From assembly GCA_021014945.1 (NCBI GenBank), contig MU266399.1:1-64000 (forward strand): a DNA stretch of 64,000 nucleotides, written 5' to 3'. The notes under the pieces were generated by a model. The model searched no databases. It was not told the DNA's origin and saw only the letters and a list, made by a program, of their open reading frames with translations. Position 1 is the first letter of the stretch; every line of letters starts with the position of its first letter. The DNA is from Leucogyrophana mollusca. Its lineage: Eukaryota > Basidiomycota > Agaricomycetes > Boletales. The translations under genes and the position numbers were made by a program. This document shows positions 1 through 64,000 of the stretch, one piece after another.

Positions 1-100
1 GCGACGCAACGTCGGCCGGCGATCGGATGAGTCGCAATATGCAGGCATTTGTACATCTCGGTGCTACGCTGTTTGCGTTATGTGCTGACTGAAAGGTGTG

Positions 101-760
101 CATGGCGCGATGAGAGGCGACGTTCAACAAAGTACCTCAGCCTAAGTCGGCTTTTTAGTACGAAGCGCCAATTGGCCAGGGATAGAAACACAAGGGCATG
201 TAAATCCGCTATACTAAATTGATCTGGATATGTTGAGCACAGGCCATCCTGGGCCATCATAATGGCTATGAAGCGCTCAATTGACAATGGAAGTTCGAAA
301 TTTGAAGTTCCATCAATTCATGGCCCTCCCAACGATCTCGTCGAAATCTGGGCGTCAGGGCCATTTTATGTTGCTCCCGGTTGTTCCTCGTCCGATGTCC
401 ATAACAAGGGTAGAAAGTACCTAGCGCACAGTAAATAGGGGAGCGTTAACTTCTAACCATAAATAAGGTGGAGAAACTTGGACCTGCACGTCCCCAGACG
501 GAGAAGCTCTGAGGGGACTTGTGGATGTCCAATATTCCGAGTGTGTGTCGACCAGTGGCATCCCTGATTATGATGGAGGCCCTCGGTCACTAATGCTGTC
601 CCAGATGGTGATTGAATGATTGCCAAGTTACACAGCATATGACCTTGGCCCCACTACTGCCATCAGGATTGACGCCCCAGCTCCGGAGCCAGATGTTCCT
701 GAAGATCGTGGTGGTGTATGGTCCGACAGACACTCCCACATTGCTCATCCCAGAACCGGT
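101..760 (+). repeat. Diverged direct repeat, copy A
   Basis: This segment aligns by eye, in the same orientation, with roughly 4020-4865. Shared blocks include gacgttcaacaaa, the catcataatggct block, gtggccctcccaac-like text, gtaaatag with gttaactt, gtacctgcacgtccccaga and tgaccttggccc. Identity is clearly below 90 percent and there are indels, including about 160 bp that is present only in copy B next to the start codon of the DUF6533 gene. Copy A begins near a catggcgcgatgagagg stretch that matches the bases around that start codon. It may therefore be the 5' flank of a related gene whose body lies left of the window. No coding function is claimed. Confidence 0.6.
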
Positions 761-2311
761 GCAGGCGAGAGTACGAGAAGCAAGTGTAGGCGCTCTTGGC
801 GAGAACAGCTTTTGAGTGGGTAGTGCGGTGAGCTTCGTACACGTCGGGGTCTGCCGTGAAATAGTAAGCCTGCGATAGGCTTTCTGAAGCAATGGCGAGG
901 CGGCCGTTTGGAAAGGGCGAGGAAATTCAACTTCGAGCTGAGTGGAGGACAGGATCAAACCCTTATTTTTGTTTGAGGGGATGGGGGCACGCCTGCTATG
1001 TATGGGAAGAAGGGTAGCAGGCATGCTGACAGGGAAAACTAACCTCGGAGTTGATATCAGCCACTCGTCTTCTCGTGTCGACTTCACCATATATACTAGC
1101 GTCCGTGTCAGCCTCACCTCGGTGGTTCTCAACGTCAGCCACCCTTCTGCTTCCCCGCGTCAGCCTATAATACACTGGCACTCCCTATCGCCGCCACCCA
1201 CACGTCTCTGCCCCACGCGTTAGGCTCAACGTCACCTCTCTTCTCGACAACAGCATTCGCTGCCTGCTGGCGGATGCTTTGATTCAATTATAGGTAGGTA
1301 CATACGTCTCGTAGCGAGGATTGAGATGTGGCTGACATACAAGAAAAGAACGATTACCCAAGTCAAAGAGGTGCATTTGACATTGAGGGAGAGCGAGGTA
1401 GTAGAGCTGGCAGTTTTATTCAGTCCCCCGTTGACCCCAAGTGCTGGGTGGACGCACGGGAATGACGAGTGGGTGATGTGGTATGCAGCCGGCCCTTCCC
1501 TTTCGTGCGCACTCGTTTTCTTCTGTGCTCGCAACTCGCGCCTTCTTTTGTGTATTGTTTTTGCTTCCATGTTGACCCCCTCCGATCCTCTGTGTCTTGA
1601 ACTCACTCCAGCCACATTTCTGAGAGTCGTTGATCCCATCTCCTCTCATCCCCAGCCCCGTGAGCGACTCACTCCCCGGCCCTGTGTCGCATAGCCGACT
1701 CCCCTTCTTTACCTCCCGTGTGCAAACTCGACCCCAAACACATCGACTCCGGCATCTTATCGGCGGCAGCTGTGCGGGCACCAGGATCACATGCGCACTA
1801 CTCAGCGTTCTGCCCCGGCTTCTTCCCCATATGCCCCCTGGCCATCTTCGCAACTCCTGGAAAACTCGTCCGCAGTCAGTGGTAACCGTTTCGCTGTCCT
1901 CGTACCCATACGGTTTGAAATCATGTGTTCCGAACCTTGCTTCTGGATCCGACGTGCATACTCCTCTCGATATGATGCGCACGCGCCTCTCGATATGAAA
2001 CATATTGCATACTATGCCTTGGTGCCCTTGTCACCCATTCACCGGGTTCGACCTGTCACCCGCCAGCTAACGTCTAGGTGCAGGGGGGGACGACGCTGTC
2101 CGCAAGGTCTATTGGAACAATCCAAGAAAATATTCTAGTTGGAGAAGATGAAGAGGGCATCGCCATGGAGCGAGCCTTAAATAACAGGCAGACATACCAG
2201 AAACAAAACCCGTACGATAGAAGTACATAAGAAGCATCGAGAACGGATATCCCAAGAGAACAGACTGTACGCGGCTGCGAAGACTGTAGGCCCAAATGAA
2301 GATCCAGAATT
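761..2311. other. Non-coding or unrecognised stretch
   Basis: No ORF here has a recognisable domain or a believable exon pattern. The longest open frame (about 180 codons, minus strand, 590-1132) overlaps copy A of the repeat and has low-complexity Arg/Ser/Thr composition. Weak degenerate gtcagcc repeats occur at about 1060-1170. A 13-bp motif, cctctcgatatga, is repeated with a 23-bp period at 1963-1975 and 1986-1998. Confidence 0.4.
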
Positions 2312-4030
2312 TCAAGCCTCTGCGTCAACTCCACGTCTAGAGCCCGAACCACGGGTGTGCACAGGCTCTTCCTCCGCATCTAGCTGGGATGGCGAACCCC
2401 ATGCATTAAACCGAATCGTACTCAGTTGCGTTTGTAAGGTTCCCTCCCGTGTCTTGAGTTCGTGCGCGCGGAGGCTGATGACCATGCGAGGACCTGCAAT
2501 GGTCGCAAATGCACCGAAGAAAGAGTTTAGTCCGTCCAAAGCCGCAATCCCAACGTCAATGCCAATGGCCATAGGCAAGTTAGTTCCTTGCCATACCGCA
2601 TACCTAGTGGATCTACAGTAAGTGGACGCTGCCCAGACTTAAGAAATTGCTCCCGTACCAGACAAAGTAGACGATTTGGTCTTCCGCCAAGGCCTTTACT
2701 AGAGGGCTAACGGACCATCCCTTCGCTTCCAATGCATGTTTTACGGATCCAAACAGCGCAACAACAAGCAAGAGTACGTCAAACGCTAGTTGAGTGCCTC
2801 TGTAAACCGTTATCCACAGGTCGGGAGCATAACTGTTTACACTGGACGCCCTTGGAACGCTGCCGGTCCAGTCTGCGGGACATGAGGGGCGGGCTGAGAC
2901 GACAAATGAGCCATGAAGGAAGACGTGGGCACGCACGGAGTCCTCCCATGGCAACAAGGTCAAGTGATTTCACTATGGCCAGTACAATCACAATCATTTC
3001 ACAGACAAAGCTGGCCGACAGGAACACGAGAATCTTCCTGGAACGGTTGCACAGCGCATGGGCCCTCAGTAAGAGAATCACTGGCCGTGAGTGAGTAAGT
3101 GATAACGAATGGAAATAATGCGGAATACTATAGCTCACGTACCTTGCATTGCTGTGGTAAACACGATGCTTAACACCTGGGAAGCGACGACTATAGATGT
3201 GTCTGCGGAATGCGGGGGATTGAAATTAGAACACACGCGGACCAGCAGTATAGGATGGATCTATGCATACATCTGAATGGGAAGTGTTGGTTATCACCGT
3301 CAGATCATAGAAGATAGAGCAAATCCAAATTCACTCCTACGATACCCGCTCGATCAGACGATTACCCACCGGCAGAGAAGCAGAAAATTGGGCTCACTGC
3401 GGCAGTCCAGTTAAGGGGCAGAGTTTCTATAGCACAGTTTTAAAGAAGTAGTCACTCGCTGCCGGAACAATTATACCTGCAAGCATTGCGCTATCCCCAA
3501 GCGGCGTCAGTTATGATACTTGAGATTGGACTTGTCGACTCACAATTGAGATACAGAACCACAGTAACGAGCCTGCAATAAATTGTACAACGTCAACTAC
3601 ACCGTCAAACAGAGGGCCAGGAGAAAACTGGAGACACGCACCACGAAGTAAAGTGCTGTTACGATGGTCCAGTGGCGATTCTGACGCCTCCACGTCAGTG
3701 TCAAAGACCCCTCACACTGATCTATGGTACATACCCAGATAAAATCAACCTTGAGAGCACTCCAGCTTGAGCGCCTTCTCTGAAAATGTCGGAATAGAAC
3801 TGACCTCTTGTGAAAAGTTGAGGACTGTATGCTCCCTCTTCGTCAAAGCTGCAGACTTGATACGAGAGAAATTTTACTGACTCTGGTCATACCCAATGGC
3901 AGCTCCTGCTGCCACTACGAAGAAAGTTGGTTTGAAATGGATTAACGTAAATCAAATAACGAAATGAGTTTTTACTTGTCGCATAGTAGACGGGTTGGGC
4001 ATCGGAGAGCTCAGCGATGGCAGACTTCAT
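2312..4030 (-). CDS. DUF6533-type integral membrane protein
   Basis: Multi-exon gene of a fungal seven-helix membrane family of unknown function. The chosen start at 4030 opens MKSAIAELSDAQPVYYAT and splices over a GTAAAA...TAG intron into AAGAAIGYDQ. The following exons carry the family's VDFIW block, then RQNRHWTIVTALYFVVR and SSFLLALCLTV. Later exons give RAHALCNRSRKILVFLSAS, a long TM stretch with AFDVLLLVVALFGSVKHALE, and near the C-terminus AGPRMVISLRAHELKTREG. That last motif is the strongest family signature. The protein ends VDAEA. Exon edges at about 2600 and 3300-3500 are uncertain because no single clean junction was found, so partial decay cannot be excluded. Two diverged copies of a non-coding segment lie on either side of the gene. 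Confidence 0.65.
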
Positions 4031-4865
4031 GGCGCGCGATGAGAGGTGGTAGGTTGAAGGCTTCTTGGTGTTTATTTCAGGAGTGTTTGGGCCTTTTATA
4101 CTGCGGCAGTGGGTTAATGACACAGCGCAGCGCGTAATAATAACCGGAAGGTCGGCAAGTGTAAACGTAGGACTGTCGTGGACTTCGTGTGAGCGAAAAA
4201 CTCTCCTCCATCTGACGTTCAACAAAAATACCTCAGTCCAAGTGGGGATTCCAAGACGAAGAGCGAATCGGCGAGGGATAAGAACACGGGGGCGCGTGAA
4301 TCCGCTGTACTGAATGACTTTAGATGTGATGAGCGCGGACCATCATAATGGCTGTGGAATCCGCAGCCATGTGGCTTCAACGCTCGGAGCGCTGAAGCCA
4401 CAGACTTGTGAACGTTTGAACTTTGACATTCCCTCAGGCCGTGGCCCTCCCAACAATCAGCGTGGCAGTCTTTGTGCGTAGATGCCATTCCATGTTGTTC
4501 CTCGTTCAATGTTCGTAACATGGGTGAAGGGAAATTTTCCAGCGCTGAGCGTATAGTAAATAGAGAGAGAAGGTTAACTTGTTGTATTTAAAGTGAAGAG
4601 ACTTGTACCTGCACGTCCCCAGACGCATATGGAGACGTTCCGAGAGGACTTGGCGAGTGTGAGGACGACCAGATGGCATCCCCGAATGGGGTCCTTGGTT
4701 ACTGATGCTATCCCAGAGGATGATCGATCGAGTGCAAGTTACACAGCACTTGACCTTGGCCCTATCATTGCCATCAGAATTGACTGCAATGGGGGCACCA
4801 GTGCCGGAGCTATGCTCCCTGAAGATGTTTGTCATCGTCGGATGGTCCCGACTTCAAGAATCCCA
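4020..4865 (+). repeat. Diverged direct repeat, copy B
   Basis: Second copy of the segment at about 101-760. It covers the start codon and upstream flank of the DUF6533 gene, with an extra block at about 4040-4200 that is absent from copy A. Shared landmarks include ctgacgttcaacaaa near 4210, catcataatggct near 4342, gtacctgcacgtccccaga near 4606 and tgaccttggccc near 4750. The spacing of landmarks is kept, which argues for a duplicated segment rather than chance matches. Confidence 0.6.
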
Positions 4866-5524
4866 GTAAATAACAACCATTGGAGGAGATAGATGCTAAT
4901 ATCCCACTGGAACAAAGTTGCGATATCGTCGGCGTGAGACTGTTCGTGTTTATGCCAACACCCGCGCGTCACACGTGTCATATCTCGGGACTCGCAATGC
5001 GTGATTTCGAACTCAGCGAGAGACCGACGTTGATGTCGAACGACTTCAACTGCAAGGTTATCTCGATTTGAACCTGGTATTTACTGGGAAAACAGGGCGC
5101 TTGAATTTCCGGTACGAACGGTTCAACGCTCCTCCGTGGCCTTGGAACCGTCGAAGTGCAAGGCAGGTTCTCGAACTCTCAGAAACACGTTCAGCAGTTA
5201 TCGACCCCAGTTCCAGGACTCAGGTGATCACCGGTTATACTCCATACAACACCACTCCACCATCGATGGGGACTCCGACATTCCGATACCTCCCATCCTC
5301 TTCCTCCTGTACTTATAATAACTCGTCAACACCATCTGATCTAGTCAGGAGGACCTCGCAGGGGACTTTGGGTGGAGGAGCGATGACATCCGTGCGTTAA
5401 ATATGTCGTACATTTTCGGTATTCCGGGCGGTCAGGTGGTAGGCGTAAAGCCAACTATGCCTTTCTGCAAATCGTTTAAAAGACGTTCACCAGTTGCAAA
5501 TGTCAAGAACCCGAACCCGCGACC
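4866..5524. other. Intergenic region upstream of carboxylesterase
   Basis: No convincing gene. The short ORFs have no family features. The last 100-150 bp should hold the promoter of the carboxylesterase gene, but I see no clear TATA box. Confidence 0.4.
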
Positions 5525-7863
5525 ATGCTTTCGCTCGTTCAGTTGCTCGCCGGTGTGGGCTCTCTCGCATCGCTCATCAGCGCTCAATCCCTCAACACCG
5601 ACGTCGTGATCATTTCCAACAATGATCTGAACCCTTCAAACCCAAATCGTGCTAGTGCACTACTCCTAAAAAGCCCTCTGACCTGCGCTCAGGCGCAAGA
5701 GACCTGTGCTCAGCTCCAAGAATCTCTACTCCCCGCGCCCACCAGCACCGGACTGACGGCGGCGAATTTATCTGAGGCCCTGACATCTGACCGGAAAGGC
5801 GCTGCACTTGATTCGTCGCAGACGTTGTGGATCAGTGGCGGTAGTAGTAAGTGCCTAAGAATGGATAATTGCATGATGTTGATCCCTCCCATCAGCCGGC
5901 TGCTCCGTATTGTCCCTAGATGCCAATACATTCGACTCAGATGCCACAGTCGACCTGAGTAACCGTCTTCCAGCACTTTGCACCAACTCTGCGCCACTCT
6001 CGCGATCGAACGTGACATCCTATGACACGACGCGTCAGATCGAAGTTTCTACAAGCGCTGCCGGTATCCTCCAAGGATTCCGCGATAAGTTCAGCTTCCG
6101 GTTCTTAGGCATCAAGTACGCGGAGACCACTGCAGGAGAAGCTAGGTTTCAGCCCCCGACTGCGCTACAAGTCTCCAGTGACAGTGTACGATCAGCTCTG
6201 GCTTATGGTCCTCAGTGTGCCCAGGTAACGATCTTCCAAGGACGTTGTGGTTCTTAAGCTGATACGCTTCGTTCACGCAAGCCTCCTGACGCCGACAATG
6301 GTCACCAAGTGTATTCTGGAGAAGACTGCCTTTCCTTGAATGTGTATACTCCCCTTGTAGCTGCCGATCAAGGTAAAGACGAAACTGCTCCAAAGTTACC
6401 CGTGATGTTCTTCAGTGAGTACACTCGCTTACTAAACGTCACCTGTCGATAAATTCGTTTCGTCACGTACAGTTCATGGCGGTGGACTCAACACTGGCGA
6501 CAGTGGACCATTCCCATACAATATGACTACTGACGGATACGTGGGCAACTCGATATCTAACGTTTATGACGGTACAAACCTCGTATCATATGGTGGCGTC
6601 GTTCTTGTAACCATTAACTATCGCCTGACGGCTTTGGGCTGGTTCAATGCCTCCAACGCGGCCTTGAAGGATGCCCTTTTGGCCCTACACTGGGTGCAAG
6701 ATAACATTGAGGCTTTCGGTGGTGACGTGAGTACACAAGCGCCGCGATATAGGACTTCTGATCGCATACGGATATAGCCAACCAGGGTTCTCATCTACGG
6801 TGAATCAGCTGGAGGCACTATGACAAGATATCTCCTCGGAACCAATCCCGCTTACACAGACGGCCTCTTCAGTGAGTGACATCTACCACAACAACCGGTA
6901 GGGGCTAATGCCAAGTCATTACTAGGCGCAGCAGTCCTGGAGTCCGATTTTGGCACCAGCACCCCATTTTTCTCCCCAGAACTCGCCTTGAACACCTCAC
7001 TCACACTCGCCAAATATCTCGGCTGTGCGTCCAACACATCCACAACTCTATCGGATGCAGATGCAGAGTGTGTGCAGAAGCTGCCTGCCGCAGATCTCGC
7101 CATGGGATCTTTCAACCTCGGGCTTTCATGGGATATCGTCGTAGATGGAGATTACGTCCTGAACGACATCGCTGCAAGTATCAGGGACGGAGCTTACGCG
7201 CGTGTTCCGACGATCTGGGCGAGTAACCAATGCGAATACTGCTACTTCCTCCCCACCACCCTCGCTGCAGACTCGCCGCCCTCAGCGTACGCAGAGTACC
7301 TCCCCCTCTACTTCAACAACACAGGGATCCAACTCGTCCTCAATCAGACTACCCTCTATCCGTACGAAACCGCTCCATCGGACAACGGCATCTCGGGTGC
7401 TGTGCTGACCCTAGGACAGCTCATAACGGACTACTATGTCCACTGTCCGTCGACTTACCTCGCTTCCCTTGAATCGAACACTACCAATCCCGGTAACGCT
7501 TACAAAATTCTGTTTGGTGTGGGCCTTGGGTCGCCCATGACGCCGAATCCAGCCACTTGCCCAGGGCAAGTGTGCCACGCCGACGAGCTATATTGGGTGT
7601 TTGCCACAGCGGAGACGGATAATCTGTACCAACCATTGACGGATGCGCAGGTCGCAACCACACAAGAAGTGATCAAGAGATGGACGTCGTTGGCGTGGTC
7701 TGGGAACCCGAATTACGAAGGCGCTGTGGTGGAGTGGCCACCGTACACGGGGGACAACGAATTTGTCCTCAATACTACAGCGACCATCGAGCCGTACAGG
7801 GTCGCGCAGTGCGACTTTATCACCAGCCAGCTCGGGCTGGTATTCGGAGATGGCATTTATTAA
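5525..7863 (+). CDS. Secreted type-B carboxylesterase/lipase-like protein
   Basis: Alpha/beta-hydrolase of the carboxylesterase type-B family, which cleaves carboxylic esters; the substrate is unknown. Six exons fit: 5525-5846, 5920-6224, 6282-6414, 6473-6726, 6778-6869 and 6926-7863, all with GT/AG introns. The first 20 residues (MLSLVQLLAGVGSLASLISA) look like a signal peptide. An N-terminal region of about 110 residues with paired Cys precedes the catalytic domain. Visible landmarks are FLGIKYAE, EDCLSLNVYTP, the oxyanion loop HGGG, INYRL, the nucleophile elbow YGESAGG, and CHADELYWVF, which places the catalytic His. Many NxS/T sites fit secretion. Bacterial and plant members usually have GESAGA; here the residue after the elbow is Gly. 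The acid of the triad was not assigned. Confidence 0.92.
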
Positions 7864-8287
7864 GATTTTCAGAGCGGGGTCATGGATCATGTCTGGGAAG
7901 GCTCATTGTCTACTGTGCGGTTATTAGCTTGCTTCTCGCCAATTCATCATTTCAGTGCTTTCAACGATAGTGGAGGGCTGGGCGGTGTAGGATATACTGG
8001 TGAGCCCGGCAAGGGTGAGTGAGATTTGCATCGATCTTTTCTCGTCTGCTTGGACTGAGTGCAGTGTGGCGAATCACTTCCCAATACACAATGTCCTTTA
8101 GTTCACTAACATATTCAAAGTTGAGGGGATCGGATAGCTGCGGATGTAGTGAGCAGTTATAGGTATCAAGTCGTTCACTATGTTAGGTTCGCCCGTAGTT
8201 GACTTCGCATCCGCCGAGGGGCTACTTGCCCCGTGCTCGCCGGCCTTGTCACCAGCCTCCAGACGACGGCGGAAGGCTATAGATGAC
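7864..8287. other. Intergenic, convergent 3' ends
   Basis: Lies between the end of the carboxylesterase gene and the stop codon of the minus-strand HET gene. No coding potential, repeat or RNA gene was recognised. Confidence 0.5.
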
Positions 8288-10067
8288 CTACTTCGTCCTT
8301 GTTAGAACGCGACGAATTCTAGTAGCTATGAACTTCCGCCCTATCTGTGTACCTTCGTCAGCACGCTTGCGAGACACGTCCCTCACGGAGATCGTTAGGA
8401 CCAACGTGGAGTCGTTACCGCCCCTCCCACTCGCCGTGACCCTTTTACCCTCCCCTAGAGGCATGGACACCCAATCGGGGCAATCCCCCAAGTACTCCTC
8501 GAAGCTGTATTGCGTTTCGGCGAAGGAGGTAAAGTCCTTGACCAAGGTTTGGGGCTCTCGCATCCCGCCCTCGGCACCTAATCTGGGACAGGTGTGGATA
8601 TGGATGGACAACCTGCGCGGTGATCTTGGGTGCCCCACAATCACTAGAAACTCCTCCCTGGTCGTGGGATTTCGGTATAGAACACCGTAGCAACGTATTT
8701 GTCGGATCAAGTCAGCAACACCATCCTTCTCTGGGTCGCCGTAGTCAGCAAAGTCTTGTGACCAAGTGAACCCCAGACGACCAATGTTTATTGATCTGGG
8801 CCAACACTCGACTTGGACAAAGCCTTGCTCAACAACATGTCCTACCCGTACTTTGACACTCCGAGGGGCATTAAGGTCCGCCATGAGCATGCGTGCATGC
8901 TGGATGGGGTGGATTCCGGATGGGCGGACGAGGATATCCCTGACGCTGAATCCATCTTGGGGCAATCGGATCTCTTCCAGGATATGTAGTAGTACTCTGC
9001 GGAATGAACCATCCTCGTCACGTTGTAGCAGGATCCCCAAAAGGACCCCCGAGGCGCAGCACGTTAACGCTGCCAAGTAGAATCCGGCGACTTCTTTGAT
9101 GGGCAAGCTGATCTGAATACCGCTATTGATAATGGTAAAATGAGGTTGTGGGCTCGTTTCCGTGAAGGTCAGCCCAAGCGTACGCATCAGCTGGGCAGAT
9201 GAAATATTACGGATGTTAGTGGAGTGTCGAAAACCATTTGGCGATGGAGCGAGTAAGGGTAACCTGCCAGGGTTCTCGAATGATGAGTCGAAGGACGGCT
9301 TGAACAATGCTGACTCGAGTGATGATAATTTCCAGGCAAATATGCTCTGGTCAGTAGACATCCGTATGATCTCGGACTGGAGCCTAACAAAGGCGTTCTC
9401 CTCTTCCCCGTAGATCAGCGGCATGTGAACTCCAAAAAGTCCCATTAATGAGTACGCCCTATCCTCGACCCTAGTCGTCTCCCTCTGTGCCGCCCAAGCC
9501 ATCTTTTTCGCCGCGCTAACGTGCATCACTGTGTGCCGGTTATCTTTCAACAACACTTCCTTGTCCACGCCAGTGATCTCCACGAGTACGGAGACCAAAC
9601 TCCTCTTACTCCCTATCTCCACCCAGTCCTTCCCGAAAAATATGACAACAGTTGGGGCAATTAGCTCTTGAAGGGTCCAACCTCTTTTAAACCATATGCT
9701 GCGGCGAAAAGTGGACGACGCGGCGGCTGGGTCCTCGTCGCTATTAACGTCCTCCAAGTACGCATAACACACCTGAGCGTCTTCGTACCACCGATACATG
9801 GAGTTGATCGCTTCCGAGAGTTCTGCGCTGCTGCTCTTGTCAATGCAACAGGTATCTACCCAGAGATATCGATGTCCGTCCTGAAAAGCTTGTGCGCAAC
9901 CCTGCTCTATTTTGCGGTATCCTTTGAACTTTGCTGCGCTACGTTTATTGATATCGCGGAAAGACACTTCTTCTTGACCCCATCGATGAGAGATGAGAGA
10001 GTATGGCATACGTTGGGGGGTTCGAATGCTCTTCTAGCTTTCGAGTCGTGGTGGTCAGAAGGCGCAT
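8288..10067 (-). CDS. HET-domain protein, N-terminal frame broken by 7-bp duplication
   Basis: Heterokaryon-incompatibility (HET) domain protein. Such proteins act in fungal nonself recognition and regulated cell death. The long open frame 8288-10009 (573 codons, no intron) contains the HET signatures LISHRWGQEEVSF, YLWVDTCCIDK, SINSMYRWYEDA-like text (read as AINSMYRWYEDAQVCYAYL), RGWTLQELIAP and REDRAYSLMGLFGV-like text (here VEDRAYSLMGLFGV). The usual N-terminus, MRLLTTTTRKLEE then TYAILSH, is present at 10067 but in another frame. The cause is a perfect 7-bp tandem repeat at 9986-9992/9993-9999 (atgagag on the plus strand) exactly where the two frames meet. Translation from the internal ATG at 10009 would still give a nearly complete protein lacking about 20 residues. 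The part after the HET domain is not recognised. Confidence 0.85.
9986..9999 (+). repeat. 7-bp perfect tandem duplication in HET gene
   Basis: Two adjacent copies of atgagag (9986-9992 and 9993-9999). Losing one copy would bring the upstream MRLLTT...AILSH frame into line with the downstream HET frame. The repeat is therefore the direct cause of the frame break. Confidence 0.85.
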
Positions 10068-10643
10068 CGTAGCATGATTTGAACGAGGCGGAGCTGAGAC
10101 GGAAAGGAGTGCGGTTCTGCCACCCGAGGGATTGAGATTGGACATGGGTGCGACGTGGACTTGGGCGAACAACGGTCCCAAAACCCGCTGTTCAATGCTT
10201 GAGCTTGTCAATAGTTTCCCTGCAGCTCATTGGTGCTTGTTAGATGGGGAATTGGAGTAATATGGTGGACTTTGAGTATGTTTGCGGCCACCCACCTTGG
10301 CAACAACCTGGGAGGTTGAGCGACGTGGAATCGGGTGCTTCCTCTATAACGCCTACGAGGGGCTGGCGAGGTGTTTAAAGGGCACAAAAAGAAAAAAGCA
10401 TGATCAGTACTTATTTAAATAGGGCATCATGTTGCTGTACAACTGCCGTGACGGCGGTGAGAAACTGAATTCGAGGGCCACAGCCCACAACCCACAAGCG
10501 CCCATCGCTTGCTTCGAACGTACATGTTCATTGCTACTTATAACCCCCAATCTCGTCTGCAGCTGTAAGTAACCATTCCGCGCGCGCATCGACCAGCGTA
10601 TTCTACATCCGTCGACCTCACTCGAGAGGCTCGTGCCCGTAGA
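10068..10643. other. Divergent intergenic region (HET gene / GDA1-like gene)
   Basis: About 576 bp between two genes transcribed away from each other. It should hold both promoters. A TATTTAAAT-like AT-rich stretch occurs near 10411-10420, but its distance from either start makes its role unclear. Confidence 0.4.
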
Positions 10644-12439
10644 ATGTTCCCGACCTCGACTTCACCCAGCAGTAACAACTACGAGCGTCTAGAGAACGGC
10701 ATGGGGCCAGGACGTGCAAGCAGGAAACTCGCTTGGAGAAAGCTAGCGATTGGCGTTGTTGTTCTCATCGGGCTCGTCTGGTTCTTTGGTCCAAGAGAAG
10801 GCACAGATTTCATACCAGGTGCGTTTGCCAAAATGCCACGATGTAGCATGTTTAGTCTTTATGGGCGTCATAGATTTGCCAACACCCGGGCTGGAGGATA
10901 CGTATATACCACCCCAGGGAATGATACCAACCACTAGCAAGCCATCTAGCTCGCAAAACGACAGCATAGATAGTCCCTCTAAAGAGCCATCAAGCTCTAC
11001 CCGCCCAACGTCCCCCGAAACAGATCCCGACCCACTCAAAACAATCTACTGCGCCACACCACATAAATCATCCTCCCCGCTTGTCCAATATGCCCTTATG
11101 ATCGACGCCGGCTCGACGGGTTCCCGCATCCACGTGTACAAGTTCCACAACTGTGGCCCGTCCCCTGTGTACGAGTACGAGGTCTTCAAGATGACGCAGC
11201 CTGGGCTTTCGGCGTACAAAGGCCGCCCAGCCGACGCTGCAGAGAGTCTGGATGTTTTGTTGGACGAGGCGATGCGTGTGGTACCAGCGTCGTTGAGGAG
11301 TTGTACTCCCGTTGCTGTAAAAGCCACCGCTGGCCTTCGGCTTCTTGGTACCGACGAGAGTGCAGAAATCCTTGAGGCGGTAAAGCGGCATCTAGTGGTG
11401 AAATATCCCTTCGCCCTACCAGAGACGGACGGCGTGGCGATAATGGATGGGAAGGACGAGGGTGTGTACGCCTGGATCACGGCAAATTACCTCCTGGATA
11501 CCATCCGTGCTGACTCACCCGCTGGGACGACGTCCTATGCTGTGCTCGACCTCGGGGGAGGCTCAACACAGATTGTGTTTGAGCCCGTCTTCGACGAGGG
11601 AAAGCCGGACTCGGCATTGAAGGAAGGCGAACACAAGTACGATCTGGAGTTTGGGGGCGTGAAGAGGGTGCTGTATCAGCATTCGTACCTGGGGTATGGG
11701 TTGAAGAGTGCACGAGAGAGTGTGCATCGGGTGGTGGATTTTATGGCATCGTTGCGAACGAGTCGCACAGCTGGGGCGTCGTCGACGGCGCCCGTCCCTA
11801 ATCCATGTATCGCCCAGGGTACGGAGAAAGTGATGGAAATCTCGGAGCTAGGGACGGATGTAAAGAGAAGTGTCAAGATGGTGGGAGAAGATGTTGGGAG
11901 TTTTGATGCTTGCAACCGCGTGCTGGAATTAGTCATGGCGAAGGACGCGTGCGTTGTGTTCTTTTTTATGGGTCATATAGATGTTGTTACTGATTGGAAT
12001 GGACAGCCTTTGCGAACTAAAACCCTGTTCGTTCGATGGCGTCTACCAGCCGTCACTCATGGAAACGTTCCCATCCGGAAAAATTCTCCTTCTCTCCTAC
12101 TTCTACGACCGCGTCAACCCCCTCCTACCCCTCTCCTTGTCGTCACCCCAGCCCCCTTTGACGATAACCGCCATATCTGATCTCGCCACTGACGTGTGCT
12201 TAGGGCGGACCGCCTGGGAGCGGCGGTGGGGCGGGAACAAAGAGCTGATGGATGAGCTCGAAGGACGCCCGGAGTGGTGTCTCGATTTGACTTTTATGCA
12301 CGCGCTGCTTGTGCTGGGGTACGAATTTGGTGATGCGAGGGAGGTGACGCTTGGGAAGAGCATTGAGGGTACAGAGTTGGGGTGGTGTCTGGGAGCGACG
12401 ATCGCGATGGTGGGCGCTGAACTTAAGTGTCGGGCATAG
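10644..12439 (+). CDS. GDA1: GDA1/CD39 nucleoside diphosphatase (Golgi GDPase/apyrase)
   Basis: Nucleoside diphosphatase that turns GDP/UDP into NMP in the Golgi lumen, sustaining exchange of nucleotide sugars for glycosylation. Three exons fit cleanly: 10644-10818, 10874-11948 and 12007-12439. A short cytosolic tail is followed by one TM helix at residues 34-48 (AIGVVVLIGLVWFF), so this is a type II membrane protein, then a Ser/Thr/Pro-rich stem. Apyrase conserved regions are visible in order: IDAGSTGSR, KATAGLRLL, GKDEGVYAWITANYLL, VLDLGGGSTQI and YQHSYLGYGL. The C-terminus LGWCLGATIAM is also typical. GDA1 and CD39 paralogues cannot be separated by eye, but the single N-terminal anchor and the Golgi stem favour GDA1. 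Confidence 0.93.
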
Positions 12440-12784
12440 TTCTTCATCTCCACTGGAGGGCGATTGGCGCTAGGACTGCTAAAACACATAGAATATACCA
12501 AACGTACTTAATCCCTCCCCCCGAGCATCGTGACACTGGCGGACATATCGCAGACTGTTCAGTAGTGAGTACATTTATCAGATATGGGGTTTCAATCGGA
12601 CCCTGGATCCTTTGTCCACTCTTATTTCGACTCCGCACTTTACAACCGCGCCTATCATGGACTTGCCCCAATCCGCCGGGAAACGATAGAATCGACCCAC
12701 ATGGCTCATTTAGCGACTATTCACGGAACTACATCCTTCGCTTTGTTGTTGCCGACCCGGTCATGAACGCAGCAGAATGCATGT

Positions 12785-13287
12785 TTAGTAGAAGTTGGGG
12801 CAAACATGGACGGAGCGAATCTTGTGTCCAACCTTAGTACTTGCGTCCTTCCAGTTACCGACTGAGGAACCTATCGAGTGGAAAGGCCTATCAGAGATAC
12901 GAGCGGTCTTTGCAAGTACAGCAACGTACCGATCGTATTACCACCACAATTCAGGTCGTCGTGGATGGTGGCTTTGTACCCGGACCGCCCACCCCGGGCC
13001 GTGAACACAAACGAATGGATCCGCATTTTCTTCCAATGCCTGTATACGTCAGACTCGCTTGGAAAGGAGAGGCAATTGCAGCGGACATCCAGCGTTGATC
13101 CACCATGGTATCTAAGCTTCTCCCCCCCGCAAAATGGGCCCGAGTAGATAACAAAATCCCAGGCATGGTCCCAAGAAATAAGATCACTCTCTCCCGCGAA
13201 TTTACAGTCGCCCGCACTGTCGTTCGCCGACGAGAGAGCAGTCATGGAAAGGAAGGCAATGAAGACGACCCATAACGTGTGGTGCAT
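12785..13287 (-). CDS. Small secreted cysteine-containing protein 1
   Basis: Two exons: the first runs from 13287 to the donor gtacgt that follows codons for NTIG near 12925, the second ends at 12785 with VCPNFY. Residues 1-21 (MHHTLWVVFIAFLSMTALSSA) form a signal peptide. The mature protein is about 110 residues with six or more Cys. It shares a pattern with the divergent neighbour at 14162: CGG, about 14 residues, then C, then an FVF(T/S)A block, then NCxG, then a splice site after a G, then (S/T)(S/A)GxW(R/K). The spacing resembles two-motif beta/gamma-crystallin-like or Cys-rich effector folds, but no family can be named from sequence alone. Secretion is inferred only from the signal peptide. 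Confidence 0.75.
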
Positions 13288-14161
13288 GATACTCTGTGAG
13301 TACTTGGTAATCAGTGACGGGGCAGCAACATACTAAGGCTGGAATACCTGGGCGATGTTTCTACTAGTATGTGTACGTGAAGCCAGTGGCTTTATAGGTC
13401 TTTGTATGGTCTGCTGACCGATAGCTTCGACCACGTTGGTAGGCTGCTCGGATTACAAGTGGGACACTGGGGTATATTGAACCAGCACACCGTACACGGT
13501 CCTACATGGTCCCGAACGGCGCGTTATGGTGCTAAATGGCTCATGCATCACTTGGCGGACTAGATGGCACTAGCGTCAAATTGCCCATGATGTGCTCTCG
13601 CGGCCGATTCATCTCCACCTCTCCAAAGTGTGCCATGAGGATGGTCCCGGAACGTCGAAGCCGGTTATTAGGCCATTTGGACATCCACTAAGACCCCACT
13701 AAGCGACAACTCACTCTCGAGCTTCACGCTGCTTCACGACCATCCAATGTGACGCTGTGATTGGTGGGACCGACCTGCGAAACCTACTAGAATAGGTGGG
13801 TTGCCTGAACTATACCAAACGGGTTACTCACAAATGAGTGCCTACCGGTCTTAGCCCTGCTAGGAAGTACATGCGGGGTGCTGGATTAGGCAGATAGGGA
13901 AAACACAAGTCACCGAGTCGATAACCCCACCGCAGGGTGCGAGGTGAGTTGTGGATCTATATGAGATCCATCACTAACAAGGAGCGCGTAAATTTGATGT
14001 CGCTGACTGAGGGGATCTTACAGTGGTTCCTTTGAACACCCCTGCCCAGGCCAAGACTGCGTCGATGCTTGTATGTGGGGTGTATAAGTTGCGGGTGTTT
14101 AACGGACCATCCACCAGCATCCACCGTGAATATCCTAACTCATCAGCGTGTTGCAACTATC
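13288..14161. promoter_or_regulatory. Divergent promoter region of the secreted-protein pair
   Basis: 874 bp separate the two start codons. A minus-strand TATAAA at 13391-13396 lies about 104 nt upstream of the ATG at 13287. A plus-strand TATAA at 14083-14087 lies about 79 nt upstream of the ATG at 14162. Both distances suit a core promoter. No shared motif was recognised in the middle. Confidence 0.5.
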
Positions 14162-14679
14162 ATGCATTTGCTCAAGGTCCTCCTTTTTATGTGCCTTACT
14201 CTTCAAGTTTCAGCCCTTGTCCTCGACAAGAGGAGGTCGAGGAAGCCTACACCGCCGGAATGTTATCTCCCAAAGATCAATCACTTCGAAGGTTATGCGC
14301 TCTCGGTTTACACAGAACCTGGTATGCTTTCTGCCTTGAGTTTGAAGCTTTCCTTAACTTGGCATGGACCAGATTGCGGAGGCAAACATGAGACGTTCTC
14401 AGACTGGGGCTTCAGCGGCTGCAAAAACTTTGAAGATACGGTCGAGCGGAATGTCAAAGCATTCGTCTTTTCCGCCGCACATCCCGTATACTCAATCTCG
14501 TTTTATACCGAGAAAAACTGTCAAGGTCACAACGTCGGTATGTCGACGGAGTGGATACTTGCGCCTGACATTTAATCGATGCTCAACACACGCTAGGTAC
14601 ATCGGCTGGCTCTTGGAGAAATCCCTACGTCAGCCCAACAGCCCAGACCATGCAGTCATTCAAAGTTGATCTCTTCTAG
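14162..14679 (+). CDS. Small secreted cysteine-containing protein 2
   Basis: Three exons are needed. The first ends after YTEP at a gtatgc donor near 14322. The second starts DCGGKHETFSDWG and ends after HNVG at a gtatgt donor near 14538. The third reads TSAGSWRNPYVSPT and stops at 14679 after FKVDLF. Residues 1-18 (MHLLKVLLFMCLTLQVSA) are a signal peptide, followed by LVLDKRRSRK, a possible Kex2-type KR processing site. With both introns removed the protein matches the neighbour at 12785-13287 in Cys spacing, in the FVF(S/T)A block and in the position of the last intron (after a G codon base). Function is unknown; a secreted effector or a cell-surface role are both possible. Confidence 0.75.
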
Positions 14680-17600
14680 AAGCATGTCTATCGTGTGCTC
14701 GACAAGTCACTGTGTTGCGTTGGATCTCGTTGGATTGTCACGGCTGAGATAAGTTATAATGGGCGATACACACTCAAGTGCTTAATTTGCAGGGACCGGA
14801 CCCCCGGCTTGCTATGTACATATTATGTTGGACACTCATCGCCTCGCTCACTGTACCACGCCGCATCTCCAATCATGTAACTGTAACAGGTACCCAGGTG
14901 ACACAGACGAACAAATTTTCACATAGTGGGGTGTGGTGACAACTTCGAGCAGTCGTCTCTGGGTAGAAGGACCTATAGCCAGATTTACTTTTTCGGCGTA
15001 AGAGGTCAAGAACTGGTTGTCATTATTTGTGGGGGGAGACAGACCGCGACGGATGGTGAAGGATAATAGTAATGGTTCGCGGGTAGGACTAATCGACGAC
15101 TCGTTTAATTCGGGAATGGGTATTCTGAGGCTATTGAGGCTGTCAAGGTCCGACGCTTCGGAAGGAAATGACATCTGTGCAGCTAGCTTGGTATAATTGT
15201 GACTTGCTTTTCCCGGAACTGCTTAGGTGTTTAAAGTACCGTGCCCATTTTTCCAGAGTCCCGAAAAACCAGAGTCGTCTCACCAAGACTGCGACTCAGA
15301 TAAATGAAGAGAAGTTTGTGACCGCGAAATTAACGTGTACATGGAAATACAAGGTCGTTTGCTAAACTGGCGTATTGGCGTGATATATTAATGGACTGAT
15401 GAGCCCTTCCAGTTGTTGTCGTGTTGATCCTATATAATCTCAACGAGAACAGCACTGCCAATCAAGACACCAAGAGCAACGAACCTACTTAGTGCCTCGG
15501 TGGTCCGAAGCGGTATTCTTTTTGGATAGAAACGAACGATACATACTCACTTTCAACGGTAAATGGTTCCAACATTATTTCTTTTCACATGGAACGAAAG
15601 ACAAAAGATAAGACATTCCCTCGTAATGTGTCGTCGAAAATATAATGGCACACCTTGTCGACTCAATACGTGAACTCTGTTGACATTGGTAACGTCTGGA
15701 TCTTTTCTTTAGTAAGTATAGCCAATCCACCTGAGCTCGTCAGGGCTACGTGTTGATATCTTGCCAAGATACGAAAGGCCTGGCCGATTTGCTATGGTGC
15801 AACGAAGCGGAAGCATATTACCCCTATACAATACCATGACCAATGACGGGCGCAAGTCCACGCAGTCGTCCTTTGCACCTAGTAGCGCCAAGACGACACA
15901 AAGGCGGGTTCCGTAGGCCATCCATTACGTGTATGCACGAAGCTTCAAGACAGTTGTCCACATGATATGCTTCAAGCTCTGATGATCACTGGTCAAGGTG
16001 GGGGATCCAATAAAAACATGGGGAAAAGCTTGCCACTTCCATTCCATTAACATCCTGGTTATTGGCTTGTGGACGGTGGACCGTTCTCCAGGCAGAAGTT
16101 CCGCGAGTGCACTGGACGCACGGCCAGGAGCGTCCCCCATTGTTACTAGTACTGAGGCTATGCTAAAAGTAAGCACCAGCTTGTGATTGTCTATCGGCTC
16201 GAATATAGCCGGCTCAAACGATCGGAGTTCTGCTGCGTCGTGGCCTGATACAGCCTGATACCTGTCAAATGTCCGCTCACCTGGTGAGCTCGGGGACAAC
16301 CCACAACCCCGCCCGAAAACCACAAGGATGCATCGCGTCGACAGTGGATCATCAACATCGAGCATGATGATTAGCAGGCCCACTCGGACTAAGCGGCCTT
16401 ATTTAAACTAGCCCAGTGTGCGTATGTTAGAAAGTGATGATCCGTTCTTTGATGATCCACCAGGAATCAGTGGGTGGGTGTGGTCGATTGCTGAGCGTGA
16501 CCTCTGCTACTTTACGACTTTCGGCATGCGCGGTTGCCAAACCTGGAGCCCTTCACCTTGTGCTTGTACACTCAAGCATCTCCCTACGAGATTCAATTAC
16601 TGTTCCCTACAGTGCGGCCTCCATAAAATGGACGACCGCAAGGGCACCACTATCGTGACCAACTCTGCAATCGTTGGCCCAGCCCCAATTGTCCTACCCT
16701 CTGGTGTTCATCTTGTCCCAGCGGACACACAATACGACGAAGCTGTCGCCTGCCACACTCCCCGTCGCCGTCAGTGCCTACACCTAAGACAATACCACAA
16801 GGAGCAGTCTGTGGCACGGGCCGCATCATTATATGGATAGCAAGACGGATGGTGACAGAGAGGGGACCCAGAATTTCGAAAACACGTGAGCAGGGTGGAA
16901 GAACCCAGACTGTCACAGCGTCGACTCCACGGTGAACGACAATGTTCATTCCTTCATTTTCACCGGTTCAGCGTCCTTTTTCTCGAAGATGGTCTGCAAA
17001 GTTAAGGACCTAGGTGCTGAATTACACGAAGTCAGTAGTGATGGGATAAAGATGACCTCTTTCGCGGTTGAGTGGATATAAGCTGTCCTATCGATTGCAT
17101 AGGGTTCAAGTATTTCTTCGGTAGGGGCGGTCTGGGAGCAGGAAGTCGCAGGGTGCAGTGCCGGAAAGGCGTCATTACCGTGATCGCATTCTGATGAAAC
17201 TCTTTCACACACAAATTAGCGAATTAACTTGTCAAGCTTCGGAAGGGGCTTACGCGACGTACCTCGAGTACAACGCCGACGACAGCAAGGTCACGGGGCG
17301 TCATCTCTTGCATGGAAAGTAACTAGGTGACGCGCCAAAGTGAAAGTGACATACTTCATTTGGCGCCTTTTGCCTGCGGGGACACCCAAAGCAAAGGCTC
17401 CAGCTTACAGCTGTGTCGGGCCGTAGATAAGTGCCGCAACTCTACTTACTTGAATGCAAGTTGGAGGTGGAGATCGAACACGCAGATTCCATCGCTGAGC
17501 TGAAATAATTTCGATCTCCGTCATGAGTTGAGCAATCCAACCCAGCGATGATCGATGATTGGTGGCGAGTAGGGATCCGACAAGCCGCCACTTCACACCG

Positions 17601-18300
17601 AATGCCCACTGTGTTACCTACAGGTACCCTGCTGAATCACTTCCTACCGAATAACGCGGCCAACGAAAGAAAAAGGAGAGCCCCGTGCATCTCATTCAAC
17701 CGTCGTCACTCTACCAAGGCGCTACGTGGCGGATTGAGCAGTAAAAATTGTGATGTGGGCACCAGAGGCGGCCCCAAGACCTGGCTTAGCTTCCCCCCGC
17801 AATTCGCATAATGATATACCCACCAGTGACGCCCCTTCCAGACCTTACTGTACCTCCTACCAAAACGACCCCATATCTCCCGACACCCCATGAAAGCCGC
17901 CGACCTCCGCGTCATCTTCAATCCAGAGCATCCGAACCGCCTGGATCCGAAGCCTCCGCAGCATGCCTTTCGGAGGCCTGTAGCTTGGGGGCCAGCGGTA
18001 GAGGCACACTCTAATTAAATTTTTCCGGTGATATCATGAACTCCATGCTCACACGTTTTATGTCTTGGGCAACTCACCTATATATACAAAGGAATCGGCA
18101 GGTGCCGTAGTTTGCACTTTGAACGGAGCTTTTGACGCTCCACACTCGTCATTTTCAATCATCAACCTATATCTGACAGCGCAGTACACTCCAGCCCAAT
18201 TTCATTTTAAGTTGTTCGTCATGGTTCGTCATGGCTACATCATCCCCTATTCAATGTATATAAACCCGACAGAAACCCCACTTGCAACCCATTCGCAAAA
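14680..18300. other. Long stretch without a supportable gene
   Basis: About 3.6 kb. Several open frames exist on the minus strand, such as 14848-15174 (108 codons), 15925-16383 (152 codons), 16650-16949 and 17405-17596, but none has a recognisable domain. The segment near 17420-17530 (minus) reads EIEIISAQRWNLRVRSPPP followed by a GTAAGT donor. That faintly resembles N-terminal exons of fungal multi-pass membrane proteins, so a decayed or very fragmented gene on the minus strand at 15.9-17.6 kb is possible. The last 100 bp hold the promoter of the CsbD-like gene. Confidence 0.35.
18257..18264 (+). promoter_or_regulatory. TATA box of CsbD-like gene
   Basis: TATATAAA lies 37 nt upstream of the ATG at 18301. 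It is a strong core-promoter match with a short leader, as expected for a highly expressed or stress-induced gene. Confidence 0.6.
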
Positions 18301-19012
18301 ATGTCTTCCAATAACTCAAACCAGTTTGACGATCAGCAATTCCAGAGTGGACGCGGGCAAGCTCGGGGTAGGTTCTGGTTTGGTCAGTTTCCTGAGGTCG
18401 CTTGCTCACGGGCTGGCTCATTTTGCAGGAGATTTCAATGATTCTGCCAATTACGACCCTGGCGTAGGTGGCACAGACGACGACAACACTTTCGCGGGCT
18501 CGCATGGCGGCAGCGGCACCGGCCAAGCAGGGGGCTACGGTGGTAGCGGCCAGCAGCGCCAGGCTTTCGGCGGCGGCGATGATTCTTATGGCGGCTCGGA
18601 CCCTGGCATGGCTGGAAATCGCGGCCCTCAAGACACTCAAGACTATGAAGTTCCTGGAGCCGGTCGCATGGGTGGCGGGCAGCAACAATATGACAGTGGT
18701 GACCAATACAGTGGCTCCACGGGTCGGGGGGCTGGAGCAACTGGCAGCCGTGGCTACGAGCGTGATACCGACGAATATGGTGACTCCGGCGCTCAAGGTG
18801 GCAAGCAGTCCATGGGGTCGAAAGTGATGGGTCAGTGACGTCACCGGAATAAGGGGGTACATCTAACCGTTCTTCAGGTGGCGTGGAGAAGATGGCAGGG
18901 AAAATGACTGGTAAAACCGATCTCGCTGCCAAGGGCGAAGAGCGCCAGGTGCGTATTCCTCACTTTCTCATGCATTAGATATTAACAGCAGTCTCAGACC
19001 GGAAATTTCTGA
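18301..19012 (+). CDS. Gly-rich CsbD-like stress protein
   Basis: Four exons with good GT/AG junctions: 18301-18367, 18429-18830, 18878-18948 and 18998-19012. The last exon is only 15 nt and encodes TGNF plus the stop. The protein opens MSSNNSNQFDDQQFQSGRG. A long hydrophilic middle is rich in Gly, Gln, Asp and Ser. The C-terminus has GSKVMGGVEKMAGKMTG then KGEERQTGNF, which is the CsbD-like signature (G-x-x-E-K-x-x-G-K-x-T-G). Small proteins of this kind are abundant in stressed or non-growing cells in bacteria and fungi; the molecular role is unknown. The low-complexity middle suggests a disordered, hydrophilin-like protein. Confidence 0.8.
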
Positions 19013-19152
19013 TCATGAAAACCACTAGTCGCGCATATTTGAAGGCTTTGCATTGTGTAGTTATAGCATACTTGTATCAGTACTTCCTCGCCTGATGACG
19101 TGTGGGCGGTAGCAATCTACTCGGATACTACGATAAAAGCAGCCTTAGTACC
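19013..19152. other. Short convergent intergenic region
   Basis: 3' ends of the CsbD-like gene and the F-box gene. Nothing else was recognised. Confidence 0.5.
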
Positions 19153-21096
19153 TTAAGCTTTCACTCTCCTGACGTCCCACTTCACTTCACTGCCTTCTCT
19201 GAGAAGTACGATGATTTTGCCATCTTCCCAATGTTCAAGCCTCCGGAGCTTTGAGCACTTGTTTGCGAACACGTTGGCGACCTTCTCGTTTTTCCTAACC
19301 CGACTGAGTTCTGACGCGGACAAGGAAGAGGGCGACGAAGAGCTTAGGTTGGCGAGCGTCAGCGATGAAACTTCGTAGAAGAACTTCAAGCCGAGGAATG
19401 CAGTTAACTCTGTCAGAGGCGCAAGTATCGTCGCCCATTCAGCGACATTTGTGTTAACGACGGTCACTGGTGAAGCCTTGGCTTGGCTCTCGCTTCGACG
19501 GGGCTGCTGGAGCGATTCAGAGTCTTTCTTCCCAACATCTAGCCAGGTAAGCCTTGGAAGACAGCCGACAAGACGTCCAACGTCATCGATGTCATTCCAG
19601 CCTGCAAGTTCAAAGCGCTTGACTGTACTTCCGTATGATTTCAAGGCGGTAAAGAAAGGCTGGTCCCAGGTGGGTCCTGAGAGTCTGACGCCCTTGATCA
19701 ACTCCAATGGACGGGGGGCGTCGCACGAACTTGCAAGAATCGCAGTGGCGATGTCTTTGCTAGAATACAGTTCGCGTAGTCTGGGAAGAGAATTGGGTGG
19801 CAAGGAGAGTAGGGGACCACTGCCAGATGAAGCCCCATCACCACTGAAATCCAAGTGGAGTACTTCGAGGTTGGTGTGTGCCCCAAAGAATGTAGCCGCG
19901 GCATCTAGCCCGTGCGCGGAGGAGCAGCGGATGTTCGTCAAAGAGAGGGAACGAAGGCCAGGCCAACGCGAACAGAGAAAGAAGTCGTCTGCTGGGGGAT
20001 GCTGGTATCCCTGCCCGCGACGATGCTCGTAGCCGATATTGAGAGACTAGTTTACGTGTTCGTAGGTCTGTGAGAGCAACATCGTTTGCACACGCAGAGC
20101 TCCTTACCTCGAGGTTGGGACACTTGGTGAGCATCCCGGAAATGCGGGTTAGTTGGGGAGTCTTGGTTGATCCGTAAACATGTCTGGTGGATTGCATCGC
20201 CACCGCTTTGAGCTCTAGGAGCTGTGCATATGAACCTCGTAAGACTCGTCATCGTCGAAGAGTCACATACTCACAGCGGGTGAACGCCGGGTATTTTTAG
20301 GCGCATTATCACTGTTGAGGGTATAAGGACTGAAGACCAAGTTGTCATTGATCACGACTTCGTTGATTGACTGGCATTTCAGTAGTGTGGGCCAGATATT
20401 GTCGATCGAAATCGGGGAGTGGTTACACGACCAGAAGAAAGAGCGCAGCGCAACCATCTTTGTCAAAGCCGACGCGAGGAAGCGCTCTTGCTTTGTGTGC
20501 ATGCCTAGTTCATCTTCAGAAGACTCCAAGTCTGTCTCTGTCATCAAAATGCCAGACGGGACGGACACGAGGTCAGTGGAGCGCTCATCCACAACCTCAA
20601 GCCTCCTGACATTTTGCGCAAGGGATCGATTCACAATCAGGTGGTTCCACACGCTGATCGAGCTAACTTTTGCACGGATAACACGGTATTCATAGTGTCG
20701 GGGAAATATCACGCCATAGAGGCGTTGGCATGATAATGCTAGCGACAAGAGGTCTCGTTTGGAGTCGATGTGGAACGAAATGGCATCCAATATCTCGGTT
20801 GGTTGACGAGTGAGTGTTCGACGCGATTGTGCGAGTCCTACGAATGGTTCTACGATTGTCAAGAGGTGGAGGGATAATTTGTGCTCCTCTGGCGAGAGCT
20901 TGTATTGACAGCCTCCAATTCTTGACGGCAAGGAGCCCAGCAGCTTCCTCAGGACGTTGATAGCAAAGAAAGGATCCGTTCGATCATATGAATGGATGTT
21001 GGTGTCAACCAAGGGACTCCTGCGAGCCTGAGGAGCTTTAGACGATGAGCTTCTACCTTTCAAGTTGGCGGGCGGACGAGGTGCGGTGGCTGGCAT
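19153..21096 (-). CDS. F-box/leucine-rich-repeat-like protein
   Basis: Three exons fit: 21096-20275, 20221-20108 and 20046-19153. The N-terminus is basic and Pro/Ser-rich. The F-box lies near residue 100-150: LTRQPTEILDAISFHI, then DLLSLALSCQRLYGVIFPR, then YEYRVIRAKVS. The rest carries degenerate leucine-rich segments (LTKCPNLE, GLRSLSLTNIRC, NLEVLHLDFSG, LPRLTWLDVG), as in the large expanded F-box families of Agaricomycetes. F-box proteins recruit targets to SCF ubiquitin ligases; the target here is unknown. An upstream in-frame ATG at 21204 would add 36 residues. I prefer 21096 because the added part lacks family character. Confidence 0.82.
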
Positions 21097-21330
21097 CTTG
21101 GGGACGAAGACAAGAGATACCACACGAAATGATAGCCGAGGCCCACCATCATATACATATGCTCGCCGTGTGAAGATGCTGTTCCTGTGGAAGTGTCTAA
21201 CCAAAAGAAACAGGTGTCACATAATGCACGTGATCGCGTTTATGTGTAGGGTCACATGTAAGGCGTGACCGACGCGTGCTGTGCTTCCGACTGTCGCTCT
21301 GCCACAACAGCCTCGTCCAAGATTCGACTT
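21097..21330. other. Divergent intergenic region (F-box / RecQ)
   Basis: Short divergent promoter region. A tatacatatg stretch at about 21151-21160 could serve the F-box gene. Nothing else was recognised. Confidence 0.35.
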
Positions 21331-25234
<3,904 letters not shown>

Positions 25235-25357
25235 CATTGCTGATACGGAAACCCACAAAGAGTATTCCAGGATCTCCGAACGCGACCCAAAGAATCTGAT
25301 ACTTGAGAGACTTCCTTCCATTGTGCGCTAGAGTTCGACCCAGCCAGAGTCGGAGTA
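25235..25357. other. Short convergent intergenic region
   Basis: 123 bp between the stop codons of the RecQ and NTA1 genes. It is too short to hold another gene; the 3' UTRs probably overlap. Confidence 0.5.
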
Positions 25358-26688
25358 CTAGCTTAAGGCTACTGCAGCTGGCCCCCCAACAGTCCATATC
25401 CCCACGCCCTCTTCGCGCTGTCCCATCGCATGCAGGAGACGAGGCCGCCCTGAACCGCGACGAAGGGATAGTAACGCGGAAGAACCGGCAAACGTTCTAC
25501 CTGGAGCAGCCAACAAGTCAGTGTAAGTGCGGACTTTGGCTTCAACAGAAGAAAACCAAGTGAAGTGCAGACGCACCAAGCTCGTCGCCGAAGCGATTGC
25601 ATATGAGCACCAGCGTATGATCGGACTTGTTGGTTTCATAACCATCAACCCGGCGGTCTTCAGCAGCCCACAGTGGACGTAGGCGCATCGCCCAATAATT
25701 CAGCGTGCGCCACTCTGGTTCTAGATCATCTGCAATACTCTCTGGGTTGCCTTCTTCAGAGATGCTGCCTTGGTCGTCGTCTGGATCAGGTTCGTCGCTG
25801 CCATCCGGATGCAGCCAAGAATTCAACAGCACAAGCAACTGAGTGCCTTCGTTTTGACAGTGTTGCGCAAGCTCATAAGGCCCATCCTCGAGCGACTCCC
25901 AAGTTGCGGGTCCTTGAACGTTGAGATCGTTACAAATGGCAAGAGTTGTCCGGCCCATCGGCGCTGGAAGGGACAAAGTAGAAAACCCAAAGCCTGCATT
26001 GCAACACCGTTGTCATCAAAGGCAATGGTGCTTCAGCTCATATGCAAGTCCCACCTGGTATAGCCCAGGGGATGTCGTTCTTGAAAAGGTTGGTCTTTCG
26101 GTATGCACCCACTCTCTCTCCTGTCGGGTCATACATCACAGCGCTATTTGCGCCCATTCGACCCTCTCGACGAGAACCTATTCCAGCTGATCGAAATTCA
26201 CTTGGACCATTAAGGGGCTGATCCAATTCATGTGGTTCAAGCTTTTCTGGGTAGCCTGCGGCTACATAGCAATGCAGGTTCCGTGCAAGATCGGCGCAAA
26301 AACGAGACGTTGGGCCAGAAATCGGGTGCTCCAAGTGCGGCGATATTGCCTCAGAGTCCGCAAAGATGTAGCCTTGAGACAACCAAGGTCACGGTAAGAC
26401 TGGGACGACAAGGGTCGAAGAACGTCTTATATACCAGTAAATATCATTTCAGGGAAGCATATGATATCCACGGAACGGGGAGCTATTCTGTATAAATGAC
26501 AGATATTGGTATGTGGGTGACCGTCACCGACTTTCACACGTACCGTTGGCATAAATGTCGGGCTTTGGCAATGTTCGCCTGGACCTGCCCTAGCTTTATG
26601 TAGCGTAAGATATATTGTCCTTGGTTTTGGAAATATTCCTAGGGCAGACCTTGGGAGCGAATTGCACAACAGCGACTCGCAGGCTCAT
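25358..26688 (-). CDS. NTA1: Protein N-terminal amidase (nitrilase superfamily)
   Basis: Carbon-nitrogen hydrolase that deamidates N-terminal Asn/Gln of proteins to Asp/Glu, feeding the Arg/N-degron pathway. The start at 26688 gives MSLRVAVVQFAPK, which splices into LGQVQANIAKARHLCQ. The catalytic triad of the nitrilase fold is visible: Glu in IICFPEMIFTG, Lys in AYRKTNLF, and Cys in AICNDLN after an exon junction that yields IPGFGFSTLSLPAPMGR. Further NTA1-like text is WLHPDGSDEPD and LNYWAMRLRPLW. At least four introns are needed. Its stop lies 123 bp from that of the convergent RecQ gene. Its upstream region once formed a divergent promoter with the DUF7330 gene, now split by a retrotransposon. 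Confidence 0.9.
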
Positions 26689-27138
26689 TGGCGTGGGGGT
26701 CAATCAAGCGACGACGGAGAATGTCAGCGAACACTTCCTTCCTTTCTCGGACGCATCCGAAATATCTCATGAAGTTCCGGGTCCAATCAAGCCCACCGAG
26801 TCGCAACGATACTGCTGTTTCCCGTCTTTTCCGGAGTCGAGCGTCGTCCGAATGCTTGCTGTCCATCACTGATATTCAGCTGGCTTTGCATGGTGCATAA
26901 AGCCGGACACGCAGCGTCGCTGACGTCTCCTCGGGGCAGCTCGCACTTGGCGCCGGGGACCGCGCCCCGGCCCGCAGTCGCAGCCGCAGCACTATGGCCT
27001 AGGGACCTATAAAGCATCTGACGTGGATCAGTTTGCACTCCATTATTCCCTGTTATCAATAGCCGTTTATCATTGCGTCAACTCTTCTAGCAACCCCTTG
27101 TCATCCGAACACAGAGTCCAATGTTAATATCAGAGAAA
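26689..27138. promoter_or_regulatory. Truncated former divergent promoter (NTA1 side)
   Basis: 450 bp between the NTA1 start and the left LTR. Before the insertion it joined directly to 33315 (after removing one AGAAA), so it was the shared upstream region of NTA1 and the DUF7330 gene. A GC-rich palindromic patch lies near 26950-26975. The 90-codon ORF here is low-complexity and not credible. Confidence 0.5.
27134..27138. repeat. Target-site duplication, left copy (AGAAA)
   Basis: The five bases AGAAA next to the left LTR are repeated exactly at 33310-33314 next to the right LTR. A 5-bp duplication is the length made by Ty3/gypsy integrases. Confidence 0.85.
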
Positions 27139-27405
27139 TGTAACGGGCACGAAACGAGAGACTGAACGGATCGAGTACGATGCGAGGAGAAAGCCAACAA
27201 GATGCCAGATACTGGCGTTGATTCGACAAAGAGACACTAAGGTACCAGAGTCCGTTGTCACTACAAGCTGACTAATGCGAGACAATACAACATCCTAAGT
27301 ACGCAAACGAATACAACGGCGCAATCGAACTAACGAGAAGAGTCCTTGAGTGCCCATGGTAAGTAAGTGCCCGTTTTCTATACTATAATGACCATGACCG
27401 TGACA
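27139..27405 (-). repeat. 3' LTR of the retrotransposon
   Basis: 267 bp, identical by eye to 33043-33309. In element sense it opens TGTCACGG, has a TTATAGTATAG TATA-like stretch near its start, and ends GTTACA. Confidence 0.93.
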
Positions 27406-27422
27406 TCATCCCCCTTTTAGGG
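27406..27422 (-). other. Polypurine tract next to 3' LTR
   Basis: In element sense CCCTAAAAGGGGGATGA directly abuts the 3' LTR. The AAAAGGGGGA core is the expected plus-strand primer of reverse transcription. Confidence 0.8.
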
Positions 27423-27435
27423 CGGACGTAGGATG

Positions 27436-30400
27436 TCACAAGTCGAGCCTTTCGGCGGGACGCGAAACGCGACCAGAACGGGTCGTCGTTTGCGTAGGCG
27501 GCTCGTACTCAGATCTCAACCTCTGACGTACGGCGGGAGGAGATGCGGGACGAGGGACAGCGGCAGGGACGGCAGCGCGAGCGGGCATGGACGACGAGGC
27601 AGCGGGCAGCGGAGCGGGCAAGGCAGAAGGTAGTGGGACCTGGGCAGAATCAAGAGAAGGAGTATCATTGTCAGTAATAATGGAATAGTTTTTTGTCATA
27701 TCGAAGACGTGGGGACGAGGTGCGCGAGGATGACGGCGATGGAATCGCTCAATCACTTCATCAAATGAAGCAGGAATGTCGGAAAGTGGGATCCACGAAT
27801 CTTCAGACTCGGGAAGAGATCTCCATCGCACGAGATATTCGTAACGATGGCCAGTCTTTCGACAATCGAGAAGTGACTTGATATCGAGAGCGGGATCATC
27901 AGCGAGGCCGAAAGGGACAGGATCTGAGTGGGGATGGAAGTCGGAAGGATCGGAATAGCGTTCGAGGAGTGATACATTAAAGACAGGGTGCAGACGGGAT
28001 AAATATGAAGGGAGACGGAGGTGATAAGCAGAGGAGCCAACTTTGGAGATGACGGGATAAGGACCGAGACGGCGATGATCGAGTTTTAATGATGGGCGAG
28101 TGGTTTTGATATTGCGCCGAAGGAGCCATACCAATTGACCAGGTACGAACTCCGGAGCGGGCAAAACCTTTTGATTATAGTATTTTGCTTGTGTCTCTTG
28201 CGCGAACTGAAGCTCGGCACGGAGTTCAGCGTGAATTGCGTCGAGACGAGCAGCGAGATCAGCAGCAGCAGGGACTGTCGATCGTTCCGAAATCTGTGGC
28301 TCGAAAGAAGGATGGAAACCATAATTAGCATAAAACGGGGTTTGTCGAGTTGAAGAGTTCTCGAGATTGTTAAACGCGAACTCTGCGAGGGGCAAGTAAT
28401 CCACCCAGTCATCCTGCTGATAAGAGCAGTATGCTCGCAAGTAAGTTTCGAGCGTTTGGTTGGTACGCTCCGTCAGACCGTCAGTCTGTGGATGGTACGC
28501 TGTGGAAGTACGAGTTTCGACTTTTAGAAGAGAAGTTAGTTCAGTCCAAAATTTGGAGATGAAAACAGAACCGCGATCCGAGACAATCGAATCGGGCATG
28601 CCATGAAGGCGAAAAATGCGATCCAGGAATAGCCAAGCCAGGTCCGGAGCATCCAGAGTCTCCTGGCAAGGCACGAAATGGGCGCATCGAGTGAGACGGT
28701 CACAGACCACCCAGATAGAATCGTAACCATGAGAAACAGGAAGTTTTACGATGAAATCCATGGAAAGAGATTTCCAAGGACGAGTGGGAATGTCGAGGGG
28801 TTGGAGAAGGCCATAAGGTTTGTGGCGAGGCGTTTTGATGCGAGCACAGGTATCACATGCTTCGACGTAGCGACGCACGAATGTTTGCATACCTGGCCAT
28901 GAATAGTTTCGCGACACGAGCTCGAGAGTTCTTGCTCGTCCCGGATGACCTGCAATCAACGCATCATGGCGGGAATAAAGAATGTCAGTGCGTAATGGTT
29001 TGGGGACGAATACTTTGCCCTTGTGGAAAACCATTCCATCATTGGCAGTGAAATCCGAATTGCCTTGAACTAGAGCTTCTCGCCACTCGACGTCCTCTCG
29101 AAACGCAGTTTGGAAACGCCCGAGAAGAACGGAGTTGTCAATGGCAAGGGTTGTGATAGCTCCAGCGGTAGCAGAAGGTATTGAAGAAGAGTAAGAGGAT
29201 GGGAAAAGCGAATCTGTGTGTTTAGAGGTCAGTATAACACGGGTTTGACCCATTAGGGTGTCATCCCCCTTTTTAGGGACGAAGTCCGAGCGTCGCGAAG
29301 GGGCATCCGCTACGTTAGACTTGCCCGGGGCCCATGTCAGGTTAAAATCGAAATCGGAAAGAAACATCGCCCAACGCGCCTGACGGCGATTGAGGACACG
29401 AGAAGACATAAAGTATTCGAGATTTTTATGATCGGAAATAACAGAAATAGGGAAAGGCGAACCAAGTAACCACGCTCGCATATCGCGAAAACATTCAACG
29501 ATACCAAGCAACTCTTTATCGTGGACATCGTAGTTGATTTCAGCAGGCGACAGCTTTCGTGAATAGAATGCCACAGGGTGGAGATTCCCCGCGTCATCCG
29601 GCTGCTGAAGTACGCCTGAGATAGCGAAGTCCGAGGCATCGGTAGCCAGAGTACAAGGCATGGAGGGATCGAAATGGCGGAGTACCGGAAAAGATGTGAA
29701 TTTACGCTTTAGCATTTCAAACGCTGCGCGTGCAGTACCTGAAAAGTCAAAAGAAACACCCTTACGAGTAAGAGCAGTCAGTGGAATGGTAATGCGTGAA
29801 TAGCCGTCAATGAAGCGGCGGTAGAAATTAGAAAAACCGAGAAAGGATTGTAGTTCCTTCACCGAAGCCGGTTCGGGCCAGGAAGCGATTGTATCGAGCT
29901 TCTTGGGGTTCATCTTAATGCCATCGGCACTGATGATGTAACCCAAGTACTCTACTTCGGACTTGTCCCACTCGCACTTGGCAGGATTAGCGCAGAGATG
30001 GGCGTCACGAAGGCGATCAAGGACGAGCTTGACGTGGGTGTCATGCTCAGCCTGTGTTTTGGAGAAGATGAGTATGTCATCGAGATAAACGACGCATACA
30101 ACATCGAGGAGGTCACGAAGAGTATCCTGAATAAAAGATTGAAAAGCCGCAGGGGCATTAGTAAGACCATAAGGCACGACAAGGTGTTCAAACAAGCCAA
30201 GCGGCGTGCGGAAAGCGGTTTTCCACTCGTCGCTCTCCTTGATTCGGAGGTGGCTGTAAGCGGATTTGAGATCGATAACAGTGAAAACTTTACAGCCCTG
30301 AACACGATCGAGAAGATCATGAACGAGGGGAACTGGGTATCGGTTCTTCTTCGTAATCGCATTCAGACCACGATAATCTACGCATAAGCGTAGTTCACCA

Positions 30401-31743
30401 GTCTTCTTGCGAATGAATAGGACGGGGGCACCAGCAGAAGAAGTTGAGCTGCGGATATGACCACGTTTGAGGTTGGAATTGACGTAGTCGGCGAGAGCAT
30501 CACGTTCCTGAGGGGTGAGACGATACAAAGGGCCGAATGGAGGCGTCTTCCCCTCCTCAAGATCAATGTCAACATCATATGGGCGATGAGGCGGGAGTTT
30601 GTCAAACTCGGTCAGAGAGAATACCGTGGATGCCCAAGGCATGTACTTCTCTGGAATGAACCGAGCGTTGTCCGCAGGCGGAGACGACGATGGTGGAGAC
30701 GACTCGTCGACGTCGGAGTCGACAGTAGTGGTAGTAGCATGAATATAAGCGGGTGAGCCCACGGGATAGAAGCGGAGGAGGCAAATGGAATCAGGTTGTG
30801 ATTTCGCTGCCTTCGCAAACTTCCTGGGGCTGACAAAGCGGATATTTGGAGGCGAGGGTGATGGGAGCGAGGGAGAGGATTGACCAAAGCCAGTCCAACG
30901 AACAAGAGTCGAGAGGAAAGAGCGAGGCGGAGTGGGACTAGGGTCCGGAGTAGTCCCAAAGACAGACGGTGAGTCCGACAGTGCGGACGGTAGCATGGTA
31001 GCATAGCGAGCTGTCGAGGAGGCATCGGATAGACCAAAGCCTAAACCGACCGAAGTTGCGGAGTTCAAGGACGAGCGAGGGACAGGGGGCTTAAGACCAA
31101 AGCCTTTCGCCACCACGGAGACGGGGTGAGACTGGGAAAGACCACAACACTCGAGCGAGAGTGTTGAATCTTCCCAATCGATATCGGGATTATGCTGGCG
31201 TAGCCAGTCAAGGCCTAGGATAACAGGATAGCCGACAGAGACGACGGCGAGGGGTCGGATTTCGTGATGAGAGTCAACAGAGATAGTGGCAACAACGTCA
31301 TGGGTGATCAATCCAGACGCAATCGGGCGATCATCAACCGCCATAATTGGTACAGGGACGTCCTTAAGACGTCTAGAAAGAGAATGTCGAGAGGCGAAGC
31401 GGTCAGAAATACATGAGGTCGTAGCCCCAGAATCAACAAGAGCGTATGTGTTTATGGGTTTTCGGTTAGGAAAAGAGAGTGAAATTGAAATAAAGAAATG
31501 GGACGGAGAATTAAGATAGGAAGAAGAAGAAAAAACGTAAGCAGGAGATGACTTATTGATTGTGGTATAACTCCCATTCGATAGACGAACGTGAGTGGGT
31601 TCCGGTGATGGAGCGTTGCGGTGACGAGTCCCATCGTCGACCGGAGACCCTGGGACTAGTGAGTCACCGGTCAAGCTTTTCCCGACGACGATGCCTGAGG
31701 TGCCTTGAATTTCTTCTTGGCACGCTGGGACATGTTCGGGCAA
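27436..31743 (-). CDS. pol: Pol polyprotein (protease-RT-RNase H-integrase-chromodomain)
   Basis: 1435-codon open frame in the -1 frame relative to gag. It has no ATG near its 5' end and is probably made as a Gag-Pol fusion by frameshift at 31677-31683. Numbering from the first codon at 31743, the domains are: protease active site ALVDSGATTS (Asp104); reverse transcriptase with VYLDDILIFSK (553-556 YLDD); RNase H with LATDASDFAISG (about 700-710); integrase zinc region with HDALIAGHPGR and CDTCARI (926-970); catalytic Asp995, Asp1056 and Glu1092 in SMDFIVK, VSDRGSVF and TERTNQ; and a C-terminal chromodomain (YEYLVRWRSLPESEDSW, about residues 1330-1350). The chromodomain is expected to guide integration to modified histones. 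No inactivating change is seen. Confidence 0.95.
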   Translation of the reverse strand: MPEHVPACQEEIQGTSGIVVGKSLTGDSLVPGSPVDDGTRHRNAPSPEPTHVRLSNGSYTTINKSSPAYVFSSSSYLNSPSHFFISISLSFPNRKPINTYALVDSGATTSCISDRFASRHSLSRRLKDVPVPIMAVDDRPIASGLITHDVVATISVDSHHEIRPLAVVSVGYPVILGLDWLRQHNPDIDWEDSTLSLECCGLSQSHPVSVVAKGFGLKPPVPRSSLNSATSVGLGFGLSDASSTARYATMLPSALSDSPSVFGTTPDPSPTPPRSFLSTLVRWTGFGQSSPSLPSPSPPNIRFVSPRKFAKAAKSQPDSICLLRFYPVGSPAYIHATTTTVDSDVDESSPPSSSPPADNARFIPEKYMPWASTVFSLTEFDKLPPHRPYDVDIDLEEGKTPPFGPLYRLTPQERDALADYVNSNLKRGHIRSSTSSAGAPVLFIRKKTGELRLCVDYRGLNAITKKNRYPVPLVHDLLDRVQGCKVFTVIDLKSAYSHLRIKESDEWKTAFRTPLGLFEHLVVPYGLTNAPAAFQSFIQDTLRDLLDVVCVVYLDDILIFSKTQAEHDTHVKLVLDRLRDAHLCANPAKCEWDKSEVEYLGYIISADGIKMNPKKLDTIASWPEPASVKELQSFLGFSNFYRRFIDGYSRITIPLTALTRKGVSFDFSGTARAAFEMLKRKFTSFPVLRHFDPSMPCTLATDASDFAISGVLQQPDDAGNLHPVAFYSRKLSPAEINYDVHDKELLGIVECFRDMRAWLLGSPFPISVISDHKNLEYFMSSRVLNRRQARWAMFLSDFDFNLTWAPGKSNVADAPSRRSDFVPKKGDDTLMGQTRVILTSKHTDSLFPSSYSSSIPSATAGAITTLAIDNSVLLGRFQTAFREDVEWREALVQGNSDFTANDGMVFHKGKVFVPKPLRTDILYSRHDALIAGHPGRARTLELVSRNYSWPGMQTFVRRYVEACDTCARIKTPRHKPYGLLQPLDIPTRPWKSLSMDFIVKLPVSHGYDSIWVVCDRLTRCAHFVPCQETLDAPDLAWLFLDRIFRLHGMPDSIVSDRGSVFISKFWTELTSLLKVETRTSTAYHPQTDGLTERTNQTLETYLRAYCSYQQDDWVDYLPLAEFAFNNLENSSTRQTPFYANYGFHPSFEPQISERSTVPAAADLAARLDAIHAELRAELQFAQETQAKYYNQKVLPAPEFVPGQLVWLLRRNIKTTRPSLKLDHRRLGPYPVISKVGSSAYHLRLPSYLSRLHPVFNVSLLERYSDPSDFHPHSDPVPFGLADDPALDIKSLLDCRKTGHRYEYLVRWRSLPESEDSWIPLSDIPASFDEVIERFHRRHPRAPRPHVFDMTKNYSIITDNDTPSLDSAQVPLPSALPAPLPAASSSMPARAAVPAAVPRPASPPAVRQRLRSEYEPPTQTTTRSGRVSRPAERLDL
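29261..29278 (-). other. Internal copy of the polypurine tract (candidate central PPT)
   Basis: Inside pol, just after RNase H and before integrase, element-sense CCCTAAAAAGGGGGATGA repeats the 3' PPT with a single extra A. Here it encodes PKKGDD (about codons 823-828). Ty1 and lentiviruses have comparable central tracts that start a second plus strand. Confidence 0.55.
31619..31683 (-). promoter_or_regulatory. -1 programmed ribosomal frameshift signal (gag/pol)
   Basis: In gag frame the last codons read TCG GGA AAA GCT TGA. They contain the canonical heptamer G GGA AAA at complement 31677-31683. After a 7-nt spacer (GCTTGAC), two 7-bp stems can form: CGGTGAC (31669-31663) with GTCACCG (31625-31619), and AGTCCCA (31657-31651) with TGGGACT (31633-31627). 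They are separated by a small asymmetric bulge and capped by a 17-nt loop. Heptamer, spacer length and stem strength all match known -1 sites. The shifted frame continues directly into pol (GKSLTGDSLV). Confidence 0.85.
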
Positions 31744-32852
31744 TCGTTCGCGCGATGACCCTGCTGTCCACAGTACAAGCAGAGGTCATTAGCGATGCGT
31801 CGTTCACGTTCCTCCTTGGTAAGAGGCCCATGGGGCTTCGTCTTGGTTGCGTCAATCTCCATGGGGGTACCAGGAGGGAGCGCAGGTGCAGATGACGACG
31901 ACGCTTGCGAAGTATAGGTGGTGCGGGCCGTGGACGCAGATGAAGATGTGTTGGCCGTAGTCGACGAGTTAGATTGGCGTGAAGAAGTATTAGGCTTCTT
32001 GTTGTCACGCTTCTCGTTCTCGCGACGGTGGAGCCGGTTGTCGATCTTGACAGTGAGATCGACATATTTGTCGAAGTCTGTGGGTAGGTCAGCAACGGTA
32101 ATCAAGATATCCTTAACCTCGTCTTTGAGTCCTTCGTAATACTTCTGAATGGTCGTTGAAGTATTGAAGTTGACATAAACGAGGAGTTCACGGAATTTGG
32201 ACGCATAGTTGGCGCACGATCCAGTTTGTCGTAAACGCTCGATCTTGCGGAGCGCCGTACCTTCCACATCTGGATCGCCGAAATGCTGCTTAAAGTCAGT
32301 AATAAGTTTCTCGAAACTATGAAGGAGTTTGGGAGAAGTTCGTTGTACAGCGGTGAACCATGCACGAGGAGATCCCGTGTCAAGATACGTCGACAAGAAT
32401 AAGCACTTGTCGGTATCGGTAGGTAGGGATGCACGTGACAATGTCACTGCGCCTCGAATCTCATCCACGAAGGACTCGACTTCGGTCGCACTGCCATTGA
32501 ATACCCGAGGTTCCTTGAAACGGGAAACGCTACGGGGTGCATCGGGATCCGCACGCTGCGGCAGAGCATAACTCGTTTGAGGTGCAGCCGCAGTGGTGCG
32601 CAGCGAAGAAAGCTGATCGGTTATGGCTTCGAGCGCACGACCGATAGCACGCTGATTCTCGTCGAAACGGTCCGACTGTTGCCCGAGCGCCGTAATAGCG
32701 CGAAGCATATTAACGACCGGGGGCTGCATGTGAGTCGGCTGTTCCTGCGGAGCATTTGGGACAGTATGGTCCGGTTGTTGCTCCATAGGTTCTGACTGCG
32801 GGACATCAGGGACATCCTCACTAGTCCAGTGGTTCATACTAGGATCAGACAT
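31671..32852 (-). CDS. gag: Gag protein with CCHC zinc knuckle
   Basis: 393-residue structural protein of the retrotransposon particle. The start is the ATG at 32852 (MSDPSMNHWTSED). The middle has the retrotransposon Gag core (FKEPRVFNGSATEVESFVDE, YLDTGSPRAWFTA, NYASKFRELLVYVNF). Near the C-terminus is a CCHC knuckle, CLYCGQQGHRANDC, that binds RNA, preceded by a Ser/Thr-rich linker. The stop at 31671-31673 follows a G GGA AAA slippery heptamer by one codon. Intact. Confidence 0.94.
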   Translation of the reverse strand: MSDPSMNHWTSEDVPDVPQSEPMEQQPDHTVPNAPQEQPTHMQPPVVNMLRAITALGQQSDRFDENQRAIGRALEAITDQLSSLRTTAAAPQTSYALPQRADPDAPRSVSRFKEPRVFNGSATEVESFVDEIRGAVTLSRASLPTDTDKCLFLSTYLDTGSPRAWFTAVQRTSPKLLHSFEKLITDFKQHFGDPDVEGTALRKIERLRQTGSCANYASKFRELLVYVNFNTSTTIQKYYEGLKDEVKDILITVADLPTDFDKYVDLTVKIDNRLHRRENEKRDNKKPNTSSRQSNSSTTANTSSSASTARTTYTSQASSSSAPALPPGTPMEIDATKTKPHGPLTKEERERRIANDLCLYCGQQGHRANDCPNMSQRAKKKFKAPQASSSGKA

Positions 32853-33030
32853 GATAATTTAGCAGTTTTATGACGCTTTTAAGGGCGTCCAAATGGTAGA
32901 ATAAAGTAGGAAGGACTTTACGAGGATTATTCGAGTGTACTCGCTGCAGTGAAAATTTTCACTAGTGCGGCAGCAAGCCAAATACGGCGTGATAAGGAAA
33001 TCGGCGAGGACTAGAGTATTTTGGGATGTG

Positions 33031-33042
33031 GTCGAATCAAAC
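33031..33042 (-). other. Primer binding site, probably self-primed
   Basis: Element-sense bases directly after the 5' LTR are GTTTGATTCGAC. They lack the TGG start expected for tRNA primers. Ten of them (TTGATTCGAC) are the exact reverse complement of GTCGAATCAA inside the LTR (complement 33122-33131). This fits self-priming by the mRNA 5' end, as in Tf1. Confidence 0.55.
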
Positions 33043-33309
33043 TGTAACGGGCACGAAACGAGAGACTGAACGGATCGAGTACGATGCGAGGAGAAAGCCA
33101 ACAAGATGCCAGATACTGGCGTTGATTCGACAAAGAGACACTAAGGTACCAGAGTCCGTTGTCACTACAAGCTGACTAATGCGAGACAATACAACATCCT
33201 AAGTACGCAAACGAATACAACGGCGCAATCGAACTAACGAGAAGAGTCCTTGAGTGCCCATGGTAAGTAAGTGCCCGTTTTCTATACTATAATGACCATG
33301 ACCGTGACA
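33043..33309 (-). repeat. 5' LTR of the retrotransposon
   Basis: 267 bp, identical by eye to 27139-27405. Read on the plus strand it forms the immediate upstream sequence of the DUF7330 gene. There its last 20 bases contribute upstream ATGs (atgaccatgaccgtgaca), and slightly earlier it holds a GGTAAGT donor-like site. Confidence 0.93.
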
Positions 33310-33314
33310 AGAAA
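33310..33314. repeat. Target-site duplication, right copy (AGAAA)
   Basis: Exact match to 27134-27138, directly after the right LTR. Confidence 0.85.
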
Positions 33315-33320
33315 CAGCTA

Positions 33321-34207
33321 ATGGCGGAGGGTTTGGACGTCCGAGGGATATCTGCGGAAGATTCTCGTGGCACCGGACCCCAAGCGGTACGTCCTCTCGC
33401 CTAAGCTCAGGGAACCCCGGCCGATCCAATTATCTTATTCCTCGTAGGACGAAGTGCTACCACCACCTTATACAAAGCATTCTCAGCCCACTATCTATAC
33501 AGCAATACCCAAGCCTCCGCCGGATTTACGACCCACGAATTTCGTATTGCGCCATGAAAGGGATTCAAATATCCTAGGATGTTACGCCATCGACCCCACG
33601 ATGTCGACTCCCCAGTTCTTCTCAACTTCCCTTAGTTCGAACGAACCCCAGAAAGGCGATCGGAAGAACCTGGACCTGCGCACGAGAGATGGGAATATCG
33701 ATGCCGAGATCTGGTTGATGCCACCAGGTCGCGTTGAGGATCCCTTGTCCGGCATGGAAAAGAAGAGGACCACTTTATATCTATACTCAAGAGACGGATA
33801 CGTATCTGCGAAAGTGGTGAGTATTTTTGCAGTCTGCCTGTGTGAAAAAGCCCATAGCCTTCTTCTAGAATACTGTCCACCCTTCTGCCCCTTTCTTATT
33901 GGATATTTACGCTCGGGACGGGCGGGTTACTGTTCTTCTTCCTCGATCTTTCAATGGTCCTCTCCGGCTCACGGCGAGGCACGGAAGTGTCGTGCTTTCC
34001 GACGAGCTCCAACAAAGGAGCGCACTGCTGAGTACTGCTGAGCGTACTCGACGATATTTCGTGGGTGAAACATTCGGATTAACGGAGCAGGACTGGCAGG
34101 GGGATGAGCTGAAGGTCGAAGCTCGGGATGGGAAGATTAGGGTCAGATACATCGACGAGGTTGAAACAACGCAAAGGGGGTTTTTGGGTCGAATTTTTAG
34201 TCGCTAG
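33321..34207 (+). CDS. DUF7330-domain protein
   Basis: Basidiomycete protein family of unknown function. Three exons fit: one from 33321 encoding MAEGLDVRGISAEDSRG to a gtacgt donor near 33387; one from about 33448 (DEVLPPPYTKHSQP) to a gtgagt donor near 33817; and a last one from about 33871 (NTVHPSAPFLLDIYARDG) to the stop at 34207. The core shows the family's repeating beta-like strands (LDLRTRDGNIDAEIWLMPPG, TTLYLYSRDGYVSAKV, IYARDGRVTVLLPRSFNGPL, LTARHGSVVLSD, LKVEARDGKIRVRYIDE). The coding frame is intact, but only 11 bp separate the ATG from the retrotransposon LTR, so the native promoter is displaced. Confidence 0.82.
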
Positions 34208-34999
34208 ATATTTGCTGTTTCCGCCCTATGACAGGCCACTGAGAGGAAGTCGTTTTCACTGGACACAGCATGCAACATTAATAAGGGCAAGCTTCAGATA
34301 TGTTAGCCTCGCATACTACCCCAGTACCAGCACTTTCCTCGCATGGCAGGAGTCCCCACACCAGGCTCGTAAATAATCGGTCTTTCCCTGACTACGTTCC
34401 CAAAGGCCAGCAGCCATGGAAAGCCATAAATCCACTCTTACGTTTCGTTAATATTGCCCCACAAGCCAATGCGACCCAGTCAGCATAGCATGGCCGAGAC
34501 CATACGTGCGCCTCCTGGGTTAGTATACTCGCACGGCTCGTTCCACCGTATCCTCCAAAGCTGGTTATCTGCTTCATCTGGACTAGCCAGCGATGCGAGA
34601 TGGGCTTGAAAGGACGGGGAAGGGGGCTGTCCGCAGAAAGCAATGGTGCCTCTTAGATCAGCTGAGATATCCAATCAAGAATAACTCTATGTCCCGGCGA
34701 ATAAACGAAGCGCCTAGCAAGCCATCGCTTGATGAACTGATCGAATTAATAATGTTAAAATCCTTGGGTAATGCTCAACGGAGACGTCAGGCGAGGAACA
34801 GAAAGGGTCAAGCGGGGGGATCGACAAGCAAATAAGCTGGGAATCACCAACAACGAAACAAATGAATGGAGAGAGAAAAAGCACAGCGGACGGTGGAAGA
34901 AGCCTGAACAAAAAAAGAAAGGGGCGGAAGTATCCTCGTCAGCAAATCATCGCACAAAGCACTCAGCACTGACAGCACTCAACACCAAGAGGAAGCGTA
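34208..34999. other. Intergenic, no gene recognised
   Basis: Between the DUF7330 gene and the 3' end of the FYR-domain gene. Short ORFs on both strands (for example 34593-34835 plus, 34480-34674 minus) show no family features or splice pattern. The 34760-34950 part is purine-rich (Lys/Arg/Glu codons on the plus strand) and low in complexity. Confidence 0.4.
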
Positions 35000-37325
35000 C
35001 TATTCGCGCTGCCCAACGCGTGCCGCTGCACTCCCGTTCACAATACCATCCTGTGACCCCGGACGCGACTGCGAGTCCTCACGAATCACTGGAGGGGCGG
35101 GATAAGCGTTCATGATGCTAGCAAACGTCGCTGGCACAGGTTGAGCAGCAGGCGCGCTTGCGTTCCCTACATAGGGCGACTGCTGCTGCTGTGTAGGCGG
35201 GGGAGGTGGAGATGTATGCGACATAGAGGTACTGTCCGGTGGGGTGGCTGAATTCGCATGCGGGCGTGATTGTTGATTGTGGGGTTGCCGCCTGCTTTCC
35301 GTCTCTTTGGCAGGGGGTGGATGGTACTCGTGTATGCTGAGAGTATCAGCCGCTGCGGGTGGGGGGAGGACAATGGTAGCGAACGGTTGTGGCGGTAGAT
35401 GTGGAGCGGGGGCAGGGGTAAACGACGGGGATAGGGTGTCTGCAACGAATCCGTCCACACTTGGAGCATTAGGGTCGTGCTCTTCCGGGAGGGCAGGTAT
35501 GACGGCCGCGTGTCTACCACCTAGAGGTCTGTGTTACATCGCATCATATTCGAGAATGAGATGAGCGTGAAAAGGCACGGCCACGAAACTACAAAAAGAC
35601 GAGTGGTAATGATGCGAAACAATGGTCCCCGCATAATAGCCGTCAAGGACGACACTGCCCCTCCCATCCCAACGAAGACAAGAAAGTAAACTCACCCGCC
35701 CTCTACGAAGATCTGCCAAACGTAGTCACGCAAGCGGTCTGCTCCTGGCAGCTCTTGAATGAGATGTTTGATCGTATTTTGTCCGAGGCCGAAGAAGTCG
35801 GGACCCGAAACAGAATTAGAATGTTGGCGATTACGGATGGAGTTCGCCTGCTTGACGATGGTTGACCATGCACCCGTCGCTGTGCCTGCAATCATAGGCC
35901 GATCGGGTACGTCCGATGCAACGATCTGGAACTTGGGACCATCTCCGCCGTCAAGGATCGAGCAGTGATACACAACTTCTGCTGTTGGATCCACTGTGGA
36001 GAGGTATCGTCTACACGTTCGTCAGTATGTGCTGACACCCAGAAAACGATCCAGCTCACCGCGTCACCTCATATCCAACTGGAAAGATGTAGCGCTCAGT
36101 ATGGAAGTGCTCGCGCATGCACACCTCCCCAAGATTAACTACAGTCATGATCCCCACATTCAAAGGAAGTAATGGGTTCCCTTTTTTATCCCGGGGGACA
36201 GTTGGAATGCTGTAGTTTTTCGAAGTGACAGTATGTGCTTTCAGCCGTTTAGGCTTAGCGTGCCTTTGAACGTCGGATGGACGAGACGTTGAGGTGGACG
36301 CAGTCGGTGACATCTGGGGGGCCAGGGATGGAGAGGGGCCAGGTTGCGGAGGGGAGTTGTCAGGACGATGGTGACTACCATTTGCACTGTGATGGACAGG
36401 GTCATAATGGTCGTCCTGAGGCGATAGAATGGGGGAAAGAGATGACTGCGAGTTTGCTGGATGCGCGGACGGTCCAGGCTCAGAGGACAAAGGTGGCGGC
36501 ACCGGCGGCTTAATTCGCACGCGGGTGCCTTTGTTTGTCACCAATACTGGTGGCGCGTTTGGTCCGCCCTGGTGAGGTGGCGCAGGTGTGAAGGTCATCA
36601 AAGGCTGACCTTGCCCTGTTTGGCCGCCGGCCTCTTTGCCCTTGCCAGTTCCTCCACGGGAACGCCGAGCTGCACGCCGAGTCTCGCGCGCCTCTTCTTC
36701 CACGCGTTCACGATGTTCGTCTTCTGCGCGTTTGCGTGCCAGCGGTCCGATGTGCCGCGATGTCAGTAGCGGATCGATGCTGTGGTCATCGGTCTCATCC
36801 TCTGCCATCGCCTGGCGGAGGTTTGCAACGAAAGAAGTCTGCGCTCGAGATGTCAGTAGCGCTCGGGGGAAAGCGCTAGAAGGAGCATAGGGGACCCCAG
36901 CGACATTAGGTTCTGAATGCGATTCAAGTTCGTGTATACGACTCAAAATCAGCCTGTTTGTGGAGTTAAATAAAACCAAACGAAAAGTCTTAGATCCCAC
37001 ACGCACTCTCTTTCTTCTCTCATTTTTACGTTGCGCTCGCCAGAGCGCTGGAGTTCAGCGTGGGTTTCCTTGAATTTCTGTTTCAACTGGGTGTTGGCAC
37101 AAGCACATTACGAAGAGGATCAGAAGTACTTACATCTTCGAGCTCAAAGTATCTTCTTTTGAGTTTCCTGTACTTTTCTACAATTTCCTGGTTATCTTTG
37201 GAGCTCTGTTGTTGAAGCGGCTGGGATTGTTGAACCGAAGGTAAAGGCGGAGGAGGAGGACCCATTATGATATCTCTGTCCGGCGGGGGACCCATTGTGG
37301 TTGAGATTGAGCGACGACGGGACAT
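35000..37325 (-). CDS. FYRN/FYRC-domain nuclear protein (TBRG1-like)
   Basis: The start at 37325 gives MSRRRSISTTMGPPPDRD. A coiled-coil-like EIVEKYRKLKRRYFELED follows, as in TBRG1 relatives. The second exon (about 37006-36056 minus) holds a long charged and Pro/Ser-rich linker and then the FYRN block LPLNVGIMTVVNLGEVCMRE with HTERYIFPVGYEVTR. The next exon has the FYRC block VYHCSILDGGDGPKFQIVAS, DFFGLGQNTIKHLIQELPGA and YVWQIFVEGG. The C-terminus is Pro/Gln-rich and probably disordered. FYR domains are found in chromatin regulators such as MLL/Set1-type proteins and TBRG1; here no SET or JmjC domain is attached, which fits the TBRG1 type. Confidence 0.87.
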
Positions 37326-38026
37326 TTGTTGTTTGTGTGAAAAGTAAAAAGACAAGCTCGAAGCTAACGAACAAGCGCGCAAAGGACAACCTTTCCAACC
37401 AAGCTCAAACACGCCTACACAACTTACGCCAGCGATCCGTCCGCCTTTTCGACCAGGTCTTTCTCTACCTCGGCTAGTGGTCTATGTACTCTCTCATTTC
37501 ATATCCATACACGCTAACAAAGGATACCGCAGCGTCATCCGTGGTTTTGTTAACTGATAATCTTGGCGCGGAAGGGCTGTGAGTCTGAGACTTTCCGCTC
37601 AGCGTTGCCACCCAATTTGCGAATCTGCCACGGCGTTGAGTCCTTCACATCATTTCACATCCTCCAATTGCCGAAACCTTGTTGCCACTAACGCCTTCCA
37701 TCTTTCTATTTTCGGAAACCTCCATATCACCATCCCTTCACGCTTTTGTTCTTCACATTACCAGCTCCCAGTCATCAATGACAACCACGACATGGCACGA
37801 AGAAGGAGAACCGACCAACAAAACTCTGGATACATGTAGAACTACACGACGGACAAATCTCTTACGCCTAATCGGAAGGACTCGGAACTGGATACAGAAA
37901 GGCATCAGACATGTGCATAAATTACTATCTTACTCGCCGTCAACTCTGGGTACATGATAATACGTGGTCGGTGGAGCGAAACTCGAGAATATCCATGTCA
38001 GAACAAATCAAAAGCTGGTGGAATGT
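37326..38026. other. Intergenic, upstream of the FYR-domain gene
   Basis: About 700 bp between two minus-strand genes. Short ORFs only. It should contain the promoter of the FYR-domain gene and the terminator of the PAS gene. Nothing else was recognised. Confidence 0.4.
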
Positions 38027-39393
38027 CTATGACGTTGTACGGAGGATAACGAGAATTCCATCGGAATGAGCCGAGAAGATCGCATCAACGGCGATCTCCT
38101 CTTCGGAAGTTGCTGTTGGTGAGGCGCGAAATCTAGGTCTACTAGAAGAGGTTGAGGCAGAGTGCGACGACTGAGGCCGACTTGGTGGGTTTTTGGAGGC
38201 AGCCTTGTCTCGTCGACGGGATGGAGGGGGAACGGGGCGCTCACTACGAAACACGGTAAGGGTCAACTAAGAAGTCTCAAGTATTGAGCATACGGCACCT
38301 GGAGTCTCTGCCTTGGGGACAAAGAGTGAATTTTCCGAAGCCAAAACCTCCATCGCTTGGCTGGCCCCGCTCATTCACACCCCAGGCTTTAATAATGTCG
38401 ATCCAACTTCGTACGATCTCCTCGCTGCGTCGTGTCACGAAGTCGTAGAAGCTACGACCCATGATACTCGTGGTGGAAAGGAGAAGATCATTCGAGCAAT
38501 ATATGACGGTGCAATGGATAGAGAACCGGTCTAGAATGAGTGCTGAGCGCGACGACTGCGAGGGTAGCGGCTTGAAGGTAATAATTGCTGGAGGGGAGGC
38601 GGCGGTCTTCTCGGAGGTAGTATCACCCTCAGGGCCGTCTGACGCTGGAGACGTTGGGGTGGACTGGGTAAAAGAAACGGGACTGGTGGAGATGGGGCTG
38701 GGTGGCATTGGTGATGGATCGCCCCATCGCTGCGATTACATGAGAATGCGATCCATGAAAATAATCTGCGACTGCTTACTCTGAGCTCAAAGTCACGAGC
38801 TGTTGGGGTTACCACCTCGACTTCTTGCGCGGTAGAAGCATTGTGCATCGCCTTCGCGCCGGGGGCAGCGAAGGATACGCTACCCACAAGTACGTTGTGC
38901 ACTACAGTTCGAGACTAGGCAAGGTCAGGAAATATACGTCCCACATAAGTTCGGGTTGCTAACGACGGCGCATAGAATATATCCTTTAAACGGATCTTTG
39001 TGCTTTAACCGAAGATATGCGAGTACAGCGGCTTTATCTTGCCGTATAGTGTCACTGGTGGATCAGCACCGAGGGTTAGTCTCATACAAATTTAAACGGA
39101 ATTGGCCAAAAGTGCCGGAAGCTCACTAATGCATCTGCTTTACTTGAGGGAATTCGTCTGGATGGACAAGTTCTAAAGCCGGCCGCCCAACCAGTTCGCG
39201 AGGCTCGAACCCTACAAGAAGTCAGCCCACTGATGGTACCCACAAGAAAGGGTCCAACCTAAGAGGTCTGACACCGATTCAGTAAGGAAAAGCCAGCGTG
39301 CCTGTCAACACAAAATATTTGTTAGAGCCAAGTGCGGAAGAGAAACTACCGCCTCACGTCCTCAGAGAAGTCTACAATTGCAACTTCGAACAT
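38027..39393 (-). CDS. PAS-domain protein with two PAS regions
   Basis: Fungal PAS protein. The first PAS region is split over short exons: MFEVAIVDFSED (ATG at 39393), ARWLFLTESVSDLL, GFEPRELVGRPALELVHPDE, TIRQDKAAVLAYLRLKHKDP with FKGYILCAV, and RTVVHNVLVGSVSFAAPGAK. Junctions GTGAGG...CAG and GTTGGA...TAG keep the frame. A Ser/Pro linker leads to a second PAS-related part with LILDRFSIHCTVIYCSNDL, GRSFYDFVTRRSEE and GVNERGQPSDGGFGFGKF. The C-terminus AVDAIFSAHSDGILVILRT matches the ending of such proteins. There is no zinc finger, so it is not a complete white-collar protein. PAS folds sense light, redox or ligands; the ligand here is unknown. Some intermediate junctions near 39000-39130 are uncertain. 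Confidence 0.8.
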
Positions 39394-40120
39394 CGTTGAG
39401 GTTATGTACGCCTAGCGAGGATGCGAAGCACGTACTGAATGAAACGCGTGGGGTGTTGGATTCCATGGCTGACTGAATTGTCCCGACCTGCTACGGGGGA
39501 CACCGTCCGTCCAATGTGTAGGTAGTCTGGGTTCAGGTGTTGAACGGGCCCTAGAGTTTTTAAGGATGAGGGCTTAGTCTTTGAGGCGGGAGATGGGCAA
39601 CTGGGTACCGACTCACGACAGAGTGATGGCCCTTTATCTGTTTCCAGTTCCGTTTTTTTTGGTGTATAAGGCACTCGGAGTCCGAAGATCTTCTCCATCA
39701 CAACAAAAAGGATATGAGGTCTTTGGAGATTGGAATCGTGTCTGTACAGCGTGTGCATGTATTGTTCCCGCATACATGCTTTCAATAAACGAGCGACTCG
39801 GAATCAGACTGACATCTGATACTCCGCCACCAGCAGGTCTGCCTGCAACGACACGCACGGCTGCAGGGAAGTTTATCGCAATTCTCACCCAAAAGGTTTG
39901 TTTCAGTCTTGTCTTGTGTTTGAAAACGTACTCAAAAATAATGATTCTCCGTTAGTGCGGCTCCTCGCTTCGCTAGATCTCGGGGACAAAACCGTGACCA
40001 CCTCAATCTTGCCCCCAACTTTGTCATTGAACAAGGTTTTGGAAGCTCGAACTCTCAATCTCAGCGTTCACACCAGACCTTGCTGGGAAAACTGGTTATT
40101 TTTACGCCATTTGACCCACA
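39394..40120. promoter_or_regulatory. Divergent intergenic region (PAS / TRM61)
   Basis: 727 bp between start codons on opposite strands, presumably holding both promoters. A ttttttttggtgtataagg stretch near 39653-39670 resembles a core promoter but is far from either start. The ORFs here on both strands are not supported. Confidence 0.35.
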
Positions 40121-41929
40121 ATGTGGTCCACAGATCGAGAGGTCGCCGTAGGCGATGTAGTCATCATCTGGCAGGTTTGGTGTCCACACATCACCCTCGT
40201 AGGGTGGGACTTGACGTTTCTCTGTCTTAGACGCGAGACATTATACAGCCTTTGTTAATCACACCAGGAAAAGACTTCAACAGCAGGTTTGGGCACTATC
40301 GTCACGCAGACCTCATAGGTATTCCGTATGGCTCAAAAGTGGGGTCTCGCAATGGTAAAGGCTTTATCCACGTTCTTCGACCCACCCCGGAGCTTTGGAC
40401 AATGGCTTTACCCCATCGCACTCAAATTCTATATCTTGCCGATATCGCATTCATCACCTCGTGGCTGGATATAAGACGTGGAAGTCGCATCATTGAAGCC
40501 GGTACGTAGACCCTCGATACTAGGACTATCAGAGCCCAGGGAAACACGCGCCGATTTACCGCTGAGACCCAACACGTTGCGTGGGGGGAGATCGGTTCCA
40601 AGTGGCATCACGAAAGAATGCCGACTCGGAGTGCGCGCGGATCTTAATTGATTCACGAATGTATTGCCATCGAGCACAAGCTGGGGAAGTGGAAAGTGCC
40701 GGGCGTGTCCACGATCATCGTTAAATGAACAGGAGATTGACTTGTCGCCCGAGATCGACTTGCGCAGTGTCTATCTTATTCCCTTCTCTCTTTTCCGTTA
40801 AGTACATCATCTGACGCCCTGCCTGGATGCATTTAACAGGTACGTAACTCAATCTCACGAGAACGTCTTTCAAAGACCATATGTCCGATGTTTACCGTTT
40901 CATACGAAGGTACCGGCTCGGGGTCGTTCTCCCACTCTGTGGTGAGAACGATCGGGTCAGCGGGCCACCTTTGGTCTTACGAATTTCACGAAGCACGAGC
41001 GGATAAGGCAAGGTGAAGACGTCGCCCTAATCAGAGGATACTGGCGCGTTCATATAAACCCTTTTATTCAGAGAAGAATTCAACCGACATGGTATGGCGG
41101 ACATTGTGACCCTGACACATCGGAATGTATGCAAAGATGGGTTCACAGTGACTGATACTGTCGACTCCGGTACGTCAATTCTACCGATCTCGTCAAAGAA
41201 TGTTCGACGGAACTTATTATCTGCAGTCTTTCTTGACCTCCCCGCTCCGTGGGACGCCGTGGACCATGCCAAAAAGGCTCTCCGGGTATGTCCACACCTG
41301 TGATTTTGTGAACTAACTCATACAGTAGTGATTGCACAGAAGGATTGCACCACGCGGATATGTTGCTTCAGCCCTTGTATGGAGCAGGTTTTACGCACAG
41401 TCAGCGCTCTTAATGACGCAGGTTTCACGGGTGCGTCGCGGCATCTCAAGCAGATCTACCTAGACGTTAATGCTGCACATCCACAGATATCACTATGTAC
41501 GAAACTTTGTTGAGGCCGCACGATGTCCACCAGATACCCGCTGCCCTGTCCCTCAGTGAGATTATCGACAGACTGAAGAAATCAGAACTGAAGCGCGAAG
41601 AAAAGCGACTACGACAGATTGCCAACTCCAGTAAGAGGAAGAGAGACGACAGTGTCGACGGTGTCGACCAAGAAGAAGGGGGCAAAAAGGTGAAGAGGGA
41701 GGGCGGGGCCGGAGGGAAATTGGAAGAAGAGCCTGAGGTCTTGGATACCACAGTGGAGCCGGTGAAGGTAGTGTTCGAAGGTCACATGGGGACGACTCCC
41801 GCACCGGGGCAGGTCTCGAAAGTAAATGTATCAAAAGCCATACAGGAAGTGCGAGGGCACACCTCATACCTTACCTTTGCACGATTGGTTCCCACCCCGG
41901 CTGAAAATGGGGTCCATTCGTCCGTATAA
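40121..41929 (+). CDS. TRM61: tRNA (adenine(58)-N1)-methyltransferase catalytic subunit
   Basis: SAM-dependent enzyme that, with TRM6, makes m1A58 in the T-loop of tRNAs, including initiator tRNA-Met. The start is [18 protein letters not shown]. Exons then give [63 protein letters not shown] motif [14 protein letters not shown] (across the 408-nt intron 40502-40909), [77 protein letters not shown] and [20 protein letters not shown] basic Lys-rich tail follows. Seven or so exons keep the frame. The first large intron is unusually long for this genome. The gene is convergent with RAD4, 100 bp away. Confidence 0.94.
40501..40846 (+). other. Candidate insertion inside TRM61 intron between 8-bp direct repeats
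   Basis: GGTACGTA occurs at the splice donor (40501-40508) and again at 40839-40846, directly after a tttaacag acceptor-like sequence. Removing 338 bp between them would leave a normal 70-nt intron. This could be an insertion with an 8-bp target duplication, or a nested or recursive splice site. Confidence 0.4.
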
Positions 41930-42029
41930 CATTAACTGCTCCGTTTTTACCAACTTTCGCTAGATTTAGAATAAAATAAAGTGTGACATCTGATATTTAT
42001 GATCGGTATAAGGTATCAGAGAACCACGT

Positions 42030-45000
42030 CTAATCTTTAATTGCCTGTCTATATGCCCTCTCCATATCTGCTTCTTCTTGGACCTTGGCTGCACTTTTCT
42101 GCGGTCGAGGACGCAGGACTCTCGCTGGCGTAGAACTTGAAGCTGGCGCCGAGGGCCTTCGACCACGCTTTGCAGGAGTCGTGTGATTGTCAGGATCAGA
42201 AGAAACGTTTCCACTGTTCCCCCTCGGCCTCTTTCGCGCAGTTTTCCTGTTAGATAATGCCCGTGTCAAAGGCGTGTCCGCATGGCCTTTGGCTGCGCCA
42301 GCGCGTCTCGCGCTGGCTTTGACGGCGGACTTGGTTGAAGATCCAGGAGCTGCGAGATCTCCTTTTTCGCCGGATGGATGAGCAACAGCAGCTTCGCTTT
42401 CTTGCCTCGCAGCGGCCTCGGCGAACTCGCGCATCGACCTCGGGAGGCCATTCATACGTGGTGTCTGAACTTCGGCGACAATATCGCCCATCTCAATATC
42501 CTCGTTGGGGAGGGTGGTCGACAAAGGCTCGTCAGTAGAAATGCCTACGGCAGTGACGGAAGTGTGGTCACGTCTGACTTTGCCAGTGCCACCACTAAGA
42601 TCGTTGGGGGCTATTGGAGGGGTAAAAGACGATGACGGCGCGGGATGCAGGTCTTTCGGGAGGTGAAATGCTTCCACCACATCGTCCGCGGTAGTAAGAA
42701 ATCCACCTGGCTGCTAAATAACCCTAGACTAAGCACGCAGTATCCTTTGAATGAGATGCACTAACCTCCTCATCTCCACCATCTGCAATTTGTGTGTCAA
42801 GCCAGTGTGGTTGCTGATCACCTTCTGAATTGGGAGCATACTGCTTCTGAAGGCGTTCCCGGATTCGGAGGCCTTGCACAAGGCGTATCCATCGCTTCTG
42901 GACTTGATCCAGACGTTTTACACGCGCCTTCTCTTCTGCCTCTTGTTCGGCTTCTAGATAAGCCTGTAGTCAGAATTAAGTTCAGTCGCGCCAAGTGTTC
43001 CCAGTCGAGTCAATAATCCAGACCTCGACTATCACGGTTTCGTTTTCGGCAGCGACGACAATACCCTCAACCACCGGAAAGGCTTTGCGTTTCTTAAATT
43101 CAAATCCCGTCTGTCACTGCACTCAGCGGATTTGTTCGCATCATGCCTTGCATTGCGGACCCACCACAGCCTCAGCGTAGTCAAACCCCAGTTTCTTAGC
43201 AACTTTGGCCACTCCTTTGACTGTGGAACAGACGTCATCATAGATCTGCAGCGACTGAAGCGGATGGACATACAAGGTATATGTACCCCACCCTCCGGGA
43301 GCATCGAAGGTACGTACAGATCAATGCTGCCAAAATCATTTTTGGGGATTTTTCCCTACGCCACTGGTTCAGAATTGAGGAAAGAAACAAAGAGGGTGAC
43401 CTACATCGACGATTGGCTCGGGCCTGTATAGCTCCGTCTGAGCCCGCGCGTACAGCCCCTGCAACACCTCTTCTGCGCCTTCTGCGCCGTGCTCATCGGC
43501 TCTTGCGCGCTCCAACGCCACTTCTACCTCTCTTTTGCGGCCAATGGTGACTGCGCGCTGCGTCACCATCTTCATTGGCTGACAGCCTTCACGCACTTTC
43601 CGTCCCTGTCTCATCCAATTCTCCGCGGTCTTCAAGGCGATAACCGAAGACCGAGGGTATACAGGCTCCCCCCGGAACTTACCCAGTTCAGTAGGAGGAT
43701 CGATCACTTCCGAGCGCTTGAGATGGCGGGACAGGGCATACCTGAGGGCACGATCAGCCTTGCGGTTAAAATTTGATATGAATGTCAACGTGCAGGGGGT
43801 GATCCTTAAATCCAGCCATCGTAGTGGGCATGCCCTCTGTCAGCTGGTGATTGTGGAGTTCATCATCTTCGAAGTCGTCTCTTTGCTAGAGATGGGAAAA
43901 AGAGGACTGGATGAAGGACCGGAAGGTAAAGACCGGATCACCCACAAGTCGATATGGTCTAGTCACAGTCTGCAACACACGTTCCCACCATTCTTTTCGG
44001 GTCCTACCGCCACCGCCAGCCCCTACGCCTTGTATTTTGGCCACTTTGGCAGTATAGTCTCGCGCATACCGGGCTGTGACGTCACGACCATAGCCATCCT
44101 CTTCAAGGGCGATTACATACAGCATGCGATTTTCTTGAAGGATTGCCGACCTGGATGGACCCGAGGCTGCAGAAGGCGAGGGATCAAAAACTTGACGTTT
44201 GTTGACTATGGCGCGAATTGGGTCGATAGGTAGCCAGCGCGAATCCGCACGGGAAAATACTTCGGTCCAGAACACAGGGGGCGTGGATAGAGGATCAACA
44301 GGGGCTGTTGTGGACTCGTCAGTCAGATAACCGTTTCGATAGACAGAAGTACCATTAGATGAAGAGAGATGCACATACTTTGAGACCGACTGGAACTCGA
44401 CAGGATACCTTGGGACTTATTCCCGGCCTTGGTTTTGCGTAGTCTAACAGCGGGATTGGTATTTGCCCCTCCCTGTATTCGAGCTGGGATACGGCTTCCT
44501 CCGGCATTATCAACTGGAGGTAGTTCGTCATGAGCTCGCTCCTTTCCTTTTCCCTTGATATCCGCCTTGCTGTTGGTTCCCGTGTCTTCTATCCGCTCTT
44601 CATCGCTTTCCTCAGCGCCTTCAGATATATCGACCAACTTCCCCTTGCCTTTACCGAGTCCTTTGACACCCTTTGTCGCTGCTTTGGACTTTGACTTGCC
44701 AATTCCGGTTTGCCAGGGGACACTCTGCAGGCTGACGACTAGCCTAGCAGGAATATCAAGTGCTCGACACAGAGCAGTAAAAAGCTGCGCACTCGTGTCG
44801 CGAGATCCACTTTGCATTAGGGCGTGCTTCATGAGACTGTTCGCGCTTCTCACTACCTCCTCGCCTTCTTCTGCGGGATATTCGGCCATATCATCGAATG
44901 AATGGGCACTCAGCTCCTTCTGTACATCGTCAAAAGTCCGATTCCTGATGTGACCAATCGGAAGCACAGTGAAAAATGAACCCGTCCACCATTCCACCAA

Positions 45001-45541
45001 TCGTGTAACAGCGGCCTCGAAGAGGCGTCCGCGTTTGTTCTGGTCAGGCACGCGTGATTTATGAATCATTGCGAACCCATTTTGAATGGCCAGTGGGGTC
45101 AGCGAGAGCAGACGCGCCTGGTGAAGTGGTGATTATGTAGGATGTGACGAGGGAAGGAGACAAGACACTGACATGCAGCAATTCATCGTTCAACCAGGCA
45201 TTGCGTACCCTAGCGTTGGCTAGCAGGCAAACGGTATGGATCTTATGGGACCCTATCCTGACGAGTCGTTCGGCGTGCGATATGCCCGCCGCCTTTTTCC
45301 TGCGAGTATTCAAACCAACGTCAAAACGTGCCGTTCTCACTCAAGATGATACCGACTTAGAATCATCCTTCTTCGGACGCGTCTGAAGGGTAATCTCAAT
45401 GTTTGCTGGCGTTGAACTTGGCTCTTCTAGATGAAGTTCAATTTCTTCGTGTTCATGGGCCCCGTCAGGCACTTCAACTTCCTCCCAGTCGAGCTCTTCG
45501 TCGCTTGTTTGGCTCGCCATAGAATTATCGTCTTCTAGCAT
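42030..45541 (-). CDS. RAD4: RAD4/XPC nucleotide-excision-repair damage sensor
   Basis: DNA-damage recognition protein of global nucleotide excision repair, acting with RAD23. The start at 45541 gives MLEDDNSMASQTSDEELDWE. The transglutaminase-like fold is seen in RLVEWWTGSFFTVLPIGHIR, DTSAQLFTALCRALDIPARL, PPVFWTEVFSRADSRWLPID and DVTARYARDYTAKVAK. The beta-hairpin domains include YALSRHLKRSEVIDP, PVYPRSSVIALKTAENWMRQ and GRKVREGCQPMK (BHD1), then LYRPEPIVD and a later YAEAVVGFEFKKRKAFPVV (BHD3). A basic, Ser/Pro-rich C-terminal tail ends at 42030. Several short introns are needed, and exon edges between 42700 and 43400 are approximate. An internal Lys-rich linker (about 44500-44700) is low complexity. 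Confidence 0.92.
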
Positions 45542-46606
45542 GGTGGAATACAGGAATCAAAGGACAGCGAACTTACAGTAAAGCCGGCTTCATGATTGAC
45601 ACGTGAGTCACAAGGTCGGTCACGGTTCCGCTTTAGTCACAGCCACGGCTTAGTTACATGTGCTTCGGCATTGACGAACACCTTTGTAGATGATCGACAA
45701 CACAAGCTTGGCCGGGTCCTGGGCGACTTCCAGCGGTGAGTCAACTGTCTTTATCCTTATATCCATCTATGTACCCCTCACACTTTTGTTTCACGTCTTC
45801 CTATTTACTTCAAACTGCTTCATAATTGCTGACGCAGCCAAGCGACCCGGGTGCGAATAGTTTAAGTTCGCAACACTACCCGTCATCATCGAGACGCGGG
45901 CATGTTACACCCGTCCGAATCGCTCCACCAATACTAGGCTTGCGGCCGATTGATGAGCGAGGACGGCACACCGTCAGCGTTTTTTTTTTAGTCCCCGATA
46001 AGTTGCGTTGAAGATCGCCGGAACGCTGGACGGGTTCATAAGGCGGTCGCTAGCGTGCCTGTTCAATCAATGGATCCGTTGACGCCCAAAAAAGGTTATT
46101 TTGGTAGGATTCGTATCTCCGATATTCATGGCATTCGACTAAGTGACGTGTAACTCCTACCTTCTTTCCCTTGTCGCTATCGTCTGTAGGTATCATACCA
46201 ATAGTCTGTATATTCTCGCCTGCGTGAGCCGCTCAGCGGCTCCTGGCCGAAGTACAATTCAACTTCGGACACCTATCGCGCAGATATACCGATGTGACGC
46301 CTTATATCTGACGGACACACAGCATGACGCCAACCTGCCGCTCGTATCCCATGTGTTGGAGTCAACTAAAACTTAACGCGTACGGATCTTGCACACCGAA
46401 ACAACCAGGGTGGAAACTCTACGCCGACCGGCCCCCCATGCGATTCGATAGGATCATATACTAACCGCCCCCCGATCCGGTTGCCCTCCCCCCTAAGCGC
46501 CCCAGTCCCTCTTCGCGTAAACACTGCCTGCTACGAGGTACTTATAAAGCACCTTTCATCCACACCCTTTGTTTAACACACCCCACCCTTTCACCTCACC
46601 CTCACC
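45542..46606. other. Intergenic, divergent promoters of RAD4 and SDR gene
   Basis: About 1.06 kb. No gene is supported; short ORFs lack family features. A TATAAA at 46543-46548 lies about 60 nt upstream of the SDR start codon and is followed by a pyrimidine-rich leader, which is typical of well-expressed fungal genes. Confidence 0.45.
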
Positions 46607-47531
46607 ATGGTTAAGAAGCTCACTTGGTTGATAACAGGGTAAGCTTTGTCCGTTCTTGTTGAAGTAATCTGAACCTCAACTCCGTGTCTTGTAGGGCCTC
46701 CCGTGGAATTGGTTTGGGTCTCGTAAAAGCGCTTCTTGCCTCACCTGAAAACATCGTTTTCGCCCCTTGCCGGGATCCTGCGTCCGCTCGTGAGCTCCAA
46801 GCACTCTCTGGGGCGCACCCCGGTTCCCTCCGCGTTGTGCAGCTAGATGTCACCGAGGAGGCATCTATTCACAGCGCGAAAGCCTTGATTGAAGGCCTGC
46901 TCGATGGGAGCGGCCTTGATTTCCTGATTAACAATGCTGCTATTGTACGTCGACCGGGGTTTCCAAGTTTCAAAGGAATACATGGCTCACGCAATTATTC
47001 ACAGACAGCGAAAGATGATCGTCCATCAAATTTTACAATTGCTGACCTCACAAGTGCTATGATCTCGAACGCTGGTGGTCCAGCGATTGTGACCCGCATA
47101 TTCATTCCTCTCATCGAGCAAAGTTCCAGGAAGGTTATTGTGAATATTTCCAGCTCGCTCTCGAGCATTGGGACCGACTTTGGCGGCCAAGAGGCGACAT
47201 ATAGTATGAGCAAGGCGGCTCTGAACATGCTGGTAAATAATTGGGGTTTCAATCAGCCTTATCGCAACTTACGGCCGCCAGACTTATAAACAGCACAAAG
47301 AGCGACCTGATCTGATTCCCTTCCTCCTAGACCCAGGATGGGTCAAGACTGGTGGGTTTCCGCTAATAAAGGTGATTGCACACTGACGCAAACCTACCAG
47401 ACATGGGCGGAGCTGGCGCTTCCGTTGAAACGGAGGATAGTGTATCGGGTATGCTGCGTGTTATTATTGGGGCCACACACGAATACGCAGGACGGTTCTA
47501 TAGCTATACGGGGAAGACCATGTCTTGGTAG
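46607..47531 (+). CDS. Short-chain dehydrogenase/reductase
   Basis: Classical SDR oxidoreductase using NAD(P)(H); the substrate is unknown. Exon 1 (46607-46638) encodes MVKKLTWLITG. The intron splits the nucleotide-binding motif TGASRGIG, and exon 2 starts at 46695. Later exons read LDFLINNAAI, TAKDDRPSNFTIADLTSAMI, KVIVNISSSLSSIGTDFGG, YSMSKAALNML (catalytic Tyr and Lys), TYKQHKERPDLIPFLLDPGW and VKTDMGGAGASVETEDSVSG, ending TGKTMSW at 47531. The catalytic Ser lies in ISSSLSS. All joins keep the frame. The protein is about 250 residues, the usual length for this family. Confidence 0.92.
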
Positions 47532-47939
47532 GAACCTCGCTTTGAAAGTCTGTATTGCACTTAGTCCTTTAATCCCCCAATACCTTTAACATTGTGGCGT
47601 CTCGATTCAATCAAAGATCCTAGACTATATCGCGTGGGTCATTTCGTCAGTGTACCAGACGTGGCAGCTGGCACGTATTCTCGAACCGAGAATTCGAGCC
47701 TCTGGTCCCACTTCCGGACGTTCCGTGGTTGTTTAAGAGAACTATGAATCAGCAGGATGGCTTGCCACGAGAAGTCAGCAGTATTGAAACGGGCCACAGG
47801 CTGCAAGGAAGACTCGACATGATGTGAAATGGCCATCTCAACATCTGAGCATCCTTTTACAAGTTAGCCTTTACGTGACAAGCTCGCCAATCAGCACTGT
47901 AAATTACTGAGTTATTTATCATGATGCAGCCTTCGACAT
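47532..47939. other. Intergenic, no gene recognised
   Basis: About 400 bp between two plus-strand genes, with no feature beyond the presumed SDR terminator and the MYND-gene promoter. Confidence 0.4.
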
Positions 47940-50143
47940 ATGTATTTTCGAGGCTTGCTGTTTCTCCAACCTGAATATTGTTTCACAGAGAATGCTCGGT
48001 CGACAACGGTTCAGGGTATGTGGCTAGCGCGCTTCCACAAATTTCCATTGCTTATTACCGCCCTACAACTTGACAAGGAGCTCATTAGCGCTGCTAGCAA
48101 GGGCTCCATCGATGCAATAGCGGAATTGTCGTTATTCGCTGGAGATGACGATTGCTCGCCCTGCCAATATCTGCGGATTACGAGTGTGCTCTATAGCCAT
48201 CTCAATATCTCCAAAGCTCACCGCTTTAAAAGTGGCCAAACATCACCGTTCTGCAGTGTCACCATTCATGCTCTGTGTCTTAGGACGTTGGGTGCGACGT
48301 TACCAGTGTGGCTTTTGTGCGAAGAGATTGCCAACAAGCTCATCCGTGACTTGGCTAGTCACTGGCGCGCTCTTCACCAATGGGTGATCCTACTATACGA
48401 CAAGTGCATCGACCAGGAAAACTATGACTACTGTTGTCGCCTTCTTGCAAAAAGGGCCATGATAGATTTCCTTGGTCTGTGCAGACTGGATGAACTAGCA
48501 GACTGGACCATAAACGCACTGAAGAGCACGGATGTGCCCCGAGTGGTTTTTGGCCTGTGGTACCTGGAAATTAGGGACCCCCGCTTTAGCCCTTGGAAAG
48601 AAGACGATGAATCTTCGGCGCTCCACCGCTCTGCAGCAATTTTGGACGCTGCGTTGACGTTCTTCATTGGAAGGGAGCCATCAGGCACCCTGGACTGGGA
48701 GAATGTTTTTATCCCTTTTGGCGGCGACAAAACGGTGTTGGCTTCCACAGCCCTCCAGCACCTTGAAATCGACAGATCGCAACCTGTGATAGATTTCGAG
48801 GTCGTCGCTTGGGATATACACCTCCTGACCACGCTATGCGCTCGCCGTCCCACTGCTCTCGCCCTTCTTTCCCAGCAATCCATTGAAGTCGCCGTCGATG
48901 TGTTGTCCTACATGGGTTCTCAGCCCCTCGACCATCCGCAACAGACGTATGTCGCCGCATGTATCGCTAACTGCTGGTGGTATATTTCCTTCCAGCTGGA
49001 GGCGGGAGACGGTGTACCTTGGATAACGCAGGCGCTCGAAGCCCACCTGCTTCCGGCGCTGATAAAATGCGAGACTTGGTTCCCTCATCTTCAAGATGAC
49101 TTCGCTCGAGAGCCACTCTCCGATATACTCGCCGGTATACTTCCGAAGTACACAGTCTATGGCTCGGTATTACGGGCCGCAGGGAACTCACTCGCTGACA
49201 TCGACGACCTTGGATTGGAGGACCATCTCCGGAAGGATGGCGAATTCTGGGAAGCTTGGTCCACGTTTAGAAATGTTGCTGAAGCTCGCTTGGAGCTGCT
49301 GGACAACGCTGACCGTGATGAGCGACATACCCAGACTTGCCACAACGACAAGGTACACAAACCAGTTGTAACTTGTACTGCAATACCTTACTCATCGTGT
49401 CACAGTGCAGTAAAGCCGGTGCTTCAGGCAGTTTTAAGCGCTGCATCGGATGTAAACACGTCTATTACTGCAGCAAGGAGTGTCAGAGATTCGACTGGAA
49501 ATATGGCAGCCATAAGTCGTATTGTCGAGTCATTCAAGGTCGCCAAAGCGGTATGGGAGCTTCCTCTTTTTTCTCCTCATTCTTCACTTACGCTGTGGTT
49601 CGCGCTATAGACGGAACAATTTCCACCGTACGCATGCGAGACCTGAGGTTCCTAGACCGTCTTGTCGAAGATGAACTCGCCCGCGCCAGCAGTGGCATCG
49701 CTGAAGGCCTGTCTACCCACGACCTCGACTACTGCGTCGTTGAAATGGACTACACATGCACGCCACCCAAGTTCAGCCTCGGTGTCGACGGCGCTCTCCC
49801 GATACCTCAAACCTGTCCATGTGACGAGCCGATGGTCCTCAAGTGGGAACATATGTTGGACCTCGCAGAAAAAGCTAGCGAACCCCTGGTCCTCGTACGA
49901 GCGTTCCTTCCTGGGGGGATCGCCAGGAGGGTTCTACTCCAAATTCTCCCCTTCCGGCGAATTTATCCCCTGGACGGTGTGGAGACGGACTCGGATTGCG
50001 ATTCCGATGAGTCAGGGCTCAATGGCGAGAACCCGAGGACCTCCGACCCGAACGACTATTTCTTCAGCTACGTGTATACGTGCGGTGGCCACCCCTGCCA
50101 TGGTGAAACAGGCCCCGACGATAGCGACGATAGCAACGAATGA
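47940..50143 (+). CDS. MYND zinc-finger protein
   Basis: Large Agaricomycete MYND-type protein. The first long exon (about 47940-49352, ending CHNDK) encodes about 470 residues of helical, unrecognised sequence. After a GTACAC...CAG intron, the MYND finger follows: CSKAGASGSFKRCIGCKHVY, YCSKECQRFDWKYGSHKSYC, with the usual Cys/His spacing. After a second intron (GTATGG...TAG) the last exon reads DGTISTVRMRDLRFLDRLVE and ends with an acidic tail (PDDSDDSNE) at 50143. MYND fingers mediate protein contacts; this fungal family has no settled role. The true start may be a later ATG, since the first 25 residues look unlike the rest. Confidence 0.82.
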
Positions 50144-50874
50144 ATCTGACCCCTTTTGTTTAAACCCTCTGTTGACATAATTCGATACCCTACATCTCTG
50201 ACTAGTATCATATTAGCTACATGTTCGTATTTCTGTTGCCCGAGCAAGCTCGCGCTGATCGATGATCAGGTACATATATTCCATATCATACGAAGCGAAG
50301 ATACATTTTGATTTCTTGAATCATCTATAGCATGTTGAAAACGCGTACCAAGACGCGATGATAATGAGTCCGGTTGTTGTATAGCTTCAACGAGACGAAA
50401 AGATGTAGATAGAAAGCGCAGAACCACGTACAAATGGCAAAAAGGCAGGCACGAAAAGAGTAAACGGAGAAATAAACAAGAACGGGACGGCCGCCTGGCA
50501 ACAGAAAGGTCGATGGTGGACCGTGGCGCGCTGAACCACACAGCGAGTCGAATTCATCCTTGTCGCTGGATCGCGACGGCCCTGTCGTGATGTGGCTGGG
50601 GTCGGGCGACTCGATGTAGAGCACCAGTGAACATGGGAAGTGCACGCCGCGAGCGTGCGAGTGATACGAGATTGGTGTGTTGCCTCTGAGCGTAATCTAG
50701 TATGATGGCGAAGAACAGGGAACGCGGTCAAAGGAGGGCATTGAATAGATAGTCTGCAAGCAGCGATTCGTGCCTCGGGGCACGAGGAGTGGAGATAACA
50801 TATGCTTGGTGTGCCGCCTCTAGATTCATGACCATATCGCGCTGAAAAGTAGGTTGGTGGCGATCGGGCAACCC
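50144..50874. other. Convergent intergenic region
   Basis: About 730 bp between the 3' ends of the MYND gene and the AMPK beta gene. The open frames on the minus strand (for example 50387-50923) are Arg/Ser/Pro-rich and overlap the AMPK beta 3' end out of frame. They are not supported as genes. Confidence 0.4.
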
Positions 50875-52784
50875 TCAGGTGGGTTTGTAATATATCGTTG
50901 TAAGATACTGGTGTGGGGAACACGAGGTCAGGACGGGCGTAGGAGGGTATGAAACGAATAGAAACATGATGCTGACCTTCTTTCTATACCGCGTCGTATT
51001 GCCAACTGCAAGAACCCCATTGCGAATTGCGCTTGTACTTAAGTGGTGTAGCACGACGTGCGATGGTACTGGGAGGACGCTTGCGTCGTCTGTTAATCCG
51101 GGCCCATCAAGTCCCAAACGAGTATGGGCCTGGTGCGCAGACACAGACATGTGTGATGTCGTCACGTCTGTCCCACTCGCCGTTGTAATAGGAATGGCCG
51201 GACCTTCCGTGTCCGTTGTTTTGTCCTCTTTATGTATGTCCCGCGCGACAGTACTGGTCATTCCGAGCAACGAGCGACCTTGTTTGCGCCGCGTCTCACG
51301 TTCCCTCTCCCTCTCTCGTTCTCTCTCACGACCTCTCGTTGCACTTTGCGGCAGGGCCACTTTGACGTTGAGGATCAGTTTATCAAGGTGCCTGGGTAAA
51401 ACGGGTGCAGGGGGAATGTTCGGCGTGGGTACTTGGCTCCCATGCGACCCTTGCTCATACTCAGCAGCGGCAGTGTACGCAAGATACGCTTCCTCCTCGC
51501 GAGCTGCCGCGATAAGCTCTGGGGGAATGTCATCGGTCCATCCCGCTGAGCCTCCCAACGCGTCATTGCCGGAAGGAGGCTCTGCAAGTGATCCGTGGGC
51601 AGAGCTTGGCGTCGACCAAAACGAATGGGCGTGTGGATGTGAATGATGCTTCGCGGGAGTGGCTGGGACAATTATAGGCTGAGTCGGCGGAGTAAGTCCG
51701 GAAATCGGGACGGCGACGTAATTAGCCAGGCTGCCTTCATCGTCAACAGCGGTTGGAAGGTCGTCTGCAACACGCCATTGTTCGTCGACTATGAAACGAA
51801 TGTGGTGTGTCCCAGGCATAAGGGAGACCCAGGTAGACCAAGATCTATCGTCTGGAGGATTACTGGGTTTTCAGCATCAGCTCGCACACGTCTTGAAAAG
51901 GAAAACTCAAGTGCATACTCTGGCTCCATAGGTAAACGACCCTTCCAGTTGTCATCACCCGCACGTGCCAAGACGACACTCTTTCCACCACCGTGCCATG
52001 ATATCTTGACTGTAACGGGCTCTTTGGGCTCGTCAAACGGCTTGACAATGCGTTTTGAAATGAGTTGGCCATTTTCATCCAGGGCGTCGGCAGGATCAGC
52101 AAGAGCAGCGATTTCCTCCTCCGCTTTCAGAAGAGCAAGGGGGATAGTAGACTGAACTGTTTCTGGAACAAATGCCGGTGGATCGGACGGCCCAGGTCCA
52201 GTTTCGACTTGGCTCTCGGCGTAAAGCTCCTGTATGCGAGGTTGGGCGCTGGATTGACCACGTGATACGAAAGAATGTGTGGAGCTGTATTGACGCGATG
52301 CGCCACGGAACCACTGGGCTCCGCGAGGACGATGAGGGTGCACGGGGATGTGTGTAGAAGGGGGCTGCTCGAGCAAAAGTTCTGCCGAATAGTTGTTATT
52401 GTCAGGCTCTCGGACGCCATTGCCCTTCACGTTTACTGGACGACCGCGGGGCGATGTGCCCGTGTTAGAGGCGTTATTGATAGTACCATTGTTTGATACT
52501 GGGATCGGGATTGGGATTGGCGATGTTGTTCGTGGTGGGCGACGGTAGCCTGATAAGGGAGAAGAATTTGCGGAGTTGTGATGTGAGTTAGCAGGAGTTA
52601 ACGAGAGTGAAGCGAGGTCAGGCAGCTCGAGAGATTTTTTCTTCGTGCGGAGGGAACGGTGTGGCTGATGGGGATTAGGAGACGGCGAAGTCGATTGTGG
52701 CTGCTTGCGAGCGGGTGAATCGATGCGTCGGCTTGGAATTGGCGAAGGTCTGTTATGATTTGTGTTCGATGCGGTATTCCCCAT
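50875..52784 (-). CDS. SNF1/AMPK beta subunit with glycogen-binding domain
   Basis: Scaffold subunit of the SNF1/AMP-activated kinase (GAL83/SIP1/SIP2 type). The start at 52784 gives MGNTASN, a clear N-myristoylation motif (Gly2, Ser6), expected to tether the kinase to membranes. A long disordered Ser/Pro/Asn region follows. The glycogen-binding domain reads VTVKISWHGGGKSVVLARAG, DDNWKGRLPMEP, a 56-bp intron (51863-51918), then DNPPDDRSWSTWVSLMPGTH and HIRFIVDEQWRVADDLPTAV. The C-terminal association domain ends SHVVLHHLSTSAIRNGVLAV, then GNTTRYRKK, a second intron, and TTIYYKPT at 50875. A short Glu-Arg dipeptide run sits in the linker. Its divergent neighbour is AMP deaminase, 345 bp away. 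Confidence 0.92.
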
Positions 52785-53129
52785 CGCAAGAGCTCTTGTT
52801 ATCGCCGTCGTGGCCAATGTCGTCCTATTCTGTCTCCTCGTCGTTGCTCGCGATGAGCTCTGATGGATGGACGTCAAGAAGATAAAAATATTATTCCCAA
52901 TAGATAAGTGCAAAATTAATAAATACATCTACTTGATATTATTACTTGCATAATATCCGCAGTTTGTACTTGTTTGTTAATCACCATTGGACGCGACAAG
53001 CTCCGAGTTGGGTCCGAGCGAGTCATGTCAGCACCAACATATTATATTGAGTGGGGATCTTCGCCTGATCCTCGTAGTCACCTACGCGGATTTACGCACA
53101 CAACGTGATACTCGCCTTTGTGACTCATC
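52785..53129. promoter_or_regulatory. Shared divergent promoter: AMPK beta / AMP deaminase
   Basis: Only 345 bp separate the two start codons, so both promoters must share this interval. AT-rich stretches at 52886-52950 (aaaaatattattcc, aataaatac) may be core-promoter elements for the minus-strand gene. A tattatattgag stretch near 53040 could serve the plus-strand gene. Confidence 0.5.
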
Positions 53130-56100
53130 ATGTCAGCCCCTGCAAGTTCCAGTTCCAACGGTGTCGCCGGTCTCCCCAACTCCGAGTCCAGCATCGTCGA
53201 ATCCAACTCTGGGCTCCTGATCCCCGAATCCAGAGACGGATTCTATGGGTATACAGACGAGAAGAGTCTGCAACACGTAGGTTTCACGATATGTCCATCA
53301 TCCGCAGAAAAGATCACCTACGAGGTCGGATCGATAGATGGAAGAAAAATACTGGGCCCATCGACGAACATCCGATGCTTCGAACGCGCAATCGGACGGT
53401 GGAGCACCCTCGCTTGGCGGAAATTTCAAGCTCACCGGGATCCGAGAGACACTCGCGCCGGAGAAGACTGAGGCGCGATCTCATCCATCGCCCTTCATCG
53501 AAGAGGAAGAGAAAGAAGCCACCGCTGAAGCTCATATGCACAGTGCGGTGTCTCTCCGCACTCTCATCGACCTAATTTAAACTGAAGAATCGTGCAGTCG
53601 ATACATCTATCACGCCGGAGCTCGCCCGTGTCTTTCAGTGCTTTGAACGCTGTCTAGAGCTGCGAGATAAATACGTCGAAAAGTCTCTCCAGAGGCTTGG
53701 TGATAATCCAAGAGATCACGACGGACATTTTAGTGGAGTGGCCAATGGTTTGGCAGACGTCGCCGGCGTCAAGCCGGACTCGAATTATGCTTCCGCCCAG
53801 GTTCCGGAGAGCCCTCACCAACCATGGAAGATCTACCCCAAGCCTCCGCCACCTCACTGGCATGTTACAGAGAAAGAGCAGGTCATCAGTGTTGATGGTC
53901 ATGTTACGCGGAAGGACGAGGACTTCAGTTTTTCAGAATGTGAGATGCCCGATGAACACCCGTGGAGATTTGAAATCGACGACAAGGGGGTTTACCAAGT
54001 ATATGAAAGCCAAGACGGTGGGGGATGCGCTTCTGTTCGACGCCATCGTCACTGATTTGATTACAGCAAAAGACAAGAAGCCGATTTTCGATATTCCAAC
54101 TGTGCGAGAGTATTTCGTCGATCTTGATTATGTCCTTGGGGTCATCGCCGACGGACCAGCCAAAAGTATCGCTTATCGGCGCCTTAAATATCTAGCCAGC
54201 AAATTCGAGATGTACAGTCTCCTCAATGAATACCAGGAGCTGGCAGACATGAAGGTGCGGACAATCTTGCTTCGCCGCCGGCTACGCTTACAACTTCGCG
54301 TGATACAGAGTGTTCCCCATCGGTCAGTAGTATCCATCTCGAGTTCCTCTTTTCGCTGATTCTAGGCATTAGGGACTTTTACAACGTTCGCAAGGTTGAT
54401 ACGCACGTCCACCTCGCTAGTTGCATGAACCAGAAGCACCTCTTGCGGTTCATCAAATCCAAAATGAAGCGTAGCCCGCAGGTACAATCACCATCTTCTC
54501 TAAAGACAGCACGTTTGACGTGAAATGTAGGACGTGGTCATCTTCCGTGACGGTGCAGAATTGACTCTCGAACAAGTGTTCCAATCGCTAAAACTGACAG
54601 CTTACGAGTTGTCCATCGACACTCTTGACATGCATGCCCACCAGGACTCGTTCCATCGGTTTGACAAGTTCAATTTGAAGTACAATCCTATAGGAGAATC
54701 GAGGTTGCGAGAGATATTCCTCAAAGTAGACAATTATATAGACGGGCAATATTTTGCGGAGTTGACAAAGGGTGAGTTCTCATGTTTTCCCGCATCGGCA
54801 CCTAGCTCACGTATATGGGACGACAGAGGTTATGGCAGACCTTGAGCAGAGCAAATACCAAGTACGATCTCCCAGGCCGGCTCACCCTTCAATGCTGCTG
54901 CTGACACCCCTGACTCATTCTCCAGAACTGCGAATGGCGCATTAGCGTTTATGGGCGATCCCCGGACGACTGGGACAAGGTCGCGAAATGGGTGATCAAC
55001 AACAAATTGTTCTCCCACAACGTGCGATGGCTCGTCCAGGTTCCCCGTCTGTACCATGTCTACAAGGAGAATGGTGAGGTTGATACCTTCGAGGATATTG
55101 TGAGAAGTAGGTGCAATCACCGTGAACTTATTGTGTGTCGTGGCTGACGTTTCGTTTTCACTCAGATGTCTTCCTTCCGCTGTTCGAAGTCACGAAGGAC
55201 CCGAAGAGCCACCCCGAGCTTCATGTCTTCCTTCAGCGAGTCATTGGCATCGACAGTGTCGACGACGAATCAAAGGTTGAGAGGCGTTTCCATCGCAAGT
55301 TCCCTTTCCCACGCCTTTGGGACGCCAAGCAGAATCCCCCCTTTTCATACTGGTAACTAATACCTCACAACACATGACTACAGCTCACTCGCCAACAGGA
55401 TCTACTACCTATATGCGAACTTGGCGAGTCTGAATCACTGGCGACGGGAAAGGGGATTCAGTAAGTCTGAAGACATCAAAACGTTCGTCGATCTGAACTT
55501 TTGTTTAGACACATTCGTACTTCGTCCCCACGCTGGGGAAGCAGGAGATACCGACCATCTCACTGCTGCGTTCCTTACCTCGCATTCAATTTCTCATGGT
55601 ATCCTCCTTCGAAAAGTTCCTGCGCTACAGTACCTGTTTTACCTCAAGCAGATCGGTCTTGCAATGAGCCCGCTCAGTAATAACGCCCTGTTCCTAACCT
55701 ATGAGCGCAACCCTTTACCCGATTTCTTCAAGACGGGGCTGAACGTCAGTTTGAGTACCGATGACCCATTGCAGTTCCACTTTACCAAGGTGAGACATCT
55801 CCCCTGTGTCAGCACAGACGGTGTCCTTACACCGAGCCCCCGCACAGGAACCACTTCTGGAGGAGTATAGCGTCGCAGCCCATGTAAGCTAACTGTCGTC
55901 TCCGGTGATGCGAGATGAAATTTTCCCTCGACTGATGCTGCGCTCCTTCCTTCGCCAGATATACAAACTTCCGCAAAGTTCCCTTGCAGAGCTAGCGCGC
56001 AATTCGGTTATACAAAGCGGATTTGAGATGGAGGTCAAGCGCCACTGGCTAGGTCAGGAATGGTATCTCCCCGGTGCTGCTGGCAACGACATCCATAAGG

Positions 56101-56267
56101 TGCGCTGCCTGGTTGTGTTCAGTGACTGGTTGGCTAATTTTAGGGTTTCCTCGTGCGATTTGATGCTGTAGACGAACGTGCCCGACATCAGGCTGGCGTA
56201 CAGGCACCGGACGCTAGTGGAGGAGCTCGCGATGATCCGGGCAAAACATCCTGCCTCGGTTTCTTAG
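53130..56267 (+). CDS. AMD1: AMP deaminase, with an apparent 1-nt frameshift
   Basis: Purine-cycle enzyme converting AMP to IMP and ammonia. The start is [20 protein letters not shown]. Exons then read [87 protein letters not shown], the 14-nt microexon [25 protein letters not shown] (metal-binding HxH), [79 protein letters not shown] (the SLSTDDP signature), and a C-terminus ending HPASVS at 56267. Between LRTLIDL and the next block the frame slips by one base at about 53573-53583 with no good intron. This is either a real lesion, a sequencing error, or a 55-nt alternative intron that would remove conserved residues. Confidence 0.9.
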
Positions 56268-56871
56268 ACAGAACCGGACTTTCTAAGGCCTCCGGGTGAG
56301 GTGTTACCGAGAAAATATGGAAGCTAGGTTCTTGTGTACGGACATCGCTGCGATACGTGTAAAGAGTTAGATGCGCCAATTTGTAGGAATGTACAGCAGC
56401 AGTGTTTGAAAATCAAGCCACTATCAAGCCCCGGCGCCTCGAAATCACGGAGTTAGTAGTTACGTTACGCTGGGCGGCTGAAGGCTGAATATATCTGATC
56501 ATGCGCATATTCTTCCGTTAAGGTTCTACTCAGGTCCCCAAGCTGCTGTGGCATGCGAAGTGGAGCAGATTTTGGCAGATGCGGGTCCCAGATTCATCAA
56601 TATCCATGCGATGACGCTGTCTTCTTTAGTCCCGGTATGTGATACAAATACCAGTCGTGGCATTGGCTTCACAGCACCCTGCCCTACGCTTCTCGCCCAC
56701 GTTTATCCCCTCGCCGGTTTCGTTCTCAGACTCTCTCGTTCTAAGTATACCCCCACTGATCGTGGCTTTCCTGTGGTGAATATTTGAGCCTTGAGCCTTG
56801 GGACACGCACCGCAAACGACGACGAGACTGCACGCCAGATCACCTGAACTCGACTCCCTCGACAGAATCCG
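56268..56871. other. Intergenic, no gene recognised
   Basis: About 600 bp between AMP deaminase and the DUF2235 gene, both plus strand. Short ORFs only. No clear TATA box is seen near 56800. Confidence 0.4.
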
Positions 56872-58928
56872 ATGTCAGATTCGAGCACTGATGTCTCAGT
56901 CGAAAGGAAGCCCCGCACGCTCGTTCTGTGCTTTGATGGAACTGCGGGCCAATATGACGCAGATGTACGTCTCCAAGAGCCCGCCGCGGAACGAGCTGAC
57001 ATCAATGAATTTAATGTCGCAGAATACGAACGTGGTGAAGTTCTTCTCGCTCCTTAAAAAGGACACGGACAGCCAACTTGGTTACTACCAGGTGTGTTTC
57101 TTCTTATATCAGCTATGCTTGGCGACTGACAGCCTGTGCAGGCGGGAGTTGGGACATATTTCGCTCCGGGAGTGGTGTCACCAGTGTTCTCATGGCTGGC
57201 AAAGATCTTGGACGAGGCATTTGCCTGGTAGGTTTCCCTCCAGATCTTGAGCTGACCAGCGAATCATGAGTCTTTCCCCCAGGTATCTGGACGAACATGT
57301 CATGGACGGTTACAAGTACCTCATGGACAATTATCGTCCCGGAGATAAGATATGTCTCTTCGGTGAGTTAACTGCTCCGGACACCAGTACGTCTGATTGA
57401 CCGTGACACAGGATTTTCTCGAGGAGCGTATACGGCACGCGCTTTGGCGGGAATGCTCAATAAGGTACTTGCATTTTATGATCTATGCTCCGCGCCACCG
57501 AGACGAGCATACTCTTAGGTCGGCCTCCTTCCGAGGGACAACGCTCAGCAGGTCATCTTTGCCTACAAAGCATATAAACGGACGAGTGCACAGGGCATCT
57601 CGCTCGCTGAAGGATTCAAGGGTACATTCTCCCAAGATGTGAAAGTTGAATTTGTCGGCGTGTGGTACGTGTCTCACGTCCCTTTGACCTCCAAACTCAA
57701 AAAGTCTGACGTGCGCCCCATATTTTCAGGGAGACTGTTCAAAGCACGGGCGTACTTATGAGTCGGAGCTTGCCGTTCACCGACTCCAACACAAGCATCA
57801 AAACATTCAGGCACGCATTAGCCCTTGATGAGGTATGATGACCCATATATTCATTTCCCTGGGCCATATTCATTTCATTTCAATGCAGCACCGCGCAAAA
57901 TTCCGACCCAATCTGTACCACCGACCAATGACGGCTGCCCCTAACCCGGAAGTTGCTGGTTCCCCCAAGAAACCTGGATTCTTTGCTAAGTTGGGCTTGA
58001 CGAAGCGAGGTCGCAAGAACAAGTCGAAATCGAAACCGAAGGACAGAGACAGTGGCAAGAAAGAGACCCATCACCACAGTAGAGTGGAAATCGTCGTTCA
58101 ACAGCCAAAGAGGACGATCGTTGTTGTTGAGGAAACCGATACTACTGGACCCTCGGCTCCGAGTTGCCCTGAACCGTCTCCGGACACGGATGTGCTAGAG
58201 GTCTGGTTTGCGGGGTGCCATAGCGGTGGGTAACTTCAGCACTGCCGGTTGCGTTTCGACCACTACTGATCCTCTTTGCAGATGTCGGGGGCGGCAATGT
58301 TACCAACTCTGTCGAGGTTTCTCTCGCACAAATTACGTTGCGCTGGATGGTTGACCAGGTTATAGAGTCCCAGTGTGGGATTCAGTTCGACGATGACGCC
58401 CTCGAGCGAAACGGTATACCACGGACCACTTTCCCCGTCCCTGACGGTCGGCCCCTGAAGGCTGCTGGCCACCAGACTCGACTGAAGTTTCATAATGGCG
58501 GCCTAGCACTGGCTACCCCTGCTGTCCACAGCAGCACTACGCAACCATCTTCGAATCCTCCTCCAGCGACCGCGCCAGCACCTCAGCCAGCTCCCGAGCC
58601 CAACCCGGCTACATCATGTGCTCTGGCCCCACTGTACGATGCTCTTCAAACAGACAAATTGTGGTGGCTGTTAGAGATCATCCCCCTTCCCTTCGCATGG
58701 CAAGATGACAACGGGACCTGGCATAAGAAATGGAGGTACGTCGTCCGTCTATTGATCTGGGTGCGAAGCATGCGCTGACGCATTGGTAGCATCCATCTGG
58801 GAAAGGGTCGCATAGTTCCGTATACCAAACCCCAATTCCACCACACGGTCAAGGAACGAATGGACTACAAGCCTCTCGCATATAAGCCGAAAGCGATATA
58901 CAATTACGGCCACGAAGTGTTTGTTTGA
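56872..58928 (+). CDS. DUF2235 alpha/beta-hydrolase
   Basis: Fungal DUF2235 protein, a fold related to the catalytic part of bacterial Tle1 phospholipases; the substrate in fungi is unknown. The start gives MSDSSTDVSVERKPRTLVLC, with the family's LVLCFDGT. Exons follow: NTNVVKFFSLLKKDTDSQLG, AGVGTYFAPGVVSPVFSWLA, YLDEHVMDGYKYLMDNYRPG, GFSRGAYTARALAGMLNK (GxSxG nucleophile elbow), AYKAYKRTSAQGISLAEGF, VKVEFVGVWETVQSTG and TFRHALALDEHRAKFRPNL. A basic insertion (about 58000-58060) and an Ala/Pro-rich linker precede WWLLEIIPLPFAWQ. The protein ends GHEVFV at 58928. At least seven introns are needed. Confidence 0.88.
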
Positions 58929-59825
58929 CGACGGCCCCCCACGATTCAACACGATTCGACGCATGATTTCACGCATGTGGAACGAACTTTACGGATACTC
59001 CATTTTGTACAGGGCATGACGGGACACGATCTCAATGATGACACCAATACCCCTCAACGACCTGAAATATACGATACTCAGACAGCGTGCCCGTTCTACT
59101 ACTTAATTCAGCACGGGGCGTGCATTTTTATTCTTCAGATTACAGCAGCTGTACATATGTACTTTCTTGTACCGGACTCGGATCTATGGGATCTCAGTTG
59201 ACGCACGATTGCAGGATTGAAAACGCGTCCGCGCTGCTGTGCTCCATTTCACAGGGGTGTGTGAACCCAATTTCCTTGTTGTGGTCCCGCGATCGCAACG
59301 TTATCCCGACGGGACACTGATTCGATGCGACGGTGGCCGAACACCCCTTGGTAGGATCAAATGGGGTTTCAGGATTTGTTCAGGATCACTCTAACATGTG
59401 GCTGCTGTGACCCCCGCATCCAGTCTACGACGCACAAGGCTTCATATATGACGTCCATCGCCACCTCTCAATATGCCGATGAAGTGAGCTCGAACCCTAT
59501 GTGACGTTCATGCCGGCTAACAGAACGAAGAAACCGAGAAATTGGACTCCAAGAACGCCAGGCCGCAACACTCACCTCGCAGGAGCCCTCCTCCCTCCCT
59601 TAATAACTCTTAAGCCAAAAGGGACACCAATCGGCAGGTCCATAGACAATGCAATTCCTAGGGTCTTCTGTAATACAAGCGAGCTAGAAAGTAGAGATAA
59701 GGGTGTGCGATCAGAACGAATAGCAGGGACGGGGAAGCAATGGTCATCGAGACAGTTATGCGTGACAGAGATGAAAGGGAATGCGGTGATAGAGGAAGGA
59801 GGAAGCGGTGTTGTATGGGAAGAGG
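58929..59825. other. Convergent intergenic region
   Basis: About 900 bp between the 3' ends of the DUF2235 gene and the MAPKK gene. The minus-strand frame that runs through 59572-59880 is the intronic/3' extension of the kinase ORF, not coding. Nothing else was recognised. Confidence 0.4.
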
Positions 59826-61389
59826 TCAAAACGTGTTGGCCCACGCTTCGACATCGAACGTAGACGCTCGTGCGAGATCGATCCACGGATGTTTCTTGTG
59901 AGACATTGTGCATCAGGGCAAAAATCACTGAAATTGTGAAGAGTGAACGCACCATCAAATCTTTCGGCGTCTTCCGTGCGTCCGGGTCCTTCAGTAAACA
60001 GCTATCTACGAAATCCTCGGCTTCCTTGGGGAACCGCCCTTCCGGTATCAGTCGAGGGGCAGGCTCGTTCACGATGTGCTGGAGCAACTCCAAGATGCTC
60101 ATCATCATGCCACCCCCTTGTAGGCTCACACCCTTGCTCTTTCTCCGGTCTTTCTTCGCAGTCTTCTCCTTGTCTTTCTTTTTGGGAGGAAGGCCCATTG
60201 AGCCGGGTGAAAGTGTGCCTTCGAAATCTGACAAGTCGGAGTCATCTGGATCAGACTCAGAGAAGGGGAATCGTCCAAGAGCGAGTTCTATGAGCGAAAT
60301 TCCCAAGGACCATACGTCCGACTTCACGGTGTACTGTGCGCCTTGTATACGCTCAGGCTATCGAAGAATGTCATCTGTACGTGTAAGCTGTGTAGGCGCA
60401 AGTGTGACCTACGCTCATGTACGTTGACGTGCCCACAAATGTGTCCGCGATCGAGTTGATAAGCTCCCCTGAAACGCCGAAGTCACAGATCTTGATTTGA
60501 CCCTGTGAATTGCACAGGATGTTGGAAGGTTTGATATCTAGGGCGAACGGTGGCATGTTAAAACGTGGGCCGAGCGTTTTTGTTAAGGAACGCGACAGTC
60601 TTACCACGATGGATGATACGATGCACATCGTAGAGGTACGTCAAGCCTTCCAGCACGGCTAGCGCGACCTTGCTGACCACCTCGATATCGATGGCTCCGA
60701 TTTTCTTGTAGATGCCGTCGAGAGAACCTCTGTCCATATACTCCATGCAGATGCAAATGTTGGGATCGGACAGGAAAGCGCCGTAAAACGATATGATGTA
60801 CGCGGAATGACAGTCGTGCATGATATGTAGTTCACGGAGAATCTGTTTGCGCACTGATGGTTTGGCGTCAATGAGCACAATCTAAGAGGTAACCCAGGAT
60901 TAGACGAAGGAAGGCATAGGGTTGAGACAGCGTGAGCTTACTCGCCTTTTTGGCCATGATCGTCCGAGTTGGAGTGTGCTCGACCTTCTTCACACTACCC
61001 CCGTTTCCTTGGCCTAACTCCTGGAGGTCCTTCAGGTCTTCGTTCCGGAGATCGAAGCGCGTCTCGGCATTCATGTCAAGGTTCGCTAAGGTGTTGGAAA
61101 GAGTCGTATGATATGTCATTCTCCGTGCGGACGCAGAACTTGTGGCAGGCGCGGAGGTGGGACCATTGCTGACTGTCAACAGATTCCCGTCAGGATCAGT
61201 TGCAGCACCCGCTGGTGTAACTTTTGGTGCGTTCAGCGTCATCGGCGGGGGTCGTCTCTTTCCTCCAGCCGCAGTTGTGGTGGGTGCGAGTCTTGTAGGC
61301 TTTGGCTCTGGTTCTTTAGGCTTTGCAGGTTGTGCGACATCAAGCTGAAGGGCCTTGAAGTTTCGTTTCTTGCGGATTGGGGTAGCCAT
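59826..61389 (-). CDS. MAP kinase kinase, STE7/Fuz7 type
   Basis: Dual-specificity kinase of the pheromone/filamentation MAPK cascade, by its match to STE7-Fuz7 type MEKs. The N-terminus [18 protein letters not shown] has a MAPK docking pattern (basic cluster, then L-x-L). Kinase landmarks: Gly loop [12 protein letters not shown], Lys in [41 protein letters not shown], catalytic loop [15 protein letters not shown] in [20 protein letters not shown] (with the Ser/Thr activation sites), VGTSTYMS and [20 protein letters not shown]. The protein ends KHPWID and then [10 protein letters not shown] at 59826. An insertion of about 45 residues (acidic, then Lys-rich) follows [12 protein letters not shown]. 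Four or five introns split the gene, including one inside HR|D. Confidence 0.93.
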
Positions 61390-62074
61390 TTCAAAAGACA
61401 GCCAAGCTCGCGAGCTGGAAGGCTGACGAACAAGTTGTGAGCGTGAGGGAGAGAGACGAAACCCACTCGTCGTCTGTAGCTGATAGCCGTATAGAAGCTA
61501 CTGGATTAGTAAGCAACTAAGTTCACAACTCTGCTCGCCTAAAGCGTGTAAGACAAAAAACTAGTGCGTACCCTGCAAGAAACCTATGCTTATGAATTTG
61601 GTCGTCTTTCTGTGCGTGTAATCTGCATCATTTGGAGCTATGTACAGCCCACAGATCCTCAGGGCAAGCCCTATAACAGCGCCTTAGCTACATTCAGAGC
61701 GATGACAACCAACTTGCACTGTTAGATCCTCATTTCAGTTGCTATAGATTTCCCCAAACGTGAGAGATAATGACGGCTTTTCATGGACATCTTTGGTCAG
61801 AGTTGGAACATACAAGCGACTGTATATACCTTCCTTCAAGGTCGTTGCCGGGAAGTGAGATAAGGCTCAGGTAAGCGGTCCTTGCAAGTTGCTCAAAGCC
61901 TCAACCTGCCACTTGAATGAGCAGGTCGCCCGACAGATGTCCGATGGTCAGGGGCCTCAGGGCCGATCATGGCAGCTATAGTCATGAACTTGACTCGACA
62001 TGCCCAGCCCCGTCTATATGTATTGTGTTGGTCAAGTTTTTGTCATCGACTGATCATCCAGTCCCCATTTTCTG
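61390..62074. promoter_or_regulatory. Divergent intergenic region (MAPKK / MFS transporter)
   Basis: About 685 bp between start codons on opposite strands. A ctgtatatacc stretch near 61820 and gtctatatg near 62012 are TATA-like; the second lies about 60 nt upstream of the transporter start. No gene is seen. Confidence 0.4.
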
Positions 62075-63942
62075 ATGCAGTCCACCGAAACGATCGAGCT
62101 GGCGACTCGAGCTCCGCTGCCCTCATCGACATCTACCTTGCCATATTCTCGAGTGGAAGTTATCGAGTCGGACCCAAGGAATGAATCCTCGCTAGCGCCA
62201 GTCGATGGTGGCTTTGGTGCATGGTCATTTGTACGTGTCATCTATTCAGTATTTGTTAGCTGTGTATGCATTCAAAGACCGTACAGCTCGCCGGTGCCTT
62301 CATCGTGGAGACCATCGTTTGGGGCTATCCTGTGGCATACGGAACATTTCTCAGCGCGTATCTCAATGACCCGCAATACTCTACGCAGCCTCATGCGTCG
62401 TCCGTTCTCCCTTTGGTGGGACCTCTCTCATCTGGCATCATATATGGTTCCAGTAGGTACACATTTGTCATATCATATGAGATCGTATCTTTGATTCCGG
62501 TCATCAGCTATATTTATCAATCCTTTCATGGCTCGCTACCCTCACGCGAGGCGCACCCTCATGTGGATAGGCGCGGTCTTCTGTTTCACCAGCTTATTTG
62601 GCGCCAGTTTTGCTACCAAGGCAGGCAGAGGTGTTCACAACAAATATACCTGACCTTCTCACTTGTTATTCCCAGGTCGTGGACCTCGTTGTCCTCCAAG
62701 GCTTCCTGTATGCCATCGGGGGCTGTATGCGTCTCCTTCCCCTTTGCCTACGTGTTCACTGATTAACGACAACAGCGCTACTTTACGCTCCTTGCATTCT
62801 CTACATGTCGGAATGGTTCGTAAAACGACGAGGAATGGCCAATGGCGTCATCTTTGCTGGTACTGTATAGCGACAACAGTGCGGCTGAGCAATATCTCAC
62901 GGACCCCTCACAGGGACTGCTCTGGGAGGCTTTCTTTTTCCTCTTGTGCTCCCTGGACTTCTGAGCAGGTTCGGGCCCGCAAAGGCGTTGAGAGTCCTCT
63001 CTGTGGCTCTGATGGGCTCTGTACTTCCCTTCCTCCCCTTCATTAAAGGGCGCTTGCCCGAGTCTCGTGTCCATGGACCAAGACCTCGATCCTGGGACCG
63101 ATCCTGGATGAAATCCACATCATTCTGGTTCGTTATCACGGCAAACACTGTACAGGGCTTCGGATACTTTGTACCCGTAGTATGGCTGCCAAGTCAGTGT
63201 CCCCATCACACATCTGCGATGTCACTAACAGAGAACTTTTTGTTCCCAGCCTATGCGACTGCTTTGAACCTCAGTCCAACCAACGCCTCCCTTACGCTCG
63301 CACTTCTGAACGGTAGGTTTATCCTGGATTCCAACTTTCGTTGGCGCTCAGAAAATACGCTGGAGACAGGTGCTTCGGTTGTTGGACGGCTTGGTTTAGG
63401 GGTATTGTCTGACACGATGAACCCGTCAGCTCTCGCACTTTGCAGCCTCCTCATTACCGCTATATCGATTTTCGTACTCTGGGGTGTCTTGTCAAACACC
63501 TTCGCGGGTCTCATAGCCTTTGGAATCGTGTACGGTATGATCGCAGGAGGCTGGACCTCGTTATGGACTGGGTTCGTGCGACCCTTCGCAAGTGCGTGTC
63601 GTCATGAAATCCTGTCTGGTCTTTGGGCTCACGGATATCAACTGTGTCACATCAGAGGACGACCCGACATTGTCTACGTCGATGTTCGGCTACCTGCTCC
63701 TATCGCGAGGCCTCGGCAATATACTTTCTTCCCCCATCTCTACTTCCCTCCTCAGCGGCTATGCCTCGGGCAGCTGGGGCTTCCACACTGCCAAAACAGG
63801 CTTTGGCGTGGGAGGCGGTCAGTTTGCAAACATGATCATTTATGTTGGCACTTGTTTTGCCTGCGCTGCTCTCATTGTAGGTGTTGGGTGGGGACTTGGA
63901 GTGAACAAACCCAAAGCGAGAAGGGATATGGTGTTGATATAA
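62075..63942 (+). CDS. MFS transporter, monocarboxylate-porter type
   Basis: Major facilitator of the MCT family, expected to have 12 TM helices. The start gives MQSTETIELATRAPLPSSTS, and the conserved family entry DGGFGAWSF sits just before TM1. Exons then give LAGAFIVETIVWGYPVAYGT, VLPLVGPLSSGIIYGS, MWIGAVFCFTSLFGASFATK, VVLQGFLYAIGG, ALLYAPCILYMSEWFVKRRG with MANGVIFAG (TM4-5 and the MCT-type loop), GGFLFPLVLPGLLS, FWFVITANTVQGFGYFVPVV, VGRLGLGVLSDTMNPSALAL, GIVYGMIAGGWTSLWTGFV and SWGFHTAKTGFGVGGGQFAN, ending RRDMVLI at 63942. About eight introns. Fungal MCT-like proteins often do not carry lactate; the substrate is unknown. Confidence 0.9.
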
Positions 63943-64000
63943 CACCTTCCAGAAGTAAATTGTGTACGCCGTCCTTTGAATCAGCATGAATCTACTCGTC

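Follow-up and report, generated by a model that had tools for sequence, protein, structure and literature searches.

The window analysed here, a 64,000-nt stretch of a Leucogyrophana mollusca contig (MU266399.1), contains an LTR retrotransposon on its minus strand with gag and pol in different reading frames. Because the two LTRs are identical and the element is flanked by TTTCT duplications, we conclude that it inserted recently. Both the gag frame and the pol frame of this copy are free of internal stops. The element consists of the following features.

27139-33309, minus strand: LTR retrotransposon (whole element)
27134-27138 and 33310-33314: target duplication TTTCT, flanking the element
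33043..33309, minus strand: 5′ LTR, 267 bp, TGT...ACA
27139..27405, minus strand: 3′ LTR, 267 bp, with zero differences from the 5′ LTR
33122..33131, minus strand: putative self-primer GTCGAATCAA, LTR position 179-188
33031..33040, minus strand: putative primer-binding site TTGATTCGAC, able to pair with the LTR of the same element
31671..32852, minus strand: gag ORF from its first ATG, with Retrotrans_gag / Ty3_capsid matches and the C-terminus SSSGKA
31734-31781, minus strand: CCHC knuckle in gag
27436..31785, minus strand: pol open frame, -1 of gag, encoding protease, RT, RNase H, integrase and chromodomain; used from the slip site onward
27733..27879, minus strand: chromodomain (PF00385) in the C-terminal part of pol

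Classification and self-priming

A profile search of pol gave matches over the cut-off for PF00078, PF17921, PF24626 and PF00385, and the integrase core rve (PF00665) scored under its cut-off in the same search. Integrase zinc-binding and SH3_Tf2-1 are among the domains matched. Its pol is thus of the Ty3/gypsy kind and carries a chromodomain at the C-terminal end of the integrase, a criterion for a chromovirus of the Tf1/sushi group. The named relatives are for the most part mushrooms. Judged by this chromodomain pol together with a primer site complementary to its own LTR, the element is most likely a Tf1/sushi-type chromovirus.

Tf1/sushi elements are described as self-priming in a passage of PMC10085805. 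In the window copy, 10 nt just past the 5′ LTR can pair with LTR position 179-188; when the primer region of the window was shuffled 20000 times, such a match arose 9 times. A second copy of the same family in the same genome, C288 (L044), carries TTGACACTAC/GTAGTGTCAA at the same two places when read by eye, so that the sequence differs and the complementarity is retained, and the primer/LTR helix appears in the folds of both elements. This apparent covariation of putative self-primer and primer-binding site points to Tf1-type self-priming in the element's family.

The gag-pol junction

On the minus strand, gag ends in TCG GGA AAA GCT TGA and pol continues in the -1 frame.

31677..31683, minus strand: slippery heptamer GGGAAAA, read G GGA AAA in the gag phase
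31671..31673, minus strand: gag stop TGA, one codon past the heptamer (TAA in C288)
31670..31676, minus strand: spacer GCTTGAC, 7 nt, from the heptamer to the outer stem

The two genes overlap by 115 nt, and pol is open across the site in the -1 frame. Read in the frame of gag, G GGA AAA fits the X XXY YYZ pattern; a slip by one base would change the reading from GGA AAA to GGG AAA and lead through AGC TTG ACC GGT into pol. The first ATG in the pol frame is residue 148, past the protease DSGA motif (residue 118), and from the slip site to DSGA a single TTG is the sole codon among ATG, CTG, TTG, GTG and ACG. An initial annotation of this DNA had already described a pol gene in -1 of gag that lacks an early ATG and a G GGA AAA in phase one codon ahead of the gag stop, and both descriptions hold. 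Three other ways of reaching pol were rejected: readthrough of the stop codon, since pol lies outside the gag frame; a +1 frameshift, since the +1 frame meets a stop only a few codons away from the slip site; and initiation at the pol ATG, since the first ATG lies beyond DSGA.

C288 is the only other copy that matched at the junction in a DNA search of the genome, with 68% identity over 466 of 501 junction bases. It is decayed: its LTRs are 92% identical, and stops interrupt its gag once and its pol five times. Among residues shared with the window copy, gag has identical codons at 52 of 143 positions and pol at 436 of 960, with 11 of 16 identical within the first 20 pol codons from the slip site (counted by hand). 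Despite a TAA stop in place of TGA, C288 retains TCGGGAAAAGC; we read this heptamer directly, as the junction script skipped it and took the pol frame from downstream of a stop. A decayed relic of the same family, C46 (L060), has SGRA* with VPGSPTDV in the -1 frame and a broken heptamer. Across the genome, the pattern GGGAAAAGCNTRA is not enriched (8 matches, and 8 for the reversed control).

The end of Gag is also conserved among protein homologues. The C-terminus is [SA]GK[AV] in 31 of 46 gag homologues and exactly SGKA in 28, whereas the tail that separates this end from the knuckle ranges from 11 to 37 residues and shows far lower conservation. Selection on the slip site would be expected to leave just this pattern, a constant final tetrapeptide behind a tail of changing length. 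The heptamer of these homologues is read from their protein ends and would be encoded there by the same bases only presumptively, and SGKA may instead be conserved for a protein-level reason. The remaining 15 of the 46 homologues have other ends, including SGQA (P0021) and PKKA (P0027), and several of them seem truncated or distant. The predicted start of one pol homologue (P0050), LTGCCNVPGHPVDDGTR, corresponds to the pol residues right past the slip site. Scans of viral contigs for relatives returned none, and a search of 11 bacterial bins for closer gag relatives gave a best identity of about 35% over long stretches, none of them close.

Removal of the gag stop by splicing, or separate initiation of pol, is a very improbable explanation of how pol is expressed. 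In one database model (P0056, 2403 aa), gag and pol are joined and the SGKA junction is missing, which is what annotating an intron there would produce; however, an annotated intron of this sort in Tcn1 was wrong and masked a frameshift, according to a passage of PMC10085805. Either route leaves the conserved heptamer and the SGKA end unexplained, and separate initiation would begin past the protease motif. We consider it very probable that programmed -1 ribosomal frameshifting from gag into pol takes place at this site, and that the element is a fungal Tf1/sushi-type chromovirus of recent insertion. The part of the initial annotation that proposed a -1 shift is well supported by the frames, the phase, the heptamer of C288 and the conserved ends of the gag homologues. 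On this model, ribosomes would translate gag until GGA is in the P site and AAA in the A site, and a minority of them would slip one base back to GGG AAA and so escape the TGA one codon on. The slipped ribosomes would go on through protease, RT and integrase to yield a Gag-Pol fusion. The ribosome would be slowed, and slipping made more frequent, by a structure that starts some 7 nt past the heptamer; in the window copy the nested 7+7-bp hairpin is its most likely form.

Structure downstream of the heptamer

Signals for -1 frameshifting are expected to have a stable structure about 5-9 nt downstream of the heptamer. In the window copy, the layout CGGTGAC..AGTCCCA..TGGGACT.GTCACCG begins 7 bases past the heptamer and forms nested stems of 7+7 bp. 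Some of the same bases can also form a pseudoknot.

31663..31669, minus strand: outer stem, 5′ arm CGGTGAC; pairing partly retained in C288
31619..31625, minus strand: outer stem, 3′ arm GTCACCG; partly retained in C288
31651..31657, minus strand: inner stem, 5′ arm AGTCCCA; doubles as stem 2 of the alternative pseudoknot
31627..31633, minus strand: inner stem, 3′ arm TGGGACT
31667..31672, minus strand: alternative pseudoknot stem 1, 5′ arm GACCGG (centroid structure)
31639..31644, minus strand: alternative pseudoknot stem 1, 3′ arm CCGGTC (centroid structure)

The 7-nt spacer and the two nested perfect stems (CGGTGAC/GTCACCG and AGTCCCA/TGGGACT) are present on the minus strand as first annotated. 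In a test devised after the stems had been seen, dinucleotide shuffling of the 80 nt gave two nested perfect 7-bp stems 16 times in 20000, and synonymous recoding 3 times in 20000. Folding energy is only moderately low: across four lengths, p is 0.018-0.058 when compared with dinucleotide shuffles, and across five lengths 0.016-0.036 when compared with synonymous recodings; over 60 nt the nested hairpin of the window folds at -25.1 kcal/mol. A 92-nt junction stretch is unexceptional (z -0.95, with 34 of 200 shuffles folding equally well or better), and Rfam gave zero matches in 31300-32000 at E up to 1. Of 2036 segments of 66 nt taken along the element, 17 fold as well as the junction or better, and only two of these overlap it. 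The other 15 lie at three places on the minus strand, around 32542-32607, 31111-31194 and 27385-27507.

The stems fare differently in C288. Its inner stem keeps 6 of 7 pairs, one of them altered on both sides, and its outer stem is mostly lost, with 3 Watson-Crick and 2 G-U pairs of 7. Its junction stretch shows no gain in stability over shuffles, with p at 0.255-0.778 depending on length. The initial annotation had asked whether compensatory changes keep the stems in related elements; with two sequences to compare, the single double change in the inner stem could be such a case. Because C288 is itself decayed, the loss of its outer stem may be decay. For the strong stimulatory hairpin that had been proposed, the sequences give support, as a prediction, in the window copy only.

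It is possible, if doubtful, that the same -1 shift is stimulated by an H-type pseudoknot or by exchange between a pseudoknot and the nested hairpin. In this model, GACCGG/CCGGTC is extended to a 9-pair stem 1 and AGTCCCA/TGGGACT serves as stem 2; in the window, neither the 7 bp of stem 2 nor the 6-bp core of stem 1 has a mismatch, and the stimulator of PEG10 is given as a pseudoknot in PMC5009743. Pseudoknot pairs are kept at 15 of 16 positions in the window and 14 of 16 in C288, with two double changes, compared with 14 of 14 and 11 of 14 for the nested hairpin, with one double change. Over both copies this amounts to 90.6% of 32 paired cells for the pseudoknot and 89.3% of 28 for the hairpin, figures that leave the two models undivided because only two sequences are compared. 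Shuffles matched the observed pairing in 120 of 500 cases for the pseudoknot and 253 of 500 for the hairpin. Against the pseudoknot, it would leave a spacer of just 3-4 nt and one loop of about 4 nt, dimensions that we read as tight; the nested hairpin folds at the energy given above; and stem 1 of C288 is weak as a duplex (-5.8). The double change in stem 2 can also be assigned to another helix in the RNAalifold consensus of the window and C288, which contains neither the hairpin nor the pseudoknot and prefers a different set of pairs. It would be quite improbable, if conceivable from the sequence, that the stimulator has two states, with AGTCCCA/TGGGACT common to hairpin and pseudoknot, exchange between them setting the Gag:Gag-Pol ratio and C288 forming mainly the pseudoknot.

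We regard it as unlikely that the stems are incidental, with the heptamer and the adjacent stop sufficing for the shift and no specific stimulator. C288 does have the heptamer without the outer stem and a fold matched by its shuffles, the bases of the inner stem sit in codons conserved for V-P-G and G-T, and equally strong folds exist at three other places in the element. However, chance seldom produces nested stems so placed, and hairpins are predicted at a similar distance in other -1 relatives, although only 6 of the 13 folded sites beat their shuffles (p below 0.05). The nested hairpin of the window copy is the structure that we would favour as the candidate stimulator.

Related junctions and known systems

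A pol-alignment scan of bacterial and archaeal genome contigs yielded 20 distant loci (L070-L089). These are retroelement contigs inside bacteria-named records and look like binning contamination; their sources are probably eukaryotic, mostly fungal, contaminating the bins. The junction script, whose scope excludes the chromodomain, covered 15 of the 20 and left out L070, L078, L083, L086 and L088. In 11 of the 15, pol lies in -1 of gag. GGGAAAC is in phase in L071, L072 and L087 and CCCAAAA in L076, and GGAAAAC is found near the gag end in L073, L074, L080, L081 and L082. The script found no canonical heptamer in L075 and L089, though pol is in -1 there. The initial annotation implied that a -1 site is unusual in the Tf1 type; these 11 relatives contradict that notion, as does the statement in a passage of PMC10085805 that -1 predominates outside fission yeasts.

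Several loci depart from this arrangement. The five with G GAA AAC, compared with the G GGA AAC of related loci, would have a non-canonical pairing in the P site, and their predicted hairpin core starts 6 nt downstream, with the gag stop inside its loop. In L077:1099, L084:1359 and L085:1257, pol is in frame with gag past a TGA, which resembles readthrough. A '-1' call for L079 proved to be a single gag-protease ORF interrupted further on, with no gag-pol junction, and is uncounted.

A hairpin is predicted a few nt downstream of the GGGAAAC or GGAAAAC site in eight distant loci. We analysed covariation in seven of them, omitting L072, where the stem was not seen by eye; L075, L076 and L089 fell outside the set. 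An 11-bp core 6 nt past the slip site is paired in 90.9% of 77 cells (reached in 1 of 500 shuffles), a count that overstates the independent events because six of the seven loci come from one bin. Its covariation score was reached in 0 of 500 shuffles, and slid controls pair at no more than 40.3%; this core was picked by inspecting the very sequences tested. Weaker measures are less distinctive, with three double-changed pairs in 131 of 500 shuffles and further pair types in 477 of 500. RNAalifold on the distant loci returned the same helix plus one more pair, and 4 of its 12 pairs are changed on both sides. The six sites that fold better than shuffles are those of the window, L071, L073, L081, C519 and C313; the other 7 of the 13, C288 included, do not.

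The last two named, C519 (L045) and C313 (L047), belong to a separate retroelement family in the same genome, in which gag ends in GCG AAA AAA TAG and pol is in -1 at the junction. Here the slip phase differs from the canonical X XXY YYZ, and a perfect 10-bp hairpin (GCAACTTCCA/TGGAAGTTGC) is present. A '+1' listing for C519 came from measuring the pol frame further downstream; at the junction itself, pol is -1.

Passages of PMC10085805 state that Tf1/sushi elements outside fission yeasts make Gag-Pol predominantly by -1 frameshifting, while Tf1/Tf2, and usually the plant cluster too, have a single ORF. The same source gives grasshopper as -1 and Tcn1 as a programmed frameshift, and includes sushi-ichi, MAGGY and marY1 in a figure. 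Elsewhere, fungi are noted to have both -1 and +1 elements, and G_GGA_AAC ranks among the heptamers on which mammalian ribosomes shift most readily (PMC5009743); chromodomain-bearing Verticillium elements are reported to place pol in -1 relative to gag (PMC3441728), and the PEG10 heptamer is GGGAAAC (PMC10570562). Going by their description, our element shares with the Tf1/sushi-group chromoviruses that use a -1 shift a chromodomain, a CCHC gag, an LTR-complementary primer site and pol in -1. Tf1/Tf2 of fission yeast are likewise self-priming chromoviruses, but have a single gag-pol ORF and no CCHC, whereas the element has two ORFs in different frames. PEG10, a mammalian gene related to sushi-ichi, shares GGGAAAN just ahead of the stop, the -1 shift and derivation from Ty3/gypsy. 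It differs in that its heptamer ends in C rather than A, that its stimulator is a pseudoknot while in the element the hairpin folds better, and that it is a domesticated gene. Among titles and abstract openings, a set that covers few subscription papers, we found no title on frameshift sites of basidiomycete chromoviruses.

Frameshifting by -1 between gag and pol is already known for this kind of element, of which ours is a further member. It offers a clean case of probable gag-pol recoding in a fungal chromovirus that inserted recently, and it goes against the notion that such recoding is rare in the Tf1 type. Together, these junctions suggest that more than one lineage of these elements has sites of the GGGAAAN type, resembling that of PEG10, followed within a few bases by a predicted hairpin, so that an ancestral and a convergent origin become testable against each other.
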